From NCBI RefSeq assembly GCF_001543895.1, contig NZ_JYIJ01000016.1, positions 248,001-312,000 on the forward strand: 64,000 nucleotides of DNA. Direction: 5' to 3'. This document shows positions 1 to 64,000 of this stretch, piece after piece (within the stretch, counting starts at the first letter, position 1; the number at the start of each line of letters is the position of its first letter). This DNA comes from Carbonactinospora thermoautotrophica. Lineage in GTDB: Bacteria; Actinomycetota; Actinomycetes; Streptomycetales; Carbonactinosporaceae. The translations under genes and the position numbers were made by a program. Under the pieces are notes generated by a model. It was not told where the DNA came from. It worked only from the letters and a program-made list of their open reading frames with translations, and made no database searches.

Positions 1-615
1 GATCCGTAGCAGCACCCCGGCGATCAACGCGAAGAGAACGGATTCTGCGGAGGCGGGCACGACCCAGGCCCAGGCGGTCCACGCGCCGATCACGGGGCTC
101 GCGGATGCCAGCACCAGCCAGGGCATCAACCGGCGCGGGGAACGACCGAGGAGGCCGGCGAGTGCAGCCCCCTCACCGGTCGCATGCACGAGGAGCGCCA
201 GCAGGACGGTACCGGTTCCGATCACTGCGAGCGCTGCGCCTTCGATCATGCGGTGCACGGCCATTGCGATGGCGGCCCCTGCCCCGTACACCGGGTCGGA
301 TTCGCAGGCGCAACTGTTCCGGGCGGCGAGTCCGAACGCGACGTAGCCGATAACACCGAGGACGGGAATGATCCACAGGGGCAGCCCGGCGTCCGTGGCC
401 GCGCTGACCGCACCCGGGAGCACATCGCCGATGGTCACCACCATCAGGACGCCGGACGCGGCGCCAAGAAGGGGGGCGGAGCGGCTGGTGAGGCGGCAAC
501 CGAGCCAAGCGCCGAAGATCGTGGCCGCGGCCACCAGGAAGATCCCGACCCCTGCCGGGAAGGCCCCGGCTGCCGGTCCGTCCACGCCGTGGGCGAGTAA
601 GACCGCTGACGTCAT
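1..615 (-). CDS. ZIP-family-like metal transporter, partial (runs off the window)
   Basis: Membrane protein of which the first 205 codons are visible; the 3' end lies beyond base 1. Translating the minus strand from ATG at 615 gives several hydrophobic segments and two HxxxEG motifs (HRMIEG and HATGEG), the pattern ZIP (Zrt/Irt-like) transporters place on adjacent helices to bind metal. Between helices is a polar loop with Cys-Ala-Cys. An AAGGAG ribosome site lies 8 bases upstream and overlaps the coxE stop codon, so the gene is the last seen cistron of the CO dehydrogenase operon and is probably translationally coupled. ZIP proteins import Zn, Fe, Mn or other divalent metals; the substrate here is unknown. 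The family call rests on motifs and hydrophobicity only. Confidence 0.72.
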   Translation of the reverse strand, partial: MTSAVLLAHGVDGPAAGAFPAGVGIFLVAAATIFGAWLGCRLTSRSAPLLGAASGVLMVVTIGDVLPGAVSAATDAGLPLWIIPVLGVIGYVAFGLAARNSCACESDPVYGAGAAIAMAVHRMIEGAALAVIGTGTVLLALLVHATGEGAALAGLLGRSPRRLMPWLVLASASPVIGAWTAWAWVVPASAESVLFALIAGVLLRI

Positions 616-628
616 GGGGGGATCTCCT

Positions 629-1879
629 TCAGCTATGGGGACGCCCTTCCGGCGCGTGTCGGGATCCGGGTCCGTTCTCTTCGGCGATCGCCTCGATGAC
701 CTCGGCGAGGGCTGCGTAGCTGTGGCCGCTCACGAACGCGTCGCAATATGGCAGGGCTGCGGCCATCCCGCCGGTGAGCGGGGCGTATCCGGGGGCCGCC
801 TTGCGCGGGTTGACCCACACGATGCGGTAGGCGAGGCGGGCGAGCCGGGCCATCTCGCGCCCGACGGCGCCGGGATCCTCACTCTCCCAGCCGTCAGAGA
901 AGATCACGACCACCGCCCCGCGAGCCATCCCCCGCCGGCCGAAGCGGTTGTTGAACTCTGCCAGGGCACGACCGATCCGCGTGCCGCTCGACCAGTCGGA
1001 GGCGGTGACACCCGCTCGGCGCAGCGCGACTTCGGGGCTCGCGCCCCGGAGGACTGGTGTGAGCCGGGTGAGCCGGGTGGCGAACACGAAAGCCTCGGCG
1101 GACACGCCAACGGCGGCCTGCTGGAAGAAACGCAGGTAGGCGAGGGTGTACGGCTCCATCGAGCCGGAGATGTCGCACAACAGCACCAACCGGCGGCGAC
1201 GGAGGCGGTTGTGGCAGCGGGCCAAGTCGACCGGGTCGCCGCCGGTGCGCTGGCTGCGGCGCAGGCTGCGGCGCAGGTCGATGTGGCGGCCGCCGTGCTT
1301 GGCTTCCTTGCGGCGCGTCTTGCGCAACGGGGTGCTCACGACGAGCGACGCGATGAGGCGACGCAGGGCGGCGAGCTCATCCACGTCCAGGGCGCCGAAG
1401 TCCTTGTGGGCGAGGGCCTCGTCGGCGCTGCTGATCGCCCGCAGGGCCTCGACTTCCCGATCGGTGTCGGTGTCGGTGCCGGCACCGCCACCCGGCCGCG
1501 GGGTGCCGCCCCGCATCGCCGACCCCGTTAGCCGCGGGGACTGACCGGACAGGACCGGCGGCCGGCTGGAATCGGGCTCAACGCCCTCCAGCTGCGGGTT
1601 GTTGCGGTCACCGCGGTCTTCGGCCGGATCGAGGAAACCGCCGAAGACCGCGTCGAAGACCCGATCGAACGCCCCGAGCTGCTCGCGCTCGGTCACGAAG
1701 GCCAAGCGGGCCGCCCAGTACAGGCTGGATCGGTCCACGGGCGGGAGCAGGCGCAGCGCCTCGAGGAAGCGCACCGTCCGCTCGGGCGTGACGGCCACAC
1801 CGGCGCGGCGCAGCGCCTCGCCGAACCTGCCCGCGAAGTCGGCGAGCTCGAAGGTGGGCAGAGCGGTGTGCTCAGTCAT
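629..1879 (-). CDS. coxE: CoxE, VWA-domain CO dehydrogenase maturation protein
   Basis: Von Willebrand factor A protein of 416 residues. It is known to work with the CoxD ATPase in assembling the sulfur- and copper-containing Mo site of CO dehydrogenase. The MIDAS motif DISGSM is at about residues 236-241 and is followed by the rest of the VWA fold (a TRIGRAL segment and an FSDGWES strand). The N-terminal 110 residues are the helical part typical of the family; a Gly/Asp/Thr-rich linker lies around residues 110-145. I chose ATG 1879, which overlaps the coxD stop by 8 bases, rather than the upstream in-frame codon at 1909, because the overlap gives coupled translation and removes a non-conserved leader. 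Downstream is the ZIP-like gene. Confidence 0.9.
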   Translation of the reverse strand: MTEHTALPTFELADFAGRFGEALRRAGVAVTPERTVRFLEALRLLPPVDRSSLYWAARLAFVTEREQLGAFDRVFDAVFGGFLDPAEDRGDRNNPQLEGVEPDSSRPPVLSGQSPRLTGSAMRGGTPRPGGGAGTDTDTDREVEALRAISSADEALAHKDFGALDVDELAALRRLIASLVVSTPLRKTRRKEAKHGGRHIDLRRSLRRSQRTGGDPVDLARCHNRLRRRRLVLLCDISGSMEPYTLAYLRFFQQAAVGVSAEAFVFATRLTRLTPVLRGASPEVALRRAGVTASDWSSGTRIGRALAEFNNRFGRRGMARGAVVVIFSDGWESEDPGAVGREMARLARLAYRIVWVNPRKAAPGYAPLTGGMAAALPYCDAFVSGHSYAALAEVIEAIAEENGPGSRHAPEGRPHS

Positions 1880-2873
1880 CACTGGTGCCGACCAGCCACC
1901 CCAGGCCACGCTCGCGCACTAGCTCGTGGTCTTCACGGTACTTGAGCAGGACACCCAGGGTACGCTCCGCAGCGTTGACGTCGAGCCGGTCCACGCCGAG
2001 CAGGGTGAGCGCCGAGATCCAGTCGATGCTCTCAGCGATGCCGGGCGGCTTCTGGATCTCCAGCGTGCGGAGCCGTTGCACGGCCGCCGCCACGTCGCTC
2101 GCGAGCGACTCCGAGGTGCCGGGGACCCGGCGCCGCACGATCTCGATGAGCTGCTCCCTGGTGGGGTAGTCGATCCAGTGGTACAGGCACCGGCGCTTCA
2201 GGGCGTCGTGGAGGTCCCGGGTGCGGTTGGAGGTGAGCACGACGATCGGGGGCACCGTGGCGCGAATGGTGCCGATCTCGGGGATGGTCACGCTCGCCTC
2301 GGCCAGTACCTCGAGCAGGAACGCCTCGAAGTCCTCGTCTGCCCGGTCGACCTCGTCGATCAGCAGCACCGCGGGCATCGGGCCAGGGTGGGTGATCGCG
2401 GCGAGCACCGGGCGCCGGACCAGGAACTGGTCGGTGAACAAGTCGGACTCGGACAGCTCGACGTGCCGGGACTCTGCGAGGCGGATGCTCAGCAGCTGGC
2501 GAGGGTAGTTCCACTCGTACAGGGCCTCAGCGGCGTCCAGGCCGTCGTAGCACTGGAGACGGATCAGCGGGGTGTCGAGGACAGCCGCGATCGCCTTGGC
2601 CGCCTCGGTCTTGCCCACGCCGGCTTCGCCTTCAAGGAGCAGCGGTTGCGGGAGGCGCAGCGCGAGGTAGAGCGCGGTCAGCAATCCGGGGTCGGCCACG
2701 TAGTCGACGGCGTCAAGAGCGGCGCGCAGCCGCTCGATGTCGGGGACGGCTTGCTCGACAGCTGGAACCTGTCCACCGAACGTCGGCCGGTAGGCTCGCG
2801 GTCCTCCGGCGTCGGAAGAACCACCCTGCTGTGGTTCTTCGCGGAGGACGGTTGCGGTCTGGTCGATTCGCAC
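1872..2873 (-). CDS. coxD: CoxD, MoxR-type AAA+ ATPase for CO dehydrogenase maturation
   Basis: AAA+ ATPase of the MoxR group, 333 residues. CoxD is required in known carboxydotrophs for post-translational assembly of the Mo-Cu cluster of CoxL. Walker A GEAGVGKT is at about residues 82-89 and Walker B LLIDEVD at about 169-175. The start is GTG 2873, placed 6 bases after AGGAG; the ATG at 2936 would add a proline-rich leader without a ribosome site. The first 40 residues are polar and probably unstructured. The gene follows the XdhC-YHS gene after 90 bases and overlaps coxE by 8 bases, so D and E are likely made together, as expected for an ATPase/VWA pair. Confidence 0.92.
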   Translation of the reverse strand: MRIDQTATVLREEPQQGGSSDAGGPRAYRPTFGGQVPAVEQAVPDIERLRAALDAVDYVADPGLLTALYLALRLPQPLLLEGEAGVGKTEAAKAIAAVLDTPLIRLQCYDGLDAAEALYEWNYPRQLLSIRLAESRHVELSESDLFTDQFLVRRPVLAAITHPGPMPAVLLIDEVDRADEDFEAFLLEVLAEASVTIPEIGTIRATVPPIVVLTSNRTRDLHDALKRRCLYHWIDYPTREQLIEIVRRRVPGTSESLASDVAAAVQRLRTLEIQKPPGIAESIDWISALTLLGVDRLDVNAAERTLGVLLKYREDHELVRERGLGWLVGTSDD

Positions 2874-2963
2874 GGTTCGCTCCTGGAGACATGGGTCATG
2901 TGGCGGTCTGACCGGGGTGCCGACGCCGGATGGCATTCCCGCCGCACCGTAGCAGCGCCGTCG

Positions 2964-3899
2964 TCAGTGCGCGCCGGCGCCCGTGTATCGGGCGGGGTCG
3001 GATTCGAATGCGGCGCGGCACCCTTCGCAGCAGAACCACCACCGCTTGCCCTCAAGATCGATGTGCGGCGTGCTGTCCACTGCGGCGACGGTCATGCCGC
3101 ACACGGGGTCGACCGCGGTCGTCGGGGCGGGGGCGGTGTTTTCGGTCACCCCGGTGTGCCCGCCCGTTCGGGGCGGCTCAGACCGCACGGACGTGACGAT
3201 CTCGGCCAAGATCGACAGGGCGACTTCCCCGGGCGTGCGCGCGCCGATCTCCAAACCGGCCGGGGTACGGATCCTCGCCCGCTGCTCCGGCGTCAGGTCC
3301 AAGCTGGCCAGCACCGCCTCACCGCGCTTGCGGCTCGCGACCAGCCCCACGTACGGCACTCCCGCGCGCACCGCGAGGGTGAGGAGGGGCTCTTCGTCGC
3401 GCCCGTGGGAGGCGACAACGACCGCGGCGACGCCGTCGAGGGACTCGGCCTTGACCTCGTGGGCGGCGACGGCCTGGATGTCGTACTCAAGGCCTGGACC
3501 CAGCGCCACCAGGTGGCGGCCGATGGGCGTGTCACCGAGAACGAGCACTTTCGGGGCGGGGAGCACCGGCTCGAGAAAGATCTCCAGCTCCCCGCCCGAG
3601 AGACACGGATTGCCGACCTCGACGGCCCCCTCCTCGACGACCGGCTCACCGGTCTTGTCCGGTGAGATCCGCAACAGCAACGGCTCGCCGGTCTGCAGTG
3701 TCTCTAGGCCGTACCGGCGCACTGTCGCCTCCGCGCAGGTGCCGCCGACGAACCCTTCCATGTTGCCGTCGGCCAGCACCAGCGCGGTGTCCCCTGGGTG
3801 CGCGCTCGTCGGTCGACGAGCGCGCACCACCGTGGCCTTGACAAACGGGGCACGCCGGGCTTTCAGCTCGGCCATCCGTTGGTCGAGGACAGATCTCAC
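2964..3899 (-). CDS. coxF: XdhC/CoxF-family protein fused to a C-terminal YHS domain
   Basis: XdhC/CoxF proteins serve maturation of molybdenum hydroxylases, binding or sulfurating the cofactor before insertion. The 311-residue product has an N-terminal XdhC_CoxI part (GGTCAE around residue 54), a Rossmann-like C-terminal XdhC part (VLVLGD... through [10 protein letters not shown]), then a Thr/Pro linker and a YHS domain at about 264-311 with the pattern DPVCGM...WWFCCEGC...DPARY. Cysteines 267, 290, 291 and 294 are candidates for metal binding. The GTG start at 3899 overlaps the coxL stop as GTGA, indicating coupling; the ATG at 3938 lies inside coxL. YHS domains occur in heavy-metal (often copper) proteins. 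The fusion is unusual among CoxF proteins I know, and its role in copper delivery is inference. Confidence 0.88.
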
Positions 3900-6253
3900 T
3901 GGGGCGGCTCCACGCTTCCGTACTTCATCGCCGTCCACACCCGGCTCGGGGTCAGCGGCATGTCCACGTGGCGGACACCGATGGCGTCCATCACCGCGTT
4001 CACCACCGCGGCGGGCGAACCCACCGTCGCCGACTCACCCACACCCTTGGCCCCCAGCGGGTGGTGCGGGGACGGGGTGACGGTGTAGCCCAGCTCCCAC
4101 GACGGGCACTCCAGGGCGGTCGGGAGCAGGTAGTCCATGAACGACCCGCCCAGGCAGTTGCCCTCCTCGTCGAAGCCGATGAACTCCATCAACGCCATGC
4201 CGACACCGTCGGCCAGACCGCCGTGCACCTGCCCCTCGATGATCATCGGGTTGATGCGGGTGCCACAGTCGTCGACCGCGATGAACCGACGCACCTTGAC
4301 ATGCCCGGTGCCGGGGTCGACGTCCACCACGCAGATGTAGGCCCCGTAGGGGTAGGTGAGGTTCGGCGGGTTGTAGACCGTCTGCGCCTCCAGGTGCCCC
4401 TCCACCCCTTCGGGCAGCTCAAGGTCACCGTGCGCGGCCAGGGCGATCTCCTGGATGGTCTTGCCCTTCTCCGGGTCGCCCTTGACGAACCAGCGCCCCT
4501 TCTCCCACTCCAGGTCCTCGGGAGACACCTCGAGCATGGCGCTCGCGATCAGCCGGGCCTTGTCCCGCACCTTGCGGGAGACGACGGCCGCGGCCGCACC
4601 CGACACCGGCATGGACCGGCTGCCGTAGGTGCCGAGTCCGAACGGGGTCTGGTCGGTGTCGCCGTGGATGACGTCGATGTCCTCCGGCGGGATGCCCAGC
4701 TCCTCGGCGACGATCTGAGCGAACGTCGTCTCATGCCCCTGGCCCTGGGTCTGCACGCTCAGCCGCAGCACCGCCTTGCCGGTCGGGTGCACACGCAGCT
4801 CGCACCCGTCGGCCATGCCCAGGCCCAGGATGTCCATGTGCTTGCGGGGCCCCGCACCCACGGCCTCGGTGAAGAACGAGATCCCGATCCCCATCAGCTC
4901 GCCGCGGGCACGCCTCTCGGCCTGCTCCTTGCGCAGCTCCTCGTACCCGGCGATGTCCATGGCCTTGCGCAGGCAGGTGGGGTAGTCCCCGGAGTCGTAC
5001 ACCCACCCGGTCTTGGCCTGGTAGGGGAACTGCTCAGGCCGCAGCAGGTTCTTCATGCGCAGCTCGGCCGGGTCCATGTTCAGCTCGTCGGCCAGGCAGT
5101 CGACCATGCGCTCGACCAGGTACACCGCCTCGGTGACCCGGAACGAGCAGGCGTAGGCGACGCCGCCCGGGGCCTTGTTGGTGTAGACACCGGTGACCTT
5201 GCAGTGGGCGGCCTCGAGGTCGTACGAGCCGGTGAAGACGTGGAAGAAACCGGCCGGGTACTTCGCCGGCTGGGCCTGGGCGTTGAACGCGCCGTGGTCG
5301 CCGAGCACGTTCACCCGGAGCGCGAGGATCTTGCCGTCGCGGGTCGCCGCGATCTCCCCGCGCATGTGGTAGTCGCGGGCGAAGGAGGTGCTCATGAGGT
5401 TCTCCGAGCGGTCCTCCATCCACTTCACCGGCTTGCCGGTGACGATCGACCCGACGATCGCCAACACGTACCCGGGGTAGATGCCCACCTTGTTCCCGAA
5501 ACCGCCGCCGATGTCGGGGGCGATCACGCGGATCTTGTGCTCGGGCAGGCCCGCCACCATCGCATAAAGCGTGCGGTGGGCGTGCGGCGCCTGGGTGGTG
5601 CTCCACAGGGTGAGCTTCCCGTCGACCTTGTCGAAGTGGGCCACCGCCCCGCAGGTCTCCAACGGCGCGGGGTGCACCCGCGGGTACAGCATGTCCTGGG
5701 TGACCACCACGTCGGCCTTGGCGAAGACCGCGTCGGTGGCCTCCTTGTCGCCGGCCTCCCAGTCGAAGATGTGGTTGTCGGTCTTGCCTTCCAGGTCGTC
5801 CCGGATGACCGGCGCGTCGGGGTCCAGCGCGCGCCGGGGGTCGACGACCGCCGGCAACGGCTCGTACTCGACATCGATCAGCTCCAGGGCGTCCCGAGCC
5901 GAGTAGTGGTCCTCGGCGACGACGAAGGCCACCTCCTGACCCTGGAACCGCACCTTGTCGGTGGCCAGCACGGCCTGGGTGTCCAGCGACAGGGTCGGCA
6001 TCCAGGCCAGGTTCATGCTCTCCAGGGTCTTGCCGGTGATCACGGCCTTCACCTTGGGGTGGGCCTCAGCGGCCGAGGTGTCGATCGACACGATGCGGGC
6101 GTGCGCGAACGGGCTGCGCAGGATGGCGCCGTGCAGCATGCCCGGCAGCTTCACGTCGTCGACGTACGTACCCTTGCCCCGGACGAAGCGCTGGTCCTCC
6201 TTGCGCTTCAGCGAGCCAAAGCCGATCGGTCGTTCTTCCTTGACGGCGGTCAC
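3896..6253 (-). CDS. coxL: Aerobic CO dehydrogenase large subunit, form I (molybdoprotein)
   Basis: Large subunit of the Mo-Cu CO dehydrogenase, which oxidises CO with water to CO2 and two electrons. The product is 785 residues, close to the usual 800. The form I active-site loop AYACSFR is present, with the copper-binding Cys at about residue 369; form II enzymes have AYRGAGR here. The C-terminal GVGESA provides the catalytic glutamate, and GGGFGNK and the QGQGHET region are molybdopterin contacts. The start is GTG 6253, two bases after the coxS stop and behind GGGAG; the ATG at 6298 lies within coxS. It sits in the canonical M-S-L order. The key Cys and Glu are intact, so this is expected to be a true CO dehydrogenase. 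Confidence 0.97.
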
Positions 6254-6255
6254 GG

Positions 6256-6735
6256 TCAGCTCCCTACGGTCTTGGCGGTCGAGTGCTCCGCGGCCCACTG
6301 AATGGCCCTAACGATGTTCAGGTAGCCGGTGCACCGGCACAGCTGGCCGGAGATCGCCTCGCGGATCTCGGCCTCGGTCGGATTGGGATTCTCGTTGAGC
6401 AGCGCCCGGGCGGTCATCAGCATGCCCGGGGTGCAGAAGCCGCACTGCAGGCCGTGCTTCTCGATGAAGCCCTGCTGGACGGGGTCGAGGTTGCCGTCGA
6501 CCTCCAGGCTTTCGACGGTACGCACCTCGTGCCCGGCAGCCATGGCGGCGAGAACCGTACAGCTCTTGACCGGCTTCCCGTCCAGAAGCACGGTGCAGGC
6601 GCCGCAGTTGCTGGTGTCACAGCCCCAGTGGGTGCCGGTGAGGCCCAGATCGTCGCGCAGGAAGCGCACCAGCAGGTGGCGCGGCTCGATCTCGCGAGTG
6701 TAGTCCTCGCCGTTGACGTTGATGGTGATCTGCAT
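6256..6735 (-). CDS. coxS: CO dehydrogenase small subunit, 2x[2Fe-2S]
   Basis: Iron-sulfur subunit that carries electrons from the Mo site to the FAD of CoxM. The 159 residues hold the plant-type [2Fe-2S] cysteines C39, C44, C47 and C59 (CDTSNCGAC...C) and the helical-domain set C98, C101, C133 and C135 (CGFC...CRC). I chose ATG 6735, which follows AGGGAGG by 7 bases; a TTG two codons upstream is the only other start. The start lies just past the coxM stop and the stop lies two bases before the coxL start, typical of a tightly coupled coxMSL operon. All eight cysteines are present. Confidence 0.97.
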   Translation of the reverse strand: MQITINVNGEDYTREIEPRHLLVRFLRDDLGLTGTHWGCDTSNCGACTVLLDGKPVKSCTVLAAMAAGHEVRTVESLEVDGNLDPVQQGFIEKHGLQCGFCTPGMLMTARALLNENPNPTEAEIREAISGQLCRCTGYLNIVRAIQWAAEHSTAKTVGS

Positions 6736-6737
6736 CC

Positions 6738-7607
6738 TCAAGCCTCCCTTCCTGCGGCGCGGGCCACGGCCCGCCGCAGCGCGCGCTTCGTAAGCTCACC
6801 GGCCAGATGCCGCTTGTACTCGGCACTGCCCCGGGTGTCGGTGATCGGCTCGCACACCTCGGACGCGATGCGACCAGCTTCGGCGAACAGTTCCTCGGAG
6901 GGCTCCTTGCCGCGCACCGCCTCCTCCACCTGGTGGGCGTGCAAGATACCCACCGCGGCATACCCGAAGCCGGCGTCGGCGATCCGCCCGTTGTTCAGCG
7001 AGACGGCCGCCCCCACGGCGGCGATCGCCCAGTCCCCCGCCTTGCGCTCGACCTTCTCGTAGGCGCTCCCGGCGTTCTGCCAGACCGGGATGCGAACCTC
7101 AACAAGCATCTCACCCGGGCCGACTGCGGTCTCGTACGGGCCCAGGTGGAACTCATCCATCGACACGACACGGGAGCCGTCCGCACCCCGGATCACGGCC
7201 TGGGCCTTCACGGCGGCGCACACCGCGGAGAGGTCCTCGGACGGGTCAGCCTGGCACAGCGAGCCACCGATCGTGCCCCGGTTGCGGACCAGCGGGTCAG
7301 CGATCACTCGCTCGGCGTCGTGGAAGATCGGGAAAAATCGCCCGATGAGCTCCGACTCGAGCAGGGTGCGGTGTCGGGTGAGCGCGCCGATACGCAGCTC
7401 AGAACCTTCCTGGCGCACGTAGTCGAGCTCGTGAAGATCGTTGATGTCGATGACGACCTCCGGCCGGGCGAGCCGGAGCTTCATCATTGGCAGGAGGCTG
7501 TGGCCTCCGGCGATGATACGCGCCTCGTCGCCGAAGCGCTGGAGCAGCGCAAGCGTCTCATCGACGCTCTTCGCTCGTTGGTACTCAAACGGCGCCGGTA
7601 CCTGCAC
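6738..7607 (-). CDS. coxM: CO dehydrogenase medium subunit, FAD-binding
   Basis: Flavoprotein subunit that passes electrons from CoxS to the quinone pool. The 289 residues show the two FAD pyrophosphate motifs AGGHSLLP (about 33-40) and TIGGS (about 112-116), at almost the same positions as in the Oligotropha enzyme. The start is GTG 7607 behind AAGGAG; the ATG at 7697 would add 30 residues of arginine-rich leader not seen in the family. This is the first gene of the minus-strand operon, facing the divergent coxG group across a 661-base spacer that must carry its promoter. Confidence 0.96.
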   Translation of the reverse strand: MQVPAPFEYQRAKSVDETLALLQRFGDEARIIAGGHSLLPMMKLRLARPEVVIDINDLHELDYVRQEGSELRIGALTRHRTLLESELIGRFFPIFHDAERVIADPLVRNRGTIGGSLCQADPSEDLSAVCAAVKAQAVIRGADGSRVVSMDEFHLGPYETAVGPGEMLVEVRIPVWQNAGSAYEKVERKAGDWAIAAVGAAVSLNNGRIADAGFGYAAVGILHAHQVEEAVRGKEPSEELFAEAGRIASEVCEPITDTRGSAEYKRHLAGELTKRALRRAVARAAGREA

Positions 7608-8268
7608 GGCACTCTCCTTCCCGTCGCGGTCCGAACCCCGTACCGCTGGACCCGCACTTTGGAGCCGAACCCACAAGCGGGTCAACGGCGAGTTCAAGGA
7701 ATTGTTAACTTAAACCAGAACGGCGTGCACGCCGGATGTGAGGGGCTGCTCGCCGGCCTCAAGGTGACCCTCCACGGCTCATGATTCCGACGGCCCGGGG
7801 TGACCGGCGCGAGGGTGCTCGCCTCGGGAGTTCGGTGATCCGTTGGTCGTGCGGAGCGCCAGCGGGATCACGTTGACGCTGGGCGGTTGGCAGCAGTGCC
7901 ACGGAAGATCCCGGTGTTGGCCGAGGAGATCCCAGCAAGTTCGGGAAGCTTCGGAGATTGCGGGTGAGTTGTGTAGGTTCGTCACGACACCAGCGGCGAC
8001 CCAGGCCGTGCTGACCCGCTCCAACCGGGTGCCGATGAGCAGCTTCAAGCCACCCGTCCACGTCACGATTTGGAACACAACCAGCAGTTAAGCGATAACT
8101 GAAGAGTACATTGACCGGCACGGTGACAGGCGTTCATCGTTACCGCTCGGACCCGAGGCCCGGCGCCGGCCGGACCGCCACACCCCCCCTGCCCCGACGT
8201 GGATCCACACGCCCCGCGGCGGGCCCGGGTACCACCGGGGAACCTACAGGTAAGGAGGATCGTCCGCG
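7608..8268 (+). promoter_or_regulatory. Divergent cox control region without a convincing gene
   Basis: This spacer separates coxM (minus) from coxG (plus). It has two AT-rich islands: one at about 7695-7715 containing GTTAAC, near the coxM end, and one at about 8070-8115 containing the inverted repeat CAGTTA-AGCGA-TAACTG (8085-8101), near the coxG end. Either could hold promoters or operators. A minus-strand open frame at 7779-8078 (99 codons) has mixed codon use and no recognisable family, so I do not call it a gene. No -35/-10 pair is clear enough to name. Confidence 0.45.
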
Positions 8269-8976
8269 ATGGACTTCACCAACGAGTTTCGAGTCAGCCT
8301 GCCGGTGGAGCAGACCTGGCAGCTGTTCACCGACGTGGAGCGGATCGCCCCGTGTATGCCGGGCGCCCAGCTCACCGAGGTGCACGGTGACCAATACCAC
8401 GGGACGGTCAAGGTCAAGGTCGGCCCGGTAACCACCCAGTTCAAGGGCGTCGCGGCCTTCGAGCAGCTGGACGCCACGAACCGGACCATGGTGCTCAAGG
8501 CCGAGGGCCGGGACACCCGCGGTCAGGGCAACGCCAGCGCGCTCATCACCGTCCAGCTCACCCCCGACGGCACCGGCACCAAGGTCGTCGTCAAGACCGA
8601 CCTGAAGATCACCGGCAAGCTGGCCCAGTTCGGCAAGGGCGTGATCGAGGACATCAGCAAGAAACTGCTGGCGCAGTTCGTCGACGCCCTGGAGAACCAG
8701 CTGGTGGCCCAGGAGAAGCCCGCACCCGCCGCCCAGCCCGCCGGCGCCACCACCAGCACCACCACCAGCGCCACCACCAGCGCCGCCGCACCCACCGGGG
8801 CCGGAGCGGCGACCACCCCGTCGGCGACGACCGCTCCCCGCCGGATCGAGTCCCCTGAGGTCGAGCCCCTGGACCTGATGGACGTCGCCCGCGGCGCGGT
8901 CCTCAAGCGCGCTATCCCCCCGGTCGCCGCCCTCGTCGTCCTCGCCGCCATCCTCATCTGGTGGTTCAACCGATGA
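8269..8976 (+). CDS. coxG: CoxG, SRPBCC-fold membrane-anchored CO dehydrogenase accessory protein
   Basis: CoxG proteins tether CO dehydrogenase to the cytoplasmic membrane and are thought to help pass electrons to quinone. Residues 1-150 form a SRPBCC (polyketide cyclase-like) domain, recognisable from the N-terminal FRVSLPVEQTW, the CMPGAQL motif and VKVKVGPV. There follows an Ala/Thr/Pro-rich linker (about 150-205), then a single C-terminal hydrophobic helix at about 214-232 ending in WWFNR, the membrane anchor. AAGGAGG lies 10 bases before the ATG. It is the first gene of the divergent accessory operon coxG-xdhC-mocA. Domain order and anchor match CoxG of other carboxydotrophs. Confidence 0.92.
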   Translation: MDFTNEFRVSLPVEQTWQLFTDVERIAPCMPGAQLTEVHGDQYHGTVKVKVGPVTTQFKGVAAFEQLDATNRTMVLKAEGRDTRGQGNASALITVQLTPDGTGTKVVVKTDLKITGKLAQFGKGVIEDISKKLLAQFVDALENQLVAQEKPAPAAQPAGATTSTTTSATTSAAAPTGAGAATTPSATTAPRRIESPEVEPLDLMDVARGAVLKRAIPPVAALVVLAAILIWWFNR

Positions 8977-9012
8977 ACAAACCCGGCAGACGACACAACT
9001 AGAGGAAACCCG

Positions 9013-10119
9013 GTGAAGGAGATCCTGGACGACCTCACCCGCTGGCACACCCAGGGCAAGCGGGTCGCTCTTGCGCGGGTCGTCGACGTCGAAGGCAGCG
9101 GTCCCCGGCTCCCGGGCGCGGCCATGGCCGTCAACGAGGATGGGGAGGTGACGGGCTCGGTCTCGGGCGGGTGCGTGGAGGGCGCGGTCGTGACCGAGGC
9201 CCTCGACATCCTCTCCTCCGGGGACCGCAAGGTCTTGACGTTCGGCTACAGCGACGACGACGCCTTCGCCGTCGGCCTCACCTGCGGGGGCACGATCCAC
9301 CTCTACGTCGAACCGCTCGACTGGTGGGAGCTCTACGACGAGGTCCGTCAACTGCTGGTCAGCGAGGAACCGACCGCGCTGGTCACCGTCATCGACGGCC
9401 CGAACACGGGCGCCAAGCTGCTGGTACGTGCCGACGCGGCCGTGGCGCCGATCGGTACCCTCGGCGACCCCGACCTCGACCGCGTCGTCGTCCGCGACGC
9501 CCGCGGCGAACTGGCGGCGGGGAGGACCGGCATACGGCACTACGGCGAGCACGGCGAGGCCCGTGAGAACACCATGTCGGTGTTCATCGAGTCGTTCGTG
9601 TCGCCTCCCCGCATGCTCATCTTCGGGGCGGTCGACTTCACCGCCGCGCTCGCCCGGGTCGCCAAGGTGCTCGGCTACCACGTGACGGTGTGCGACGCCC
9701 GACCGGTGTTCGCCACCCGGAAGCGGTTCCCGATGGCCGATGAGGTGGTCGCTGATTGGCCGCACCGGCTGCTGGAGAAGGTCGGCCCCACGCTCGGTCC
9801 CCGCGATGCCGTCTGCGTGCTCACCCACGACGCGAAGTTCGACGTGCCGGCAATCGTCACGGCCCTCGGTACCAATGTCGGTTACCTGGGCGCGATGGGA
9901 TCCCGGCGGACCCATGCGAAGCGGGTCGAGCGGCTGCGGGAGGAAGGCGTCGATGAGGCCGGCATCGCCCGGATCAGGGCGCCCATCGGCCTGGACCTCG
10001 GGGCGCAGACCCCGGAGGAGACCGCGATCGCCATCTGCGCCGAGATCATCGCGACCCGCGCGGGGCGCACCGGTGCGGTCGAACCGCTCCGCGACGGGAG
10101 CGGACGGATCCACACATGA
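9013..10119 (+). CDS. XdhC/CoxF family molybdenum-cofactor maturation protein
   Basis: Second XdhC-family protein of the locus, 368 residues and of full two-domain length. The N-terminal XdhC_CoxI domain carries GSGPRLPGAAM and SGGCVEGAV with its conserved Cys. The C-terminal NAD-binding-like domain starts at RMLIFGAVDF and includes YLGAMGSRRTH and a C-terminal IGLDLGAQTPEE motif, the standard XdhC_C signature. By family knowledge it binds molybdopterin cofactor and promotes its sulfuration and insertion. It starts at GTG 9013, 36 bases after coxG, and its stop overlaps the next start as ATGA. Unlike the paralogue at 2964-3899 it lacks a YHS domain, suggesting a division of labour. Confidence 0.9.
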   Translation: MKEILDDLTRWHTQGKRVALARVVDVEGSGPRLPGAAMAVNEDGEVTGSVSGGCVEGAVVTEALDILSSGDRKVLTFGYSDDDAFAVGLTCGGTIHLYVEPLDWWELYDEVRQLLVSEEPTALVTVIDGPNTGAKLLVRADAAVAPIGTLGDPDLDRVVVRDARGELAAGRTGIRHYGEHGEARENTMSVFIESFVSPPRMLIFGAVDFTAALARVAKVLGYHVTVCDARPVFATRKRFPMADEVVADWPHRLLEKVGPTLGPRDAVCVLTHDAKFDVPAIVTALGTNVGYLGAMGSRRTHAKRVERLREEGVDEAGIARIRAPIGLDLGAQTPEETAIAICAEIIATRAGRTGAVEPLRDGSGRIHT

Positions 10120-10763
10120 GCGTCGAACACGGCCTGAGCTCGACGACCTCCCACGAGGTCGTCGGCATCGTGCTCGGGGCGGGCGCGTCCACCCGGTTGG
10201 GACGCCCCAAGCAGCTGCTCCCGCTGGGGGACACCACCGTGCTCTCCTGGGTGGTCGCCCGCGTCGAACGCTCCTCTCTCGATCGCGTCGTCGTGGTGGT
10301 AGGCGGCGGCGACGACGACGTCGTCCGGTCGTTGAGTCCCGGCCGAGCGCGTATCGTGCGCAACGACGCCTACGGCTCCGGATGCGCGTCGTCGCTGCTC
10401 GCCGGCCTCGACGCCGCCGGTGAGTGCGCCGCGGTCATGCTTCTCCTGGGTGACATGCCAGAGGTCGACACACCGGTCATCGACGAGGTGCTGGCCCGCT
10501 GGCGGGCGAGGCCGAGCTGGGCGGCGGTCACGAGCTACCGAGGCCAGCTCGGCCACCCGTTCGTCTTCTCGGCCGCCGCCTTCCCGACCCTGCGGGGCCT
10601 GCACGGCGACAAGGCGGTGTGGAAGATTGTCGATCAGGCGCCCCCGGAACGCCTGCAACGCTTTGCGGTGGACCGGCCGCTTCCTCGTGACATCGACACG
10701 TGGGAGGACTACGTGGAGGTGTGTGCGGCACTTGGCGTACCCGTCGGGTCGCGATCGGAGTAG
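10116..10763 (+). CDS. mocA: MobA/MocA-like molybdenum cofactor nucleotidyltransferase
   Basis: Nucleotidyltransferase of 215 residues. The N-terminal signature LGAGASTRLGRPKQLLPLG binds the nucleotide, and LLGDMPEV is the metal-binding aspartate loop of the family. CO dehydrogenase uses molybdopterin cytosine dinucleotide, so in this setting the enzyme most likely transfers CMP to molybdopterin (MocA role); GTP use as in MobA cannot be excluded from sequence alone. It overlaps the upstream xdhC by 4 bases, so the two are co-translated. It ends the divergent operon and converges on the MFS gene after a 114-base spacer. Confidence 0.85.
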   Translation: MSVEHGLSSTTSHEVVGIVLGAGASTRLGRPKQLLPLGDTTVLSWVVARVERSSLDRVVVVVGGGDDDVVRSLSPGRARIVRNDAYGSGCASSLLAGLDAAGECAAVMLLLGDMPEVDTPVIDEVLARWRARPSWAAVTSYRGQLGHPFVFSAAAFPTLRGLHGDKAVWKIVDQAPPERLQRFAVDRPLPRDIDTWEDYVEVCAALGVPVGSRSE

Positions 10764-10877
10764 TCGCGGACCTGGGCGTGATCGGTTCATCACGGCAGGG
10801 TGTTTCAGACTCGGTGATCAGCCGGCGAACGGGAGGTTCCGGCGGGTGGGCGGTGGAAAGCGCGCTCGCGCGGCTGA

Positions 10878-12653
10878 TCACTCGTGGGGCTGTCGGGCGC
10901 GTCGACGGGCCCGCGGAGTGAGGGCGTAGCGTACCCGCCCGACCTTCTCGAGCAGTCCCTCGGCGATCGCGGTGCGAAGTGCCGTCCCAAACCGCCCAGG
11001 TCCCCAGGTGTCCCCGCGGACGCGCGTCGCGATCTCGCGTCGGCTGAGCCGCTCGTCACCGACCGCGTCGACGATGCGGCGCACCTCCTCGGCGCGTTCG
11101 GCATCCGTTCCCGGGTAGCTGGACGCCTGCTGGAACAAGGAAAACCCGGAGCGAGTAGCCCCCCGGCTGGTGACCCGTGTTTCCTCAGATGGTCGAGCCG
11201 CAGCCTCGACTTCCTCCGCGCTGAGGGGGTGGGCGACCTCCTCCAGCGATCGGCCGGCCGCCTCCACGCCAAGGAGCACCTCCACCAAGCCAGCCACGAT
11301 CATCAGACTCCCGCCGAGGTGGTAGCCGAACGCCACCGCTCCGGCCTCTCTCGTCTCGATCAGCCGCCCGAACAGCAGTGGCCCGATCGCACCTCCGAGC
11401 CCGGTGCCGAGCGCGTAATAGAGCGCGATCGCCATCGCCCTCGTCTCCAGCGGGAAGATCTCCGACACGGTGAGATACGCCGCGCTCGCTCCCGCCGAGG
11501 CGAAGAAGAAGACCGTGCACCAACACAGTGTCAGCGTTGTCGCCGTGAGCAGGTCCCGTTGGAACAATTCCGCCGTACCCATGAGCAGCAGCCCCGAGCC
11601 GATGTAGGAGGTGCTGATCATGACTCGGCGGCCCACGGTGTCGAACAGCCTCCCGAGCATGAGCGGGCCGAGGAAGTTGCCGACCGCCAACGGCAGGATG
11701 TAAAGGGGAACGCGTCCGCTCGGCACGCCGAGGTACTTCGACAACACCAGCGCCTGGGTGAAGAACACCGCGTTGTACAAGAACGCCTGGCCGATGAACA
11801 ACGCGAGGCCGAGGACCGTACGCCGCGGGTACACCCGCATCATCGTCTTCGCGATCAACCCGAAACCGATCGGCCCCCGGGTACGTACGGTGATGTAGCG
11901 GTCGGGTTCTTCCAGACGTTGCCCGGTCTCCTGTGCGACCCGCTGCTCGATGCCGCGTACTAGTTCCTCGGCTTCCCGCACGCGCCCGTGGATGAACAGC
12001 CACCGCGGGCTCTCAGGCACATTCCGGCGCACCAACAGGATGCCGAGGCCGAGCGCCGCCCCGAGGCCGAACGCGATGCGCCATCCGACGTCGGCGGCGA
12101 AGATCTCCTTGTCGAGCAAGGGGAACGCCAGCAGCGACCCGATCGCGGTGCCCATCCAGAACGACCCGTTGATGATGAGGTCCACGGTTCCTCGCACGCG
12201 GGCGGGGATCAGCTCGTCGATCGCGGAATTGATCGCGGCGTATTCACCACCGATCCCCGCCCCGGTGAAGAACCGGCAGACGAAGAACCACAGCGGAGTC
12301 ATCGAGAACGCCGTCAGCACGGTCGCCACAAGGTAGACGCTGAGCGTGATCAGGAAGAGCTTTTTACGGCCCCAGCGGTCGGTGAGGTAGCCGAAGTAGA
12401 GGGCGCCCGTGCATGCGCCGATCACATACAGGGTCGCGGCGAGACCGACCTGGGTATCGGTCAGCTCAAGACCGCTTCCCGGCTCGGTCAGCCGGCTCCC
12501 GATCGACCCGACGATCGTCACCTCGAGCCCGTCGAGGATCCACACCGTGCCCAGGCCGACAACGACCAGCCAGTGCCACTGGGACCAGGGGAGGCGATCC
12601 AGCCGGGCGGGGATGTCGGTCCTGATGGTGGCAGTCTGGATGTCGCTGCTCAC
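10878..12653 (-). CDS. MFS transporter with C-terminal winged-helix-like extension
   Basis: Major facilitator, sugar-porter/metabolite:H+ symporter type, 591 residues. The first 450 residues hold about 12 membrane helices, with the MFS loop signature DRWGRKK after helix 2 and PESPRWLF after helix 6. The last 80 residues are soluble and read like a winged-helix fold ([35 protein letters not shown]), followed by an Arg-rich tail. The start is GTG 12653, behind a purine-rich GGGAAGAGG. The substrate is not evident. The location next to the cox genes is suggestive, but the gene is on the opposite strand from mocA and separately expressed. The C-terminal domain could be a regulatory module. Confidence 0.85.
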
Positions 12654-13102
12654 GCCTCTTCCCTCCCGGGGATGATGCCGTTACCATCCCTTCGAGAAAG
12701 ACCCCCACAGCCCCACACTTGCCCGCGGTCTGCCCGGCCGCGCGCCGACGAAACACCGCACAGGTCGTTGACGGTTCCCTCCCCGGGTTGGCAGGCTTGC
12801 CATCCCGGAGGGTGGCGCCTGGGCATTTGTGGGAATAGGTGCCAGGGCGTCCTACTTGGGACTTTTAAGAGCGCGCGTCGGCTCGCCGAGCCGGGGCCAC
12901 GAGCTGCTGAGATGCCCGTGCCCTGATCCGCCGGCCGCCTGACGCGTTCACCCTCCGGCCCGCCGGTCGTGCCCCACAACCGGCACACCGACGGGTGGGC
13001 TGCCCGCCGAGCCTCTCGGTGAGCCCGCCGCCCAGGAGGCCGGCAACGCCCATATCTAAACGCCCATATCTACCCGTGTCCCGGTTCCGGTTTCGCCCTG
13101 CG
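12654..13102. other. Intergenic region between MFS gene and FUSC gene
   Basis: No convincing coding frame on either strand. It must hold the MFS promoter (minus strand) and, just before the FUSC gene, the 14-base tandem repeat listed separately. Confidence 0.4.
13045..13072 (+). repeat. 14-bp perfect tandem direct repeat before FUSC gene
   Basis: The unit AACGCCCATATCTA occurs twice back to back (13045-13058 and 13059-13072), ending 30 bases before the FUSC start. Each copy contains TATCTA, which resembles a -10 element, so it may be a duplicated promoter or a direct-repeat operator. In a GC-rich genome an AT-containing exact repeat at this position is unlikely to be trivial. Confidence 0.6.
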
Positions 13103-14416
13103 ATGAGGAAAACACTGCATCAAACACTGCGTCCTGTGCTTCCCATGCCCGGCCGGTGGGCGGCCCGGCTCGGCCCCACGGTGCGGGCCGCGGCCCGGCC
13201 CACACCACACACACTGCGGCTCATCCGCCGCCACGCCCAACCGACTGCGGTGTTCATCACCCGGCTCACCGTGACCGCGGTGCTGGCCTACCTGGTCGCA
13301 CTGTGGCTGCCCGGCAGCCCCCGCCCCCTGCTGGCCCCGCTCACCGCCCTGCTGGTCGTACAGTTCACCCTCTACCAGACCCTGCGCCACGCCACCCAAC
13401 GGGTCGCCAGCGTGGTAGCGGGCGTGCTGGTCGCCGTCGCGTTCTCCGCTCACGTCGGGTTCACCTGGTGGAGTCTGGGGGTGACCATCGCCGCCGCGCT
13501 CACCCTCGGGCACCTGCTCCGCCTAGGCGACCACATCCTGGAAGTCCCCATCAGCGCGATGCTCGTCCTCTCCCTCGACGGGCACGCCGCCACCGGGCGT
13601 GTGGTCGAAACCCTCCTCGGCGCCGCCGTCGGCCTGCTCGCCGGCCTGGTGGCCTCCCCCGTCCACGTCCAACCCGCCGGCGAGGCGGTACAAGACCTGG
13701 CCCGCCAGATGGCCGCCCTACTGGACCGGATAGCCGATGAACTGACCACCCCCCAAGTGCCCCTGCACACCACCACCGACTGGCTCATCCAGGCCCGCCG
13801 ACTCGGCCAAGAAATCCGCCGCGTCGACCGCGCACTCACCCAAGCCGAAGAAAGCCTCCGACTCAACCCCCGCGGCCTGCGCCTGCCCCACGCCAGCCTC
13901 GCGCTCCGCAGCGGCCTGGACACCCTCGAACGCGCCGCCGGCATCATCCGCGTCCTCATCCGCTCGTTCACCGACCGCGCCGCTCAACTCGGGGAGAACG
14001 AACCGATGTACCCTCCGCAAGCCGGCGAACACCTCACCCGCGCCTTGCGGGAACTCGCCGCGGCCGTACGCGCCTACGGCAAGGTGGTCCCCGCAGAACT
14101 CGGACAAGAACCAGAACCCGCCGACCGTGAACTAGAACACCACCTCACCGCCGCCCGCCAGGCCCGCGAACGACTCACCGACCTGCTGCGCTCCGACCCC
14201 GCGATCCCCCCAACAGACTGGCTGCTGCACTGCGAAGTCCTCGTCCACCTCAACCAACTCCTCGACGAACTGTGCCTGCAACGGCGCACCCAAACACGCC
14301 AGCACTACCACCGCCGCCGACACCCCACCACCCCGATCCGCCTCACCCACAAACTCCGCCGCCCACGACCCCCACACCGACCAACCCCCCACCCCGCCCA
14401 CAGCGGCACCCACTAA
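13103..14416 (+). CDS. FUSC/aromatic acid exporter-type membrane protein
   Basis: Membrane protein of about 437 residues. Several hydrophobic segments lie in the N-terminal half (FITRLTVTAVLAYLVALW, LLAPLTALLVVQFTLYQTL, VASVVAGVLVAVAF, MLVLSLDGHA, VVETLLGAAVGLLAGLV), and the LYQTLRHATQRVASVVAG segment is the characteristic FUSC/ArAE motif. The C-terminal half is a long soluble helical region (coiled, Arg/Glu-rich), ending in a His/Pro/Arg/Thr-rich tail. Family members export aromatic acids or are of unknown function. The start is uncertain: ATG 13103, ATG 13145 and an upstream in-frame codon at 12995 are all possible. From about 13740 the coding strand becomes very poor in G. Confidence 0.75.
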   Translation: MRKTLHQTLRPVLPMPGRWAARLGPTVRAAARPTPHTLRLIRRHAQPTAVFITRLTVTAVLAYLVALWLPGSPRPLLAPLTALLVVQFTLYQTLRHATQRVASVVAGVLVAVAFSAHVGFTWWSLGVTIAAALTLGHLLRLGDHILEVPISAMLVLSLDGHAATGRVVETLLGAAVGLLAGLVASPVHVQPAGEAVQDLARQMAALLDRIADELTTPQVPLHTTTDWLIQARRLGQEIRRVDRALTQAEESLRLNPRGLRLPHASLALRSGLDTLERAAGIIRVLIRSFTDRAAQLGENEPMYPPQAGEHLTRALRELAAAVRAYGKVVPAELGQEPEPADRELEHHLTAARQARERLTDLLRSDPAIPPTDWLLHCEVLVHLNQLLDELCLQRRTQTRQHYHRRRHPTTPIRLTHKLRRPRPPHRPTPHPAHSGTH

Positions 14417-14738
14417 CCCCACCCCAAGACCCCCAACACACAACCCGATCCAGCCCAACACACGACCGGGCCTCCCCACGCGCCATCCCCGATCAACGGC
14501 AACCACCCTCCCCAACCCAGTAAAACGGTCAAATAGTCTGATACACATATAGAAGATCACATATCCCAACACACCACTTAAACTCCACTAGACATCCCCA
14601 CACGGACACGGATCACCCCCGGCAAAGGCGCTGGGCGGCGTGCTGGACCGCGCGGCGTAATCCAGACGTGATCTAGACGAGTCACTGCCGTGTCGTTACG
14701 CTCCTGGAGAGAACAGTTGGGGGACCTGAGGGGTTGCC
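14417..14738 (+). other. A/C-skewed gene-free stretch
   Basis: The first ~130 bases continue the C- and A-rich, G-poor composition of the end of the FUSC gene. Next comes an AT-rich segment (about 14520-14600), then ordinary sequence before the small Cys-rich gene. No gene is seen on either strand. The promoter of the 14739 gene is expected at its right end. Confidence 0.5.
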
Positions 14739-14960
14739 ATGAACGCTGATACGCGCTTGATTCCGGTGATGCGGTTCTGCGGCCAGTGCAGCTGCGGCTG
14801 TCCTGAGCTGTTCCTCGACCCCGACGCCCCCGAGGAGCGGCGGGTCGTCATCACCGACGACTTCGGTCAGCGCATCCAGATGAGCCTGGACCAGCTGCGC
14901 GACATTCTCGAGCAGGCCAAGAGCGGCGCCTTGGAGGAAGCCCTCCTGGCCACGCGCTGA
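14739..14960 (+). CDS. Small Cys-rich conserved-looking protein, function unknown
   Basis: A 73-residue protein. Near the N-terminus is FCGQCSCGCPEL, with cysteines spaced CxxCxCxC, a likely Zn or Fe-S site. The rest is acidic and predicted to be one beta hairpin (RRVVITDDFG) and one helix (LDQLRDILEQAKSGALEEAL). The ATG is preceded by GAGGGG at a suitable distance, and a strong hairpin terminator lies 12 bases after the stop, so it looks like a real monocistronic gene. I recall similar short actinobacterial hypothetical proteins but can name no family or function. Confidence 0.72.
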   Translation: MNADTRLIPVMRFCGQCSCGCPELFLDPDAPEERRVVITDDFGQRIQMSLDQLRDILEQAKSGALEEALLATR

Positions 14961-14971
14961 GCCCGGCGTCC

Positions 14972-14999
14972 GCCCCGTCACGCGGTCGCGTGGCGGGGC
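14972..14999 (+). terminator. Hairpin terminator after the Cys-rich gene
   Basis: A 12-13 bp stem (14972-14984 with 14987-14999) containing one G-T wobble. No U-tract follows, as is common in actinobacteria. Confidence 0.65.
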
Positions 15000-15028
15000 C
15001 TGCTGATCGCTTCATTACCCGACACGCG

Positions 15029-15112
15029 AAGAGCACAGGGTGGCCGGCATCGACTGGAACAGGTCGATGTCCCCCGCTGAACCAGACGGGGACCGGCCTC
15101 ACCTGTGCTCTT
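15029..15112. other. Three-way-junction palindrome (Y-shaped foldback element)
   Basis: The outer stem pairs 15029-15039 with 15102-15112 (AAGAGCACAGG / CCTGTGCTCTT) and continues 15042-15047 with 15093-15098 (GGCCGG / CCGGCC), with one bulge and one mismatch between. Inside are two hairpins that abut with no unpaired bases: 15048-15054/15063-15069 (CATCGAC / GTCGATG, 8-base loop) and 15070-15074/15088-15092 (TCCCC / GGGGA). The shape recalls foldback ends of replicating or mobile DNA, or a structured RNA. No protein family is nearby to explain it. Function is unknown. Confidence 0.75.
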
Positions 15113-16219
15113 GCCATTTGCGCCATTTATCTCTGTGGAACTGTCCCTGGAACCGTGCTGCTCGTGGTCTGCAGATCTGGTGGCTGGTCCGCGAGTCACC
15201 TCGCAGGCCTGTCGGCAGACAACGGGGTCGTGGGCGACTCGCCCTCCGCCTTCCGGGTCCTGCGCTTGTCCGGCGTTGTCGTCCCGGGTTGACCACCGGG
15301 AGCATGGCACGTACCTACCGCTGATCACCCTCCGTGGTGGCGTGTCTGATCGTGCGGACGGAGCAGCCCGGATCACGGCCTGTTCCTGCTGTCCACCTTC
15401 TCGTGCTCGTCCGAGCCGCTGGGAACATCAGCGCCACCACGCGGTACGCCGTCGGCAACGACGTGTGGCGGCGCTGACGGGCTCCGGGATCGAAGCGCTG
15501 GCGGTGGACCAGGGTGTCCGTCTCCTCGGCAGTTCCAACTCCTTCGCGGAGCGCCTGGAGTCGCTGCCCGGCCCGACGGCCTGAGAAGCCCCACAGTGAT
15601 CAGGAGCATCGTGCCACGAACGCACCGACGCCCCGTGACCACCCGGCCCCGTCACCTGGGCCGCCTGAGGGATCGGAGACATCCAAGCTCAGGAGGCCAC
15701 GCAACGCTTGATCGCTATAAACTTCACCCCATTGAATCAAACTTACATAAGGTTCATACCGGGACGAAACTACACTAACTACATGCCGTTGCCGTCGGAG
15801 GAGATCGCGCGCGATCAGGGTGAACGGGTGCGCCGGTTCCTGTTGCCCGTCGTTCCGGCCGGCTCCGCCACCGTCCGCGTGTCGGACACGCCCGTCTCGT
15901 GCCCACGGGCGTCGTCCCTGACCGCACCAGTGGCGGCTCCAGGACCGGGCATGCCCCGGCGAGCCGCCGTGGCCGGCGTTCACCGGCCACGCGACGGTGG
16001 GGTGAACTCACCACGCGCCCGCTTGCGGTCGCCCACGCGGCCTAGATCCGGTCAGTTCCGTCACCCGACACCCACGACCTGTGCGGGCGAGCCCGGCCAC
16101 CAGTCCGCGGCTGACTCATCCGGTCCTCTTCCCGCCCCGTTCCCGTCACGCCCCGGCAGGCATGCCTTCAGCATCCAAGCGCCCCGCCTACGCGGCTGGC
16201 ACTACCCCCGAGGTGAATC
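15113..16219. other. Gene-poor region upstream of the multicopper oxidase
   Basis: No frame here has a recognisable product, good codon bias and a ribosome site together. The 100-, 159- and 171-codon plus-strand frames have poor third-position bias and low-complexity products. The piece at about 15400-15585 has short stretches of protein-like translation in two different frames, as in a decayed gene, but I cannot name it. An AT-rich island at 15710-15785 is the likeliest promoter/operator zone. Confidence 0.5.
15739..15754. promoter_or_regulatory. Inverted repeat in AT-rich island, possible operator
   Basis: AAACTTA-CA-TAAGGTT: seven-base arms with one mismatch, inside the most AT-rich part of the region. 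Spacing and symmetry resemble MerR- or ArsR-type sites, but no such regulator gene is adjacent. It lies about 465 bases before the multicopper oxidase start, so the link is weak. Confidence 0.35.
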
Positions 16220-17671
16220 ATGAAGTACATCGACCGCCGGGCGTTCGTCCGCGCCGGCTTGGCGATCTCGACCGTGGGCACTCTTGCGGCCCGTTCCGAC
16301 ACCGGGCACAGACTCAGCCGGGCGGTGACGGCCCGCCCGCTGTCTTCGGCCACCCGCTCCTACGCCCTGAACGCGGTCGAGAGCCAGGTCGACCTCGGCG
16401 GGCCGGAGGTGAACACCTGGGCGTACAACGGCGTGGTGCCAGGCCGGGAGATCCGGGTGCGCAAGGGTGACGTCATCAAGGCGAAGCTGGTCAACCGGTT
16501 GCCCACCGAGACCACGGTCCACTGGCACGGGGTGCCGGTGCCCAACGACATGGACGGCGCACCCGGCGTCACCCAGGACCCGGTCGAGCCGGGCGACGTC
16601 TTCGTCTACCGCTTCGCCGCTGAGGTGCCCGGCACCTACTGGTTCCACCCGCACGTCGGGGTCCAGCAGGACCGGGGCCTGTACGCGCCGCTGATCATCG
16701 AGGATCCGGACGAGCCCGCACCGTATGACGAGGAATGGGTCGTGGTGCTCGACGACTGGATCGACGGTGTCAAGACCACCCCCGACGAGGTGCTCGCCGC
16801 CCTGCGATCAGGCTCGGGCCACGGCGCCGCGGCCACCCAACCGGGCCACGACAACCTGCTGCTCCGGGACGCGCACAGCCCGCTGCTCCGCGGGCACGCG
16901 GGCGATGTCAACTACCCGCACTATCTCATCAACGGCCGGGTCGCCACCGCGCCACGGACCTTCACCGCCAAACCCGGGCAGCGGGTACGCATCCGGTTCA
17001 TCAACGCCGGCGGCGACACCGCCTTCCGGGTCGCGATCGGCGGACACCGCATGCGGGTCACCCACACCGACGGCTTCCCGGTCGAGCCGGTGGAGACCGA
17101 AGCGCTGCTGATCGGCATGGCCGAGCGGTACGACGTGCTCGTCACTCTCGAGGACGGCGTGTTCCCGCTGGTCGCGCTGGCCGAAGGCAAGAACGCCACC
17201 GCCCTGGCGCTGATCCGGACCAGCACCGGCCAGGCCCCGCCGCCCGACGTACGGCCCAAGGAGCTGGACGGCCTGCTGATCGGCTACGACCGCCTCACGC
17301 CCACCCCGGACGCGCTGCTGCCCCGGAAGAACCCCGACGTGGAGCACCACCTCGTGCTGAGCGGCACCATGGAGAAGTACGACTGGGGGATCAACGGCGA
17401 GACCTACGACCCTGAGCAGGGGTACGCGATCCGCGAAGGGCAGCGCGTCCGGCTGCTCTTCACGAACAAGACGAAGATGTGGCACCCGATGCACGTCCAC
17501 GGGCACACCTTCCAGACGAACGAGACCGGGCCGCGCAAGGACACCGTCAACGTGCTCCCGGGCCAGACGGTGACCTGCGACTTCGACGCCGACAACCCCG
17601 GCCGGTGGATGTTGCACTGCCACAACGTCTACCACTCCGAGAGCGGCATGATGACCCTCCTCACCTATTAG
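16220..17671 (+). CDS. Multicopper oxidase (laccase-like), Tat-exported
   Basis: Multicopper oxidase of 483 residues that should oxidise a phenolic, metal or other one-electron donor and reduce O2 to water outside the membrane. The N-terminus has a twin-arginine-like signal (DRRAFVRAG followed by a hydrophobic stretch). All four copper motifs are visible in order: HWHG, HPHVG, HPMHVHGH and HCHNVYHSESGM, which supply the trinuclear centre and the type 1 site with a Met axial ligand. Three cupredoxin domains are expected from the length. No recognisable partner genes surround it; an ABC exporter follows 120 bases later on the same strand. The substrate cannot be told from sequence. Confidence 0.93.
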   Translation: MKYIDRRAFVRAGLAISTVGTLAARSDTGHRLSRAVTARPLSSATRSYALNAVESQVDLGGPEVNTWAYNGVVPGREIRVRKGDVIKAKLVNRLPTETTVHWHGVPVPNDMDGAPGVTQDPVEPGDVFVYRFAAEVPGTYWFHPHVGVQQDRGLYAPLIIEDPDEPAPYDEEWVVVLDDWIDGVKTTPDEVLAALRSGSGHGAAATQPGHDNLLLRDAHSPLLRGHAGDVNYPHYLINGRVATAPRTFTAKPGQRVRIRFINAGGDTAFRVAIGGHRMRVTHTDGFPVEPVETEALLIGMAERYDVLVTLEDGVFPLVALAEGKNATALALIRTSTGQAPPPDVRPKELDGLLIGYDRLTPTPDALLPRKNPDVEHHLVLSGTMEKYDWGINGETYDPEQGYAIREGQRVRLLFTNKTKMWHPMHVHGHTFQTNETGPRKDTVNVLPGQTVTCDFDADNPGRWMLHCHNVYHSESGMMTLLTY

Positions 17672-17791
17672 GACCCGGTGACGCGGGGCTGCGCCCAGGC
17701 GGGCGTGGCCCCGCCAGGCTGCTCCGGACAGCGCGTCCCGACCCGGAAAAATCGGATGTACTACCCCATACCAGGCCGGGATCATTGACGC

Positions 17792-18500
17792 ATGGGCGTG
17801 CTGGAGGTGCGCGGCCTGGTCAGGCGCTTCGGGTCGGTGACCGCGGTCAACGGGGTCGATCTCACCGTCGAAGCAGGCGAGATCGTCGCCCTGCTCGGCC
17901 CCAACGGCGCGGGCAAGACCACGACCCTGCACGTGGTGCTCGGCCTGGTGACCCCCGACGCGGGCCAGGTGCGGCTGTTCGGCCGCGACCTGGCCCGGCA
18001 CCGTACCGAGGCGCTGAGCCGGCTCAACCGCCTCCGGTTACGTCAGCCTGCCCGGTGCGCTGACCGTCGAGGAGAACCTGCTCACCTTCGCGTACCTCTA
18101 CGCGGTACGCCGACCGCGCCGACGGGTGGCCGAGCTGATGGAGCTGCAGGACCTGCGCAGGCGCCGGGTCCGCCAGCTCTCGTCCGGGCAGCAGACCCGG
18201 GTGCAGCTCGCGAAGGCGCTGCTCAACGAGCCGGAGCTGCTGGTGCTCGACGAGCCCACCGCAAGCCTCGACCCGGACGTCGGGGATCGGGTGCGGGAGG
18301 TGCTGGTGCGGCTGGCCCGCGAGGCCGGGCGGGCGATGCTGATCACCTCGCACAACATGCGCGAGGTGGAGCGCATGTGCGACCGGATCGCGTTCCTGCA
18401 GGCCGGGTGCGTCGTCGCGGCCGGGTCGGTGGCGGAGCTGACGGCCCGGTACCGGGTCAGCGACCTCGAGGAGGTCTTCCTGAGAGTGGCACGTGGATGA
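17792..18500 (+). pseudogene. ABC exporter ATP-binding protein, frameshifted
   Basis: ATPase of the drug/antibiotic exporter type. The N-terminal part (17792 to about 18028) has Walker [11 protein letters not shown]. The rest, including signature [16 protein letters not shown], Walker B LLVLDEP and the H-loop TSHN, is in the next frame and runs to the stop at 18500. The conserved sequence resumes at ASGYVSLPG, so one extra base near 18026-18032 (AACCGCC) breaks the frame. Without it the protein would be about 235 residues and complete. The downstream permease begins with an ATGA overlap and is intact. The break may be a true mutation, a sequencing error or a +1 shift. Confidence 0.85.
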
Positions 18501-19336
18501 GCGGGGACCGAAAGTGCCGGGCCGATCCCTTGCGGCTGCCGCCGATGAGCCCCGCGGCCCGGCGCTGCCGCGTGCTGGGCGTGGTGCTACGCGACTTCTA
18601 CGTGCTGCGCCGCAGCGTGCCCCGGGCGTTCGAAATCGTGTACTGGCCCCTGGTCGAGCTGCTGATCTGGGGGTACCTGTCGGTGTTCCTCCAGGGCCGC
18701 GACGTGCCGATGACCATCACGGCGCTGCTCGGCGGGGTCCTGCTGTGGCAGATCCTGTTCCGCTCCCAGTCGGAGGTGTCGCTGTCGTTCCTCAAGGACG
18801 TCTGGAGCCGCAACCTGCTCAACGTGTTCTCCTCCCCGCTGAGCGGCGGCGAGTACCGGCTGGTGCTGTTCGGCGCGCTCAAGCTGGCCCTGGGGACCGC
18901 GGTCATGGCGACGCTGGCGTTCCTGCTGTACGGCTTCGGGCTGTTCAGCCTCGGTCCGGCGCTGCTGCCGTTCGTGGTGTTGCTGCTCGTAATGGGGTGG
19001 GCGCTCGGCATCGCGACGGTCGCGGTCGTGATCCGCTTCGGACAGAGCGCCGAGGTGATCGCCTGGGCGCTGGCGTTCGCCTTCCAGCCGTTCGCCGCGG
19101 TGTTCTACCCGGTGGACGTGCTGCCGCCGGTCATGCGGGCGGTGGCCCAGCTCGTACCGGCCAGCTTCGTGTTCGAGGGGATGCGCGACGTGCTGGCCGG
19201 CCACGGCATCGACTGGTCCGACCTCGGCCTGGCCGCCGCGCTCGACACGGTCTACCTCGCCGGCGCCCTCGCCCTGTTCGCGCGGATGCTCACGACGGCG
19301 CGGTCGAACGGCAGCCTGTCCCGCTTCGGCGAGTGA
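18497..19336 (+). CDS. ABC-2 type exporter permease
   Basis: Integral membrane partner of the upstream ATPase, 279 residues with about six hydrophobic helices of the ABC-2 (DrrB/NodJ) type. The family pattern near the C-terminus is recognisable in [21 protein letters not shown] followed by VFEGMRDVL. The start ATG 18497 overlaps the ATPase stop (ATGA); an internal ATG at 18545 is an alternative. Such two-gene exporters move drugs, lipids or polysaccharide out of the cell. If the ATPase is truly broken, this permease would depend on another ATPase. Confidence 0.85.
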
Positions 19337-19343
19337 CGGCTGG

Positions 19344-19505
19344 ACGGTCGGAGTGCTGCGGCTGATGGCCACCGGGCTGCCGGACCCGAAGATCGCCGTG
19401 AGCGTGGAGACCGTGAAGATCCACGTCGGCAACGTGATCGTCAAGCCGGGGCCGGGACCGCGCCCAGGCCGCGACCGCGGCCTACGAGCCCGGGCTCACC
19501 GCGTC
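19344..19505 (+). pseudogene. Remnant of a LuxR-type HTH domain
   Basis: Translation gives VLRLMATGLPDPKIA then VSVETVKIHVGNVIVK, which is the LuxR/NarL helix-turn-helix with about four codons missing in the middle. The usual continuation DRAQAATAAYEPGLTA is found in the +1 frame. Start, receiver domain and intact frame are absent, so this is a decayed 3' end of a response regulator. It may once have controlled the ABC exporter just upstream. The remaining bases up to 19710 hold no gene. Confidence 0.7.
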
Positions 19506-19710
19506 TCGGCTGGCTCAAAGCCCCCTCTCCTCGCGTGGATCAGGGCCGGCCCGGCGCCGGGCTTCCCGCGGGAGATCGGCCGGGTACGCGCGGCACGAGG
19601 GCTGACACTGGACTTGTCGCCTCCGCCCGGTGCCGGAGCCATCCCACGCGGCCCGACCACGCGGCGGCTGGACGCCGGATCCACCTGCTCACCGGCAGAC
19701 AGGAGCAATC

Positions 19711-20847
19711 GTGGCAGCCACGCCCCGACCCCCGGCGGAACCCCAGTGGTCCTTGCCGCGCGGCCTCATCGTGCTGCTCAGTTTCGCCGGCGCGGTGGTC
19801 ACCGTCGCCGGCCTGCGCAGCTCCGCCGACATCCTCGGCCCGGTCTTCCTCGCGCTCATGCTCGCGATCGCCGTCAGCCCCCTGCAGGGCTGGGCCGGGC
19901 GACGTGGCATACCGAGGTGGCTGGCGGTGGTGGTGTCCCTGGTCGGCGTCTACCTGGTCATCCTGCTGCTCGCCGTCGCGCTGGCGGTGTCGGTGGCGCG
20001 GCTGGCCACGCTGCTGCCGACGTACCAGGACGCGTTCACCGAGCTGGTGGACCGGGTCCAGGCCGCGCTCGCCGACCTGGGGGTCGGCCACCCGCAGATC
20101 AGGGCCGTCCTGGACCGGCTCGACGTCGGCGCGATGTTCGGCGTGTTGCAGGGTTTCCTCACCGGGCTGGTGGGGGTGTTCTCGGACCTGCTCTTCGTCC
20201 TCGTCCTGCTCTTCTTCATGGTGATCGACGCGGCGGGGATCCCCGACCGGGCACAGGCCGCGTCCACCACCCGGCCCCACATCATGTCGGCCCTCTCGAC
20301 CTTCGTCCGGGGCACGCAGCGCTACCTGATCATCTCCACGATCTTCGGGCTGATCGTCGCGGTCATCGACGTGGGCGCCCTCTACCTGCTGGGGATCCCG
20401 CTGCCGGTGCTGTGGGGCCTGCTCGCGTTCATCACCAACTACATCCCGAACATCGGCTTCGTCATCGGCGTGATCCCACCCGCTCTCCTCGGACTGCTGG
20501 AGGGCGGACCGCGCCTGCTGATCCTCGTGATCGTCGCCTACACCGTCATCAACTTCCTGATCCAGTCGCTGATCCAGCCCAGGTTCGTCGGGGAGGCCGT
20601 CGGCCTGTCGGTCACGCTGACCTTCCTGTCCCTGGTCTTCTGGACCTGGGTCATCGGGCCGCTCGGCGCGCTGCTGGCCATCCCGCTGACCCTGCTCGCC
20701 AAGGCCCTGCTCGTCGACATCGACCCCTCGGCCGGTTGGCTGTCCTACCTGATCTCCACCAAGGCCGTCCCCGCACCCTCCGGAGGCCAGCCGGCTCATC
20801 ACGAGCGTGAGGAGACCGGCGACGCCGACGACGGGCAGGTTCCCTGA
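19711..20847 (+). CDS. AI-2E family (YdbJ/TqsA-like) membrane protein
   Basis: Membrane protein of 378 residues with about eight helices. The arrangement is typical of the AI-2E (formerly PerM/UPF0118) family: two N-terminal helices (LIVLLSFAGAVVTVAGL, VFLALMLAIAVSPL), a soluble middle region (about 110-150), then the conserved block FITNYIPNIGFVIGVIPPALL and the GPLGALLAIPLTLL motif. The start is GTG 19711, five bases after AGGAG; the ATG at 19630 would add an unconserved leader. The C-terminal tail is polar (Pro/Glu/Asp). Family members are implicated in export of autoinducer-2 or ion antiport; substrate here is unknown. Confidence 0.9.
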   Translation: MAATPRPPAEPQWSLPRGLIVLLSFAGAVVTVAGLRSSADILGPVFLALMLAIAVSPLQGWAGRRGIPRWLAVVVSLVGVYLVILLLAVALAVSVARLATLLPTYQDAFTELVDRVQAALADLGVGHPQIRAVLDRLDVGAMFGVLQGFLTGLVGVFSDLLFVLVLLFFMVIDAAGIPDRAQAASTTRPHIMSALSTFVRGTQRYLIISTIFGLIVAVIDVGALYLLGIPLPVLWGLLAFITNYIPNIGFVIGVIPPALLGLLEGGPRLLILVIVAYTVINFLIQSLIQPRFVGEAVGLSVTLTFLSLVFWTWVIGPLGALLAIPLTLLAKALLVDIDPSAGWLSYLISTKAVPAPSGGQPAHHEREETGDADDGQVP

Positions 20848-20896
20848 CCCGGGCCGGGCCGCCGCGGGGGTGTCCGCGCGGGACGGCCATACCCGC

Positions 20897-22081
20897 TCAG
20901 GCGTTGCCCTTGCGCCAGGTACTCCAAGGGACGTTCCAGTCCCCGTACCCGTTGCCGAGCTCCATCTCGCGGTCGGTCCCGGTGACCTCGACCGGGTCGC
21001 CGATCCGCGTGTTCTCGAACAGCCAGGCGGCGTCGGCGGGGGCCAGCCCCACGCAGCCGTGGCTCACATTGGTGCGGCCCTGCGCGCCGGTCGACCACTC
21101 GGCTTGGTGGATGAACTCCCCGCTCCAGGTCACCCGCATCGCGTACTTGACCCGCAGGTCGTAGTAGTCCGGATGGCTGGGGTCGCTGATCCCGATGCTG
21201 GCCGACTGCATCCGCTTGGCCGGGTGCTTCTCCAGGATCACCTTGGTCCCGCTGCGGGTCTCGAAACCCTCCTTGCCGGCGGTGATCGGGAAGGTGCGGA
21301 TCACCGCGCCGTCCCGGAGCACTGTCATCCGGTGCTTGCGGACGTCGATCCGGATGACCTGGGCCCGGCCGACGGTGAACGAGACGTCGCGGTCCTCCTC
21401 CCCGTACATGCCCTCGCCCGCCTTCACGCCGGTCAGCCGCACGCGCAGGGTGACCTTGGTGCCGGCCGGCCAGTACTCCTTCGGCCGCCAGTGCACGGTC
21501 CGGTCGTCGATCCAGTACCAGGCGCCGGGCACCGCCGGGGTGCTCACCACCTGGAGGGCGTCCTGGACGGCCCGTCGATCGGGGATCGCATGCTTGAACT
21601 TCACCACGACCGGCTGGCCGATGCCCACCGTCCAACCCTTCAGCGGGGAAACCATGGTGCGCAGCCGCTTCGTGGGCGTGAGCGTGGTGAAGGTGGCCTC
21701 GGCGGTGCTGGCCAGGCCCCGGGCATCCACCGCCCGGGCCGAGACCGTGTACCTCTCCCCCGGACCGAGGAACCTGGACGCGGTCCACGTCGTGCCGTCC
21801 TCGCTCAGCCTGCCGGCCACCTGATCGCCGTCGGAGTCGGTGACCGCGACGGTGGTGAGCTTGCCGCCCTCGGCGCTCACCCGCACCTTGGTGTTCGGTT
21901 CGACGTTCCGCGATCCGCTCGCCGGCGTGACCGTGATCGAAGCGGTCGACCGGTCGTCCCCGCCGGGCGCGCCACCCCAGCAGGCGGACACGAACGCCAA
22001 GGGGATGAGCAGCGCGGCCGCTGCGCGCAGCAGGCGCGAGCGCGTCGCCCGGCCGGGGTCGGTGGTACTCACCTCGGTCAC
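20897..22081 (-). CDS. L,D-transpeptidase lipoprotein (YkuD, Ig-like domains)
   Basis: Cell-wall enzyme that makes 3-3 peptidoglycan cross-links. The product is 394 residues. The N-terminus has a lipoprotein signal with lipobox VSAC around residue 33. Two Ig-like modules follow (SITVTPASGS..., then the CD block around VSPLKGWTVGIGQPV), and the YkuD domain ends with the catalytic motif SHGCVGL. The start is uncertain among GTG 22081, a GTG three codons downstream and an ATG at 22102; a GAGGAAGG-rich leader favours the GTGs. Length and order match the actinobacterial LdtMt2 type. It converges with the AI-2E gene across 49 bases and is monocistronic. Confidence 0.92.
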   Translation of the reverse strand: MTEVSTTDPGRATRSRLLRAAAALLIPLAFVSACWGGAPGGDDRSTASITVTPASGSRNVEPNTKVRVSAEGGKLTTVAVTDSDGDQVAGRLSEDGTTWTASRFLGPGERYTVSARAVDARGLASTAEATFTTLTPTKRLRTMVSPLKGWTVGIGQPVVVKFKHAIPDRRAVQDALQVVSTPAVPGAWYWIDDRTVHWRPKEYWPAGTKVTLRVRLTGVKAGEGMYGEEDRDVSFTVGRAQVIRIDVRKHRMTVLRDGAVIRTFPITAGKEGFETRSGTKVILEKHPAKRMQSASIGISDPSHPDYYDLRVKYAMRVTWSGEFIHQAEWSTGAQGRTNVSHGCVGLAPADAAWLFENTRIGDPVEVTGTDREMELGNGYGDWNVPWSTWRKGNA

Positions 22082-22218
22082 ACGCCTCCTTCCTCGAGGC
22101 ATCCCGGACGGCTGCCCTATGGCACGGTAAGCGAACGCCGGACCGGTATCCAACGCTCCGGACGCCCTGGGCTCTGGCCGACAGCGCCCTACACCGCCCG
22201 GGCTGCGGGACCGGTCGC

Positions 22219-23112
22219 CTAGCCGGCGTCCGCCAGGAGCTGGCGCAACCGCTGCGCGTTGCGCTGGGCGTAGTCGCGCAGGCAGTTGTTGAACACCGCG
22301 TGCGTGGTGGTCGCCTGCGCGGCCAGCTCCCGCAGTTTCCGGGCCCAGACGCGCAGCTCGTCCTCGGAGTACAGGTAGCCGAACCGCTCCTGGATGTCCT
22401 TGCTCGTCCATCGGTCGGAGTGGCCGTGGAAGCGGATCACCGCCAGGTCGGCGGTCGCGGCCAGCACGGGCGGGATCGAGTTGGGGTACCCCTGGGGCAT
22501 ATCCACGCACACGTACGGGATGGCGTAGCTGGCCAGGAAGTCCAGCGTCTCGGCCTGGTTCTCCTCGCTCATCCAGGTGCGGTTGCGGAACTCTACGCAG
22601 ATCCGGAACGGCTCGCAGCGGCGCTTGCACTCCAGGATGTAGTGCTTGTTGGCCCGGCTGATCGGGAACCAGGGCGGGAATTGGAACAGCACCGCCCCGA
22701 GCTTGCCGGCCTGGTACAGGGGCAGCAGCGAGCCGAGGAACCGCTCCCACACCTCGTCCACGAGCTTCGGGTCGAGATCGCGCTGGTACAGGTTCTTCCG
22801 CTGGTACAGGTTCTTCGCGTCGATCCGCGCGCGCAGGTCCTTGTACAGTGCGCCCGGCTTCGTCGGATGGTGGGTGAGCAGCGAGAACGCCTTGACGTTG
22901 AAGGTGAACCCGGGCGGGGTGCGGTCCCGCCAGTTCTCGACCACGCGCTCGGCGGGCGGCGCGTAGTACGTGGCGTCGACCTCGACCAGCGGGAACTGGG
23001 ACGCGTAGTAGGCCAGCCGTGCCTCGGGCGTGGTCACGTCGGCGGGATACCAGCCGGAGTCGAGCAGGGTCTTGTCCGTCCACGAGGCGGTGCCGACCAG
23101 AATGTCACCCAC
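22219..23112 (-). CDS. DUF72 (YecE-like) protein
   Basis: DUF72 proteins have a TIM-barrel fold and no settled function. The 297-residue product opens with ILVGTASWTDKTLLDSGWYP, the family N-terminus, and has EVDATYYAPP, QFPPWF, VEFRNRTW and VIRFHGH, all family blocks. The start is GTG 23112 rather than the ATG at 23211, which adds a non-conserved leader. Within it, 18 bases are duplicated in tandem at 22781-22816, giving KNLYQR twice in a row; this keeps the frame. The gene stands alone. Confidence 0.88.
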   Translation of the reverse strand: MGDILVGTASWTDKTLLDSGWYPADVTTPEARLAYYASQFPLVEVDATYYAPPAERVVENWRDRTPPGFTFNVKAFSLLTHHPTKPGALYKDLRARIDAKNLYQRKNLYQRDLDPKLVDEVWERFLGSLLPLYQAGKLGAVLFQFPPWFPISRANKHYILECKRRCEPFRICVEFRNRTWMSEENQAETLDFLASYAIPYVCVDMPQGYPNSIPPVLAATADLAVIRFHGHSDRWTSKDIQERFGYLYSEDELRVWARKLRELAAQATTTHAVFNNCLRDYAQRNAQRLRQLLADAG

Positions 23113-23360
23113 ACTGCCACGGTATGCCGGCGGGCCGATCACCGAGCGCCGGCATCGGGTACGCCCCGTAGGCCAGCAGGCCCCGGCCGACAAACCGGCC
23201 GCCGCGGGCAACGCGGTGGCCCGATTCAGGTGCTATTCCGGCCCGAGGGACCGGTCGAAGGACTCCCGGGCCTCACCTGACCCGGCAGGCCCACGTCCGT
23301 ATCCCTGGCCCTCCCACCCCGCTTGCCGTCGTGGTGAGCGCCGCTGGCATCATCATGAAC

Positions 23361-23936
23361 ATGGCTGTCTCCTCGGTGATGGTGCCGCTCGGCACGCCCG
23401 CCCCCGACTTCCGGCTGCCCGCGGTCGGTGGGGGCACCGTCGCCCTCGCGGACCTGCGCGGCCCGGCCCTGCTCGTGATGTTCATCTGCAACCACTGCCC
23501 GTACGTGCGCCACATCGAGAAGGCGCTCGGCGCGACCGTGGCCGAGTACGCCGAGCGCGGCTTGGCGGCGGTGGGCATCTGCGCCAACGACACCGACGCG
23601 TACCCGGACGACACCCCCGAGCACCTGGCCGAGCAGGCACGGCGGGCCGGATTCACGTTCCCCTACCTGGTCGACGAGACCCAGGAGGTCGCACGCGCGT
23701 ACCGGGCGGTGTGCACCCCGGACCTGTTCCTGTACGACGCGGAGCGGCGCTTGGCGTACCGCGGGGCGTTCGACGCGAGCACCCCGAAGAACGGTGTCCC
23801 GGTGACCGGGGAGCTGCTGCGCGCGGCGCTGGACCGGGTGTTGGCCGGTGAGCCGGTGCCCGAGCCGCACCGTCCGAGCATGGGGTGCAGCATCAAGTGG
23901 AAGCCCGGCAACGAGCCGGACTGGCTGGTGAGCTGA
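23361..23936 (+). CDS. Thioredoxin-fold (AhpC/TlpA-like) protein
   Basis: Redoxin of about 191 residues. The motif MFICNHCPYV gives the CxxC active site at the usual place after the first strand, preceded by GTPAPDFRLP. The TPDLFLYD block provides the cis-proline strand. Close relatives are annotated as thioredoxin family or redoxin proteins, found in cytosol with unknown partners; no signal peptide is obvious. Start choice is unsure among ATGs 23331, 23355 and 23361; I chose the last because the redoxin fold begins just after it. The C-terminal SMGCSIKWKPG is a recurrent ending in this subfamily. Confidence 0.87.
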   Translation: MAVSSVMVPLGTPAPDFRLPAVGGGTVALADLRGPALLVMFICNHCPYVRHIEKALGATVAEYAERGLAAVGICANDTDAYPDDTPEHLAEQARRAGFTFPYLVDETQEVARAYRAVCTPDLFLYDAERRLAYRGAFDASTPKNGVPVTGELLRAALDRVLAGEPVPEPHRPSMGCSIKWKPGNEPDWLVS

Positions 23937-24063
23937 CAGCTCCAGGCTCCTGGCCGGTCGTCCCGTCACCGGCCGGGTCCGTCCAGGCCCGGGATCGCAC
24001 CCGGCGGCCCGCTGCTGCCCGGTCCCCGCGCTCCAGCTGCGCTGCCCCGGGGTGAGCGCGGGC

Positions 24064-24495
24064 TCACCCGAGGTGCGGTTTGGCTCGCCAGCCGAGCAAG
24101 TCGGTCCACTCCTGGCCCAGCGCCTCGAACACCTCCGCCATCTCGCTCTCGGAGACGGTCTCGCGCACCACCGTGAACACCGCCTGGACGTGTTCGCGCG
24201 CGGTCTCCCGGTCGGCGTGCTCGGTCTCGGCGACCTGGCACACGAACGCCTGCGGGTCGAGAGGGTTCACACCCCGCGTCACCGGGACCGACCCTCGCAG
24301 CTCGCCGGGGAGCTGGGCGAGCAGCTGCCGGGCCTCCTGGGGGCTGAGCCGGTCCGCAAGGGTCCGCAGGGTGGCGACCGCTACGCCCTCGGCGCTGTCG
24401 AAGTCCAGTCCGGTACGCCGGGCGACCCGCTGGACGAAGTCGAAGTACTCCACGGCGTCCCTCCGAGGGGCGAAGGCATCCCGGGACTTCGACAT
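24064..24495 (-). CDS. DUF2267 family protein
   Basis: 143-residue, acidic, all-helical protein. The family pattern is visible in YFDFVQRVARRTG, AVATLRTLADRLSP, EARQLLAQLPGELR and FVCQVAE. DUF2267 proteins are common in actinobacteria and of unknown function, sometimes next to stress genes. The ATG 24495 has GGAAGG three bases upstream. It converges with the redoxin gene and is divergent from the flavoprotein gene. Confidence 0.85.
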   Translation of the reverse strand: MSKSRDAFAPRRDAVEYFDFVQRVARRTGLDFDSAEGVAVATLRTLADRLSPQEARQLLAQLPGELRGSVPVTRGVNPLDPQAFVCQVAETEHADRETAREHVQAVFTVVRETVSESEMAEVFEALGQEWTDLLGWRAKPHLG

Positions 24496-24631
24496 CGGCC
24501 TTCCCGCTGGGAAGCGGGGAAAACGGGCAGGCGTCCCGTAGTCGTCCCGCACGTCGGACACTCGACGGTCGCGGCCCGGCCGGCGGTGCCGGGGGCTTGC
24601 GGCGCCTGGCCGCCGCGGCTGGACTGGTCGC

Positions 24632-25165
24632 ATGAGTCGCGTCCTGATCGTGATCCCCTGTGCCGCCGGCCCCGCTCCCCGCGTGGGCAAGTTGGTGGAG
24701 CAAGCCCAGGCCCGCGGCTGGGACGTCCACCTGATCCCGACCCCCGCCGCGCTCGATTTCCTCGATGTTCCCGCGCTGGAAGCCCGGATCGGACGCCCCA
24801 TCCGCGCCAGGTACCGCAAGCCCGGGGAACCGAAGACCACGCCGGACCGGGCCGATGCGGTGATCGTGGCGCCTGCCACCTTCAACACCCTCAGCAAGTG
24901 GGCCCACGGGATCACAGACACCTACGCGCTCGGGGTCATCGCCGAGTCGATGGGGCAGGGCGTGCCCATGGCCGCGCTGCCCTTTCTGAGCCCCGGGCTG
25001 GCCGGCCATCCCCTGCTCGAACAGAACCTCGCGACTCTGCGCCGGTTCGGCGTGACGGTGTTGTGGGGACCGGATGTCTACCTCACCCCGCCCGAGGAAG
25101 ACGGCGGCCAGCGGCTGGAGGCGTTCCCCTGGCATCTGGCGCTGGACGCCGTGGAACAGGGGTAG
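24632..25165 (+). CDS. Flavoprotein (HFCD/PPCDC-like fold)
   Basis: 177-residue member of the homo-oligomeric flavin-containing Cys decarboxylase group. VLIVIPCAAGPAP is the FMN-binding N-terminus, APATFNTLSKWAHGITD is the PASANT-like substrate/flavin block, and MAALPFLSPGLAGHP follows in the usual place. Family members decarboxylate phosphopantothenoylcysteine or peptidyl-cysteine; many actinobacterial homologues of this length have no assigned reaction. The catalytic His and the Cys of the clamp are not clear, so I do not assign coenzyme A synthesis. It ends 23 bases from the convergent LLM gene. Confidence 0.8.
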   Translation: MSRVLIVIPCAAGPAPRVGKLVEQAQARGWDVHLIPTPAALDFLDVPALEARIGRPIRARYRKPGEPKTTPDRADAVIVAPATFNTLSKWAHGITDTYALGVIAESMGQGVPMAALPFLSPGLAGHPLLEQNLATLRRFGVTVLWGPDVYLTPPEEDGGQRLEAFPWHLALDAVEQG

Positions 25166-25188
25166 CGCCGCGTGCCTGTCCGGGCGGA

Positions 25189-26142
25189 TCACGCCATCGC
25201 GGGCACGACCACGCGGCCGATCAGCTCGACCATGTCGAGGTCGTCGGGGAGCGGGTGGCGCAGGTACACCCGGTGGACGCCGGCGTCGCGCAACGCGTCC
25301 AGGCGGCCCATGACCCGATCGACGGTGCCGGCGATCCAATCTGGGCCCATCCGGTCGAGGAACTCGTCTACGCTCGTGCCCCACTGGCCGGTCCGCTCCA
25401 GCACATGCCACACGCGCCGCCGCAGCTCCGGGCCGTCCGCGCCGGCCAGGCAGGCGCCGAGGTAGGACAGCCGCAGGGTGCGCGGGTCGCGGCCATGGCG
25501 CTCGCTCGCCTCGGTGAGCCGCTGGCGGGTCTTCCGGCACTCCTCCGGCGACAGGCCCGCCACGTTGTACTCGTCCGCCCACCGCGCCGCGATCCCGATG
25601 CTGCGCGGCCCGCCCCCGCCGCCGACGATGAGGGGCGGGTGCGGCTGCTGGAGCGGCCGGAACCGGGCGACGCAGCCCTCCAGGAGGAAGTGCTCGCCGT
25701 GGAACGTCACGTTCTCCTCGGTCCACTGCGCGTGGATGACCCGCAGGTACTCGGCCAGCATCCCCAGCCGCTCGCCTACCGGCGGGTACCGGAACCCGTA
25801 CGCGCGGTGCTCCGGCTCGTACCGGCCGGCCCCCAGCCCGAGCTCCACGCGCCCGCCCGAGACGTGGTCCACGGTGGTGACAACCTTGGCGAGCACCGAG
25901 GGATGCCGGAAGGTGACCGGCGAGACAAGGGTGCCCAGCCGGATCCGTCGGGTCCGGGTGGCGAGCGCCGCGAGCACCGTCCAGACGTCCAGCGAGCCCT
26001 GGTCGCGCCGCTCGTACACCGACCCGTAGTGGTCCGCGCCGAACAGCCCGTGCAGCCCGTACCGCTCGCACCCCTCAGCCAGCCGCGCCCACTGGGGCCA
26101 GGTCACGTCGTCCTCGGTCTCGACCATCAGGCAGAGCTGCAT
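25189..26142 (-). CDS. LLM-class (probably F420-dependent) oxidoreductase
   Basis: Luciferase-like monooxygenase fold of 317 residues. Diagnostic blocks are LFGADHYGS, RIRLGTLVSPVTFRHP, GRVELGLGAGRYEPEHRAYG and IVGGGGGPRSIGIAARWAD. These proteins use reduced F420 or FMN to oxidise or reduce small molecules; in actinobacteria F420 is the more common partner, but no residue seen here proves it. The start ATG 26142 follows GGGAGG closely; a longer start at 26196 gives a Pro/Gly/Arg leader and is less likely. The gene lies 84 bases after the PhoD-like gene on the same strand. Confidence 0.88.
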   Translation of the reverse strand: MQLCLMVETEDDVTWPQWARLAEGCERYGLHGLFGADHYGSVYERRDQGSLDVWTVLAALATRTRRIRLGTLVSPVTFRHPSVLAKVVTTVDHVSGGRVELGLGAGRYEPEHRAYGFRYPPVGERLGMLAEYLRVIHAQWTEENVTFHGEHFLLEGCVARFRPLQQPHPPLIVGGGGGPRSIGIAARWADEYNVAGLSPEECRKTRQRLTEASERHGRDPRTLRLSYLGACLAGADGPELRRRVWHVLERTGQWGTSVDEFLDRMGPDWIAGTVDRVMGRLDALRDAGVHRVYLRHPLPDDLDMVELIGRVVVPAMA

Positions 26143-26226
26143 GCCGCCTCCCGGCTGCCGCCTCGCGGGCCGACTTCCCGGCCAGCCGGGGGGCAAACCC
26201 GGCCGCGCGCGTCCGGAGCAGCGCGC

Positions 26227-27846
26227 CTACGACAGGCGAACGGCGGCGAGCGCCTCGAAGGGGCTGCCCACCCGGCCCCGGACGGTCTCCCAGCGCAGCG
26301 CGCAGGAGCGGCCCGCGATGTCCAGGGTGGCCAGGGCGTTGTCGTACCAGGGGCCGCGCTCGATCACCCAGTCGATCGGGGTGTCCACGGCCCGGGCGGT
26401 CGCGGCGAGGACGCGGCACCCGAACCGGGCCGGCCCGGTCAAGGCGAGGCTGTTCGCGTGCCGCAGGGCCGGGCTGAGCGGGTTGCGGATCGGCGAGCAC
26501 ACCACCTGGTACACCTGCGCCGGGCCGATGCCGAGCACCCGGGCCAGGTACGAGAAGTGCACGTCGCCGGAGAGGAAGCTCACCATGGCCGGCGCGGGCC
26601 CCCGGCGCCCGGCCGCGACCTCGGTGACGAGGCGGGCCATCGCGTCGAAGGAGCGCCGGAACGCGCCCCAGTGCTCCAGGTCGAGCGCCTGCCGGATCCG
26701 CTCGACCGGCCCGGTCGCCCAGCGGCCCCAGGCGCCGTCGCCCACCGCCTCACTCCAGCGCTCCACCTCGTGGACGGCGCGCGGCAGCAGGTACGGCAGG
26801 GTGCTCGCCACGAGCAGGTGGTCGATGCCCCCGGTGGCCTGGGCGTCGAACCACTTCCAGGTGGCGTCGGGCAGGATGTCGCGGGCACCCGGGTCGAGCC
26901 GGCGACCGCAGCGGGTGTCGAGCACGACCAGCCGGGCGGATCCGAAGTCACGGGCGTAGCTCCACCGGTACGCGCCCGGCTCCTGGTCGGCCCGCCAGGC
27001 GAATTCGTCCAGGACCGGCCCGGCGTCCCCGGGCGTCTCCCGGAGCGCGGCGAGCACCGGGTCGGCCGCCCGCTCGGCCGGTGACAGGTTGCCCAGGTGC
27101 TGGTAGATCCAGTACGCGGCGAGCCCGCCGGTGATCCGCCCCCGCCACCACGGCTGCTCCGCGATCCACGCCCGCCACGCCGCGGAGGTGTTCCAGTCGT
27201 CGCGCACGTCGTGGTCGTCGAAGATCATCCAGGTGGGCACGGTGGACAGCAGCCAGCGCACGGCCGGTTCGCTCCAGGCGAGCCGGTACAGGTGCGCGTA
27301 CTCGGCGAAGTCGGCGACCTCCGCGCCGGGCGGGGTGTCGAGATCCCGACGCGCGCGGATGAACTCTCGCATCGCCGCAGAGGTCTCGTCCGCGTACACC
27401 TGGTCGCCGAGCAGGAGCAGCGCGGCGGGCCACTCCTCGTCAGCGGCCCGGGCCAGCCGGTGGGCGTACGCGCAGAGCATGTCCACCCCGTAGGCGTCGT
27501 CGCACGTCGCGTCATGCCCCCGGCTGGTGCGGCAGGAGCCGAACACCAGCCGCAGCGGCCCGTCCGGGGCCGGCGTGCGCAGCCGGCTCGGTGGGAACGG
27601 CGAGCCCGGCTCCGGCCACACCCGCTTCCCGTCCAGCTCGACCGTGTACGGGGTGGCGGTGCCCGGTTCCAGCCCGGTGACCTCGACCAGGGCGTAGTGG
27701 TGCCCGTGCACGGTGAAGGTACGGGCCGCGTGGACGCGTCCGCCGGCATCGACCCGCACCTCGCCGGGCGCGTCGGTCTCCACCCACACGGTGGCCGTGG
27801 TCCCGTCGGTGTGACGGAGCAGCGGCCCCAGCACGAGTCGTGGCAC
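26227..27846 (-). CDS. PhoD-like phosphatase / metallophosphoesterase
   Basis: 539-residue metallophosphoesterase. An N-terminal fibronectin-like domain (about 1-90) is followed by the PhoD catalytic domain with the metal motifs FGSCRT, LLLGDQVYADE, FDDHDVRDDWN and LSGDVHFSY in the expected order. Such enzymes hydrolyse phosphate mono- or diesters with Ca/Fe or similar metals. No signal peptide is visible, unlike secreted PhoD, so it may be cytosolic. The start is GTG 27846 behind GGGAGG; the ATG at 27939 adds an unconserved leader. LLM and PhoD genes may be one transcript. Confidence 0.88.
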   Translation of the reverse strand: MPRLVLGPLLRHTDGTTATVWVETDAPGEVRVDAGGRVHAARTFTVHGHHYALVEVTGLEPGTATPYTVELDGKRVWPEPGSPFPPSRLRTPAPDGPLRLVFGSCRTSRGHDATCDDAYGVDMLCAYAHRLARAADEEWPAALLLLGDQVYADETSAAMREFIRARRDLDTPPGAEVADFAEYAHLYRLAWSEPAVRWLLSTVPTWMIFDDHDVRDDWNTSAAWRAWIAEQPWWRGRITGGLAAYWIYQHLGNLSPAERAADPVLAALRETPGDAGPVLDEFAWRADQEPGAYRWSYARDFGSARLVVLDTRCGRRLDPGARDILPDATWKWFDAQATGGIDHLLVASTLPYLLPRAVHEVERWSEAVGDGAWGRWATGPVERIRQALDLEHWGAFRRSFDAMARLVTEVAAGRRGPAPAMVSFLSGDVHFSYLARVLGIGPAQVYQVVCSPIRNPLSPALRHANSLALTGPARFGCRVLAATARAVDTPIDWVIERGPWYDNALATLDIAGRSCALRWETVRGRVGSPFEALAAVRLS

Positions 27847-28109
27847 GGCGCCTCCCGATCGGTTCTCCTGCTTGATACACGTTCGAACCGCACCGCCCGT
27901 TCCGCGCCCGGGCCGCTGTCGATCAGCGGGTGGGCGCACACCAGCTCAAGACCACGGCAGCCGGTGGCGGGGACGGCCGCCGGAGGGTCGCGGCTCCGAA
28001 CCCGCCATCACGCCAGAGGCGTGGAACATTAGGCTGCTATCACCCCGCTACCCGCATATCGGTACATACTTGGAGATAACTGGGTATCTCGGCGTTGGGG
28101 AGGCACGCG

Positions 28110-29099
28110 GTGGGCGATCTGGGTGTCGATCTCGGTACCACGAACACTGTGGTGTGCCACAACCGCCGCGGGGTCATCCTCAACGAGCCGTCGGTCATGG
28201 CGCTGCGCGCCCACCGCGGGCGTCCCAAGGTGCTCGCGATCGGGCTGGAGGCGCGGGCGCTCGTGGGCCGGGTACCGGCCGGGCTCAGCGTGGTGCGACC
28301 GTTGCACGACGGTGTGATCACCGACCTGGAGACGGCCCGGATGTACCTGGGGACGGTGCTCCGCCGGATCGGTGTCCGGCCGTGGCAACGCGCCCGGCTC
28401 CGCGCGGCGATCGGCGTACCCATGGGCGCCACCGCGCTGGAACGCCGCGCGCTGCTGGAGGCGGCCGAAGAAGCCAGGATCGGCAAGGCGATGCTCATCC
28501 CCGAGCCGATCGCCGGTGCGGCGGGCTGCGGGCTCGACCCATTGGAGCCGCGCACCCACATGGTGGTGGACGTGGGCGGCGGCATGGCGGAGGTGACGGC
28601 GTTCTGCTACGAGGGGTTGCTGGCGCACCGGTCCTGCCCGCTCGCCGGGGACGAGATGACGCTCGCGGTGTACCAGTACCTGCGGGAGGAATACCAGATC
28701 ATCGTGGGTGAGCTGATCGCCGAGCAGGTCAAGGTCCGCACCACCGAGGACACCGCGCCGATCGTCGTCGAGGGCCAGGACGCCGCCACCGGCCGCCCGC
28801 GGGTGGTCACGCTGGCCCCCGAGGAGGTGCTGGAGGCGATCCGGCCGGTGACCGACGCGGTCATCCGCACGCTCGCCGCCTGCCTGGAGGACCTGTCCGC
28901 GCAGAGCGTGAGCGACGTGATGGCGGAAGGCGTCCTGACCATCGGCGGGGGCTCGCTGCTGCGTGGATTCGACAAGCTGCTGGAGGACGCGTTCGGCTTC
29001 CCGGTCCGACGCGCGGAGCGGCCCCTCACCTGCGTGGCGGAGGGGGCCGTCCGCTGTCTGAGCCGGGAGTCCCTGCTGAAGGCGTACGCGGCGGGCTGA
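28110..29099 (+). CDS. MreB/Mbl-like bacterial actin
   Basis: 329-residue actin-family protein that should polymerise under the membrane and guide wall synthesis. Phosphate-1 motif VDLGTTNTVV, phosphate-2 motif VVDVGGGMAEV and the adenosine motif IGGGSLLRG are all present, as is PEPIAGAAG, typical of MreB. The start is GTG 28110, six bases after GGGGAGG; a TTG at 28095 lies over that ribosome site. No mreC or mreD follows. It instead converges on, and overlaps by 74 bases, the RodA-PBP2 fusion gene. Streptomycetes carry solitary MreB-like genes (Mbl) used in spore-wall formation; this may be the counterpart, which is inference. Confidence 0.88.
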   Translation: MGDLGVDLGTTNTVVCHNRRGVILNEPSVMALRAHRGRPKVLAIGLEARALVGRVPAGLSVVRPLHDGVITDLETARMYLGTVLRRIGVRPWQRARLRAAIGVPMGATALERRALLEAAEEARIGKAMLIPEPIAGAAGCGLDPLEPRTHMVVDVGGGMAEVTAFCYEGLLAHRSCPLAGDEMTLAVYQYLREEYQIIVGELIAEQVKVRTTEDTAPIVVEGQDAATGRPRVVTLAPEEVLEAIRPVTDAVIRTLAACLEDLSAQSVSDVMAEGVLTIGGGSLLRGFDKLLEDAFGFPVRRAERPLTCVAEGAVRCLSRESLLKAYAAG

Positions 29100-31968
29100 C
29101 CTTCAGGATCTGCGTCTGGTGCGCCAAGAAGTACTGCAGGGCCCGCTTGACGACAGGTCCGGACGTCCGGGATCCCTGACCGCCGCCACGGATGTACGAC
29201 GTCATCACGACGGCTGGTCGGTCCATGGGCGCGACCGCGGTGAACCAGGCGTCCGGGGCTCCGCCTGGATTGCTCGGGTTCTCCGACGTACCGGTCTTGG
29301 CGCCCGCCGCCACCGGCAGGTCCGACAGCACGGCGGCCGTACCGCCGCTCACCGCCTGCCGCATGCCCTCCCGGACCGGGCCGAGCGCATCGCCGAACGG
29401 CAACGGCTGCGCCGGCGGCGCCGGCAGCGCGGTGGTCGTGCCGTCGGCCGTGCTGAAGGCCAGCCCGAGGCGTGGGGTCACCAGGCTGCCGGTGGCGACG
29501 GCGGCCGTCCACCGGGCGGCCTGCAACGGGGTGGTCGTGATATAGCCCTGCCCGATGCCGAGGATCACGCTGGAGCCGGGGTACCAGACACCGCCGGCCG
29601 CGCGGACCGACTGCGGGGTGCCGAAGTACCCGGCGCTCTCCCCCGGCAGGTCGATGCCGGTCGGCCGGCCGACTCCCAACGCGCTGCCGACCTGGTGGAT
29701 CCGGTCCGGGCCGAGGGCGTAGGCGAGCTTGTAGAAGTACACGTCGTTGGACCAGGCGATCGCCTGGACGAGGTTCTGCGGCCCGAACCCGCGCCAGTTG
29801 CCGAACGTGTGACCGCCGAACGTGTACGAGGCGCCGGTGGGGATGGCCTTGTCGGGCGGCAGCACCGGGTACACCATGTCGGCCGCCGCGACCACCAGCT
29901 TGAACGTCGACCCCGGCGGGCCCACCACCTGCGTGACGTGCTGCAGCATCGGGCTGCCCGGCGTGGCGACGGCCTTGCGCAGCGCGCGGGCGTCGACCGG
30001 GGGACCGTACAGGTTGTTGTCGTACGCGGGCAGGCTCGCCATCGCGAGCACCTGGCCGGTGCGCGGGTCCATGGCGACGACCCCGCCCAGGTGGCCGCGC
30101 CGCTCCCCGATCCGGCCGGCCAGGGCGTCTGCGAGCGTTTTGGTGATCTCCCGCTGCAGGCCGAGGTCGATCGACAGCCGCAGGGCGGCGCCGGGCACCG
30201 GCGCCTGGCGCGGGCCGAGGGTCACCGGGACGCCGAGCGGGTCGACGTACACGCACTGGTAGCCGTCGATCCCCCGCAGGATCGGGTCATACTGCTGCTC
30301 GATGCCGGCCCGGCCCACGATCCCGCCGAGCGGCAGGTTCGGCCAGCGGCTCTCGTCCTGCGGGGTGGCGACCCCGACGAACCCCAGCAGCGGGGCGAGC
30401 ATCGCGCCGTGCGGGTAGACCCGGCGCGGATCGGGGGCCACCACCACGCCGGGGATCCGGGCCGCGCTGACGCGGCTTCCGGTGTCGGCCGGCACGACGG
30501 CCACCCGGGTCGACAGCCTGGTCCCGGCCGCGGCGAGGGTCCGCCGCAGCTGGTCGACCGGCTGCCCGACCAGCGCGGCGAGCCGGCGCAGGTCGTCCGG
30601 GCGGCGCAGCAGCGCGGGGATGACGACGATCTGGTTCTGGGCGGCGTTGATCGCGAGCGGCACGCCGTGGCGATCGGTGATGATCCCGCGTGGGGCCGGG
30701 ATCCGCACGCAGCGGGTCATCTGCGTCTCGCCGGCCCGGCGCAGTGACTCGCCCCGGACCTCCTGGAGGTGCCAGCCGTACGCGGACAGGCCGGCCAGCA
30801 ACCCGGAGACGCCGAGCGCGGCGAACCGGACCAGCCGGGGTCGCGGGTTGTGCCAGCGCGGCAACGCCCAGAGCCGGCGGCGCACCCCGTCCCGTCGCAC
30901 GCCGAGAACCACGCCGAGGGCGGCCAGGTGTACGAGTGCGGCGGTACCCCCCTGGCTGACCAGCGGGAACGGGATGCCGGCCAGCGGCAGCGCGCCCAGG
31001 TTGCCGCCGAGCGAGACCACGGCCTCGGCGCCGAGCAGGACCGCGAACCCGGCACAGGTCAGCATGCCTCGACGGGTGCGGGCCACCCGGCTCGCCAGCG
31101 CCACCCACCAGACCAGCACCACGGTGGCGAGCACCGCGCTGGCGCCCGCCACCAGGCCCCACTGTTGGACCAGGCTGGCCAGGGTGAGGTCGTGCTCCCG
31201 GCCGGGCAGGTACTCGGCGCGCAGCCGGTGCAGCGGGTCACGAGCCTGGCCGAACAGGCCGCCGGAGGCGAGCGCGATGTGGGCCTGGCGGATGGCGTAG
31301 CCGGGGCCTTCGGTGGACTCCGACCCGGCCAGGTACGCCTGCAGGCGGGCCAGTTGGTGGGGCCGCAGCATCCGGACCGCGAGCGGGGCGACGAGCACCA
31401 CGCTGCCGAACAACGGCAGCAGGAACCGCGGCGGGATGCGGCTCAGGATCAGCAGCCCCGCTGTCATGGCGGTGAGCAGCATGGCCGTGCTCAGGTCCGG
31501 CTGCAGCAGGGTGAACCCGATCGGTACGACCGCCAACACGACGGCGAGGAGGAACCGCCGCCAGGCGGGCCGGTTGGATCCCAGCACGTTGGCGAGGAGG
31601 AGCAGCAGGCCGAGCTTGGCCAGCTCCGAGGGCTGGAACGTCAGCTCGCCGATCGCCAGCCACCGCTTCGCGCCGTACCGCTCGATCCCGAAGAGCGACA
31701 CGGCGAGCAACAGCACGATCGAGAGGCCGTAGCAGGCCCAGCCGAGCACCGCGAGGCGTTCGACGTGGACCCGACGCATGAGCACCAGCAGGACGAGCCC
31801 GGCGGCCACCGCGACCAGTTGGCGCGCGGCGAGCGACCAGCTAGCCGCCGCGTACAGGTTGAGGGCGCCCAGGATGACCAGCGTGAACGCCGCGACCAGG
31901 GCGAGCACGTCGAACCTGCGGCCCCGGACGTCCCGGTGCCGCCGCTGCGGGAGCGAGCCGGTCCACAC
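29026..31968 (-). CDS. RodA-PBP2 fusion: SEDS glycosyltransferase plus class B transpeptidase
   Basis: A single 980-residue protein. Residues about 1-385 are a SEDS polymerase (RodA/FtsW) with ten hydrophobic helices and family blocks TFQPSELAKLGLLL, LLQPDLSTAMLL, GPGYAIRQAHIALASGGLFGQ (split), PGREHDLTLASLVQQWG and FPLVSQGGTA. A further hydrophobic helix (about 400) leads into a class B penicillin-binding domain: PRGIITDRHG, catalytic S687 in GSTFK, S740 in WSNDVYFYK (an SxD pattern as in PBP2) and KTGTS at about 891. It should therefore polymerise and cross-link peptidoglycan. Start GTG 31968 is 5 bases after GGGAGG; the TTG at 31983 is less likely. It follows the pseudokinase gene by 11 bases, so the two form an operon. 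Confidence 0.93.
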   Translation of the reverse strand: MWTGSLPQRRHRDVRGRRFDVLALVAAFTLVILGALNLYAAASWSLAARQLVAVAAGLVLLVLMRRVHVERLAVLGWACYGLSIVLLLAVSLFGIERYGAKRWLAIGELTFQPSELAKLGLLLLLANVLGSNRPAWRRFLLAVVLAVVPIGFTLLQPDLSTAMLLTAMTAGLLILSRIPPRFLLPLFGSVVLVAPLAVRMLRPHQLARLQAYLAGSESTEGPGYAIRQAHIALASGGLFGQARDPLHRLRAEYLPGREHDLTLASLVQQWGLVAGASAVLATVVLVWWVALASRVARTRRGMLTCAGFAVLLGAEAVVSLGGNLGALPLAGIPFPLVSQGGTAALVHLAALGVVLGVRRDGVRRRLWALPRWHNPRPRLVRFAALGVSGLLAGLSAYGWHLQEVRGESLRRAGETQMTRCVRIPAPRGIITDRHGVPLAINAAQNQIVVIPALLRRPDDLRRLAALVGQPVDQLRRTLAAAGTRLSTRVAVVPADTGSRVSAARIPGVVVAPDPRRVYPHGAMLAPLLGFVGVATPQDESRWPNLPLGGIVGRAGIEQQYDPILRGIDGYQCVYVDPLGVPVTLGPRQAPVPGAALRLSIDLGLQREITKTLADALAGRIGERRGHLGGVVAMDPRTGQVLAMASLPAYDNNLYGPPVDARALRKAVATPGSPMLQHVTQVVGPPGSTFKLVVAAADMVYPVLPPDKAIPTGASYTFGGHTFGNWRGFGPQNLVQAIAWSNDVYFYKLAYALGPDRIHQVGSALGVGRPTGIDLPGESAGYFGTPQSVRAAGGVWYPGSSVILGIGQGYITTTPLQAARWTAAVATGSLVTPRLGLAFSTADGTTTALPAPPAQPLPFGDALGPVREGMRQAVSGGTAAVLSDLPVAAGAKTGTSENPSNPGGAPDAWFTAVAPMDRPAVVMTSYIRGGGQGSRTSGPVVKRALQYFLAHQTQILKVSPPRTPSAGTPGSDSGRPPPPRR

Positions 31969-31979
31969 CTTCGCCTCCC

Positions 31980-33155
31980 TCAACAGGTGCCGCCGGTCGC
32001 GGGGAACGGCAGCGGGGGCCCAGCGACGCGGGCGGGGGTGTTCGTGATGACGATCACCGCGATCGCCCGGCCGTTCGGGAGCTGCAGGCGGTTCAGGGCG
32101 ATGGCGTGATCGCTGCCCGGTTTCAGCGTGACCTCACCCCCTGGGCGGCTGACCCGCGCGCCCGTGCAGCGGTCGATGATCTCGAAGCTCCAGCCCACCC
32201 GGAGCGGCTTGGTGCCGGGGCGGGCGCGGACCAGAACGCGGATCGGGCAGGGTTTGCCGGGCGCGCACCGCTGAAGCGGCCGAGCGTCGACCGCGGTGAG
32301 CGGGCCCGCCGACGCCGCGGCGAGGACCGGCACCGGGCTGGGCGGCCGCCCGGTGGTCCCGGGACGGGCCGACGCCGTGGCCTCGGGCCTGCGCAGCAAC
32401 TGCAGGCTGCGGGTGATCTCCTCGCGGAGGAACGCGTACTCCAGCCAGACCGCGGTGGCGAACACCGTCACCGCCACGGCCACCCGCCACAGCCACGGCC
32501 AGGCCGCGCGCAGGGTCTGCGACAGGCGGCGCGGCGGCCGGGCGGCCTCCTCCACAGCCTCCTCCGCGGGGACCGGTGGCACCGGGTCAGACGACGGCGG
32601 GGGCGCCGGCCTCATGCCGAGGAGCGTCGCCGCGAGCGCGCCCAGCTCACCGCGGGCCCGTTCGGCTCCCTCCGGACCGCCCAACGCGGCCCGCAGCTCG
32701 GCCGCTGGTTGCCCGACGCCCGTGACGATCAGGGGGTTTCCAGCGGCCAGCCGCTCGAGCAAGGCCAGCAGGTGGGACTGCGAGGCCGCGGCGTGCCGGC
32801 CCCGGGACGAGGTAGCGGCGGCGAGCTGGCCGACCAGCGCGACGGCGGCTTCCAGGTCGGCGCGCCTGGCCTCGTCGTCCTGGGCTGCCGGGGTGTCGCC
32901 CAACACCCGAACCTCACCGCCGGGGCCGATGTGGATGTCCTCGGCCCGCAGCCTGCCGTGGACCCGTCCGGCGGCGTGCCGGGCCTCCAGCACGCCGAGG
33001 ATCTCCGCGGCGATCACCGCGCCCTGCGCCGGGGAGAGCCGTGCCACCCGCAGCAGGCGGGCCAACGAGACGCCAGGGCCGGCGGGCCGGGACGGCGCGC
33101 CGGCGGGCCCACTTTCCAGGGGCTCCTCCTGGACAGGAACTCCCAGATACGCCAT
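31980..33155 (-). CDS. Membrane protein with degenerate kinase-like domain
   Basis: 391-residue protein. Residues 30-175 look like the C-lobe of a Ser/Thr kinase, with VHGRLRAEDIHIG (66-78) in place of the catalytic HRDLKPxN loop and VLGD where DFG would be. The N-lobe with glycine loop and lysine is missing, so it is very probably inactive. After a Pro-rich segment there is one transmembrane helix at 222-243, then a Ser/Pro/Thr linker and an extracytoplasmic domain with four cysteines (RCAPGKPCP, DRCTG, GGTC). The start ATG 33155 is preferred over 33221, but its ribosome site is weak. It is co-transcribed with the RodA-PBP2 fusion, suggesting a scaffold or sensor for it. Confidence 0.7.
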   Translation of the reverse strand: MAYLGVPVQEEPLESGPAGAPSRPAGPGVSLARLLRVARLSPAQGAVIAAEILGVLEARHAAGRVHGRLRAEDIHIGPGGEVRVLGDTPAAQDDEARRADLEAAVALVGQLAAATSSRGRHAAASQSHLLALLERLAAGNPLIVTGVGQPAAELRAALGGPEGAERARGELGALAATLLGMRPAPPPSSDPVPPVPAEEAVEEAARPPRRLSQTLRAAWPWLWRVAVAVTVFATAVWLEYAFLREEITRSLQLLRRPEATASARPGTTGRPPSPVPVLAAASAGPLTAVDARPLQRCAPGKPCPIRVLVRARPGTKPLRVGWSFEIIDRCTGARVSRPGGEVTLKPGSDHAIALNRLQLPNGRAIAVIVITNTPARVAGPPLPFPATGGTC

Positions 33156-33244
33156 CGACGATCGCCAGCTCTCGGATGAGGCGGATCCGCACGCGTTCAC
33201 TGCATTGCGTGATTCCCTCAAAAAACTTCTCTAATCAGTACATT

Positions 33245-33967
33245 TCAGGCATAAGCCTGGCCGGATAGGCGATCCCAGTCACCTGAGGAGCACGCAGAGC
33301 GGGCTGGGCAGCCGGCCGTCACCCCGAGCCGTCGCCCCGACTCGGGCGGTATCCCTTCGGACCACTCCACCGGTCTGGTCATGGCGAGGGCGAAGCGCAC
33401 CAGGTCCGCGGGGCTGCCGATCGCGAACTTGCGGCGCACCCGGCGCAGGTACGTCTCGAGGGTGCCGACGCTGATGCCCATGTGCCGGGCGGCCTGCGCG
33501 TGGGTACAGCCGTCCGCGATGTGCCGCAGCACCTCCTGCTCGCGCGGTGCCAGCGGTGGGATGGCGGCCGGGTCCGGCGCTGGGCAACGCAGCGCCCGGG
33601 CCACGGCCCACGGCAGGAAGACACCTCCCTGGGCGACCGTCACCACGGCGCGTTCGAGTACGTCGCCGCCGGCTTTCCTGGGCACGTACCCGCGGGCTCC
33701 CGCGTGCAGCACGGCCGCGACGTCGGCCAGGACCGTCGACGAGGACGTGACGAGAACCCGGCTTTCCCCGGCGGTGCGACGAATCTCCGTGCGCGGGCAG
33801 GCCGGGAGGGACGAGTCGAGATCCAACAGGGTGACGTCGGGCGCTCGGTCCCGCTGGCCACGCTCGCCGTCCGCGGAAACCAGGCGTATCCGCGGGTGTG
33901 CCGCGAAGACCTCCGCGAGGTCGTGGTGCAGTAGGGGATCGCCGGCGACGACCGCAAGCGCGATCAT
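33245..33967 (-). CDS. NarL/LuxR-family response regulator
   Basis: 240-residue regulator. The N-terminal receiver domain has a DLDSS segment with the likely phosphoryl aspartate after TLLDL; other acidic-pocket residues are weak, so phosphorylation is uncertain. The C-terminal LuxR HTH is clear: LAPREQEVLRHIADG, then QAARHMGISVGTLETYLRRV. A 40-residue tail follows. ATG 33967 is preceded by GAGGAG. No histidine kinase is adjacent; the gene lies 89 bases upstream of the pseudokinase gene on the same strand and may lead that operon or regulate it. Confidence 0.85.
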   Translation of the reverse strand: MIALAVVAGDPLLHHDLAEVFAAHPRIRLVSADGERGQRDRAPDVTLLDLDSSLPACPRTEIRRTAGESRVLVTSSSTVLADVAAVLHAGARGYVPRKAGGDVLERAVVTVAQGGVFLPWAVARALRCPAPDPAAIPPLAPREQEVLRHIADGCTHAQAARHMGISVGTLETYLRRVRRKFAIGSPADLVRFALAMTRPVEWSEGIPPESGRRLGVTAGCPARSACSSGDWDRLSGQAYA

Positions 33968-34426
33968 GCTTGCTCCTCACTGACCGGAAGCCGAACCTGC
34001 TCGCCACACCCGATCCGTCGCACCCGGGCCGGAATGGCCCGCTCGCCCGGGAAGGATTTCATTTCCACACCGGTTATGAGCCGCCCAGGTGAGGAAGTTT
34101 TGAAAACTTCCGGCGGCCACGGAGGCGACGGCGATCTCGCGCACAGGAAGATCGCGCCGAAATTCTAGGCAATCAGGTGATCAGTAACAAGTCCCCAAAA
34201 ATTGGGACTAGTCCGACACATACCATCACCGCAGCATCACCAGTGGCTCCGGCCGGATCCGCGAACTCCCGGACACCGGCCTGACCTGCGAGAAGAGGTC
34301 TCCGCAGGAGCGCCCGCCAAGGCGCCCTCGAGCCGCTGGCAGAGACGGTCAGCCACTCGCAGCAGCCGCAGCAAGACGACAGGTTGAAAAGCCAGAGGAA
34401 TTCACCTGAAGTAGGGAAATCATCAC
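33968..34426. promoter_or_regulatory. Regulatory region with several palindromes
   Basis: No gene. The region carries GGAAGTTTT-G-AAAACTTCC (34093-34111), a nine-base perfect inverted repeat, and AGTCCC...GGGACT (34190-34209), an inverted repeat with an AT-rich loop, within an AT-richer stretch. A looser CCTGCG...CGCAGG pair lies near 34287-34310. These are likely operators or RNA hairpins for the divergent LuxR and secreted-protein genes. Confidence 0.5.
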
Positions 34427-34861
34427 ATGGACGTATTGAAAAATCACATCAGCGCCTTGCAGAGGCTCCTGGCCGTGATCGGCCTCCTGGCCCTCCTGAC
34501 GGGCATCGGCTTCGTCCAGGGCGGCCCGGCATCCGCCGCCGCCAAGTCCGACTGCTTCAACAAGGGCGGCGGCAAGGTCAAGTGCCTCGTCGACGTCAGC
34601 ACTGACTCCGCCGAAGGCGGGATCGACATCGAGGTCAAGAACATAAGGGCCCTGAGCGGGGACGAGATCAGGTCGCTCGAGGACTCCCTCAACCGCGCGT
34701 TCGCCGACATCGACCTGCTCAGTGCCGACCTGGAAGACATCAGGAGCGAGGTCAAGCGCATTTTCGAGAACAGCCTGGGCGAGCCTGTCGGCCGGCAGCA
34801 GATCAAGGTCTGCTTGGAGGGCCAGAGCGAAGGCACCGCCGTCGCCAGGTGCCTGCAATGA
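34427..34861 (+). CDS. Small secreted Cys-containing protein, unknown
   Basis: 144 residues. A hydrophobic signal peptide (LLAVIGLLALLTGIGFV) ends at a plausible ASAAA cleavage site near residue 38. The mature chain of about 105 residues has four cysteines (DCFN, KCLVD, VCLEG, RCLQ), enough for two disulfides, and a central acidic helix-rich part (SGDEIRSLEDSLNRAF, DLLSADLEDIRSEVKRIF). I do not recognise a family. The start ATG 34427 has GTAGGGA about 10 bases upstream. The long palindrome-rich leader suggests tight regulation. Confidence 0.75.
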   Translation: MDVLKNHISALQRLLAVIGLLALLTGIGFVQGGPASAAAKSDCFNKGGGKVKCLVDVSTDSAEGGIDIEVKNIRALSGDEIRSLEDSLNRAFADIDLLSADLEDIRSEVKRIFENSLGEPVGRQQIKVCLEGQSEGTAVARCLQ

Positions 34862-35141
34862 CGAGGGGGTGATCCGAGACCTCGCCGGCACGTCGCCACT
34901 GCGAGCGCGCCGGGTCCCCGGCGCATCACGCCGCGAGCTGTGCACCCTGCTCGCTGTGGCGGACCGCCGTCCAGGTCGGGCTGGCCGACCCGGTCACGGC
35001 CACACCGTCCAGGCTGCCCTGGCGACGGGCGACGTCCCGTCCCTGGCGATCTTGTCCGCCCAGAGCTGATCCCGTTGCTCCCCGGCCGGCGGACCGGCAG
35101 CATGCAGGGGTACCGTCCGCGCGCCGAACGGAAGGAACCGC

Positions 35142-35858
35142 ATGCAGACGCAGACCGTGATCCTGTCCACGGCCGACGGCGACATGCCCACGTACGAGGC
35201 GGTGCCGGATTCCGCGCCGCGCGGCGGCGTGATCGTCGTACAGGAGGCGTTCGGCGTCACCGAGCACATCGAGGACGTCGCGCGCCGGTTCGCCGCCGTC
35301 GGGTACCACGCGCTCGCCCCGCACCTGTACCACCGCCAGGGCGCGCCGGTCCTGGGGTACGACCGGTTGGAGCAGGCGCTCCCGCTGATGGGCACGCTGA
35401 CCCGGGACAGCCTGCTCGCCGACCTGGACGCCGCCCTGCAACGGCTGGCCAGCGTGGGGCTGCCGGCCTCGCGGGTGGCGGTGGTCGGGTTCTGCATGGG
35501 CGGCACGGTCGCGTTCCTCGCCGCGGTCGAGCGGCCGATCGGCGCCGCGGTCACGTTCTACGGCGGCGGGGTCGTCGAGAGCCGCTGGAAAGGCGTGCCG
35601 GCGCTGGTCGAGCTTGCCCCGCACGTGCAGGCGCCATGGCTCGGCCTGTACGGCGACCAGGACGTGAGCATCCCGGTCGAGCAGGTGGAGCGGCTGCGGG
35701 AGGCGGTGGCCGACGCGGTCGTCCCGGCTGAACTCGTCCGGTACTCGGAGGCCGGGCACGGCTTCCACTGCGACGCCCGCCCGGCCAACTACCACGCCCA
35801 GTCCGCGAAGGACGCCTGGCAGCGCACGCTCGCCTGGCTTGAGGAGCACCTCGACTGA
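35142..35858 (+). CDS. Dienelactone hydrolase family protein
   Basis: Alpha/beta hydrolase of 238 residues. The nucleophile elbow is GFCMGG (Cys, as in dienelactone hydrolase), the acid is in YGDQDVSIP and the histidine in AGHGFHCD, so the Cys-Asp-His triad is complete. The conserved VIVVQEAFG near the start helps bind the carboxylate. Family members open lactones in chlorocatechol breakdown or act on other esters; the natural substrate is unknown. It starts at ATG 35142 with GGAAGGA just upstream. No catabolic genes surround it. Confidence 0.9.
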   Translation: MQTQTVILSTADGDMPTYEAVPDSAPRGGVIVVQEAFGVTEHIEDVARRFAAVGYHALAPHLYHRQGAPVLGYDRLEQALPLMGTLTRDSLLADLDAALQRLASVGLPASRVAVVGFCMGGTVAFLAAVERPIGAAVTFYGGGVVESRWKGVPALVELAPHVQAPWLGLYGDQDVSIPVEQVERLREAVADAVVPAELVRYSEAGHGFHCDARPANYHAQSAKDAWQRTLAWLEEHLD

Positions 35859-35864
35859 CCGCCC

Positions 35865-35907
35865 GCGTCGGGTGTGCGTGCCGGCAGCCGGCACGCACAC
35901 CCGACGC
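35865..35907. terminator. Bidirectional terminator, 21-bp perfect arms
   Basis: A near-ideal hairpin: 21-base arms (GCGTCGGGTGTGCGTGCCGG... and complement) around a single A. It fills the gap between the convergent hydrolase and aminotransferase genes. Confidence 0.85.
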
Positions 35908-35909
35908 CG

Positions 35910-37265
35910 TCAGCCGGTCACATACTCGTCGGCGACCGCCAGAGCCTCGTCGAGGATCGCGATCCCCTCCTTGAGTTGCTCGGCCGTGATGACCAGCGGC
36001 GGAACCACGTGAACCCGGTTGAAGTGCGTGAACGGCCACAGCCCCCGCTTCTTACAGGCGGCCGCCACCCGGTTCATCGGCTCGGCCGCGGGGCCGCTCG
36101 CGTTGTACGGCACGAGCATCTCACGGGTGTCCCGGTTCCGGACCAGCTCGATCGCCCACATCAGGCCGCGCCCGCGCACCTCGCCGACGCTCGGGTGCCG
36201 CTCGGCCAGCTCGCGCAGCAGCGGCCCGGCGACCTCCTCCCCCAGGCGCCGGACACGCTCGATGATCCCCTCCTCGTGGTACACGCGCAGCGTCGCCACG
36301 CCGGACGCGCACGCCAGCGGGTGACCGGAGTAGGTGTGCCCGCCCGGGTACGGTCGCTCGCGGAACGTGTCGGCGATCCGCCGGGAAATCACCACGCCGC
36401 CCAACGGCACGTACCCGCCGTTGACGCCCTTGGCGAACGTGATCAGGTCCGGGACCACGCCCCAGGCGTCGACCGCGAACCACTCGCCGATCCGCCCGAA
36501 ACCGACCATGACCTCGTCGGCGATGAACACGATGCCGTGCCGGTCACAGATCTCCCGCACGCCCGAGAGGTAGCCGTCCGGCGGGACCAGCACGCCGTTG
36601 GTGCCGACGACGGTCTCCAGGATGATCGCCGCGACCGTCTGCGGCCCCTCGTACGTGATCACCTCTTCCAGGTGGGCCAACGCCCGCGCGCACTCCTCGC
36701 GCTCGTCCGCGGCGTGGAAGGCCGACCGGTACGGGTACGGGCCGTGGAACCGCACCACGCCCGGGATGGCCGGCTCGCTGCCCCACCGGCGCGGCTCGCC
36801 GGTGAGCGCGATCGACCCGTGGGTGGAGCCGTGGTACGAGCGGTACGCGGCGAGCACCTTGTGCCGGCCGGTGTGCAGGCGTGCCATCCGGATCGCGTTC
36901 TCCACGGCCTCGGTGCCGCTGTTGGTGAAGAACACCATGTCCAGGTCGCCCGGGGCGACCTCGGCGATCATCCGGGCCAGCTCGGACCGCTGGTCGTTGG
37001 CGAAGCTCGGCGCGATCGTGCACAGCCGCTCGGCCTGCTCCTTGATCGCGGCCACCACCTTGGGGTGCTGGTGCCCCAGGTTGGTGTTCACCAACTGGGA
37101 CGTGAAGTCCAGGTACCGGTTTCCCTCGTAGTCCCAGAAATAGCAGCCTTCCGCGCCCGCGACGGGCAGCGGGTTGATCAGCCCCTGCGCCGACCACGAG
37201 TGGAAGACGTGCTTGCGGTCGGCGGCGAGCACCGCCTTGCCGACGGCGGGGTCGATGTTCGTCAT
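35910..37265 (-). CDS. Class III PLP-dependent aminotransferase
   Basis: 451 residues, full length for the ornithine/omega-amino acid aminotransferase class. Visible blocks are FTNSGTEAVENAIRMAR (cofactor phosphate), YRSYHGSTHGS, FIADEVMVGFGRIG (Asp to the pyridine N) and FAKGVNGGYVPLG, with the PLP-binding lysine. Relatives act on taurine, beta-alanine, putrescine or other omega-amines with pyruvate or 2-oxoglutarate; substrate specificity cannot be read here. The start is ATG 37265 behind GGAGGAAAGAGAGG. Single-gene unit. Confidence 0.92.
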   Translation of the reverse strand: MTNIDPAVGKAVLAADRKHVFHSWSAQGLINPLPVAGAEGCYFWDYEGNRYLDFTSQLVNTNLGHQHPKVVAAIKEQAERLCTIAPSFANDQRSELARMIAEVAPGDLDMVFFTNSGTEAVENAIRMARLHTGRHKVLAAYRSYHGSTHGSIALTGEPRRWGSEPAIPGVVRFHGPYPYRSAFHAADEREECARALAHLEEVITYEGPQTVAAIILETVVGTNGVLVPPDGYLSGVREICDRHGIVFIADEVMVGFGRIGEWFAVDAWGVVPDLITFAKGVNGGYVPLGGVVISRRIADTFRERPYPGGHTYSGHPLACASGVATLRVYHEEGIIERVRRLGEEVAGPLLRELAERHPSVGEVRGRGLMWAIELVRNRDTREMLVPYNASGPAAEPMNRVAAACKKRGLWPFTHFNRVHVVPPLVITAEQLKEGIAILDEALAVADEYVTG

Positions 37266-37607
37266 CTGCGCGCCTCTCTTTCCTCCTCCGGGCGATCACC
37301 CACCGTAGCCGCCGCCCGGGGTCGGACGCTCAGCGGTCCGCGTCGCGGACGGGCCGCGGCATCACCGCCGGCAGCTCCCGGGCGTGGCGGCGCCGGGGAT
37401 CGGCGTAGCCGCGGTCACGGAGCCGCGGATCCGGACGCCGGGCGGTTCGCGGCCTGGCGTACGGTCGAGCCGCCCGGCGACCTGGCCACGCCGGCATGTG
37501 CTCGCCCGCGCCGAGGCCGCGGGGCTGAAACGGCTCGCGAACCGTGCGCCGCCCCGACCCGGGCTCGCTCGTCCTCCCCGGCCGGCCCGAACCGGCCGGC
37601 ACCGGGA
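37266..37607. other. Intergenic region, no convincing gene
   Basis: Arg/Pro-rich frames are open on both strands but none has a recognisable product or ribosome site. It should contain the aminotransferase promoter (minus strand). Nothing else is evident. Confidence 0.4.
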
Positions 37608-38519
37608 TCAGGTGAGCCACGGGCAGGCCATGAGCAGCAACGGGAGCGTCCCGAGCCCCGCGGCGGCGGCCACGGCGGTGGCGCGGACCCGGCGGGGCAC
37701 CTGGCGCGGGACGCCGGTCAGCCGCGCGACTCGCAGCAGGACGGCCAGGTCCGCGGCGCCGAGCGCCCCGGCCGGGATGAGGCTCTGGCCGAACCGCAGC
37801 AGGGCCTGAGCGAGCCGCTGCGGCGGGTGCTGCTCCCGGGCCCGGTCGTCAGCGCGCATCTCGACGAGCAGCGCGACGGTGGCGTTGGCCTCCTGGCACA
37901 GCCGCAGCCGGGGGAAGGCCCGGCACAGCGCGGCGAACGGCAGCAACACCAGGTCGTGCCGCTCGCAGGCGTGGGCGCGCTCATGGGCCAGGACGGCGCG
38001 TAGCTCGTCCGGGGAGAGCATCCGGAGCGCGCCGGTGCTGACCACGAGCCGGGACCGTACCCCGGGCAGGCAGTACGCGGCGGCGGCCGGGTGGTCGATG
38101 ACTAGCGCGCCGGGCACGTCCGGGGTCTGGTGGGCGACCAGGTCGAGCAGCTCGGAGTGCCGCCGGCGGATCCGGGCGGTGTCGAGGGAGGCGACGGCCA
38201 ACGCGCTGAACAGCCAGCCGGCGAGCGTGACGCCGACGAGCAGGGCGGCGAGGTGGCCGGGACCGAGTCGGCGCAACGGCTCTCCGGCGAGGATGTCGGC
38301 GACGAGGGCGAAGAACCCGCCCATGACGCCGAGGTGGTACGGGCTGACCGCGAGCGCGAACGCCGCCCCGATCGCGCTGACGCCGGCAGCCAGGCCGAGG
38401 CCCTGCCACAGCGCGATCGCGGAGCTGGGCGCGTACCAGGCCCAGCGCGACCGCATCAGGCGGTGGGCGAGGAGCGCGCAGGCCAACGTGAGCGCGGTGA
38501 GCAGGGCGAAGGCCGGCAT
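37608..38519 (-). CDS. M56-family (BlaR1-like) membrane metallopeptidase
   Basis: 303-residue membrane protein. Hydrophobic helices at the N-terminus (to about residue 110) and a C-terminal helix flank a zinc peptidase core with AHERAHACERHDL (HExxH) and the conserved EMRADDRA, giving the third zinc ligand region; AAYCLPGVRSRLVVSTGAL is the usual preceding block. M56 peptidases paired with BlaI cut or trigger release of the repressor upon a signal. Unlike BlaR1 it has no extracellular penicillin-binding domain, so the signal is unknown. Its ATG overlaps the blaI stop by one base (TGATG). Confidence 0.9.
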   Translation of the reverse strand: MPAFALLTALTLACALLAHRLMRSRWAWYAPSSAIALWQGLGLAAGVSAIGAAFALAVSPYHLGVMGGFFALVADILAGEPLRRLGPGHLAALLVGVTLAGWLFSALAVASLDTARIRRRHSELLDLVAHQTPDVPGALVIDHPAAAAYCLPGVRSRLVVSTGALRMLSPDELRAVLAHERAHACERHDLVLLPFAALCRAFPRLRLCQEANATVALLVEMRADDRAREQHPPQRLAQALLRFGQSLIPAGALGAADLAVLLRVARLTGVPRQVPRRVRATAVAAAAGLGTLPLLLMACPWLT

Positions 38520-38896
38520 CAGGGCTCCGACTCCTTGTGCGGCTCCTTGTCCAGCCCCAGCGCCCGGCGCAGCACGGCGGCCTCCCGCCCGGTCATGGAC
38601 TGGGCGAAGTGCACCAGGGCCGCGTCGCGGTCGCCGGTCATGGCGAGCGCGCCGAGCATGAGTTCGGCGACGTACTCCTCGCGGCTGGCCGCCGCCCGGT
38701 ACCGCCAGGCCCGCCCGTCGCGCTCGCGGGTCGCGAAGCCCTTGCGGGTGAGCCGGTCGAGGACGGTCATGACGGTCGTGTAGGCGAGGTCGCGGTCACC
38801 GGCGAGGGCGCGGGTCACGTCGCGGGCGGTGACCGGCTCGGCCCTGTTCCACAGCACTTCCATGACCGCGCGTTCCAGGTCCCCGAGCTGCTTCAC
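38519..38896 (-). CDS. BlaI/MecI-family repressor
   Basis: 125-residue winged-helix repressor. The N-terminus LGDLERAVMEVLW and the recognition part LAYTTVMTVLDRLTRKGFATRERDGRAWRY are diagnostic. The C-terminal half gives the dimerisation helices. Divergent from cydAB with an operator of BlaI type (38951-38975) between them, it probably represses cytochrome bd genes and itself. Operon with the M56 peptidase. Confidence 0.93.
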   Translation of the reverse strand: MKQLGDLERAVMEVLWNRAEPVTARDVTRALAGDRDLAYTTVMTVLDRLTRKGFATRERDGRAWRYRAAASREEYVAELMLGALAMTGDRDAALVHFAQSMTGREAAVLRRALGLDKEPHKESEP

Positions 38897-38950
38897 GTGT
38901 TCTCCCAGGTCGGCTTCTGCCCGCCAGGATACCGGGAGAGTCTACCGAGT

Positions 38951-38975
38951 GTAGTACTACGCTATGTAGTACTAC
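38951..38975. promoter_or_regulatory. BlaI-type operator between blaI and cydA
   Basis: GTAGTACTAC-GCTAT-GTAGTACTAC. Each ten-mer is itself a palindrome, and the inner halves form TACTAC...GTAGTA, which matches the TACTAC/GTAGTA half-sites of known BlaI/MecI operators. It is 28 bases before cydA and 55 from blaI, right for control of both. Confidence 0.85.
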
Positions 38976-39002
38976 TGAGCGTCGGAAGAGGGAAGGGTCT
39001 TG

Positions 39003-40400
39003 ATGGACGTACTCGCCCTACCCTGGACAGGGCCGCTGCAAGTGCCGCTGGTCGCGGCCGCGACCCCGGCCGACTTCATGGCGGCCCGCATGCAGATGGC
39101 GTTCACCTTGGGCGTCCACATCGTGTTCGCCTGCTTCGGCATCGGGCTGCCGGCGCTGACCGTGTTCGCCGAGTGGCGCGGCGTCCGCACCGGCGACCCG
39201 CACTACCTGCTGCTGGCCCGGCGGTGGGCGAAGGCCATGGGCGTGCTGTTCGCGGTCGGCGCGGTGTCCGGGACGATCCTGTCGTTCGAGATGGGCACCC
39301 TGTGGCCGAGGTTCATGGCCGCCTTCGGCCCGGCCATCGGGTTGCCGTTCGCCATCGAGGGGATCGCGTTCTTCGTGGAGGCGATCTTCCTGGGCATTTA
39401 CCTGTACGGCTGGGACCGGCTGCCGCCGAAGGTCCACGTGCTCACCGGGATCCCGATCGTGCTGGGCGGCCTGGCCTCCGCGTTCTTCGTGGTCACCGTG
39501 AACGCGTTCATGAACGACCCCGCCGGCATCCGGGTCGAGGACGGCAGGGTCGTGGAGGTGCGGCCACTGGCCGCGATGTTCAACCAGGCGGTGCCCACCC
39601 AGACCAGCCACATGATCGTCGCCGCGTTCCTGGTCGCGAGCTTCGGCGTGGCCAGCGTGTACGCGGTGGCGATGCTGCGCGGGCGCCGCGACCGGTACCA
39701 CCGGCTCGGCCTCATCCTGCCGTTCACGGTCGGCGCGGTGCTCGCCCCGGTCCAGTTCCTCATCGGCGACCTGGCCGCCCGGTACGTCGCCGACCACCAG
39801 CCGGCCAAGTTCGCCGCCATGGAGGGCGTGCTCCGCACCGAGGCCGGTGCCCCGTTCCACCTGGGCGGGATCGTCGACGGCGACCGGATGCGGTTCGCGG
39901 TCCAGATCCCGAACGGGCTGTCCCTGCTGCTGCGCTTCGACCCGGACGCGGTGATCCGGGGCCTGGATTCGATCCCTCCCGACGCCCGGCCCCCGGTCGC
40001 GGTCGTGCACCTGTCGTTCCAGGTCATGGTCGGGATCGGGACGCTGCTCATGGGGCTGGCCGCCTGGTTCGCGCTCACCTGGTGGCGTCGCCGCGACCTG
40101 CCCCGCTCCCCCTGGTTCCTGCGGCTGACCGCGGTCTCCGGAGTGCTCGCCGCGATCGCCCTAGAAGCCGGCTGGGTGACCACCGAGGTGGGCCGGCAGC
40201 CGTGGATCGTGCACGGGGTCATGCGCACCGCCGACGCGGTCAATCCCAACCCCGGGCTCACCACCGGCCTGTACGTGGTGCTCGCGGTCTACGTGGTGCT
40301 GGTCACCGCGACCGTGGTGGTGCTGCGCCGCATGACCCGCTCGCGCCCGGTCCCCCCGCGGGTGGTGCGCGAGGAGGCCGACTCCTACGCGGTGGTGTGA
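39003..40400 (+). CDS. cydA: Cytochrome bd ubiquinol/menaquinol oxidase subunit I
   Basis: 465-residue membrane haem protein that oxidises quinol and reduces O2. Haem ligand candidates are His in LGVHIVFACFG (N-terminal), His in QTSHMIVAAF and Met in FQVMVGIG; the signature EVGRQPWIVHG is present. The periplasmic Q-loop is short, as in the CioA/cyanide-insensitive group rather than the long E. coli loop. Start ATG 39003 with AGGGAAGGG upstream; a TTG precedes it. One base separates it from cydB. The operator upstream predicts BlaI control. Bd oxidases resist CO, cyanide and low oxygen better than haem-copper oxidases. Confidence 0.95.
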   Translation: MDVLALPWTGPLQVPLVAAATPADFMAARMQMAFTLGVHIVFACFGIGLPALTVFAEWRGVRTGDPHYLLLARRWAKAMGVLFAVGAVSGTILSFEMGTLWPRFMAAFGPAIGLPFAIEGIAFFVEAIFLGIYLYGWDRLPPKVHVLTGIPIVLGGLASAFFVVTVNAFMNDPAGIRVEDGRVVEVRPLAAMFNQAVPTQTSHMIVAAFLVASFGVASVYAVAMLRGRRDRYHRLGLILPFTVGAVLAPVQFLIGDLAARYVADHQPAKFAAMEGVLRTEAGAPFHLGGIVDGDRMRFAVQIPNGLSLLLRFDPDAVIRGLDSIPPDARPPVAVVHLSFQVMVGIGTLLMGLAAWFALTWWRRRDLPRSPWFLRLTAVSGVLAAIALEAGWVTTEVGRQPWIVHGVMRTADAVNPNPGLTTGLYVVLAVYVVLVTATVVVLRRMTRSRPVPPRVVREEADSYAVV

Positions 40401-40401
40401 C

Positions 40402-41391
40402 ATGACGCTGGCAACCGTGATGCTGCTGCTCCTGCTCACCGGGGCCACCTGCTACCTGCTGCTCGGCGGCGCCGACTTCGGCGCCGGGCTCTGGCACCTC
40501 GCCGCCCGCTGGTCCCGGCACCGGCGGGCCGAGCAGGAGGTGATCGAGCACGCGATGGGCCCGGTGTGGGAGACCAACCACGTGTGGCTGATCTTCATAC
40601 TGGTGGTGGCCTGGACCTCGTTCCCGCTGGCGTTCGCCGCGGTGAGCGAGGCGTACTGGGTGCCGCTCGGCATCGCCGCGCTGGGGATCATCGCACGGGG
40701 GGCCGCGTTCGCGTTCCGCAAGGCCGCCGACGACCCACGGTCGGCGTACGCGCTGGTGTTCGCGGTCTCCTCGGTCGTCACCCCCTACTGCCTGGGCGCG
40801 GTCGCCGGGGGCATCGCCGCGCAGCGCGCCACCGGCGCCGACCTCGCCAACTGGTGGAACCCCACCTCGGTGTACGCGGGGCTGCTGCTGGTCGGCGCCT
40901 GCGCCTACCTCGCCGCCGTCTACCTGACCGCGGACGCCCGCCGCTCGCACGGGCCGGAGCTGGCCGCCGTGTTCCGCCGCCGGGCGCTGGTCACCGGCGT
41001 GGTGGTCGGCGCGCTCGCGCTGGCCGGCCCCGGCGTCGTCCGCGCCGACGCCCCGGCCCTGTACGCGGCCCTCACCGGCCGCGGCGGGTGGCTCATCGCC
41101 ACGTCCGCCACGTGCGGGGCGCTCTCCTTGGTACTGCTGTGGCTGCGCCGGTACGCGCTGGTCCGGATCGCCGCCGCGCTCACCGTCGCCACCCTGCTCT
41201 GGGGGTCCGCAGTCGCCACGTACCCCCACCTGGGCCACCCTGACCTCACCGTCGCCACCGCCGGCGCCAACCCGATCGTGCTCGCCGCAGTGCTGGTCGC
41301 GCTCGGCCTCGGCGCGCTCATCCTGGTGCCGTCCCTGGCCTGGCTGTACCGCCTGTTCCAGGGTTCAGCCGCCGGACACGAGCAGGCCTAG
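40402..41391 (+). CDS. cydB: Cytochrome bd oxidase subunit II
   Basis: 329-residue partner of CydA with about eight to nine helices. The N-terminal LLGGADFGAGLWHL, GPVWETNHVWLIF and FPLAFAAV blocks are standard CydB signatures. Start ATG lies one base after the cydA stop, so the subunits are co-translated. No cydDC transporter genes follow; a perfect palindrome terminator does. Confidence 0.95.
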   Translation: MTLATVMLLLLLTGATCYLLLGGADFGAGLWHLAARWSRHRRAEQEVIEHAMGPVWETNHVWLIFILVVAWTSFPLAFAAVSEAYWVPLGIAALGIIARGAAFAFRKAADDPRSAYALVFAVSSVVTPYCLGAVAGGIAAQRATGADLANWWNPTSVYAGLLLVGACAYLAAVYLTADARRSHGPELAAVFRRRALVTGVVVGALALAGPGVVRADAPALYAALTGRGGWLIATSATCGALSLVLLWLRRYALVRIAAALTVATLLWGSAVATYPHLGHPDLTVATAGANPIVLAAVLVALGLGALILVPSLAWLYRLFQGSAAGHEQA

Positions 41392-41399
41392 CAGGCAGC

Positions 41400-41435
41400 G
41401 CGTCGAGGGTGCGTGCCGGCACGCACCCTCGACGC
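41400..41435. terminator. Bidirectional terminator, 36-bp perfect palindrome
   Basis: Perfect self-complementary sequence (GCGTCGAGGGTGCGTGCC and its complement) with no spacer, between convergent cydB and the SulP gene. Confidence 0.85.
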
Positions 41436-41442
41436 AGGGGGG

Positions 41443-42960
41443 TCAGGCGTACTCCCGCTCCGGGACCGGCCGGCTGTCCGCCGGCGGCAGCTGGATCCGC
41501 ACCTCGCCCAGGCTCATCGCCCGGCGCTGCTCGGCCCAACTCTCCACGGCGCTGAGGCAGGCGTGGTCCAGGTGGCGCAGGCCGCTGAGATCGAGCTCGA
41601 CGCGTTGCGTAGCCGGCAGGGCGTCGAGTATCTCGACGATGCGCGGCAGCCGCAGGAACGTGGCGTTACCGGCCAGCCGCAGCTCGATCCGGTCGTCGCG
41701 CCGTTCCTCGCTGACCTTGAGGTGGGACACGTCCCAGGCGCACTTCACCACCGCCGCGACCATGCCGATGAGCACGCCTTCCAGCAGGTTGGTGGCGACG
41801 ATCGCCGCGGTGGTGACGGCCATGACCAGAGCCTCCCGCCGGTCCTGCCGCCACAACCAGGCGACCTGCTGGGGGCTGAGCAGCTTCCACCCGCTGTGGA
41901 TGAGGACGCCGGCCAGCACCGCCACCGGGATCAGCTCCAGCACGCCGGGGAGGAACAGCGCGAACGCCAGCAGCCAGCCGCCGTGCAGCACCCGGGACAG
42001 CTTGGTCCGCGCGCCCGCGTGCACGTTGGCGGCGCTGCGCACGATCACCGCGGTCATGGGCAGCGCGCCCAGCAGGCCGCAGACGCTGTTACCGACGCCC
42101 TGCGCGACCAGCTCCGCGTTGTACCGGGTGCGCGGCCCGGAATGCATCCGGTCCACGGCAGCGGCGCTGAACAGGCTCTCGGCCGAGGCGATCAGCGCGA
42201 ACGCGAGCACCGTGCCGACCATGGCCGGGTCGAGCAACCGGCCCAGCTCGTCCAGCCCCGGCGGCTTGATCGCCGCGGTGAGCGTGCCCACCTCAAGCCG
42301 CTGGGCGTCTACACCCGCCACCACGGCCAGCACCGACACCGCCACGACCGCGACCAGCGGCCCGGGCAGCGTGCGCAGCGGCCGCGGCGTCTTCGCCCAC
42401 AGCACGATCAGCGCGATTGTCAGCACGCCGAGCCCCACCGCGGTGAGCCCGGCGCCGGACCGCGCCACGTCGGCGGCCAAGCCGGGCAGGCCCAACAGGT
42501 TCTCCGTGGCGGTGCCGGCCGGCTTCCGGTCCGCGAGGGCGTACGCCTGGCCAGCGATCAGCAGCAGGCCGATGCCGGCCAGCATGCCCTGCACGACCGC
42601 GAGCGAGATCGCCTGGAACCACCGGCCGAGCCGCGCCGCCCCCAGCAGGACCTGCAGCACCCCGGCGGCGAGCACGATCACACCGAGGGTTTCCGCTCCG
42701 TGCTCGGTCACCGCCTCGTACACGAGCACGGTCAGGCCCGCGGCCGGGCCGCTCACCTGGAAGCTGCTGCCCGGTAGCGCCCCCACCAACAAACCGCCGA
42801 CGATGCCGGTGAGGACGCCCAACTCGGCCGGTACCCCGGACGCGATCGCGATGCCGATGCACAGCGGCAGCGCGACCAAGAACACGACCAGCGAAGCGCC
42901 GATATCACGGTACAAATTTGTACGAACCAACTTGTTCAGGCCGTGTGGGTACGCCGGCAT
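41443..42960 (-). CDS. SulP-family anion (probably bicarbonate) transporter
   Basis: 505-residue SLC26/SulP protein with a membrane domain (GASLVVFLVALPLCIGIAIASGVPAELGVLTG in pieces at the N-terminus, SGPAAGLTVLVYEAV, the ASAESLFSA block) and a C-terminal STAS-like domain (about 420-505, VELDLSGLRHLDHACLSAVES in pieces). SulP proteins carry sulfate, bicarbonate or C4-dicarboxylates. Directly upstream, in the same direction, is a carbonic anhydrase gene; this pairing favours bicarbonate, as in BicA-type systems. Start ATG 42960 follows GAGGAG. The two genes are 94 bases apart and may form one transcript. Confidence 0.9.
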   Translation of the reverse strand: MPAYPHGLNKLVRTNLYRDIGASLVVFLVALPLCIGIAIASGVPAELGVLTGIVGGLLVGALPGSSFQVSGPAAGLTVLVYEAVTEHGAETLGVIVLAAGVLQVLLGAARLGRWFQAISLAVVQGMLAGIGLLLIAGQAYALADRKPAGTATENLLGLPGLAADVARSGAGLTAVGLGVLTIALIVLWAKTPRPLRTLPGPLVAVVAVSVLAVVAGVDAQRLEVGTLTAAIKPPGLDELGRLLDPAMVGTVLAFALIASAESLFSAAAVDRMHSGPRTRYNAELVAQGVGNSVCGLLGALPMTAVIVRSAANVHAGARTKLSRVLHGGWLLAFALFLPGVLELIPVAVLAGVLIHSGWKLLSPQQVAWLWRQDRREALVMAVTTAAIVATNLLEGVLIGMVAAVVKCAWDVSHLKVSEERRDDRIELRLAGNATFLRLPRIVEILDALPATQRVELDLSGLRHLDHACLSAVESWAEQRRAMSLGEVRIQLPPADSRPVPEREYA

Positions 42961-43054
42961 GGCACTCCTCAACGTCTGGACGAACTGGACGCGGCCACTC
43001 ACGGGCGGCGTGGATCGGACGTGATCGCGGACGGAGATCGGGAGCCGGACTCGG

Positions 43055-43672
43055 TCAGAGCGGACGCCAGGTGCCCTCCCGGTGCTCCCACACCGCCCCG
43101 GTGTCGACTTCGTAGAACCAGCCGTGCAGCCGCAGCAGGCCGCTGGCGTGCCGTCGCGCGATCTGGGGGTACCGTCGCAACTTGTCGAGCTGGGCCAGGA
43201 CGTGGCGCTGCACCGCGTCGCGCAGCGCCGGATCGTCGGACGCCGCGTAGGGAGATACGCCCTGGTCGCCACGGGACCGGGGGCGCCCGGAGTGCGCCGT
43301 CGCCAGCCAGCGGCGGACCGCCGGGAGCCGGTCGAGGTTCTCCGCGCGGGCGAGCGCGCCCACCGCGCCGCAGTGCGAGTGCCCGCACACGACGACGTCG
43401 CGCACGCCGAGCACCTCGACTGCGTACTCGATCGTGGCCGCCTCGCCGGAGATCCGGGCCGGGTGGTATGGGGGCACGATGTGCCCCGCGTTGCGCAGCT
43501 CGAACAGCTCGCCCGGCTTGGCCTGGGTGATCAGGGCCGGGATGACGCGCGAATCCGAACAGGTGATGAACAGGGCCTGCGGGCTCTGCCCGGCCGCTAG
43601 CCGCCGGAACTCGTCGCGCTGCTCGCGCACCCGGTCCCGGAACGCCCGCGCCTGCTCGACCAATGTCTGCAC
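43055..43672 (-). CDS. Beta-carbonic anhydrase
   Basis: 205-residue zinc enzyme interconverting CO2 and bicarbonate. The zinc ligands are the Cys in ITCSDSRV, and His and Cys in CGHSHCGA; the Asp-Arg dyad (CSDSR) is complete. No signal peptide, so cytoplasmic. Start ATG 43672 is preceded by GAGGAGAAAGCC. It is upstream of the SulP transporter and probably works with it to supply or recapture CO2/bicarbonate, fitting an organism that makes CO2 from CO. Confidence 0.93.
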   Translation of the reverse strand: MQTLVEQARAFRDRVREQRDEFRRLAAGQSPQALFITCSDSRVIPALITQAKPGELFELRNAGHIVPPYHPARISGEAATIEYAVEVLGVRDVVVCGHSHCGAVGALARAENLDRLPAVRRWLATAHSGRPRSRGDQGVSPYAASDDPALRDAVQRHVLAQLDKLRRYPQIARRHASGLLRLHGWFYEVDTGAVWEHREGTWRPL

Positions 43673-43847
43673 GGCTTTCTCCTCGTCTCAGTTGTCCTCG
43701 GGGATGTGCCTCGGGGGCAGCTGGGACGACGGGCGGCGGGACCGCGGAGCCCCGCGGTTCACGGACGCGTGATGACGCCGGCTCCCGCCATCTGTCCGGG
43801 GGAGCCAGCTGCCTGCCGGGCCAAGACGGTCACGCCGCCCCGGCCGG

Positions 43848-44345
43848 TCAGCGCCGGATCACCTGCAGGTAAGGGGCGGAATGCCGGACGTGTTGGCTCT
43901 CGCCCTCCGGGTGGTGGGCAGGGGTCGACGCATAGGGCACGGCTGCCGTCGGCTCGGGCCGCCAGGGGGGTAGTTCGGCGACGGCCACCGCCCCGCTCAC
44001 CACCGGGGCGCGCACCCGGAGCAGGTAGCAGGGGCGGAACTGCCGATGGTGCCGTTGCTGCTGCTCGGCGCAGGTGCCCGACGCGGCCAGGTCGACGGCG
44101 ACGTCCGGGCAGCCCGGATCGACGCCCCGGACCAGCGCCGTGTCCGCCGCCGTGCCCGGCGCGGGCCAGGTCGCGTTCCTGCGGAGCGGTGACCCGACTG
44201 TCCGGGCCGCAGCGGCCTCGGTCAGGTTCCCGATCGCGATCGCCGCGGTGAGCGGCGCGCTGTGGGTGTGGGCGTCGTGCGGGTCACCGTCGACGAGCAA
44301 AAAGCCAGCCAGCAGTGCCATGAGCACGCCGACCAGCCGCGCCAT
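43848..44345 (-). CDS. Small secreted hypothetical protein
   Basis: 165 residues with an N-terminal hydrophobic signal (LVGVLMALLAGFLLV) followed by a His/Asp-rich stretch (DGDPHDAHTH). The mature part has three cysteines (PGCPD, GTCAEQ, RPCYLL) and is Pro/Ala-rich with several His. GGAGG sits five bases before the ATG, which supports translation. I do not recognise a family. The histidines invite a metal-binding guess, but nothing proves it. Confidence 0.6.
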   Translation of the reverse strand: MARLVGVLMALLAGFLLVDGDPHDAHTHSAPLTAAIAIGNLTEAAAARTVGSPLRRNATWPAPGTAADTALVRGVDPGCPDVAVDLAASGTCAEQQQRHHRQFRPCYLLRVRAPVVSGAVAVAELPPWRPEPTAAVPYASTPAHHPEGESQHVRHSAPYLQVIRR

Positions 44346-44853
44346 CGGGCCCTCCGGATTTCTCTTGACGGGCTGTACCGGTCTTCGCCCGTTGAACCGC
44401 CTTCACCGGCTGAAACGGCAGACGCGGCGATCAGGATCCCACGCCCGAAAACTTGGCTTGATAAGCCCTTGCTTAATAAATCAGGCTGAAAGGAGATACT
44501 TCTGCCCTCTCCGGAAAGGCCGTTTCACGGCGCCGTCCCTTCAGCACGGTCCTCTCGCTGTCGCCCGCTCACCGGAGCCAGCCGAGGCGAGTCGCAGTCG
44601 CACAGGATCGGGTCGATCCGCGGGTCGAAGGTTTCTCGCCGTGCTTGGCGGGCGGCTCGGCCCGCGGCGCGCCCGGCTTGGCCGGGACCGCCGGGGCGCG
44701 GGCTGACCGCGCCGGTTTCTGGGCACGTCCCCGTGGGGGACAATTTCCCGGTCGATCTCCCGGGTCGCCACCGGAGGCGCGGGCGGCAGGTCTTCGACAT
44801 CCCCGACGGGGTACCTGACAACGGCCCGGCAGCGGGTCCGGACGGAGGTGGAC
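44346..44853. other. Intergenic region before GT87-type gene
   Basis: No convincing gene. An AT-rich patch with inverted TTGATAAG/CTTAATAA-like elements lies at about 44455-44485, followed by AAAGGAGAT at about 44489-44497, a ribosome-site look-alike with no usable start behind it. Probably promoter DNA for one or both flanking genes. Confidence 0.35.
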
Positions 44854-46167
44854 GTGAACGAGGGCGGACTCACCGGGGAGCGGACCTCGGCCGCGCGACC
44901 GCCCGGCGTGCCCTGGTGGGCCACGGTCGCACTCACCTGGCTGGTCACCCGCTGGGCCGTGCTCGCCCCCGCGCTCGCGGACGACGAGCCGTGGAACCAC
45001 GCGGAGACCGGGGACATCCGCTTCTACGCGGCCTGGCTGCCCGTGCTCTGGCAGGGCCGTTTCCCCGCCGACGACCAGGCCTGGCAGTACCCGCCCGGGG
45101 CCGCGCTGCCGATGCTGCTCCCCGACCTGCTGGCGGACGGGGACATGACTCGGTATTTCCATGGGTTCGTCGGCCTGGTGCTGCTGACCGACCTGGCCGT
45201 GTTCCTGCTCCTGGTGCGCGCGGGCGCCCGCAGCGGCAGCGTGCTCGGCGCCTGGTTTTGGACGTTCGCCATCCCGCTGCTCGGCCTGATCTGCTACGCG
45301 CGGATCGACGTGCCTGTCACCGCGCTGGCGGTGGCCGCGCTGGTCGCCCCCGGACCGGTGCTCGGCGGGGCGCTGATCGGCGTGGGCACACTGGTCAAGG
45401 GCTGGCCGATCCTGCTGCTCGCCGGGTACCGCCGCTGGCGCGGCACGCTTACGGCCGGCCTGGCCGCGCTGGCCGTCACCGGGCTCGGGGCGCTGGCCGC
45501 CTGGGCGTACCTCCCGGGTGCGTTCGGCTTCCTGGAGCAGCAGCAGGAGCGCGGACTGGAGGTCGAGGCGGTCGCCGCCGCCCCGCTGCTGCTGACCCGC
45601 CCGCTCGGCTCCCCGCTGGAGGTGAAGTACCGGTACGGTTCCTGGGAGCTGGTCGGCCCGCACGTGGACACCGCCCTGCTGGTGTGCCAGCTGGGGCTCG
45701 TGGCCGGCGGCCTGTTCCTGCTCGCCTGCTGGTGGCGGGCCTGCTGGAGCCCGCCGGTCCTCGCCGACTTCGCGCTCACCGCGGTTCTGATCTCGATGGT
45801 CACCAGCCGGGTGCTCAGCCCCCAGTACCTCATCTGGGCGGCCGGCCTGGCCGCCGCCTGCCTCACCCGACGGGACACCAGCCAGCGTCCGGTGGCCGCG
45901 CTGCTGCTCGCCTGCTGCGTGCTCACCCAGGTGGAGTTCCCCATCCTGTGGGACGGGATCTTCGACCGCGGTCCGGACGTGGCCGTGGTGGTCGCGGTCC
46001 GCAACGCGCTCCTGACGTGGGCGACCCTCTGGGCGGGCGTCCGGTTGTGGCGCTCGACCCGGGGCGGGCGCGACCTGGCCGCCTCTCGCCCCGCCGCCGA
46101 CCGGTGCTCACCTGACAGTCGGATGACAGTCGGAACCGCAGGGCACCTAAATCCCCTGGACGCGTGA
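44854..46167 (+). CDS. GT87-type (DUF2029) membrane glycosyltransferase-like protein
   Basis: 437-residue polytopic membrane protein of the polyprenol-phosphate-mannose-dependent transferase type. Ten or so hydrophobic helices are visible; ETGDIRFYAAWLPVL with an early Asp and WQYPPGAAL are the family's N-terminal blocks and SRVLSPQYLIWAAGLAA is its C-terminal mark. Such proteins build mannose- or arabinose-containing glycolipids outside the membrane. The GTG start 44854 stands five bases after GGAGG; GTG 44848 overlaps that site. The acceptor is unknown. Confidence 0.82.
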   Translation: MNEGGLTGERTSAARPPGVPWWATVALTWLVTRWAVLAPALADDEPWNHAETGDIRFYAAWLPVLWQGRFPADDQAWQYPPGAALPMLLPDLLADGDMTRYFHGFVGLVLLTDLAVFLLLVRAGARSGSVLGAWFWTFAIPLLGLICYARIDVPVTALAVAALVAPGPVLGGALIGVGTLVKGWPILLLAGYRRWRGTLTAGLAALAVTGLGALAAWAYLPGAFGFLEQQQERGLEVEAVAAAPLLLTRPLGSPLEVKYRYGSWELVGPHVDTALLVCQLGLVAGGLFLLACWWRACWSPPVLADFALTAVLISMVTSRVLSPQYLIWAAGLAAACLTRRDTSQRPVAALLLACCVLTQVEFPILWDGIFDRGPDVAVVVAVRNALLTWATLWAGVRLWRSTRGGRDLAASRPAADRCSPDSRMTVGTAGHLNPLDA

Positions 46168-46273
46168 CAACGTTGGACGAAGCTCGGCTGCGGGTACCGG
46201 ATGAAGACAGCTAGCCTTGTTGTTTGGCCTACCGGTGATATCTCCGATGAAGCGGAAGAGGGCGGTTCCCGCC

Positions 46274-49200
46274 GTGTCGTCACAGTCGTCGTCACAGTCG
46301 CCGAACAACCCCGTTGCTGGCTTCGGCCCCAACGAATGGCTCGTGGATGAGCTCTACCAGCAGTACCTGAAGGACCCGAACTCCGTAGACCGCGCTTGGT
46401 GGGACTTCTTCGCTGACTACCATCCCGTGTCAGAGGAGAGCAGCGAAGGCGCTGCCGCCGCGAAGGTCGCGCCCAAGGAGACGTCCAAGGAGACGTCCAA
46501 GGAGACGCAGCCCGCCGGCGACGGACAGGTACCGACCACCGCGACGACGATCACGACGCCCAAACCGTCGGAGACACATCCGGCGACGCCGGTCAAGGAG
46601 CCCGAGCCGGCCCCGCCGCGGCCCGTCTCCACCGAACCCAAGGCCGAGCCGAAGCCGGTCGCCGAGGCCGAGGTCGTGCCGCTGCGCGGCATCGCGGCCC
46701 GGACCGCCGCCAACATGGAGACCAGCCTGGAGGTGCCGACCGCGACCAGCGTGCGGGCGGTGCCGGCCAAGCTGCTCATCGACAACCGGGTGGTGATCAA
46801 CAACCACCTGGCCCGCAAGCGCGGCGGCAAGGTCTCGTTCACCCACATCATCGGCTACGCGCTGGTCCAGGCGCTGAAGTCGATGCCGGAGATGAACTAC
46901 AGCTACACCGAGGTGGACGGGAAGCCCGCGCTGGTGAAGCCGGCGCACATCAACCTGGGCCTCGCGATCGACCTGGTCAAGCCGGACGGGTCTCGCCAGC
47001 TCGTCGTGCCGAGCATCAAGAAGTGCGAGACCATGGACTTCCGCCAGTTCTGGCAGGCGTACGAGGAGATCGTCCGCAAGGCCCGGAACAACAAGCTCAC
47101 GCTGGACGACTTCCAGGGCACCACGATCAGCCTGACCAACCCGGGCACGATCGGCACGGTTCACTCGGTGCCGCGCCTGATGAAAGGCCAGGGCTGCATC
47201 ATCGGCGTCGGCGCCATGGAGTACCCGGCCGAGTACCAGGGCTGCTCGCCGGAGACGCTGGCGCGGCTGGCGGTCAGCAAGGTCATGACGCTGACCTCCA
47301 CCTACGACCACCGGATCATCCAGGGCGCCCAGTCCGGGGAGTTCCTGCGCCGCGTCCACCAGCTGCTGCTGGGCGAGGACGGCTTCTACGACGAGATCTT
47401 CCGGTCGCTGCGTATCCCGTACGAGCCGGTCCGCTGGGTCCAGGACATCCCGGCCAGCCACGAGGACGACATCAACAAGACCGCGCGGGTGATGGAGCTG
47501 ATCCACTCCTACCGCGTGCGCGGTCACCTCATGGCCGACACCGACCCGCTGGAGTACAAGCAGCGCCGCCACCCGGACCTCGACATCCTCCAGCACGGCC
47601 TGACGCTGTGGGACCTGGAGCGGGAGTTCCCGACCGGCGGCTTCGGCGGCAAGCCGATGATGACGCTGCGGGAGATCCTGGGCGTGTTGCGCGACTCGTA
47701 CTGTCGCACGGTCGGCATCGAGTACATGCACATCCAGGACCCCGAGCAGCGGCGCTGGATCCAGGAGCGGGTCGAGGTCCCGCACGAGAAGCCGAGCCGC
47801 GAGGAGCAGCTACGCATTCTGCGCCGGCTGAACGCGGCCGAGGCGTTCGAGACGTTCCTGCAGACCAAGTACGTCGGGCAGAAGCGGTTCTCGCTGGAGG
47901 GCGGGGAGTCGCTGATCCCGCTGCTCGACGCGGTGCTCTCGGCGGCGGCCCAGAACCGCCTGGACGAGGTCTGCATCGGCATGGCCCACCGCGGCCGGCT
48001 GAACGTGCTGGCGAACATCGTCGGCAAGTCCTACGCGCAGATCTTCCGCGAGTTCGAGGGCAACATCGACCCGAAGACCGCGCACGGCTCCGGCGACGTG
48101 AAGTACCATCTGGGCGCGGATGGCGTGTTCTCGGCGCCGGACGGTTCCCAGGTCAAGGTGACGTTGGTCGCCAACCCCAGCCATCTGGAGGCGGTGGACC
48201 CGGTCCTGGAGGGCGTGGTCCGTGCCAAGCAGGACATCATCGACAAGGCGTCCGCCGGCTTCACCGTGCTGCCGATCCTGATCCACGGAGACGCGGCGTT
48301 CGCCGGCCAGGGCGTGGTCGCCGAGACGCTGAACCTCTCGCAGCTGCGCGGCTACCGGACCGGCGGCACCGTGCACATCGTGGTGAACAACCAGGTGGGC
48401 TTCACCACCTCGCCCGCGTCCAGCCGGTCGAGCATCTACTGCACCGACGTGGCCCGGATGATCGAGGCGCCGGTGTTCCACGTGAACGGCGACGACCCTG
48501 AGGCGGTCGTCCGGGTGGCGCGGCTGGCGTTCGAGTTCCGCCAGGCGTTCAAGAAGGACGTCGTCATCGACCTGGTCTGCTACCGACGGCGCGGCCACAA
48601 CGAGGCGGACAACCCCTCGTTCACCCAGCCGCTCATGTACAGCCTGATCGACCAGAAGCGGTCGGTCCGCAAGCTGTACACCGAGGCGCTGATCGGCCGC
48701 GGTGACATCACGGTCGAGGAGGCAGAGCAGGCGCTCAAGGACTACCAGGAGCAGCTGGAGCGCGTCTTCGCCGAGGTGCGTGAGGCGGCCAAGCAGCCGG
48801 TGGAGCCGCACACCCCGCAGGTCGGGCCGGAGTGGGCGGACGTGCCGACCACGGTCACCGACGAGGTGATCAAGCGGATCGTCGAGTCCCAGATCAACCT
48901 GCCGGAGGGCTTCACCGTCCACCCGCGCCTGCTGCCGCAGCTGCAAAAGCGGGCGACGATGATCGAGGACGACTCGATCGACTGGGCCATGGGCGAGACC
49001 CTGGCCATCGGGTCACTGCTCATGGAGGGCCACCCGGTCCGGCTGGCCGGCCAGGACTCCCGGCGCGGCACCTTCGGCCAGCGGCATGCGGTGATCGTCG
49101 ACCAGAAGACCGGCGAGGAGTACACCCCGCTGGCCAACCTGTCCGAGGACCAGGCGAAGTTCACCGTGTACGACTCGCTGCTGAGCGAGTTCGCGGCGAT

Positions 49201-49996
49201 GGGCTTCGAGTACGGCTACTCGCTGGCCCGGCCGAACGCGCTGGTCATGTGGGAGGCTCAGTTCGGTGACTTCGCCAACGGCGCCCAGTCGGTCATCGAC
49301 GAGTTCATCAGCTCGGGCGAGCAGAAGTGGGGCCAGCGCTCGCGGGTGGTCCTGCTGCTGCCGCACGGCTACGAGGGCCAGGGCCCGGACCACTCCTCGG
49401 CGCGCATCGAGCGGTACCTGTCGCTGTGCGCGCAGAACAACATGACGGTCGCGTACCCGACGCTGCCGTCGCAGTACTTCCACCTGCTGCGCTGGCAGGT
49501 CCACTCGCCACTGGTACGGCCCCTGGTGGTGTTCACGCCGAAGTCGATGCTGCGGCTCAAGGCGGCGACGTCGGCCGTGGAGGAGTTCGTCTCCGGCGCC
49601 TTCCGGCCGGTGCTCGGCGACCGGGTGGACGCCCAGGGTGTGCGGCGCGTGCTGCTCTGCTCCGGCAAGGTCTACTACGACCTGGACTCCTACCGGCGCC
49701 GGCACAACCTGACCGACACGGCGATCATCCGGGTCGAGCGGCTGTACCCGCTGCCCGCGGCGGAGATCGTGGCGGAGCTGGGCAAGTACCCGAACGCCCA
49801 GGAGCTGCGCTGGGTCCAGGAGGAGCCGGCGAACCAGGGCCCCTGGCCGTTCATGGCCCTCCACCTGCCCGAACACCTCGGCGGCCGGCTGCTGTACCGG
49901 GTGTCGCGACCCGCGTCGTCCGCGCCCGCGGTCGGCTCGGCGGCCGTCCACGAGATGGAGCAGAGGGCCCTCGTGGAGCAGGCGTTCGCAAGCTGA
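46274..49996 (+). CDS. kgd: Multifunctional 2-oxoglutarate dehydrogenase E1/E2 (Kgd)
   Basis: Large fused enzyme of the actinobacterial type, 1240 residues. It decarboxylates 2-oxoglutarate with thiamine diphosphate and passes the succinyl group on in the dehydrogenase complex. N-terminal [16 protein letters not shown] is the E1 tail segment; a Lys/Glu/Pro-rich linker with KETS repeats follows, then an E2-type acyltransferase domain ([16 protein letters not shown] to [13 protein letters not shown]), and then E1 with [35 protein letters not shown] and the pyrimidine domain to the C-terminus. GTG 46274 fits the family's start; ATG 46247 is possible. The small gene after it is its usual neighbour. 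Confidence 0.95.
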
Positions 49997-50005
49997 GGTT
50001 CAACG

Positions 50006-50182
50006 GTGTACTTCACAGACCGCGGTATCGAGGAGCTGGCGGAGCGTCGCGGCGAGGAGGAGGTCACGCTGGCCTGGCTCGCCGACCGGCTGCGCCTGTT
50101 CGTGGACCTGAACCCTGAGTTCGAAGCGCCGATCGATCGCCTGGCGACCTGGCTCGCCCGGCTCGACGACGAGGACGAGTGA
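50006..50182 (+). CDS. DUF6104-type small protein downstream of kgd
   Basis: 58-residue acidic protein beginning (V)YFTDRGIEELAERRGEEE and ending in LARLDDEDE. The conserved FVDLNPEFE and DRLATWLARLDD blocks match the short protein found next to 2-oxoglutarate dehydrogenase E1 in many actinobacteria. The GTG start is nine bases after the kgd stop; a GAGG lies about ten bases upstream. Co-transcription with kgd is near certain, suggesting a role with the complex, but the function is not known to me. A terminator follows. Confidence 0.85.
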   Translation: MYFTDRGIEELAERRGEEEVTLAWLADRLRLFVDLNPEFEAPIDRLATWLARLDDEDE

Positions 50183-50192
50183 GGTTCACGGC

Positions 50193-50226
50193 CCGGAGGA
50201 TCCCGCCGTCGGGCGGGATCCTCCGG
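50193..50226 (+). terminator. Terminator of the kgd operon
   Basis: Fifteen-base perfect arms (CCGGAGGATCCCGCC and complement) with a four-base loop, ten bases after the small gene's stop. Confidence 0.8.
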
Positions 50227-50245
50227 CGCGTCCTTGCCTTCGCGA

Positions 50246-50290
50246 CACTCGCGATATATCGTCTTCTCGAGACGCTCGCGATATGTCGCA
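50246..50290. promoter_or_regulatory. Repeated operator, probably for the PadR regulator
   Basis: CTCGCGATAT occurs at 50248-50257 and 50275-50284, 27 bases apart, within longer copies (CACTCGCGATATATCG and CGCTCGCGATATGTCG). CGATATATCG in the first is a perfect palindrome. The second copy abuts the ribosome site of the DUF4097 gene, so binding would block both transcription and perhaps translation. Similar CGATATATCG sites precede DUF4097-PadR pairs in other actinobacteria as I recall. Confidence 0.75.
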
Positions 50291-50303
50291 AGAAGGGGGC
50301 GCC

Positions 50304-51209
50304 ATGACGCGGTGGGAGATCGACCAGCCCCGCGAGCTGACCTTCGATCCTGTCCGCTCGGTGCACGTCACCGTCGTCAGCGGGAACGTAAACGTGGTCG
50401 GCGCCGACGGGCCGGTCCGGCTGGAGGTGACCAGGATCACCGCGCCCCCGCTGGTCGTCGAGCAAGAAGGGGAGGAGTTGCTCGTCGCGTACCGCGACTG
50501 GCCCTGGCGGGGCGTTTTCGACTGGGTCGGGAAGGACTTCCAGGACTGGTCGTGGAAGGACGCGCTGGGCAAGCTCGCCCGCCTGTTCCACGCCCGCTAC
50601 CAGGCCGACGTGACGCTCGCGGTGCCGTACGACTCCACCGTGAAGGTGAACCTGCTCAGCGGACCGGTGGTGCTCTCGGACCTGGCGGGCGAGGTATCGG
50701 CGCGCACGATGTCCGGCACGCTCACGCTGCAGAGCCTGGCCGGCCGGGTGGACGCGGAGGTGGTGTCCGGCGACATCGAGGCCGAGAGCGTGGCCGGCGA
50801 CCTGCGGGCCTCGGTCATGTCGGGCAGCGTGGTCGCCGCGGGCTGCCTGTCCCGCCGGGTCGACGCGCGGGCCACCTCCGGAGACATCACCCTCGACCTC
50901 GCCAACCCGCACATCGAGTCGGTGGCGGCCACCACGGTCTCCGGGGAGGTGATCGTCCGGATCCCGCGCGACGCCTGTCTCGAGGTCTCCGCGACCGCGG
51001 TATCGGGCAAGCTGGCCAGCACCTTCGAGGAGCTGCGGGCCGAGCGCGGGCCCGGTCAGTCCACCCTGTCCGGCAGGATCGGCTCGGTCCCGCCCGGGCG
51101 CGGCGTTCCCGGTCGCCTGTCGATCGGCATCACGTCCGGCCACGGCTCAATCCTGCGCTCGGACCAGCCGTGCCACGGAGCGAAGCCACCGAGGAGAACC
51201 TGTGATTGA
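50304..51209 (+). CDS. DUF4097 family beta-helix-like protein
   Basis: 301-residue protein of the DUF4097 (putative adhesin-like) family. It shows the characteristic repeated strands: VTVVSGNVNVVG, ARTMSGTLTLQSLAGRVDA, VVSGDIEAESVAGDLRAS, VMSGSVVAAG and TTVSGEVIVRI. These would stack as a right-handed beta-solenoid. No signal peptide is seen. ATG 50304 is chosen over 50283 because AGAAGGGGG lies directly before it. It is followed nine bases later by padR; such pairs are common in actinobacteria and probably respond to envelope stress, but the role is unproven. Confidence 0.88.
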   Translation: MTRWEIDQPRELTFDPVRSVHVTVVSGNVNVVGADGPVRLEVTRITAPPLVVEQEGEELLVAYRDWPWRGVFDWVGKDFQDWSWKDALGKLARLFHARYQADVTLAVPYDSTVKVNLLSGPVVLSDLAGEVSARTMSGTLTLQSLAGRVDAEVVSGDIEAESVAGDLRASVMSGSVVAAGCLSRRVDARATSGDITLDLANPHIESVAATTVSGEVIVRIPRDACLEVSATAVSGKLASTFEELRAERGPGQSTLSGRIGSVPPGRGVPGRLSIGITSGHGSILRSDQPCHGAKPPRRTCD

Positions 51210-51218
51210 GGTGTCCGC

Positions 51219-51809
51219 ATGAGCCCGGTCTTCGGTCACGGGCGGCTCCGGCTGTACCTGCTGAAGCTGCTCGACGAAAGCCCCCGGCACGGGTACGACA
51301 TCATCCGGCAGCTGGAGGACCGATTCATGGGCCTGTACGCGCCCTCCGCCGGCACGGTGTACCCGCGCCTGCAACGGCTGGAGAGCGAAGGCCTGGTCAC
51401 GCGGACCGAGGAGCCCGACGGCCGCAAGGTCTACCGCATCACCGAGGCCGGCCGCGAGGAGCTGCGCCAGCGTGCGGACGAGCTGCACGAGCTGGAGGAG
51501 GAGCTGCGGGTCTCCCTCCAGGACCTGGCCAAGGAGATCCGCAACGAGGTCCGCGGTTCGGTCCGCAACCTGCGCGAGGAGCTCAAGCAGGCCGCCCGCG
51601 AGGTGCGCCGGCAGCAGCGGCACGCCGCCCGCGAGGCGCGGTCCGCAGGCGGCGAGTGGCGGGAGCTGGCCTCGCTGCTGGAGCAGTTCCGCTTCGAGGC
51701 GGGCTACCGGGCCCGCGAATGGAGCCTGTCGCCGGAGCAGTTGCGCGAGATCCGCGAGATCGTGCAGGACGCGCTGCGCCGGATTCAGGAGGTGCTGGAG
51801 CGGCGGTGA
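51219..51809 (+). CDS. PadR-family transcriptional regulator
   Basis: 196 residues. The N-terminal winged helix has the PadR pattern LLKLLDESPRHGYDIIRQLED, SAGTVYPRLQRLESEGLV and GRKVYRITEAGREEL. A very long charged helical region follows (about 85-140, coiled-coil-like, rich in Glu and Arg), then a C-terminal helical part. It lies nine bases after the DUF4097 stop, so is co-transcribed, and likely represses that operon through the repeats at 50246-50290. Confidence 0.92.
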   Translation: MSPVFGHGRLRLYLLKLLDESPRHGYDIIRQLEDRFMGLYAPSAGTVYPRLQRLESEGLVTRTEEPDGRKVYRITEAGREELRQRADELHELEEELRVSLQDLAKEIRNEVRGSVRNLREELKQAAREVRRQQRHAAREARSAGGEWRELASLLEQFRFEAGYRAREWSLSPEQLREIREIVQDALRRIQEVLERR

Positions 51810-51811
51810 CG

Positions 51812-51851
51812 CCCGGTGCGTGTGCGCGTCGCGACGCGCACACGCACCGGG
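51812..51851. terminator. Bidirectional terminator, 40-bp perfect palindrome
   Basis: CCCGGTGCGTGTGCGCGTCG plus its exact complement, no loop spacer, between convergent padR and the MDR oxidoreductase gene. Confidence 0.85.
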
Positions 51852-51859
51852 ATCTCCGG

Positions 51860-52825
51860 TCAGAGGGTGAAGACGATCTTGCCGAAAAGCTCGCCCCTCG
51901 CCATCTTCTCGAAACCGCGGCGCGCCTCCGTGAGCGGCATGACCTCGTCGATCACCGGGCGCACCCCGGCCGTCTGGCACAGCTTGACCAGCTTCCCCAG
52001 CTCGTCACGGGTGCCCATGGTGGAACCGACCACGCGCAGCTGGAGGAAGAACACCCGGTTGAGCTCGGCCGAAGGGTTGAACCCGCTGGTCGCGCCGGAC
52101 ACCACGAGCGTGCCGCCGGGCCGCAGCGCCCGCAGCGAGTGACCCCAGGTGGCCGCGCCCACGGTCTCCATCACGGCGTCCACCCGGTCCGGCAGCTTGG
52201 CGCCGCGCTCGAACACCGCGTCCGCGCCGAGGTCGAGGGCGCGCTTGCGCTTGGCCTCGCTACCGCTGGTCGCCCACACCCGCAGGCCGGCGGCCTTGCC
52301 GAGCACGATGAGGGCGGTCGCGACGCCGCCGCCCGCGCCCTGCACCAGCACGGTGTCACCGGGCTGCACCCCACCCTGGGTGAACAGCATCCGGTACGCG
52401 GTGAGCCAGGCCGTGGGCAGACAGGCGGCCTCCTCCCAGGACAGCTCCGGCGGCTTGGGCACCAGGTTGCGCCGGGGCACGACGACTTTCTCGGCGAAGG
52501 TCCCGTCGTACTTCTCCGACAGCAGGCTGCGCCGCGGATCCAGGGTCTCGTCCCCCAGCCAGTCGGGGTCACTGATCACCGAGTGGATGACGACCTCGTC
52601 GCCGTTCTCGTCCACGCCGGCACCGTCGCAGCCCAGCACGATCGGCAGCCGGTCTTCACGGATCCCCACGCCGCGCAGCGTCCACAGATCGTGGTGGTTC
52701 AACGACGCGGCCTTCACGGTCACGGTCGCCCAGCCGTCGGGCGCGGCCGGGTCGGGTCGCTCCCCCAGTTCGAGGCCGGAGAGCGGGTCGTCGGCGTTGA
52801 AACGAGCAGCGGTCACGGCGAACAT
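51860..52825 (-). CDS. MDR-superfamily zinc-type/quinone oxidoreductase-like enzyme
   Basis: 321-residue medium-chain dehydrogenase/reductase. GroES-like N-terminal half has SLNHHDLWTLRG and VLGCDGAGV. The nucleotide fold has VLVQGAGGGVATALI and the strand ending ATSGSEAKRKRALDLGAD in pieces, as in NADPH-dependent quinone oxidoreductases. The structural-zinc cysteines are absent, which fits the quinone reductase branch. Start ATG 52825. The substrate is unknown. Confidence 0.88.
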   Translation of the reverse strand: MFAVTAARFNADDPLSGLELGERPDPAAPDGWATVTVKAASLNHHDLWTLRGVGIREDRLPIVLGCDGAGVDENGDEVVIHSVISDPDWLGDETLDPRRSLLSEKYDGTFAEKVVVPRRNLVPKPPELSWEEAACLPTAWLTAYRMLFTQGGVQPGDTVLVQGAGGGVATALIVLGKAAGLRVWATSGSEAKRKRALDLGADAVFERGAKLPDRVDAVMETVGAATWGHSLRALRPGGTLVVSGATSGFNPSAELNRVFFLQLRVVGSTMGTRDELGKLVKLCQTAGVRPVIDEVMPLTEARRGFEKMARGELFGKIVFTL

Positions 52826-52919
52826 GACACGACCTTAGTGCCCGACGCAGTGCCCGGCGCAGCGACGTGGCTGTGGCACCTGCCACAGTCTGCCCGCATG
52901 GGCCGGCGGCCGCTGACCG

Positions 52920-54470
52920 TCAGGTGTGCGCCCCGTGCGGGCCGTGTTGCTCGAGCTCCTGCTGCCCCAGATCGGCGGCGGCCAGTTGCTCGCGCAGGGA
53001 CTGGCCCAACCGGCTGTTGCGCTGCCCGTACCCGGCGTACACCAGCAGCCCCACGCCCATCCACGCCCCGAAGTACGTCCAGGTCTTGACGCTCAGGTTG
53101 AGCATGAGCCAGCCGGTGGAGCCGAGGGCGAACAGCGGCACCAGCGGGACCAGCGGGGTGGTGAAGCCGCGCTCGAGGTTGGGCCGCCGGTAGTGGAGCA
53201 CGAGCACGCCGCTGGCCACGAACAGGAACGCGGCCAGCGTGCCGATCACCACCATCGACTCCAGCGTGAGCACGTCGATCAGCTGGGAGCCGGCGATCGC
53301 GAGCGTGCCCACCGCCAGGGTGGCCCGGGTCGGGGTGCGGAACCCGCCGATGTGGGCGAGCGGGCGCGGCAGCAGTCCGTCACGCGCCATCGAGAAGACC
53401 ACTCGGGTGGCGCCGATGGTCACCACCAGCACGACGGTCGACAGCCCGAGCACCGCGCCGACGCCGATGGCCTTGGCCGTCCAGCCCTGGCCGAACGCGG
53501 CGAAGGCGCTCGCCAGCGGGGTGTTGGGGTCGAGTCTGTCGTACCGCTGCATGCCCACCATGACCACGGCCACCCCCACATACAGGGCGATCGTGATCAG
53601 CAGGCTGCCGATGATGCCGCGGGGCACGTCGTGGCGGGCGTCCTTGGTCTCCTCCGCGGCGGTCGCGATGATGTCGAACCCGATGTAGGCGATGCAGATC
53701 ACGGCGGCGGCCGTGAAGATGCCCGCGAAGCCGAACACGTGCGGGATCCCGCCGAAGATCAGCTGGAGCAGGTTCTCCTGGTGCGCGCCGGAGGCCTGCG
53801 GGGCGGGGATGAACGGGGTGTAGTTGGCCGGGTTCACGTACCACGCGCCGACGCCGATGACCAGGATGATCACCACGACCTTGGCGGCCACCATCAGCCA
53901 CAGCACGCGGACGCCGAGCCGGCTGCCGACCGCGACCACGAACACGACCGTGACCAGGATCGCGAACGCGAACAGGTCGAAGCCGGACAGCTGGCCCACG
54001 TAGGGCTCGATCGCCGCCGGGATCTCGATCCCCAGGTCCCGCAGGCCGGCGACGACGTACAGCGACCAGGCCCGGGACACCACGGCCGCGGCGAGCAGCA
54101 GCTCGAGCAGCATCGCCCAGCCGATCAGCCAGGCCCAGATCTCCCCGAAGAGCACGTACGTGAACGAGTACGCGCTGCCCGCGACCGGAATCGCGGACGC
54201 CAGCTCCGCGTAGCAGAGCGCGCAGAGCAGCATGACGATCGCGCCGATGACGAACGAGGCGATCACGGCCGGGCCGGCGGTCGTCGCCGCCTGCTGACCG
54301 GCGATCTTGAAGATGCCCGCGCCGATCATCACGCCGAGGCCGAGCACGACCAGGTCACGGCTCCGGTAGACCGGCCGCAGGGAGTGCCGGCCCCCGGTCC
54401 GCACCGCCAACGCCTCGTTGATCGGGAGTTTGCGGAAGACGTTGTTACGGAAAGGCTTTCCTGCGGTCAT
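52920..54470 (-). CDS. APC-superfamily amino acid permease
   Basis: 516-residue transporter with about 12-14 helices. GLGVMIGAGIFKIAG is the substrate-binding first helix of the cationic amino acid transporter/YfnA group; CYAELASAIPVAGSAYSFTY and FIGFDIIATAAEE (as YIGFDIIATAAEETKD) are also characteristic. A polar C-terminal tail follows. It imports or exchanges amino acids; which ones cannot be told. Start ATG 54470. The AT-rich 250 bases beyond it should hold its promoter. Confidence 0.92.
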   Translation of the reverse strand: MTAGKPFRNNVFRKLPINEALAVRTGGRHSLRPVYRSRDLVVLGLGVMIGAGIFKIAGQQAATTAGPAVIASFVIGAIVMLLCALCYAELASAIPVAGSAYSFTYVLFGEIWAWLIGWAMLLELLLAAAVVSRAWSLYVVAGLRDLGIEIPAAIEPYVGQLSGFDLFAFAILVTVVFVVAVGSRLGVRVLWLMVAAKVVVIILVIGVGAWYVNPANYTPFIPAPQASGAHQENLLQLIFGGIPHVFGFAGIFTAAAVICIAYIGFDIIATAAEETKDARHDVPRGIIGSLLITIALYVGVAVVMVGMQRYDRLDPNTPLASAFAAFGQGWTAKAIGVGAVLGLSTVVLVVTIGATRVVFSMARDGLLPRPLAHIGGFRTPTRATLAVGTLAIAGSQLIDVLTLESMVVIGTLAAFLFVASGVLVLHYRRPNLERGFTTPLVPLVPLFALGSTGWLMLNLSVKTWTYFGAWMGVGLLVYAGYGQRNSRLGQSLREQLAAADLGQQELEQHGPHGAHT

Positions 54471-54674
54471 CGCCCGCCCACCACCCGTCTTCGGGTTTCC
54501 CGGTGCCGAAAAGATTCACCGAGAATTCACCCAATGGCAACCGCATAGCGTCATCACGAGGTAACTGTTCGTGAAATCCGCAGCTCAGACTGGGGTCAAG
54601 CAGGGAAAGTCACAAATAAGACAATCGCCCTAACAATCCTTGTTCACCGTTTTCAATTACGGGAGGAATAAAAA

Positions 54675-54712
54675 GATCACGGCGCTTTCACAGTGCTGAA
54701 AACGCCGTGATC
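54675..54712 (-). terminator. Rho-independent terminator of the malic enzyme gene
   Basis: Read on the minus strand: GATCACGGCG...CGCCGTGATC stem with an inner TTTTCA/TGAAA part, followed by TTTTTATT. This is a classical stem plus U-tract, unlike the other hairpins in the window. Confidence 0.9.
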
Positions 54713-54721
54713 CGGGAAAGA

Positions 54722-55915
54722 CTACCGCCGGGCGACGCCGTCCTGCCGCGCCGCCACCGCGACCGCCTCCGCCACAGCCGGGGCCACGCGCGGGTCGAAG
54801 GGACTCGGAATCACCTGGTCCGGGGACAGCTTGTCCGCCACCAAGGCGGCCAGCGCCTCGGCGGCGGCCACCTTCATACCCTCGGTGATCCGGCTCGCCC
54901 GCACCGCGAGCGCGCCCCGGAACACGCCGGGGAAGGCCAGCACGTTGTTGATCTGGTTCGGGAAGTCGCTGCGCCCGGTCGCCACGACCGCGGCGTACTT
55001 GCGCGCCACGTCCGGGTGGACCTCCGGGCTCGGGTTGGCCATCGCGAACACGATCGCGTCAGGCGCCATGCTCGCCACGGCGTCCTCCGCCACCTGGCCC
55101 CCGGACACGCCGATGAACACGTCCGCGCCGGCCAGCGCGCCCGCCAGAGACCCGGTGAGGCCGGCCCGGTTGGTCAGGGCGGCCAACTCCGCCTTGACCG
55201 GGTTGAGGTCAGCGCGACCCACGTGGACGACTCCACGGCTGTCCGCCACCGCGATGTCCCCGATCCCGGCCTGCAACAGGATCTTCGTGATCGCGACCCC
55301 GGCGGCGCCGGCACCGGACACCACGACCCGCAGGGAGGCGAACTCCTTGCCGACCACCCGGGCGGCGTTGCGCAGCGCCGCGAGCGTCACGATCGCGGTG
55401 CCGTGCTGGTCGTCGTGGAAGACCGGGATGTCCAGGCGCTCCTGGAGGCGGCGCTCGATCTCGAAGCAGCGCGGCGCCGAGATGTCCTCCAGGTTGATGC
55501 CGCCGAAGGCGGGGGCGAGCCGGACCACGGTCTCGACCAACTCGTCGACGTCCGTGCAGTCCAGGCAGATCGGCACCGCGTCCACGCCGCCGAACTCCTT
55601 GAACAGCAGCGCCTTGCCCTCCATCACGGGCAACGCCGCGGCGGGACCGATGTCGCCCAGGCCAAGCACGGCCGTGCCGTCGGTGACGACCGCCACCGAC
55701 TTGGCCTTCCAGGTGTAGTCGTAGACCAGCTCGGGCCGCTCGGCGATGGCCGCGCAGACACGCGCCACCCCGGGCGTGTACGCGAGCGACAGGTCATCGC
55801 GGTCGCGGATGGGAACCGTGGACCGCACTTCCAGCTTCCCGTCCCGGTGCATGGCGAACGCCGGATCCATGTCGTCCGGCGTGAAGGTATGAGGTGGGCT
55901 GATCTCAGCAGTCAA
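54722..55915 (-). CDS. NAD(P)-dependent malic enzyme
   Basis: 397-residue short (bacterial) malic enzyme converting malate to pyruvate and CO2. SLAYTPGVA and the [19 protein letters not shown] block bind substrate and metal, FHDDQHGTA supplies the metal aspartates, and [12 protein letters not shown] is the dinucleotide fold. No phosphotransacetylase-like domain is fused. Start ATG 55915. Its terminator follows directly. Cofactor preference is not assigned. Confidence 0.93.
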
Positions 55916-56176
55916 GACGGTGACCCTTCAGTAGTCCGACGTCGTTGGCTCCATCCGTACCTCGAGACGAGGGTCCCGGGGTTTCCGGGGCGGGTACGGG
56001 TGATTCCGGGGGTCACCCGTTATCCGATTTTTGCACAGAGGTGCTGCGCACCGTGTCCGGCCGAATGGCAGGATGCCTCGGATTGCGACCGGCGAAACCA
56101 CTTCCGCGGGAAGCGGCGACACCGGAACGTGGACGAACCCGGGCCAGTGGCGGCCCATAGGGCAGGAGGACACAAC

Positions 56177-57085
56177 GTGACTGCACGACTGATGCGGCGA
56201 TCGGCCATCGCACTGGGTGCCGGGCTCGCGGCAACCGCCCTGGTGGTGAGCGGCTGCGGCGGCCAACAGCAGCAAGGGACCGCCAACCCCCAGCAGACCG
56301 CCAAGGCCCCGGCCGCCGACCCGAAGCTCGCCGCCATGGTGCCGGACAAGATCAAGGCTGATGGCAAGATCGTCGTCGGGACCGACTCGACGTACGCGCC
56401 GGCCGAGTTCCTCGACCAGGACGGCAAGACCGTCATCGGCTTCGACGTCGACCTGTTCAACGCGGTCGCCGGCAAGCTCGGGCTGCGCGCCGAGTACGTC
56501 TCCGCGCCGTTCGGCGCGATCATCACCGGCGTCTCCTCGGGCAAGTACGAGGTCGGCGTCTCCTCGTTCACGATCAACGACGAGCGCAAGCAGCAGGCCA
56601 ACATGGTCAGCTACTTCAACGTCGGCACGCAGTGGGCGACGAAGAAGAGCAACCCGGCCGGGGTCAGCATCGACGAACCGTGCGGCAAGCGGATCGCGGT
56701 GCAGAAGGACACGGTCCAGGTCCCGGACATCGAGGCCCGGTCGAAGAAGTGCACCGACGCCGGCAAGCCCGCGGTGACGATCGACCAGTACCAGGGCCAG
56801 GACCAGGCCACCGCGGCCGTCGTGTCCGGCAAGGACGACGCGATGCTCGCCGACTACCCGGTGGCGGCGTACGCGGTGCGGCAGACGAACGGCCAGCTCG
56901 AGCTGCTGGGCCAGCAGTACGAGGCGGCGCCGTACGGTTACGTGATCCCGAAGGACCAGACCCAGTTCGCCCAGGCGGTCGCCGAGGCGGTCAAGGCGAT
57001 CATCGCCGACGGCACCTACGCGGAGATCCTGAAGAAGTGGGGTGTCGAGCAGGGCGCGCTCGCGAACCCGGCTGTCAACCCGTGA
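56177..57085 (+). CDS. Polar amino acid (glutamate-type) ABC substrate-binding lipoprotein
   Basis: 302 residues. Signal peptide with lipobox VVSGC near residue 26, so anchored on the outer face of the membrane. A Gln-rich linker leads to the bilobal binding fold: VVGTDSTYAPAEFLDQDGKTVIGFDVDL (in pieces) is the family-3 signature. The start GTG 56177 follows GGAGGACACAAC. It is first in an operon with the permease and ATPase genes. Confidence 0.93.
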   Translation: MTARLMRRSAIALGAGLAATALVVSGCGGQQQQGTANPQQTAKAPAADPKLAAMVPDKIKADGKIVVGTDSTYAPAEFLDQDGKTVIGFDVDLFNAVAGKLGLRAEYVSAPFGAIITGVSSGKYEVGVSSFTINDERKQQANMVSYFNVGTQWATKKSNPAGVSIDEPCGKRIAVQKDTVQVPDIEARSKKCTDAGKPAVTIDQYQGQDQATAAVVSGKDDAMLADYPVAAYAVRQTNGQLELLGQQYEAAPYGYVIPKDQTQFAQAVAEAVKAIIADGTYAEILKKWGVEQGALANPAVNP

Positions 57086-57106
57086 CGGCGTGACCGAGAT
57101 TCGCTC

Positions 57107-58066
57107 ATGACGGAGACCAAGACGACGGAGCGGGCACGGCCGGAGGCCATCAAAGCCGTGCCCGTACGCCACCCGGGCCGCTGGATCGGCGTCGCCGTCA
57201 TCGCCGTGCTCACGGCCATGTTCGTGCACATGCTGGTGACGAACGACGCCTTCAAGTGGCGGTTCATGTTCGACAACATGTTCACCCCGCCGGTGCTGAA
57301 GGGCGTGCGGACCACCCTGCTGCTCACCGTGCTCTCGATGCTCATCGGCGTGGCCCTGGGCGTCGTGCTCGCGGTGATGCGGCTGTCTCCGAACCCGATC
57401 TTGTCGGGTACGGCCTGGGTCTACACCTGGTTCTTCCGCGCGGTCCCCCGCCTTGTGCTGGCGATCCTCTTCGGCAACCTGGGCATCCTGTACGCCCGGC
57501 TGGAGTTCGGGCTGCCCTTCGACCAGCAGCTCGGCGACCTGCTCGGGATCGACATCGACGGGCGGCTGTTCGGCATGGACGCCCGGACCGTGCTGAGCGG
57601 CTTCATGGCGGGTCTGCTCGCGCTGTCGCTGTCCGAGGCGGCGTACATGGCGGAGATCGTCCGGGCCGGCATCCTGTCCATCGATCCCGGACAGCAGGAG
57701 GCGGCGAGCGCCCTCGGCATGAGCCGGATGCTCACCATGCGGCGCATCGTGCTGCCCCAGGCGATGCGGATGATCGTGCCGCCCACCGGCAACGAGACGA
57801 TCGCCATGCTCAAGGACACCGCGCTCGTGGCGTACGTGCCGGTCACCGACGAGCTGTTCTTCCAGCTCCAGGCCATCGGCTCCCGCACCTTCCAGATCTT
57901 CCCCATGCTGGTCGCGGCGTGCCTGTGGTACCTGGCGCTGACCAGCGTCCTGCTGGTCGGGCAGTACTTCCTGGAGCGGTACTTCTCGCGCGGGTTCGGG
58001 GAACGGCGACGGATGAGGCCGCGGCTGCGCGAAGCGACGGTCGGCCGATCGGACGGTGTGGCATGA
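57107..58066 (+). CDS. Polar amino acid ABC transporter permease
   Basis: 319-residue permease of the HisM/GlnP family. About five to six helices. The EAA loop is [21 protein letters not shown] (spread over two pieces here), which contacts the ATPase; [13 protein letters not shown] is also typical. The N-terminal 40 residues are polar and cytoplasmic. It lies 21 bases after the binding-protein gene and overlaps the ATPase start (ATGA). Confidence 0.93.
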
Positions 58067-58830
58067 ACGGGCACTTGATGGTCAAGGCCGAGGCGGTGCA
58101 CAAGAGCTTCGGTCACACCGCGGTACTCAAGGGCATCGACCTGGAGGTCGCCCCCGGCGAGGTGATGTGCGTCATCGGGCCCTCCGGGTCGGGCAAGTCC
58201 ACCTTCCTGCGCTGCATCAACCACCTGGAGAAGATCGACGCCGGCCGGCTGTGGGTCGACGGCCGGCTGGTCGGCTACCGGGAGAAGGGCGGCAAGCTGT
58301 ACGAGCTGCGCGACCGGGAGGTGGCCGCGCAGCGCCGGGACATCGGCATGGTGTTCCAGCGGTTCAACCTTTTCCCGCACATGACCGCGCTGGAGAACGT
58401 CATGGAGGCGCCGCTGCGGGTCAAGCGGGAGCCCAAGGCCACCGTGCGGGAGCGGGCCGAACGGCTGCTGGACCGGGTCGGGCTCGCCGCGCACCGTGAC
58501 AAGTACCCGGGCCAGCTCTCCGGGGGCCAGCAGCAGCGGGTGGCGATCGCCCGCGCCCTGGCGATGCAGCCCAAGCTCATGCTCTTCGACGAGCCCACCA
58601 GCGCGTTGGACCCGGAGCTGGTCGGCGAGGTCCTGGACGTGATGCGCGACCTGGCGACCTCGGGCATGACCATGGTGGTCGTCACCCACGAGATGGGTTT
58701 CGCCCGCGAGGTCGGCGACAAGCTGGTCTTCATGGACGGCGGCGTCGTGGTCGAGGCCGGGCACCCGCGCGATGTCCTCACCAACCCCCGGCACGAGCGC
58801 ACCAGGGCGTTCCTCAGCAAGGTGCTCTGA
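58063..58830 (+). CDS. Polar amino acid ABC transporter ATP-binding protein
   Basis: 255-residue ATPase of the GlnQ type. Walker [11 protein letters not shown]-loop [12 protein letters not shown], signature [15 protein letters not shown], Walker [13 protein letters not shown] and H-loop [11 protein letters not shown] are all intact. It powers uptake with the two preceding genes, likely of glutamate, glutamine or other polar amino acids. Terminated by a GC hairpin. Confidence 0.95.
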
Positions 58831-58925
58831 GGCCTGGCCGCCGGCCCCGCAGCGCCTGCGGAAGCGTCCGCGGGCCGTCGGAGAGCACCTCCCCGGTGGC
58901 GGTGAGATCGAGCCGGCTGGAGGGC

Positions 58926-58954
58926 GGTGGGGCCGCGCGCCGCGCGGCCCCACC
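58926..58954 (+). terminator. Hairpin terminator of the amino acid ABC operon
   Basis: Fourteen-base perfect arms (GGTGGGGCCGCGCG and complement) with a single central base. Confidence 0.75.
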
Positions 58955-59088
58955 AGCGGTCTGCTAGGTGCCGGTGTGCGAACCGCGTCAGTCACGCTTA
59001 GCCTCCAGACATATACCGAGAGCCAGCTAGGTTACAGCTGGTCAGCGGATCCACCGATTACGCTAGCCGGGCTAAGTAAGGATCAGAA

Positions 59089-59649
59089 GTGGATATCGCT
59101 CATTACGCCGAGATGGCCGTGCTCCTCGTCAACACCGAGGATCCAGGGCGCGGTCGGGACCGGCTCACCAGCCTCGACGACCTGCGGGCCTTCCTCGGAC
59201 CCCAACGCTCGCTGTGGTGCAACCGGGCCACCGCCGCGGACGTGGAGGAGCTGCGCGCGGTACGGGCGCGGCTACGGGTCGTCTTCGAAAAAGCCGCCGC
59301 AGGCGACGAGTCCAGCGCCGTGGACCAGCTCAACACCCTGCTCACCGACTATCCGGTGAGCCCGCAGATCTCGGGCCACGACGACCACGACTGGCACCTG
59401 CACATGTCGGACCGCGCCCCCACGGTCGCCTCCGGGTACGCGGCCAATGCCTCGATGGGGCTCGCCATGCAGATGACGACGGTGGGCGTGAACCGGCTCG
59501 GCGTCTGCCAGGCGCCGCCGTGCCGGGACGTCTACATCGACGTCTCCACGAACCGCTCCCGCCGGTACTGCTCGGACCGCTGCGCCACCCGGGCGAACGT
59601 CGCCGCGTACCGGGCCCGCCGCCGCGAGCAGGCCGCGGCCCAGGTCTGA
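59089..59649 (+). CDS. CGNR zinc-finger (ABATE domain) regulator-like protein
   Basis: 186 residues. The N-terminal ABATE domain (about 1-125) is recognised by the LLVNTEDPGRGRDRLTSLDDL and LRAVRARLRVVF pattern (pieces). The C-terminal zinc finger has VCQAPPCRDVYIDVSTNRSRRYCS followed by DRCATRANVAAYRARR, with four cysteines, typical of CGNR proteins. These are taken to be stress-related transcription factors. The start GTG 59089 follows AAGGATC. An inverted repeat CCAGCT-N7-AGCTGG (59023-59041) lies upstream and may be its operator. Confidence 0.88.
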   Translation: MDIAHYAEMAVLLVNTEDPGRGRDRLTSLDDLRAFLGPQRSLWCNRATAADVEELRAVRARLRVVFEKAAAGDESSAVDQLNTLLTDYPVSPQISGHDDHDWHLHMSDRAPTVASGYAANASMGLAMQMTTVGVNRLGVCQAPPCRDVYIDVSTNRSRRYCSDRCATRANVAAYRARRREQAAAQV

Positions 59650-59663
59650 CCCGGCCAGCGCCC

Positions 59664-59702
59664 CCGGTCAGCGCCGCCGGTCAGCGCCGCCGGTCAGCGC
59701 CG
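59664..59702. repeat. 13-bp tandem repeat, three copies
   Basis: CCGGTCAGCGCCG three times without interruption, between the CGNR gene and the end of sodX; the last copy covers the sodX stop codon. An uneven fourth copy may precede it. Confidence 0.8.
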
Positions 59703-60035
59703 CCGGCGGAACGGCGGCCAGTACCGACACACCACCACGGCCAGCACGTCCTCGTCCGGGATGGCGCCGACATGCCAGGAATCGATGCCTTCGGCCGGGT
59801 TGTCACGCTCGACCCACCAACCCTCCGGCGTGCGCCGGAAGGCGCGTTTCACGGACAGGCCGCGACCTGGCAGGTGGACCACGACCAGGCGGCCCGGCTT
59901 CGGCGCCCCGCCCCAGCGGACCAGCAGGTGATCTCCCTCGTACAGGGTGGGCTCCATCGACCGGCCCACGACGGCCACTCGCCCCCAGGGGAACCGGCCG
60001 CGATGGCGGCCCGGTCCGCCCGTTCGGTGACCCAT
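59694..60035 (-). CDS. sodX: Nickel superoxide dismutase maturation peptidase (S26 family)
   Basis: 113-residue signal-peptidase-like protein. VVGRSMEPTLYEGDHLLV has the S26 serine and GLSVKRAF the catalytic lysine. In actinobacteria and cyanobacteria such a protein removes the N-terminal extension of nickel SOD so the His-Cys hook can bind Ni. It stands divergent to sodN with 84 bases between. Start ATG 60035 follows GGGAGGTGCT. The C-terminus is Arg-rich. Confidence 0.9.
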   Translation of the reverse strand: MGHRTGGPGRHRGRFPWGRVAVVGRSMEPTLYEGDHLLVRWGGAPKPGRLVVVHLPGRGLSVKRAFRRTPEGWWVERDNPAEGIDSWHVGAIPDEDVLAVVVCRYWPPFRRRR

Positions 60036-60119
60036 AGCACCTCCCCCCTCGGTTTCGGTGGAGCCGATGGAGGTAGTGTCATCGAGTGAAGATCCCAGGT
60101 CCGTCGAAAGGACGTGCCC

Positions 60120-60524
60120 ATGTTCGCTCGTCTTTTCAAGCCGAAGACCACCGTACGGGCGCACTGCGACCTGCCCTGCGGTGTGTATGACCCCGCCCAG
60201 GCGCGCATCGAGGCCGAGTCCGTCAAGGCGATCTGCGAGAAGTACCAGCAGAACGAGGATCCGGTCTTCCGTACTCGCGCCCTGATCATCAAGGAGGAGC
60301 GGGCCAACCTGGTCAAGCACCACCTGTGGGTGCTGTGGACCGACTACTTCAAGGCCCCACACTTCGAGAAGTACCCACAGCTCCACCAGCTGTTCAACGA
60401 GGCCACCAAGCTCGCCGGCGCCGCCGGCGCCAAGGGCTCGGTGGACCCGGCCGTGGCCGAGGAACTGCTCGCGAAGATCGACGAGATCGCGAAGATCTTC
60501 TGGGAGACCAAGCAGGCGGCCTGA
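60120..60524 (+). CDS. sodN: Nickel superoxide dismutase precursor
   Basis: 134-residue precursor. The nickel hook HCDLPCGVYDP begins at residue 15; the 14 residues before it are the pro-peptide cut off by SodX to free His1, with Cys2 and Cys6 as the other ligands. The rest is the four-helix bundle (YQQNEDPVFRTRALIIKE is conserved). It is cytoplasmic and converts superoxide to peroxide and oxygen. ATG 60120 is used; a GTG two codons earlier is possible. A strong hairpin terminator follows. Confidence 0.96.
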   Translation: MFARLFKPKTTVRAHCDLPCGVYDPAQARIEAESVKAICEKYQQNEDPVFRTRALIIKEERANLVKHHLWVLWTDYFKAPHFEKYPQLHQLFNEATKLAGAAGAKGSVDPAVAEELLAKIDEIAKIFWETKQAA

Positions 60525-60592
60525 ACCAGGGCCTGTTCGGGTTCGCTCGGCGAGCCGGACAGCCATCGCCGTACCTGCCCTGAGGCCATCCT

Positions 60593-60624
60593 CGTGGACC
60601 GCGCACCCCGGTGCGCGGTCCACG
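60593..60624 (+). terminator. Terminator of sodN
   Basis: Fifteen-base perfect arms (CGTGGACCGCGCACC and complement) around CC, 69 bases after the sodN stop. Confidence 0.8.
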
Positions 60625-60708
60625 ACTGTTCTGCGGGCATCCTCCGGGGCACCCCGCCGGGTGACACGGCGCCCGATCACGGGTAGCGGTGCCGTAGCCT
60701 CATGGGCC

Positions 60709-61257
60709 ATGGGTGCGTTGTCGCAGATCCGCCCTGCCCGGCCGGAGGACGTGCCGGCGATCCTCGCCCTGATCCGCGAGCTCGCCGAGTACGCGAAGGC
60801 GCCGGAGGAGGCCAGGGCGACCGAGGAGCAGCTCCACGCCGCGCTGTTCGGCCCGCGACCCGCGGTGTTCTGCCACGTGGCCGACCACGCGGGCACGGTG
60901 GCTGGGTACGCGCTGTGGTTCCTGAGCTTCTCCACCTGGCTCGGCCGGCACGGGATCTACCTGGAGGACCTGTACGTCACGCCGGAGCACCGGGGGCGGG
61001 GGTACGGCAAGGCGCTGCTCGCCGAGCTGGCGCGGATCTGCGCGGAACGGGGCTACGGGCGCCTGGAATGGTCCGTGCTCGACTGGAACGAGCCCGCCAT
61101 CAACTTCTACCGGGGGCTGGGCGCGGTGCCGATGGGCGAGGAGACGACGTACCGGTTGACCGGGGAGGCGCTCCGCTCGCTCGCCGGCCAGGCCCACGCC
61201 GGATCCCACCCCAATGGAGGAGCTTTGGCGCGTCCGGAACAGGCGGGGACGTGCTGA
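60709..61257 (+). CDS. GNAT-family N-acetyltransferase
   Basis: 182 residues. IRPARPEDVPAILALIREL opens the fold; the acetyl-CoA loop is TPEHRGRGYGKALL and the motif B part is LEWSVLDWNEPAINFYRGLGA. These features resemble spermidine/diamine acetyltransferases and related proteins, but the acceptor is unknown. ATG 60709 is chosen over a frame start at 60661. The gene runs toward rsbW-sigF, ending 52 bases before it. Confidence 0.9.
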   Translation: MGALSQIRPARPEDVPAILALIRELAEYAKAPEEARATEEQLHAALFGPRPAVFCHVADHAGTVAGYALWFLSFSTWLGRHGIYLEDLYVTPEHRGRGYGKALLAELARICAERGYGRLEWSVLDWNEPAINFYRGLGAVPMGEETTYRLTGEALRSLAGQAHAGSHPNGGALARPEQAGTC

Positions 61258-61309
61258 ACCAGGTAGCGTCGGTGTATCGGCTCGGGGGCCGACGACGATG
61301 GAGGTGAGG

Positions 61310-61738
61310 GTGTCGCAGCAGTCCGCGTCCAGACCGCAGGATCCGGCCATCGTCCAGCGGGATTTCGTGGAGATCCGACTTCCAGCTGACAGCGCCTACC
61401 TGTCGGTGCTGCGGACGGCCACCGCGGGCCTGGCGGCCCGGCTCGACTTCACGCTGGACGACATCGAGGACCTGCGCATCGCGGTCGACGAGGCATGCGC
61501 GATGCTGCTCCACCAGACAGTGCCCGGGAGTGACCTGACCTGCGTGTTCGAACTGGGGCGCGGCGCGCTCTCGATCCAAGTTTCGGCGCCGACGGTGGAC
61601 GGCCGGCTGCCGGAGCGGGACACCTTCGCGTGGACCGTGCTGACCGCGCTGGCCGGCCAGGTGGACGCCACCGTGGACGACGACAAGCACGTCAGCATCA
61701 ACCTGCACAAGCGTCGTGGTAGGCCTGGTACGTCGTGA
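61310..61738 (+). CDS. Anti-sigma factor, RsbW/UsfX type
   Basis: 142 residues. The HATPase-like fold of anti-sigma factors is seen in the N-box region DIEDLRIAVDEACAMLL; the TFAWTVLTALAGQV block matches the mycobacterial UsfX/RsbW C-terminal half. The usual glycine-rich ATP lid is weak, as in UsfX. It should hold the following sigma factor inactive and be released by an anti-anti-sigma factor not present here. GTG 61310 stands 5 bases after GGAGG; ATG 61298 overlaps that site. It overlaps sigF by four bases (GTGA). Confidence 0.88.
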   Translation: MSQQSASRPQDPAIVQRDFVEIRLPADSAYLSVLRTATAGLAARLDFTLDDIEDLRIAVDEACAMLLHQTVPGSDLTCVFELGRGALSIQVSAPTVDGRLPERDTFAWTVLTALAGQVDATVDDDKHVSINLHKRRGRPGTS

Positions 61739-62556
61739 ACGAGCTGTTCGACTCTGAGCACCGCCTGGAACGCGGCGACCGGGCGGCCGACCACCCCGCC
61801 ACCGACCGGGCGGCGGCGCGTGAGCTGTTCGCCAAGCTGGCGACGCTACCGCTGGACGCCCCGGAGCGCTCGCACATCCGCGACCAGCTCGTGGAGATGC
61901 ACCTGCCGCTGGTCGAGCACCTGGCCAGGCGGTTCCGCAACCGGGGCGAGCCACTGGACGACCTGATCCAGGTCGCCACGATCGGCTTGATCAAGTCGGT
62001 GGACCGGTTCGACCCGGAGCGCGGCGTGGAGTTCTCCACGTACGCCACGCCGACCATCGTGGGCGAGATCAAGCGGCACTTCCGGGACAAGGGCTGGGCG
62101 GTCCGGGTTCCCCGGCGGTTGCAGGAACTGCGGCTGTCGCTGACCACCGCGACCAGCGAGTTGTCGCAGCGGCACGGCCGCTCCCCCACGGTGACCGAGT
62201 TGGCCGAGCACCTGGGCCTCAGCGAGGAAGAGGTGCTGGAGGGCCTGGAGTCGGCCAACGCGTACAGCACGCTGTCGCTGGACGTGCCGGAGGCGGGCGA
62301 CGAGGAAGCGCCCGCGGTGGCCGACTCCCTCGGCGCGGAGGACGACGCGCTGGAGGGCGTGGAGTACCGCGAGTCGCTGAAGCCGCTGCTGGAGCAGTTG
62401 CCGCCGCGCGAGAAGAAGATCTTGCTGCTGCGCTTCTTCGGCAACATGACCCAGTCGCAGATCGCCGAGGAAGTGGGCATCTCCCAGATGCACGTGTCCC
62501 GCCTGCTCGCCCGCACGCTCGCCCAGCTGCGCGAGCGGCTGCTGGTGGAGGAATAA
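61735..62556 (+). CDS. RNA polymerase sigma factor, SigB/SigF/SigG type
   Basis: 273-residue group 3 sigma factor. Region 2 is clear in HLARRFRNRGEPLDDLIQVA and VEFSTYATPTIVGEIKRHFRD (pieces), region 3 in LSQRHGRSPTVTELAEHLG, and region 4 in LPPREKKILLLRFFGNMTQSQIAEEVGISQ (pieces) with its HTH. Such factors drive stress or sporulation genes in actinobacteria. GTG start coupled to the anti-sigma gene. Confidence 0.95.
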   Translation: MNELFDSEHRLERGDRAADHPATDRAAARELFAKLATLPLDAPERSHIRDQLVEMHLPLVEHLARRFRNRGEPLDDLIQVATIGLIKSVDRFDPERGVEFSTYATPTIVGEIKRHFRDKGWAVRVPRRLQELRLSLTTATSELSQRHGRSPTVTELAEHLGLSEEEVLEGLESANAYSTLSLDVPEAGDEEAPAVADSLGAEDDALEGVEYRESLKPLLEQLPPREKKILLLRFFGNMTQSQIAEEVGISQMHVSRLLARTLAQLRERLLVEE

Positions 62557-62614
62557 GCCGGTGGCCGGCGCGTGAGCGGCGCCACGGGTCACGCCGACCA
62601 AGGCCGTGGCGCGG

Positions 62615-62986
62615 CTAGGAGCCGCGCGCCGCACGGGCTGTCAGGAGCACCAGGGCGACCAGCGCCACCAGGGCCGCCAGCCCGAGCGGCACGCCGAGCG
62701 CGTACGCGCCGGCCTGGAACATGTTCCAGGTCACGGCGAGCGCGAGCAGCTGGACGAGCACCCCGGGCCCGCGGCTCCACCGCCGCTCCCGGTACAGGCC
62801 CCAGGCGACGAGCAGCACCAGGACGCCGAGCAGCATCAGGTACCCGGCGACCGCCTCGATGCCCGCCAGGCTGTGGGGCCGTCCGGAGATCGCGATGACC
62901 AGCACGTACCCGGCGTAGCCGGCCAGGACCAGGCCCTCGAGCGCGACCAGGACCGCGGCGACGAGCGACAGGAAGGTTCGGGTCAC
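62615..62986 (-). CDS. Small four-helix membrane protein, unknown
   Basis: 123 residues with four hydrophobic helices (FLSLVAAVLVALEGLVLAG, GYLMLLGVLVLLVAWGLY, LVQLLALAVTWNMFQAG, LGLAALVALVALVLL). Composition and length match short integral membrane proteins annotated as hypothetical in actinobacteria. GTG start 62986. It is divergent to the lipid-kinase gene with 56 bases between and convergent with sigF. No function is evident. Confidence 0.75.
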   Translation of the reverse strand: MTRTFLSLVAAVLVALEGLVLAGYAGYVLVIAISGRPHSLAGIEAVAGYLMLLGVLVLLVAWGLYRERRWSRGPGVLVQLLALAVTWNMFQAGAYALGVPLGLAALVALVALVLLTARAARGS

Positions 62987-63042
62987 GAGGCGAGGGTAGT
63001 GCCCCGGGCATGGGACGAAGTACGGCTGGGTAGCCTTCGAAC

Positions 63043-63969
63043 ATGCGCGCGCTCCTGGTGGCCAACCCGTCCGCGACGACCACGGACGAGCGGCGACGTG
63101 ATGTGCTGGTCCGGGCGCTGGCCAGCGAGCTGGAGATCGAGGCGGTCACCACCGAATACCGCGGGCACGCCATCGAACTGGCGTACAAGGCCCGTGCCGA
63201 GGGGGTGGAGCTGGTGATCGCGCTGGGCGGCGACGGCACCGTGAACGAGGTGGTCAACGGGCTCCTCGCGGACGGCCCGGATCCCGGCGGCCCGGCACTG
63301 GCGGTCGTCCCAGGCGGCGGGACCAACGTGTTCGCGCGCACGCTCGGGCTGGCGAACGACCCGTTCGAGGCGGTGGGCCAGCTGCTGGCGGCGCTGCGGG
63401 AGCGCCGGCGGCGCGTGATCGGGCTGGGCCGCGCCGACGACCGGTACTTCACGTTCTGCGCCGGCCTGGGGATCGACGCCGAACTGATGCGCCGGGTCGA
63501 GCAGCGCCGCGCCGAGGGCCACCGGCCGAGCGCCTGGCTGTACGTGCGCGAGGGGCTGCGCCAGTTCTTCTTCGCCACCGATCGTCGGCATCCCTCGATC
63601 ACCCTCGAACGGCCGGGCCGCCCGCCGGTTCAAGGACTGTTCCTCACGGTGGTGGCCAACACCGCCCCCGCCACCTACCTGGGGCCACGCCCGATCAGCC
63701 CGTGCCCGGACGCCTCGTACGACACGGGGCTCGACGTCTTCGGGATGACGAGCCTGAGGATCATGCCGGTCGCCTGGCACGCGGCTCACCTGCTGCTGGA
63801 CCGCCGGCGTCCGCCCCAGGGGCGCTCGGTGGTGCTGTTGCACGACGAGCCGGAGTTCACCGTTTCGAGTGAGCGCCCGATCGCGCTACAGGTCGACGGC
63901 GAGGCCCTGGGCGAGTTCACCCGGGTGCGGTTCGTGTCCGTGCCCCGGTCACTTTCGGTAATCGTTTAA
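63043..63969 (+). CDS. Diacylglycerol kinase-like (DagK/LCB5) lipid kinase
   Basis: 308 residues. VANPSAT at the start, IALGGDGTVNEVVNGL and VVPGGGTNVFARTLGL form the nucleotide site of the DagK/sphingosine-kinase fold. The C-terminal half has GLGIDAELM and an IALQVDGE block, both typical. It should phosphorylate diacylglycerol or a related lipid at the membrane. ATG 63043. The last 31 bases of the window hold no gene. Confidence 0.9.
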   Translation: MRALLVANPSATTTDERRRDVLVRALASELEIEAVTTEYRGHAIELAYKARAEGVELVIALGGDGTVNEVVNGLLADGPDPGGPALAVVPGGGTNVFARTLGLANDPFEAVGQLLAALRERRRRVIGLGRADDRYFTFCAGLGIDAELMRRVEQRRAEGHRPSAWLYVREGLRQFFFATDRRHPSITLERPGRPPVQGLFLTVVANTAPATYLGPRPISPCPDASYDTGLDVFGMTSLRIMPVAWHAAHLLLDRRRPPQGRSVVLLHDEPEFTVSSERPIALQVDGEALGEFTRVRFVSVPRSLSVIV

Positions 63970-64000
63970 TAACGAGACGGGCCCGACCTAGCGTCACTCG

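Follow-up and report, generated by a model that had tools for sequence, protein, structure and literature searches.

A singleton three-way-junction foldback, possibly terminator-like, at a gene end in Carbonactinospora thermoautotrophica

A foldback in the shape of a three-way junction lies at positions 15029-15112 of a 64-kb stretch of the genome of Carbonactinospora thermoautotrophica (this whole stretch is called the window). It is not a product of chance. The foldback follows the stop codon of a 73-aa gene and a plain hairpin at 14972-14999, and it might be a gene-end element of that gene, serving together with the hairpin as a tandem terminator or 3'-end barrier; we give this reading somewhat less than an even chance. 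It is built on the observed fold, its rarity and its position, and on the tandem hairpin and a decayed neighbouring gene. Most simply, the foldback is taken as a backup terminator or 3'-end barrier for either strand. As a singleton without covariation, it is described here as a gene-end foldback that is probably terminator-like.

An earlier note on this DNA had described a Y-shaped fold at this site, and a pair-by-pair listing bears out the position of every helix. The feature as a whole carries no strand assignment and was characterised by fold energies, a junction census and a GC-corrected rank, in addition to the pair listing; its parts are given on the plus strand. The left arm of the outer stem (15029-15047) and the right arm (15093-15112) form two helices, in which 15029-15039 pair with 15102-15112 (11 bp) and 15042-15047 with 15093-15098 (6 bp). 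An asymmetric internal loop of 2 nt on one side and 3 nt on the other (GT versus TCA) separates them. The 11 + 6 bp of the earlier description are confirmed, while the possible extra pair that it had added falls inside this loop. Hairpin 1 (15048-15069; CATCGA-CTG-GAA-CAG-G-TCGATG) has 6 bp and, beyond a bulged G, a CTG/CAG tip with the loop GAA. Hairpin 2 (15070-15092; TCCCC-C-G-CTG-AAC-CAG-A-C-GGGGA) has 5+1+3 bp and the loop AAC. Both tips have the form CTG-N3-CAG. The junction is perfect, as had been claimed: the closing pairs 15047/15093, 15048/15069 and 15070/15092 abut with zero unpaired bases. All 35 pairs of the foldback are Watson-Crick, and none is G-U.

The fold is strong on both strands. 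As plus-strand RNA it reaches -58.8 kcal/mol (z -6.9), a value that none of 200 shuffles equalled; the minus strand folds at -56.5 (z -6.2), and the same sequence folded as DNA gives -34.3 (z -7.0). Corrected for GC content, it is the strongest fold of the window, ranking first among the 3,196 100-nt windows compared. Zero-gap three-way junctions with 6 outer and 5+5 inner pairs were counted, with a repeated palindrome family set aside, over 2.78 Mb of the 5.13-Mb genome (~54%). The count outside that family was 25, and Markov controls gave 9-16. Of 14 further outer pairs the foldback forms 12, and all other cases, real or control, form nine at most. It is the sole clear outlier among such junctions in the 2.78 Mb, which together with its z score and rank upholds the view that the Y shape is not accidental. 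An origin as an assembly artefact is unlikely, given that the three helices are unrelated in sequence and do not constitute one long inverted copy.

The open reading frame upstream, at 14739-14960 (+), encodes the 73-aa protein CGQCSCGCPELF...DDFGQR. It is conserved in part of the order, with matches in 13 of 60 genomes including its own; the 12 others are 53-65% identical, the best of them at E 1e-24. The protein has the motif CxxCxCGCPxLF...DDFGQR, and comparison with Pfam and NCBIfam gave no family match. A plain 12-bp hairpin, a candidate I-shaped terminator without a T run, begins 11 nt past the stop codon (14972-14999, +). The foldback starts 29 nt beyond this hairpin and 69 nt beyond the stop at 14960. 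Terminator function has been reported for hairpin clusters that lie near stop codons and lack U runs, in bacteria that include an actinobacterium; behind gyrA of M. smegmatis, hairpins in tandem gave better termination than single ones (PMC8355165). It had been argued that, since a plain terminator already exists at 14972-14999, the foldback must be something else. The hairpin is real, and no T run stands behind it; the argument itself fails, because terminators are known in which hairpins stand in tandem or in clusters behind a single stop codon (PMC8355165).

The U run that marks a classical L-shaped terminator is absent behind the foldback, where the sequence reads CTTGCCATTTGCG, and a scan for T-run terminators picked neither the plain hairpin nor the foldback. 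A U run is not a requirement for the I-shaped or cluster types, for which the distinguishing feature, stable GC-rich hairpins close behind a stop codon, is present here. Two further observations favour an element of the gene end. Gene-end hairpins are also found among the window's other top folds after GC correction (35884, 41415 and 51829, which lie between convergent gene ends, and 50207, which lies behind a gene), and the near-equal predicted folding of both strands is what a two-way barrier would be expected to show. Against it stand the branched fold with its 45-nt interior, which is atypical of terminators, the missing T run and negative scan, the presence of a plain hairpin already upstream, and the absence of an equivalent fold downstream of the examined orthologues of the 73-aa gene.

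It is possible to outline how such a gene-end element would work. The polymerase would pass the first hairpin, and the two inner hairpins would form as they emerge in the transcript; the 17-bp outer stem would then close around them, and its closure would exert a pull on the RNA-DNA hybrid around 15112-15120, bringing the polymerase to a stop. An alternative outcome would be a stable, exonuclease-resistant 3' end of the RNA. Because all pairs are Watson-Crick, the barrier would act on either strand; it might affect transcripts of both strands, and the gene would also be guarded from antisense reading out of the decayed region. We infer, on this scheme, transcription through the foldback, termination, and protection of the 3' end. 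Zero G-U pairs are more typical of a terminator or a DNA palindrome than of a long-lived structured RNA, and this feature and the equal folding of the strands fit a terminator, a barrier or a DNA palindrome better than they fit an evolved small RNA.

An independent small RNA, specific to the lineage, encoded on either strand and with the three-way junction as its core, is unlikely. Its attraction is the strong, rare and branched fold, whose junction leaves no base unpaired, and the CTG-N3-CAG motif common to both hairpin tips. However, a simple consensus scan (whose pattern misses some actinobacterial promoters) detected no promoter-like site on either strand in 14600-16250, the gap to the previous hairpin on the plus strand is just 29 nt, none of the 35 pairs is G-U, and neither a homologue nor an Rfam match was found. 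A BLAST search of the whole genome (5.13 Mb in 19 contigs), which is the only genome of its family in the collection compared, returned no second copy, the next matches being short bits of the inner part. In 392 genomes of the order, blastn yielded short partial matches only, none of them spanning the fold. A covariance model built from the single sequence, with a reach of fairly close relatives so that distant homologues can escape it, found no convincing homologue in overlapping samples of the order (n=198), class (n=395) and phylum (n=346). Its matches scored 27-32 bits, with E values of 0.001-0.1 per genome across hundreds of genomes, and the best one outside (G570, 32.5 bits) sits within a long ORF and was rejected as a homologue. 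Compensatory base changes were not found in these order, class and phylum searches. In Rfam, no family matched at its gathering score and the hits at a lax threshold were chance ones; a tRNA/tmRNA search was empty. Two of the checks proposed earlier, a covariance search for compensatory changes and a search for other copies in the genome, came out negative, and the suggestion of a conserved structured-RNA core finds no support.

A broader variant is also quite improbable in our estimate: a lineage-restricted structured element, either RNA or extruded DNA, with an exactly stacked junction and two CTG-N3-CAG tips that a protein could read, whose role in this actinobacterial family would be other than ending transcription.

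A wider search drew attention to one repeat. A scan for the outer stem in 84,980 species gave a few scattered matches, at about the chance rate, and one repeat family in Gemmatimonadota. One of the scattered matches (L163:7512-7600, JAGVJG010000017.1) has an Illumina adapter (AGATCGGAAGAGC) beside a perfect inverted repeat and is a probable assembly artefact. The Gemmatimonadota repeat is a multi-copy hairpin of ~130 nt with the ends CTAGCCCTCAGG...CCTGAGGGCTAG, its stems broken by short internal loops, and it looks like a MITE or an extragenic palindromic repeat. That the foldback is its homologue, sharing the outer arms (CTAGCCCTCAGG...GCAAGAGCACAGG...), is hardly credible. The arms AAGAGCACAGG/CCTGTGCTCTTGC do match at 14 loci in three metagenome-assembled genomes (L160-L162, L164, L166, L167, L169-L175, L177), and the spacing between arm ends is similar, at 82 nt in the foldback versus mostly 85 nt. 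But 10-base arms were the search pattern, and for this reason only the flanks and interior count for homology. Compared with random genome pieces, the fractions that were as good amounted to 0.51 for the left flank, 0.10 for the interior and 0.18 for the right flank, which is chance level, and the fold there is one long hairpin, unlike the foldback. The match is considered a coincidence.

Other repeats occur in the foldback's own genome. One, dispersed over it, is a long and nearly perfect palindrome, GTCGAGTGTGCGTGTCGTCACACGCGTGTGACGACACGCACACTCGAC, whose core pattern has 26 exact matches in 2.0 Mb; it lies mostly at intergenic sites and in all orientations, for example at L150:2540-2590, L129:13460-13510, L080:10665-10715, L056:5190-5240 and L154:16410-16460. 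The window has shorter kin of this palindrome, at 35884, 41415 and 51829. The foldback does not belong to the family, as both its sequence and its shape are unlike. A second dispersed inverted repeat, GGCGGGCCGTGCGGGC ... ~62 nt ... GCCCGCACGGCCCGCC, is found at L092:110, L129:8009 and 13389, L142:16929, L150:2435 and L151:6976, often ~100 nt from the long palindrome, with which it looks to form a composite repetitive element; one copy tested against Rfam had no match. A CRISPR-like array with a period of 61 nt and the repeat GGATCACCCCCACGCGCGTGGGGACGAC is present at L064:10035-10200.

Downstream of the 73-aa gene, no intact gene is encountered between 14961 and 16219, and the next one, at 16220, encodes a multicopper oxidase. 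The earlier note had seen about 1.1 kb without genes here; the lack of an intact gene is correct, and the stretch holds gene traces. DNA comparison with an intact copy reveals a decayed gene of the creatininase family at 15297-15585 (+), frameshifted and internally deleted. The remnant is clearest at 15301-15507, where its DNA is 78% identical to that of the intact copy (C19:702474), and after a large deletion a C-terminal trace remains near 15535-15585. The intact copy (L079:1413-2132) matches Pfam PF02633 at E 1.4e-58; it has other genes on its flanks, and its nearest model is mycofactocin MftE, with a score under the cut-off. Judged from this comparison, the decayed gene accounts for at least part of the gene-poor stretch, which is not explained by a plasmid or transposon remnant. 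The first recognisable part of the remnant lies ~190 nt downstream of the foldback on the same strand, which raises the idea that the foldback is a fossil 5' leader of the creatininase gene. This is very improbable: the start of the intact paralogue is overlapped by an upstream gene, so that no such leader exists there, and a leader should have decayed along with its gene, yet the fold is perfect.

The neighbours scanned, a subset of the window genes, are metabolic and transport genes only (CO-dehydrogenase-type, transporters and the like), and no transposase, integrase, Rep, relaxase or terminal-protein gene is among them. A CO-dehydrogenase-type gene cluster occupies 3896-10763 of the window, with CoxL-like, CoxG and XdhC/CoxI genes. 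Together with a family of this order that is represented by one genome, such a cluster would suggest Carbonactinospora, whose order and family are listed in PMC9130861. An ABC transporter ATPase gene at 17792-18500 is split over two frames by a frameshift or by decay, 17792-18013 corresponding to profile positions 1-52 and 18126-18497 to positions 90-137. No target-site duplication of 4-9 nt was detected when ends lying up to a few bases from the stem were compared. The foldback has one copy in its genome and none in the 392 genomes of the order, and relatives are absent from plasmid and phage records and from viral contigs. It lies inside a 403-kb contig, whose nearer end is ~140 kb away. The single copy and the missing duplication speak against an insertion sequence or MITE, and the proposal of a mobile-element or plasmid remnant finds no footing here. 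The same applies to a foldback origin of replication, transfer or transposition, as the site is internal to its contig and the scanned neighbours include none of the genes named above.

A more general DNA explanation is that the foldback is a relict or a one-off, either a small non-autonomous mobile element or a template-switch palindrome in a decaying stretch, with any action exerted as extruded DNA. We regard this as rather unlikely. The exclusively Watson-Crick pairing, the near-equal folding of the strands, the adjoining decayed gene and the lack of conservation elsewhere in the genomes searched would all agree with it. On the other hand, the single copy, the missing target-site duplication, the absence of transposase, integrase and Rep genes from the scanned neighbours and of any plasmid or phage relative do not, and one template switch would hardly yield three separately perfect helices of different sequence.

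How the foldback relates to known systems depends on which reading is adopted. A compact three-way junction is shared with structured RNAs in Rfam, but no family there is matched above chance. If the foldback were expressed as RNA, it would represent an orphan family not described before, from a deep lineage of actinobacteria; at present it is a well-formed singleton, with phylogenetic support absent in the genomes searched. MITE-like hairpin repeats such as the CTAG...CTAG family of Gemmatimonadota are comparable in their ~85-nt core and identical 11-nt arm sequence, and differ in that the foldback is single-copy, has no 4-9-nt target duplication, and is similar in interior and flanks at chance level only. 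The telomeres of Streptomyces chromosomes consist of packed palindromes with a terminal protein (PMC4513846). These and the T- or Y-shaped ends of the parvovirus type resemble the foldback as palindromic DNA for which a branched foldback is possible, a likeness of shape alone; unlike them, the foldback is ~140 kb from a contig end, with no series of palindromes around it and no Rep or terminal-protein gene in the neighbours scanned. The tandem and clustered terminators without U tracts (I-, U- and V-shaped; PMC8355165) are similar in that two strong foldbacks of high GC content and without a T run stand less than ~150 nt from a stop codon, in an actinobacterial-type genome. In place of a plain hairpin, the foldback has a branched three-way junction whose outer stem counts 17 bp, and its terminator role is putative. 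Should it prove to be a terminator, it would be a case of a branched three-way junction serving as a gene-end element in a GC-rich actinobacterium, and terminator predictors built on hairpins have no model for such a shape.

Follow-up and report, generated by a model that had tools for sequence, protein, structure and literature searches.

The closest described counterpart of the locus analyzed here is the RodA-PBP2 complex of Escherichia coli and Thermus thermophilus (PDB 8tj3 and 6pl5), which contains the same two enzymes and provided the top solved-structure profile matches of our protein. The two enzymes of that complex come from two genes or from an engineered fusion, whereas the family described below occurs naturally as one chain and sits on a long branch of its own. 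According to the available text of PMC10449877, the E. coli RodA-PBP2 fusion engineered for cryo-EM has the same order (SEDS, then PBP) as the natural one; the same text cites (its reference 18) a natural SEDS-PBP fusion in Rhodococcus sp. RHA1, which we infer to belong to the same family as the Rhodococcus plasmid fusions considered below. The coupling of MreB to RodA and PBP2, and the need for MreC, MreD and RodZ, is presented as an open question in the available text of PMC13327600, where it is studied via E. coli bypass mutants: mutant RodA-PBP2 together with MreB forms a minimal elongasome lacking MreCD and RodZ, in which MreB contacts the C-tail of RodA and the N-terminus of PBP2. These are the two ends that are joined in the natural fusion. 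A natural MreB with a fused RodA-PBP2, lacking the other three proteins, would reveal the minimum of such a system and its possible substitutes. As far as the available texts go, SEDS-PBP fusions are already in print and the new part is their association with MreB and a third gene; a search of the open-licence PMC literature found no paper on this trio.

The window (the whole stretch of 64,000 nucleotides of Carbonactinospora thermoautotrophica that was analyzed) carries a SEDS-class B PBP fusion gene on the minus strand. The initial annotation placed it at 29026–31968 and left the strand unstated. The frame exists as described (the plus-strand reading across it is interrupted by stops), but the start has been moved to a TTG at 31983, five codons before the in-frame GTG at 31968, which is also a possible start; the gene (29026–31983) thereby encodes 985 aa. 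Pfam searches of the translated gene confirmed that one frame holds a complete SEDS polymerase together with a complete class B transpeptidase: a SEDS glycosyltransferase domain (PF01098, aa 26–364, 30892–31908; 216.5 bits against a cut-off of 26.4), a PBP dimerization/pedestal domain (PF03717, aa 428–587, 30223–30702; 86 bits, above cut-off) and a transpeptidase domain (PF00905, aa 633–949, 29137–30087; 152 bits, above cut-off). A cytoplasmic junction (aa 365–382, 30838–30891) leads into the PBP membrane helix (aa 383–422, 30718–30837) predicted by AlphaFold2 (model m021182cdcbbb, pLDDT 85.2, pTM 0.76; the fold matches listed cover the PBP half only).

The three motifs named in the initial annotation are all present, as STFK (S692/K695), SND (S745–D747) and KTGT (K896), and the PBP_dimer and Transpeptidase domains together with SxxK, SxN/D and KTG identify the C-terminal half as a class B PBP. 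The survey of relatives proposed at that stage yielded 48 further full-length one-frame fusions from other records, i.e. 49 members including the window copy. In their alignment S692xxK695 and S745-N-D747 are kept in 49/49, and K896 and G898 are invariant in 45. Within the SEDS half, D265 is present in 49/49 members and E120 in 48/49. We take D265 to lie in the region of E. coli RodA D262, the catalytic Asp of the extracellular loop.

Several comparisons place the protein on the RodA/PBP2 side. With NCBIfam models, the PBP half scored 383.2 bits for pbp2 (the best of all PBP models) against 144 for spoVD, and the SEDS half 227.9 bits for rodA against 188.8 for ftsW, although neither the PBP2/MrdA equivalog cut-off (TIGR03423, 455) nor that of RodA (TIGR02210, 336.7) was reached. 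Solved-structure profiles gave 305 for PBP2 versus 185 for FtsI, and 228 for RodA versus 160 for FtsW, and the PBP tree likewise puts the fusion nearer to PBP2 than to FtsI. The final trees, built from aligned cuts of 30 of the 49 aligned members with added rows for three Rhodococcus and four further members, resolved the fused SEDS and PBP halves each as one group (37 rows, support 100) on stem branches of 1.15 and 1.41 changes per site. The elongation-type assignment of the initial annotation is thus retained, but not its reasoning, since the SxD second motif is unfit as an argument for PBP2: SNN (L107–L110) and SDN (Rhodococcus) occur inside the same fused family. Sequence comparison therefore supports a natural single chain of SEDS and class B PBP that is closer to RodA/PBP2 than to FtsW/FtsI.

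Both neighbors of the fusion gene recur in its relatives. At its 3′ end it is convergent with, and overlaps by 74 bp, a plus-strand gene (28095–29099) for a divergent MreB, which passes the PF06723 cut-off (281 bits) and falls below the NCBIfam thresholds of TIGR00904 (259.7 vs 365.75) and NF010539 (283.8 vs 293). An MreB-like gene is present in 50 of the 55 fusion loci (L046–L100), on the opposite strand in 40 and on the same strand in 10; four of the remaining five are truncated at contig ends, and in the fifth (P. dioxanivorans) an MreB lies approx. 10 kb away. Distances between MreB proteins correlate only moderately with those of the two synthase halves, at Spearman coefficients of 0.42 and 0.39, compared with 0.87 between the halves within the fusion (28 loci, without Rhodococcus). 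An upstream LuxR-type gene was also considered as part of the module and rejected, as it is not conserved in relatives.

The third gene (31980–33155, minus strand) encodes 391 aa from an ATG at 33155 (the ORF opens at 33221); its stop codon and the TTG start of the fusion lie in a 4-bp overlap. It was found in 50/55 fusion loci by an iterated profile used without a held-out check; one extra match (L047, 4167–5060, E 6e-4) was dropped, and L062 has no third gene within the locus. The predicted layout of the product is a cytoplasmic kinase-C-lobe-like domain (aa 31–178, 32622–33065), one membrane helix (aa 212–255, 32391–32522) and an extracellular beta-domain (aa 286–384, 32004–32300) containing C297, C303 and C330; a fourth invariant cysteine, C391, is the last residue. 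RodZ is similarly composed of a cytoplasmic helical domain, one TM helix and an extracytoplasmic beta-domain. The third protein differs from RodZ in that its cytoplasmic domain is kinase-C-lobe-like rather than HTH, in its conserved cysteines, and in the lack of any RodZ_C (PF13464) match among 30 members. The initial annotation identified neither of these neighbors, nor the separate rodA/pbp2 copies or the previously published fusions.

We propose, at an even chance of being right, that the locus encodes the core of a wall-synthesis module, a variant of the Rod type in which MreB, the fused synthase and the third protein work without MreC, MreD and RodZ, with the minimal E. coli elongasome as precedent. 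One polypeptide combines a SEDS polymerase resembling RodA with a transpeptidase resembling PBP2, and because both lie on a single chain, polymerization and cross-linking are obligatorily 1:1; the fixed stoichiometry claimed earlier follows from the single-chain sequence. The divergent MreB filament would orient or recruit this synthase, and the third membrane protein would link MreB to it or switch it on, replacing RodZ, MreC and MreD. The enzymatic activity, the physical interactions and the part played by the third protein are inferred. In actinomycetes the module is probably used for the lateral, spore or bud wall, and in genomes with no other RodA-type SEDS detected it probably serves vegetative elongation. 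More tentatively, the trio may be a self-sufficient minimal elongasome that jointly replaces MreC, MreD and RodZ, has spread among actinomycetes and soil bacteria resembling Dormibacterota, and offers MreB-directed growth (e.g. of a spore or bud) to polar growers with no other MreB; this wider reading we consider possible rather than probable. The module would give an MreB-linked wall synthase to Pseudonocardia, Actinomycetospora and Geodermatophilus, which have no other strong MreB in the genomes checked. Geodermatophilaceae bud by a mechanism described as unknown in the available text of PMC9686282.

As in the canonical elongasome and the Streptomyces spore wall synthesizing complex, an MreB gene stands beside RodA/PBP2 functions; the module differs from them in having its own third protein and in that Pfam models detected no MreC, MreD or RodZ_C in 21 of 24 carriers. 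The absences of MreD and RodZ are weak, because these models recover only 5/14 and 6/14 control genomes (MreC, 8/14). Most carriers would have no MreB-dependent wall system besides this module, whose MreB is the sole one above 200 bits in 18/24. Among 246 genomes of the class sample, MreB without MreC occurs in only four, three of which carry the fusion, against two carriers among the 173 genomes with both (Fisher p 4e-5, although the three carriers belong to one family).

MreC, MreD and RodZ_C were each matched in the same three carriers, namely the genome of the window, G080 and G081, and these canonical proteins could serve the fusion too. The source genome also holds mreBCD-pbp2-rodA, ftsI/ftsW, pbpA-rodA and RodZ. 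The fusion does not replace the separate rodA/pbp2 genes there, and its module would be a second system beside a complete canonical mre set. Such genomes favor an alternative in which the fusion is an extra RodA-PBP2 plugged into the host elongasome (MreC, MreD, RodZ) or polar machinery, where it only fixes stoichiometry. This is rather unlikely, given the 21 carriers without matches and a module that supplies its own MreB and membrane protein.

It is also conceivable, albeit unlikely, that the fusion is an MreB-independent specialized synthase (for stress, spores or a metal-rich niche) that has moved horizontally, with MreB and the third gene as loose companions. Its distribution is patchy (5/246 class genomes, in agreement with the rarity suggested initially), and Geodermatophilus sequences are placed among those of Pseudonocardia in the SEDS tree. 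Three Rhodococcus plasmid fusions (about 50% identity, same group as the window family), unlike the window locus, lack both an MreB in the surrounding 8 kb and an intact copy of the third gene, so a fusion is able to persist when the module is absent. The junction motifs of these plasmid copies are nevertheless intact (18/18 conserved cells); loss would be expected of an MreB docking site, and conservation of the junction is therefore no sign of MreB docking. Against loose companionship, the trio is kept in more than one phylum (actinobacteria and Dormibacterota-like soil MAGs) and through differing gene orders, the third gene being divergent from mreB in the Dormibacterota-like MAGs. Both MreB and the third gene also occur in each of the four remaining fusion carriers from the class survey (4/4). 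No record in a phage collection covered 80% of the fusion.

Spire is an actin nucleator, and its KIND domain (kinase non-catalytic C-lobe) has in common with the predicted structure of the third protein a kinase-like fold devoid of the N-lobe. The predicted fold aligns with KIND 3rbw_A (Z 12.9, 143 aligned residues, rmsd 3.9), but true kinases score equally (Z 13.3), so kinship with KIND is not established. This kinase-derived fold would suit a third protein that is mainly a sensor or regulator (pseudokinase signaling) and not a scaffold replacing RodZ/MreC, and kinases do control actinobacterial wall complexes, e.g. mycobacterial MviN/FhaA and, in Streptomyces, PkaI acting on MreC and PBP2 (available texts of PMC3989709 and PMC4416010). 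We regard such a role as quite unlikely: the catalytic HRD and DFG motifs are unrecognizable in the alignment, Pfam kinase models match only 3/30 members (the window protein not among them), and in L055, L058 and L095 the kinase-like domain is missing while the TM and extracellular parts remain, so it is not essential everywhere.

Finally, an artefact joining two genes, in favor of which nothing was found, can be dismissed, since 48 more full-length fusions, each in one frame, were recovered from other records and the junction stretch (aa 352–400) measures 47–50 residues in 49/49 members, with L371-W372 and P382-R383 conserved. The full-length set leaves out L097, whose reading frame changes at a stretch of N in its contig, and six other loci of fewer than 950 residues that are truncated at contig ends. 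Three Omnitrophota loci (L101–L103) were rejected as fusions, as they contain separate adjacent genes in the order PBP, then RodA.

The reading frame of 29026-31968, initially annotated as a natural RodA-PBP2 fusion, was confirmed. It lies on the minus strand and, in addition to the GTG start chosen by the initial annotation (31968), has an in-frame TTG at 31983, from which the gene (31983-29026) encodes 985 aa. A domain search revealed complete SEDS, PBP dimerisation and transpeptidase domains, all above the Pfam cut-offs. Natural SEDS-PBP fusions are already mentioned in print (PMC10449877, citing the Rhodococcus RHA1 genome).

Scanning of the genome_contigs collection yielded 61 related loci, 55 of which (L046-L100) are fusions, with 44-61% identity among the matches listed. 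Their hosts include Pseudonocardia, Actinomycetospora, Geodermatophilus, two Amycolatopsis, a Nocardioides MAG, and further MAGs of Dormibacterota or labelled Chloroflexi, Bacillota, Frankiales, Actinomycetota or only bacterium. The fusion is full-length and in one frame in 48 of the 55 loci (with the window protein, the aligned set of 49); the frame change in L097 occurs at a run of N. Three Omnitrophota loci found with the same query (L101-L103) carry separate, adjacent PBP and RodA genes, with an MreB-like match in L101 and L103.

NCBIfam, profile scores against solved structures and the PBP tree agree on the RodA/PBP2 rather than the FtsW/FtsI type, as originally proposed, with the fusion scoring below both NCBIfam equivalog cut-offs (RodA and PBP2). 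The second transpeptidase motif, which had been taken as a mark of PBP2, is not diagnostic: S745-N746-D747 is present in 49/49 aligned members, but the motif reads SNN in four additional members and SDN in three encoded on Rhodococcus plasmids. Among the aligned members, S692, K695 and, in the SEDS half, D265 are invariant, and E120 is found in 48/49; K896 and G898 are invariant in a 45-sequence alignment. The PBP half of the AlphaFold2 model (mean pLDDT 85.2, pTM 0.76) matches crystal structures of PBP2 with Z 46.5 and rmsd 3.7 over 503 aligned residues. The stretch spanning the junction (aa 352-400) measures 47-50 residues in all 49 proteins, with L371-W372 and P382-R383 conserved.

An MreB-like gene (28095-29099 (+) in the window) accompanies the fusion in 50 of the 55 loci, in 40 of them encoded opposite to the fusion and in the other 10 on the fusion's own strand. 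Contig ends truncate four of the five remaining loci; in the fifth, P. dioxanivorans, MreB lies approx. 10 kb away. In seven Actinomycetospora loci (L063, L065, L069, L073, L077, L079, L089) mreB precedes the fusion and shares its strand, an order differing from that of most Pseudonocardia. In 18 of 24 carriers, the MreB encoded with the fusion is the sole one above 200 bits.

A third gene (31980-33155 (-), 391 aa), whose stop overlaps the fusion start by four bases in the window, was detected with an iterated profile in 50/55 loci; four of the five loci without it start at a contig end, and L062 does not. The window protein had no Pfam match; the family profile matches kinase C-lobes, including PknE and StkP (best E 7.5e-7). 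The model of the window protein (pLDDT 83.7) has one membrane helix and two domains, one of seven strands and the other kinase-C-lobe-like (fold matches: kinase, Z 13.3; Spire KIND, 12.9). Four Cys are invariant in a 30-member alignment, in which several members lack the kinase-like part; short proteins without it occur in some Pseudonocardia (L055, 7172-7876; L058, 7250-7936; L095, 7121-7858).

A LuxR-type response-regulator-like gene (33245-33967 (-)), not conserved in related fusion loci, lies 23 bp upstream of the ORF of the third gene and possibly shares its operon. A gene for a PhoD-like phosphatase with a DUF7800 domain (26227-27939 (-)), not found in the relatives' fusion loci, adjoins mreB. 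The 144-aa product of 34427-34861 (+), lacking Pfam and NCBIfam matches, has by eye an N-terminal signal-like stretch.

Separate rodA and pbp2 genes, whose persistence the initial annotation had asked about, are still present in the window's genome, which contains four SEDS and eight transpeptidase genes. Besides the fusion, the SEDS/PBP sites (several gene names resting only on similarity and position) comprise mreBCD-pbp2-rodA, a division cluster containing ftsI and ftsW, and a cluster in which pbpA-rodA is accompanied by two kinases. In a search of 26 genomes, 24 of which carry the fusion, the carriers G067, G072, G074 and G075 yielded only one SEDS beside it; in these MAGs of uncertain completeness, the fusion may be the only RodA.

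MreC, MreD (one under the cut-off) and RodZ_C were each matched in three of 24 carriers, the same three genomes in every case (the window's genome, G080 and G081); the models recovered MreC in 8, MreD in 5 and RodZ_C in 6 of 14 controls, and the absences of MreD and RodZ are weak because some well-known controls were missed. Across 246 genomes of the class, MreB was found in 177 (E up to 1e-40) and MreC in 174 (E up to 1e-5). MreB without MreC occurred in four: three fusion carriers of one family (G102, G180, G253) and G099, a 78% complete genome in which no fusion was found. The other two carriers in this survey, the window's genome and G211, have both. All four fusion genomes of the survey other than the window's contain both MreB and the third gene.

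In E. coli, a mutant RodA-PBP2 with MreB has been shown to be able to work without MreCD and RodZ, and MreB to bind the C-tail of RodA and the N-terminus of PBP2 (PMC13327600); these two ends are joined in the window fusion. mreB is reported absent from mycobacteria and corynebacteria (PMC3296230; nearly all, in PMC4255298), and Streptomyces employs it for spores (same sources). A study of Geodermatophilaceae, described as a family budding by unknown means, notes MreB annotation in every genome included (PMC9686282). No report on the trio of fusion, MreB and third gene appeared among the open-licence papers listed; we therefore take the trio to be a new form of the Rod system, whose mechanism is inferred.

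In trees, the fused halves form one group with support of 100, both for SEDS (37 fused rows versus 13 unfused) and for PBP (37 versus 21), which is consistent with a single origin, judged from sequences among which unfused near relatives may be missing because the references were matches to the fusion query. Over 28 loci, SEDS distances agree with those of PBP (Spearman 0.87), and MreB distances track the two less (0.42 and 0.39). The fusions on Rhodococcus plasmids have no MreB within 8 kb and no intact third gene. Those of pRB29 (L111) and pRWAY03 (L113) are located amid genes for multicopper oxidase and metal transport, which on pRB29 include copC.
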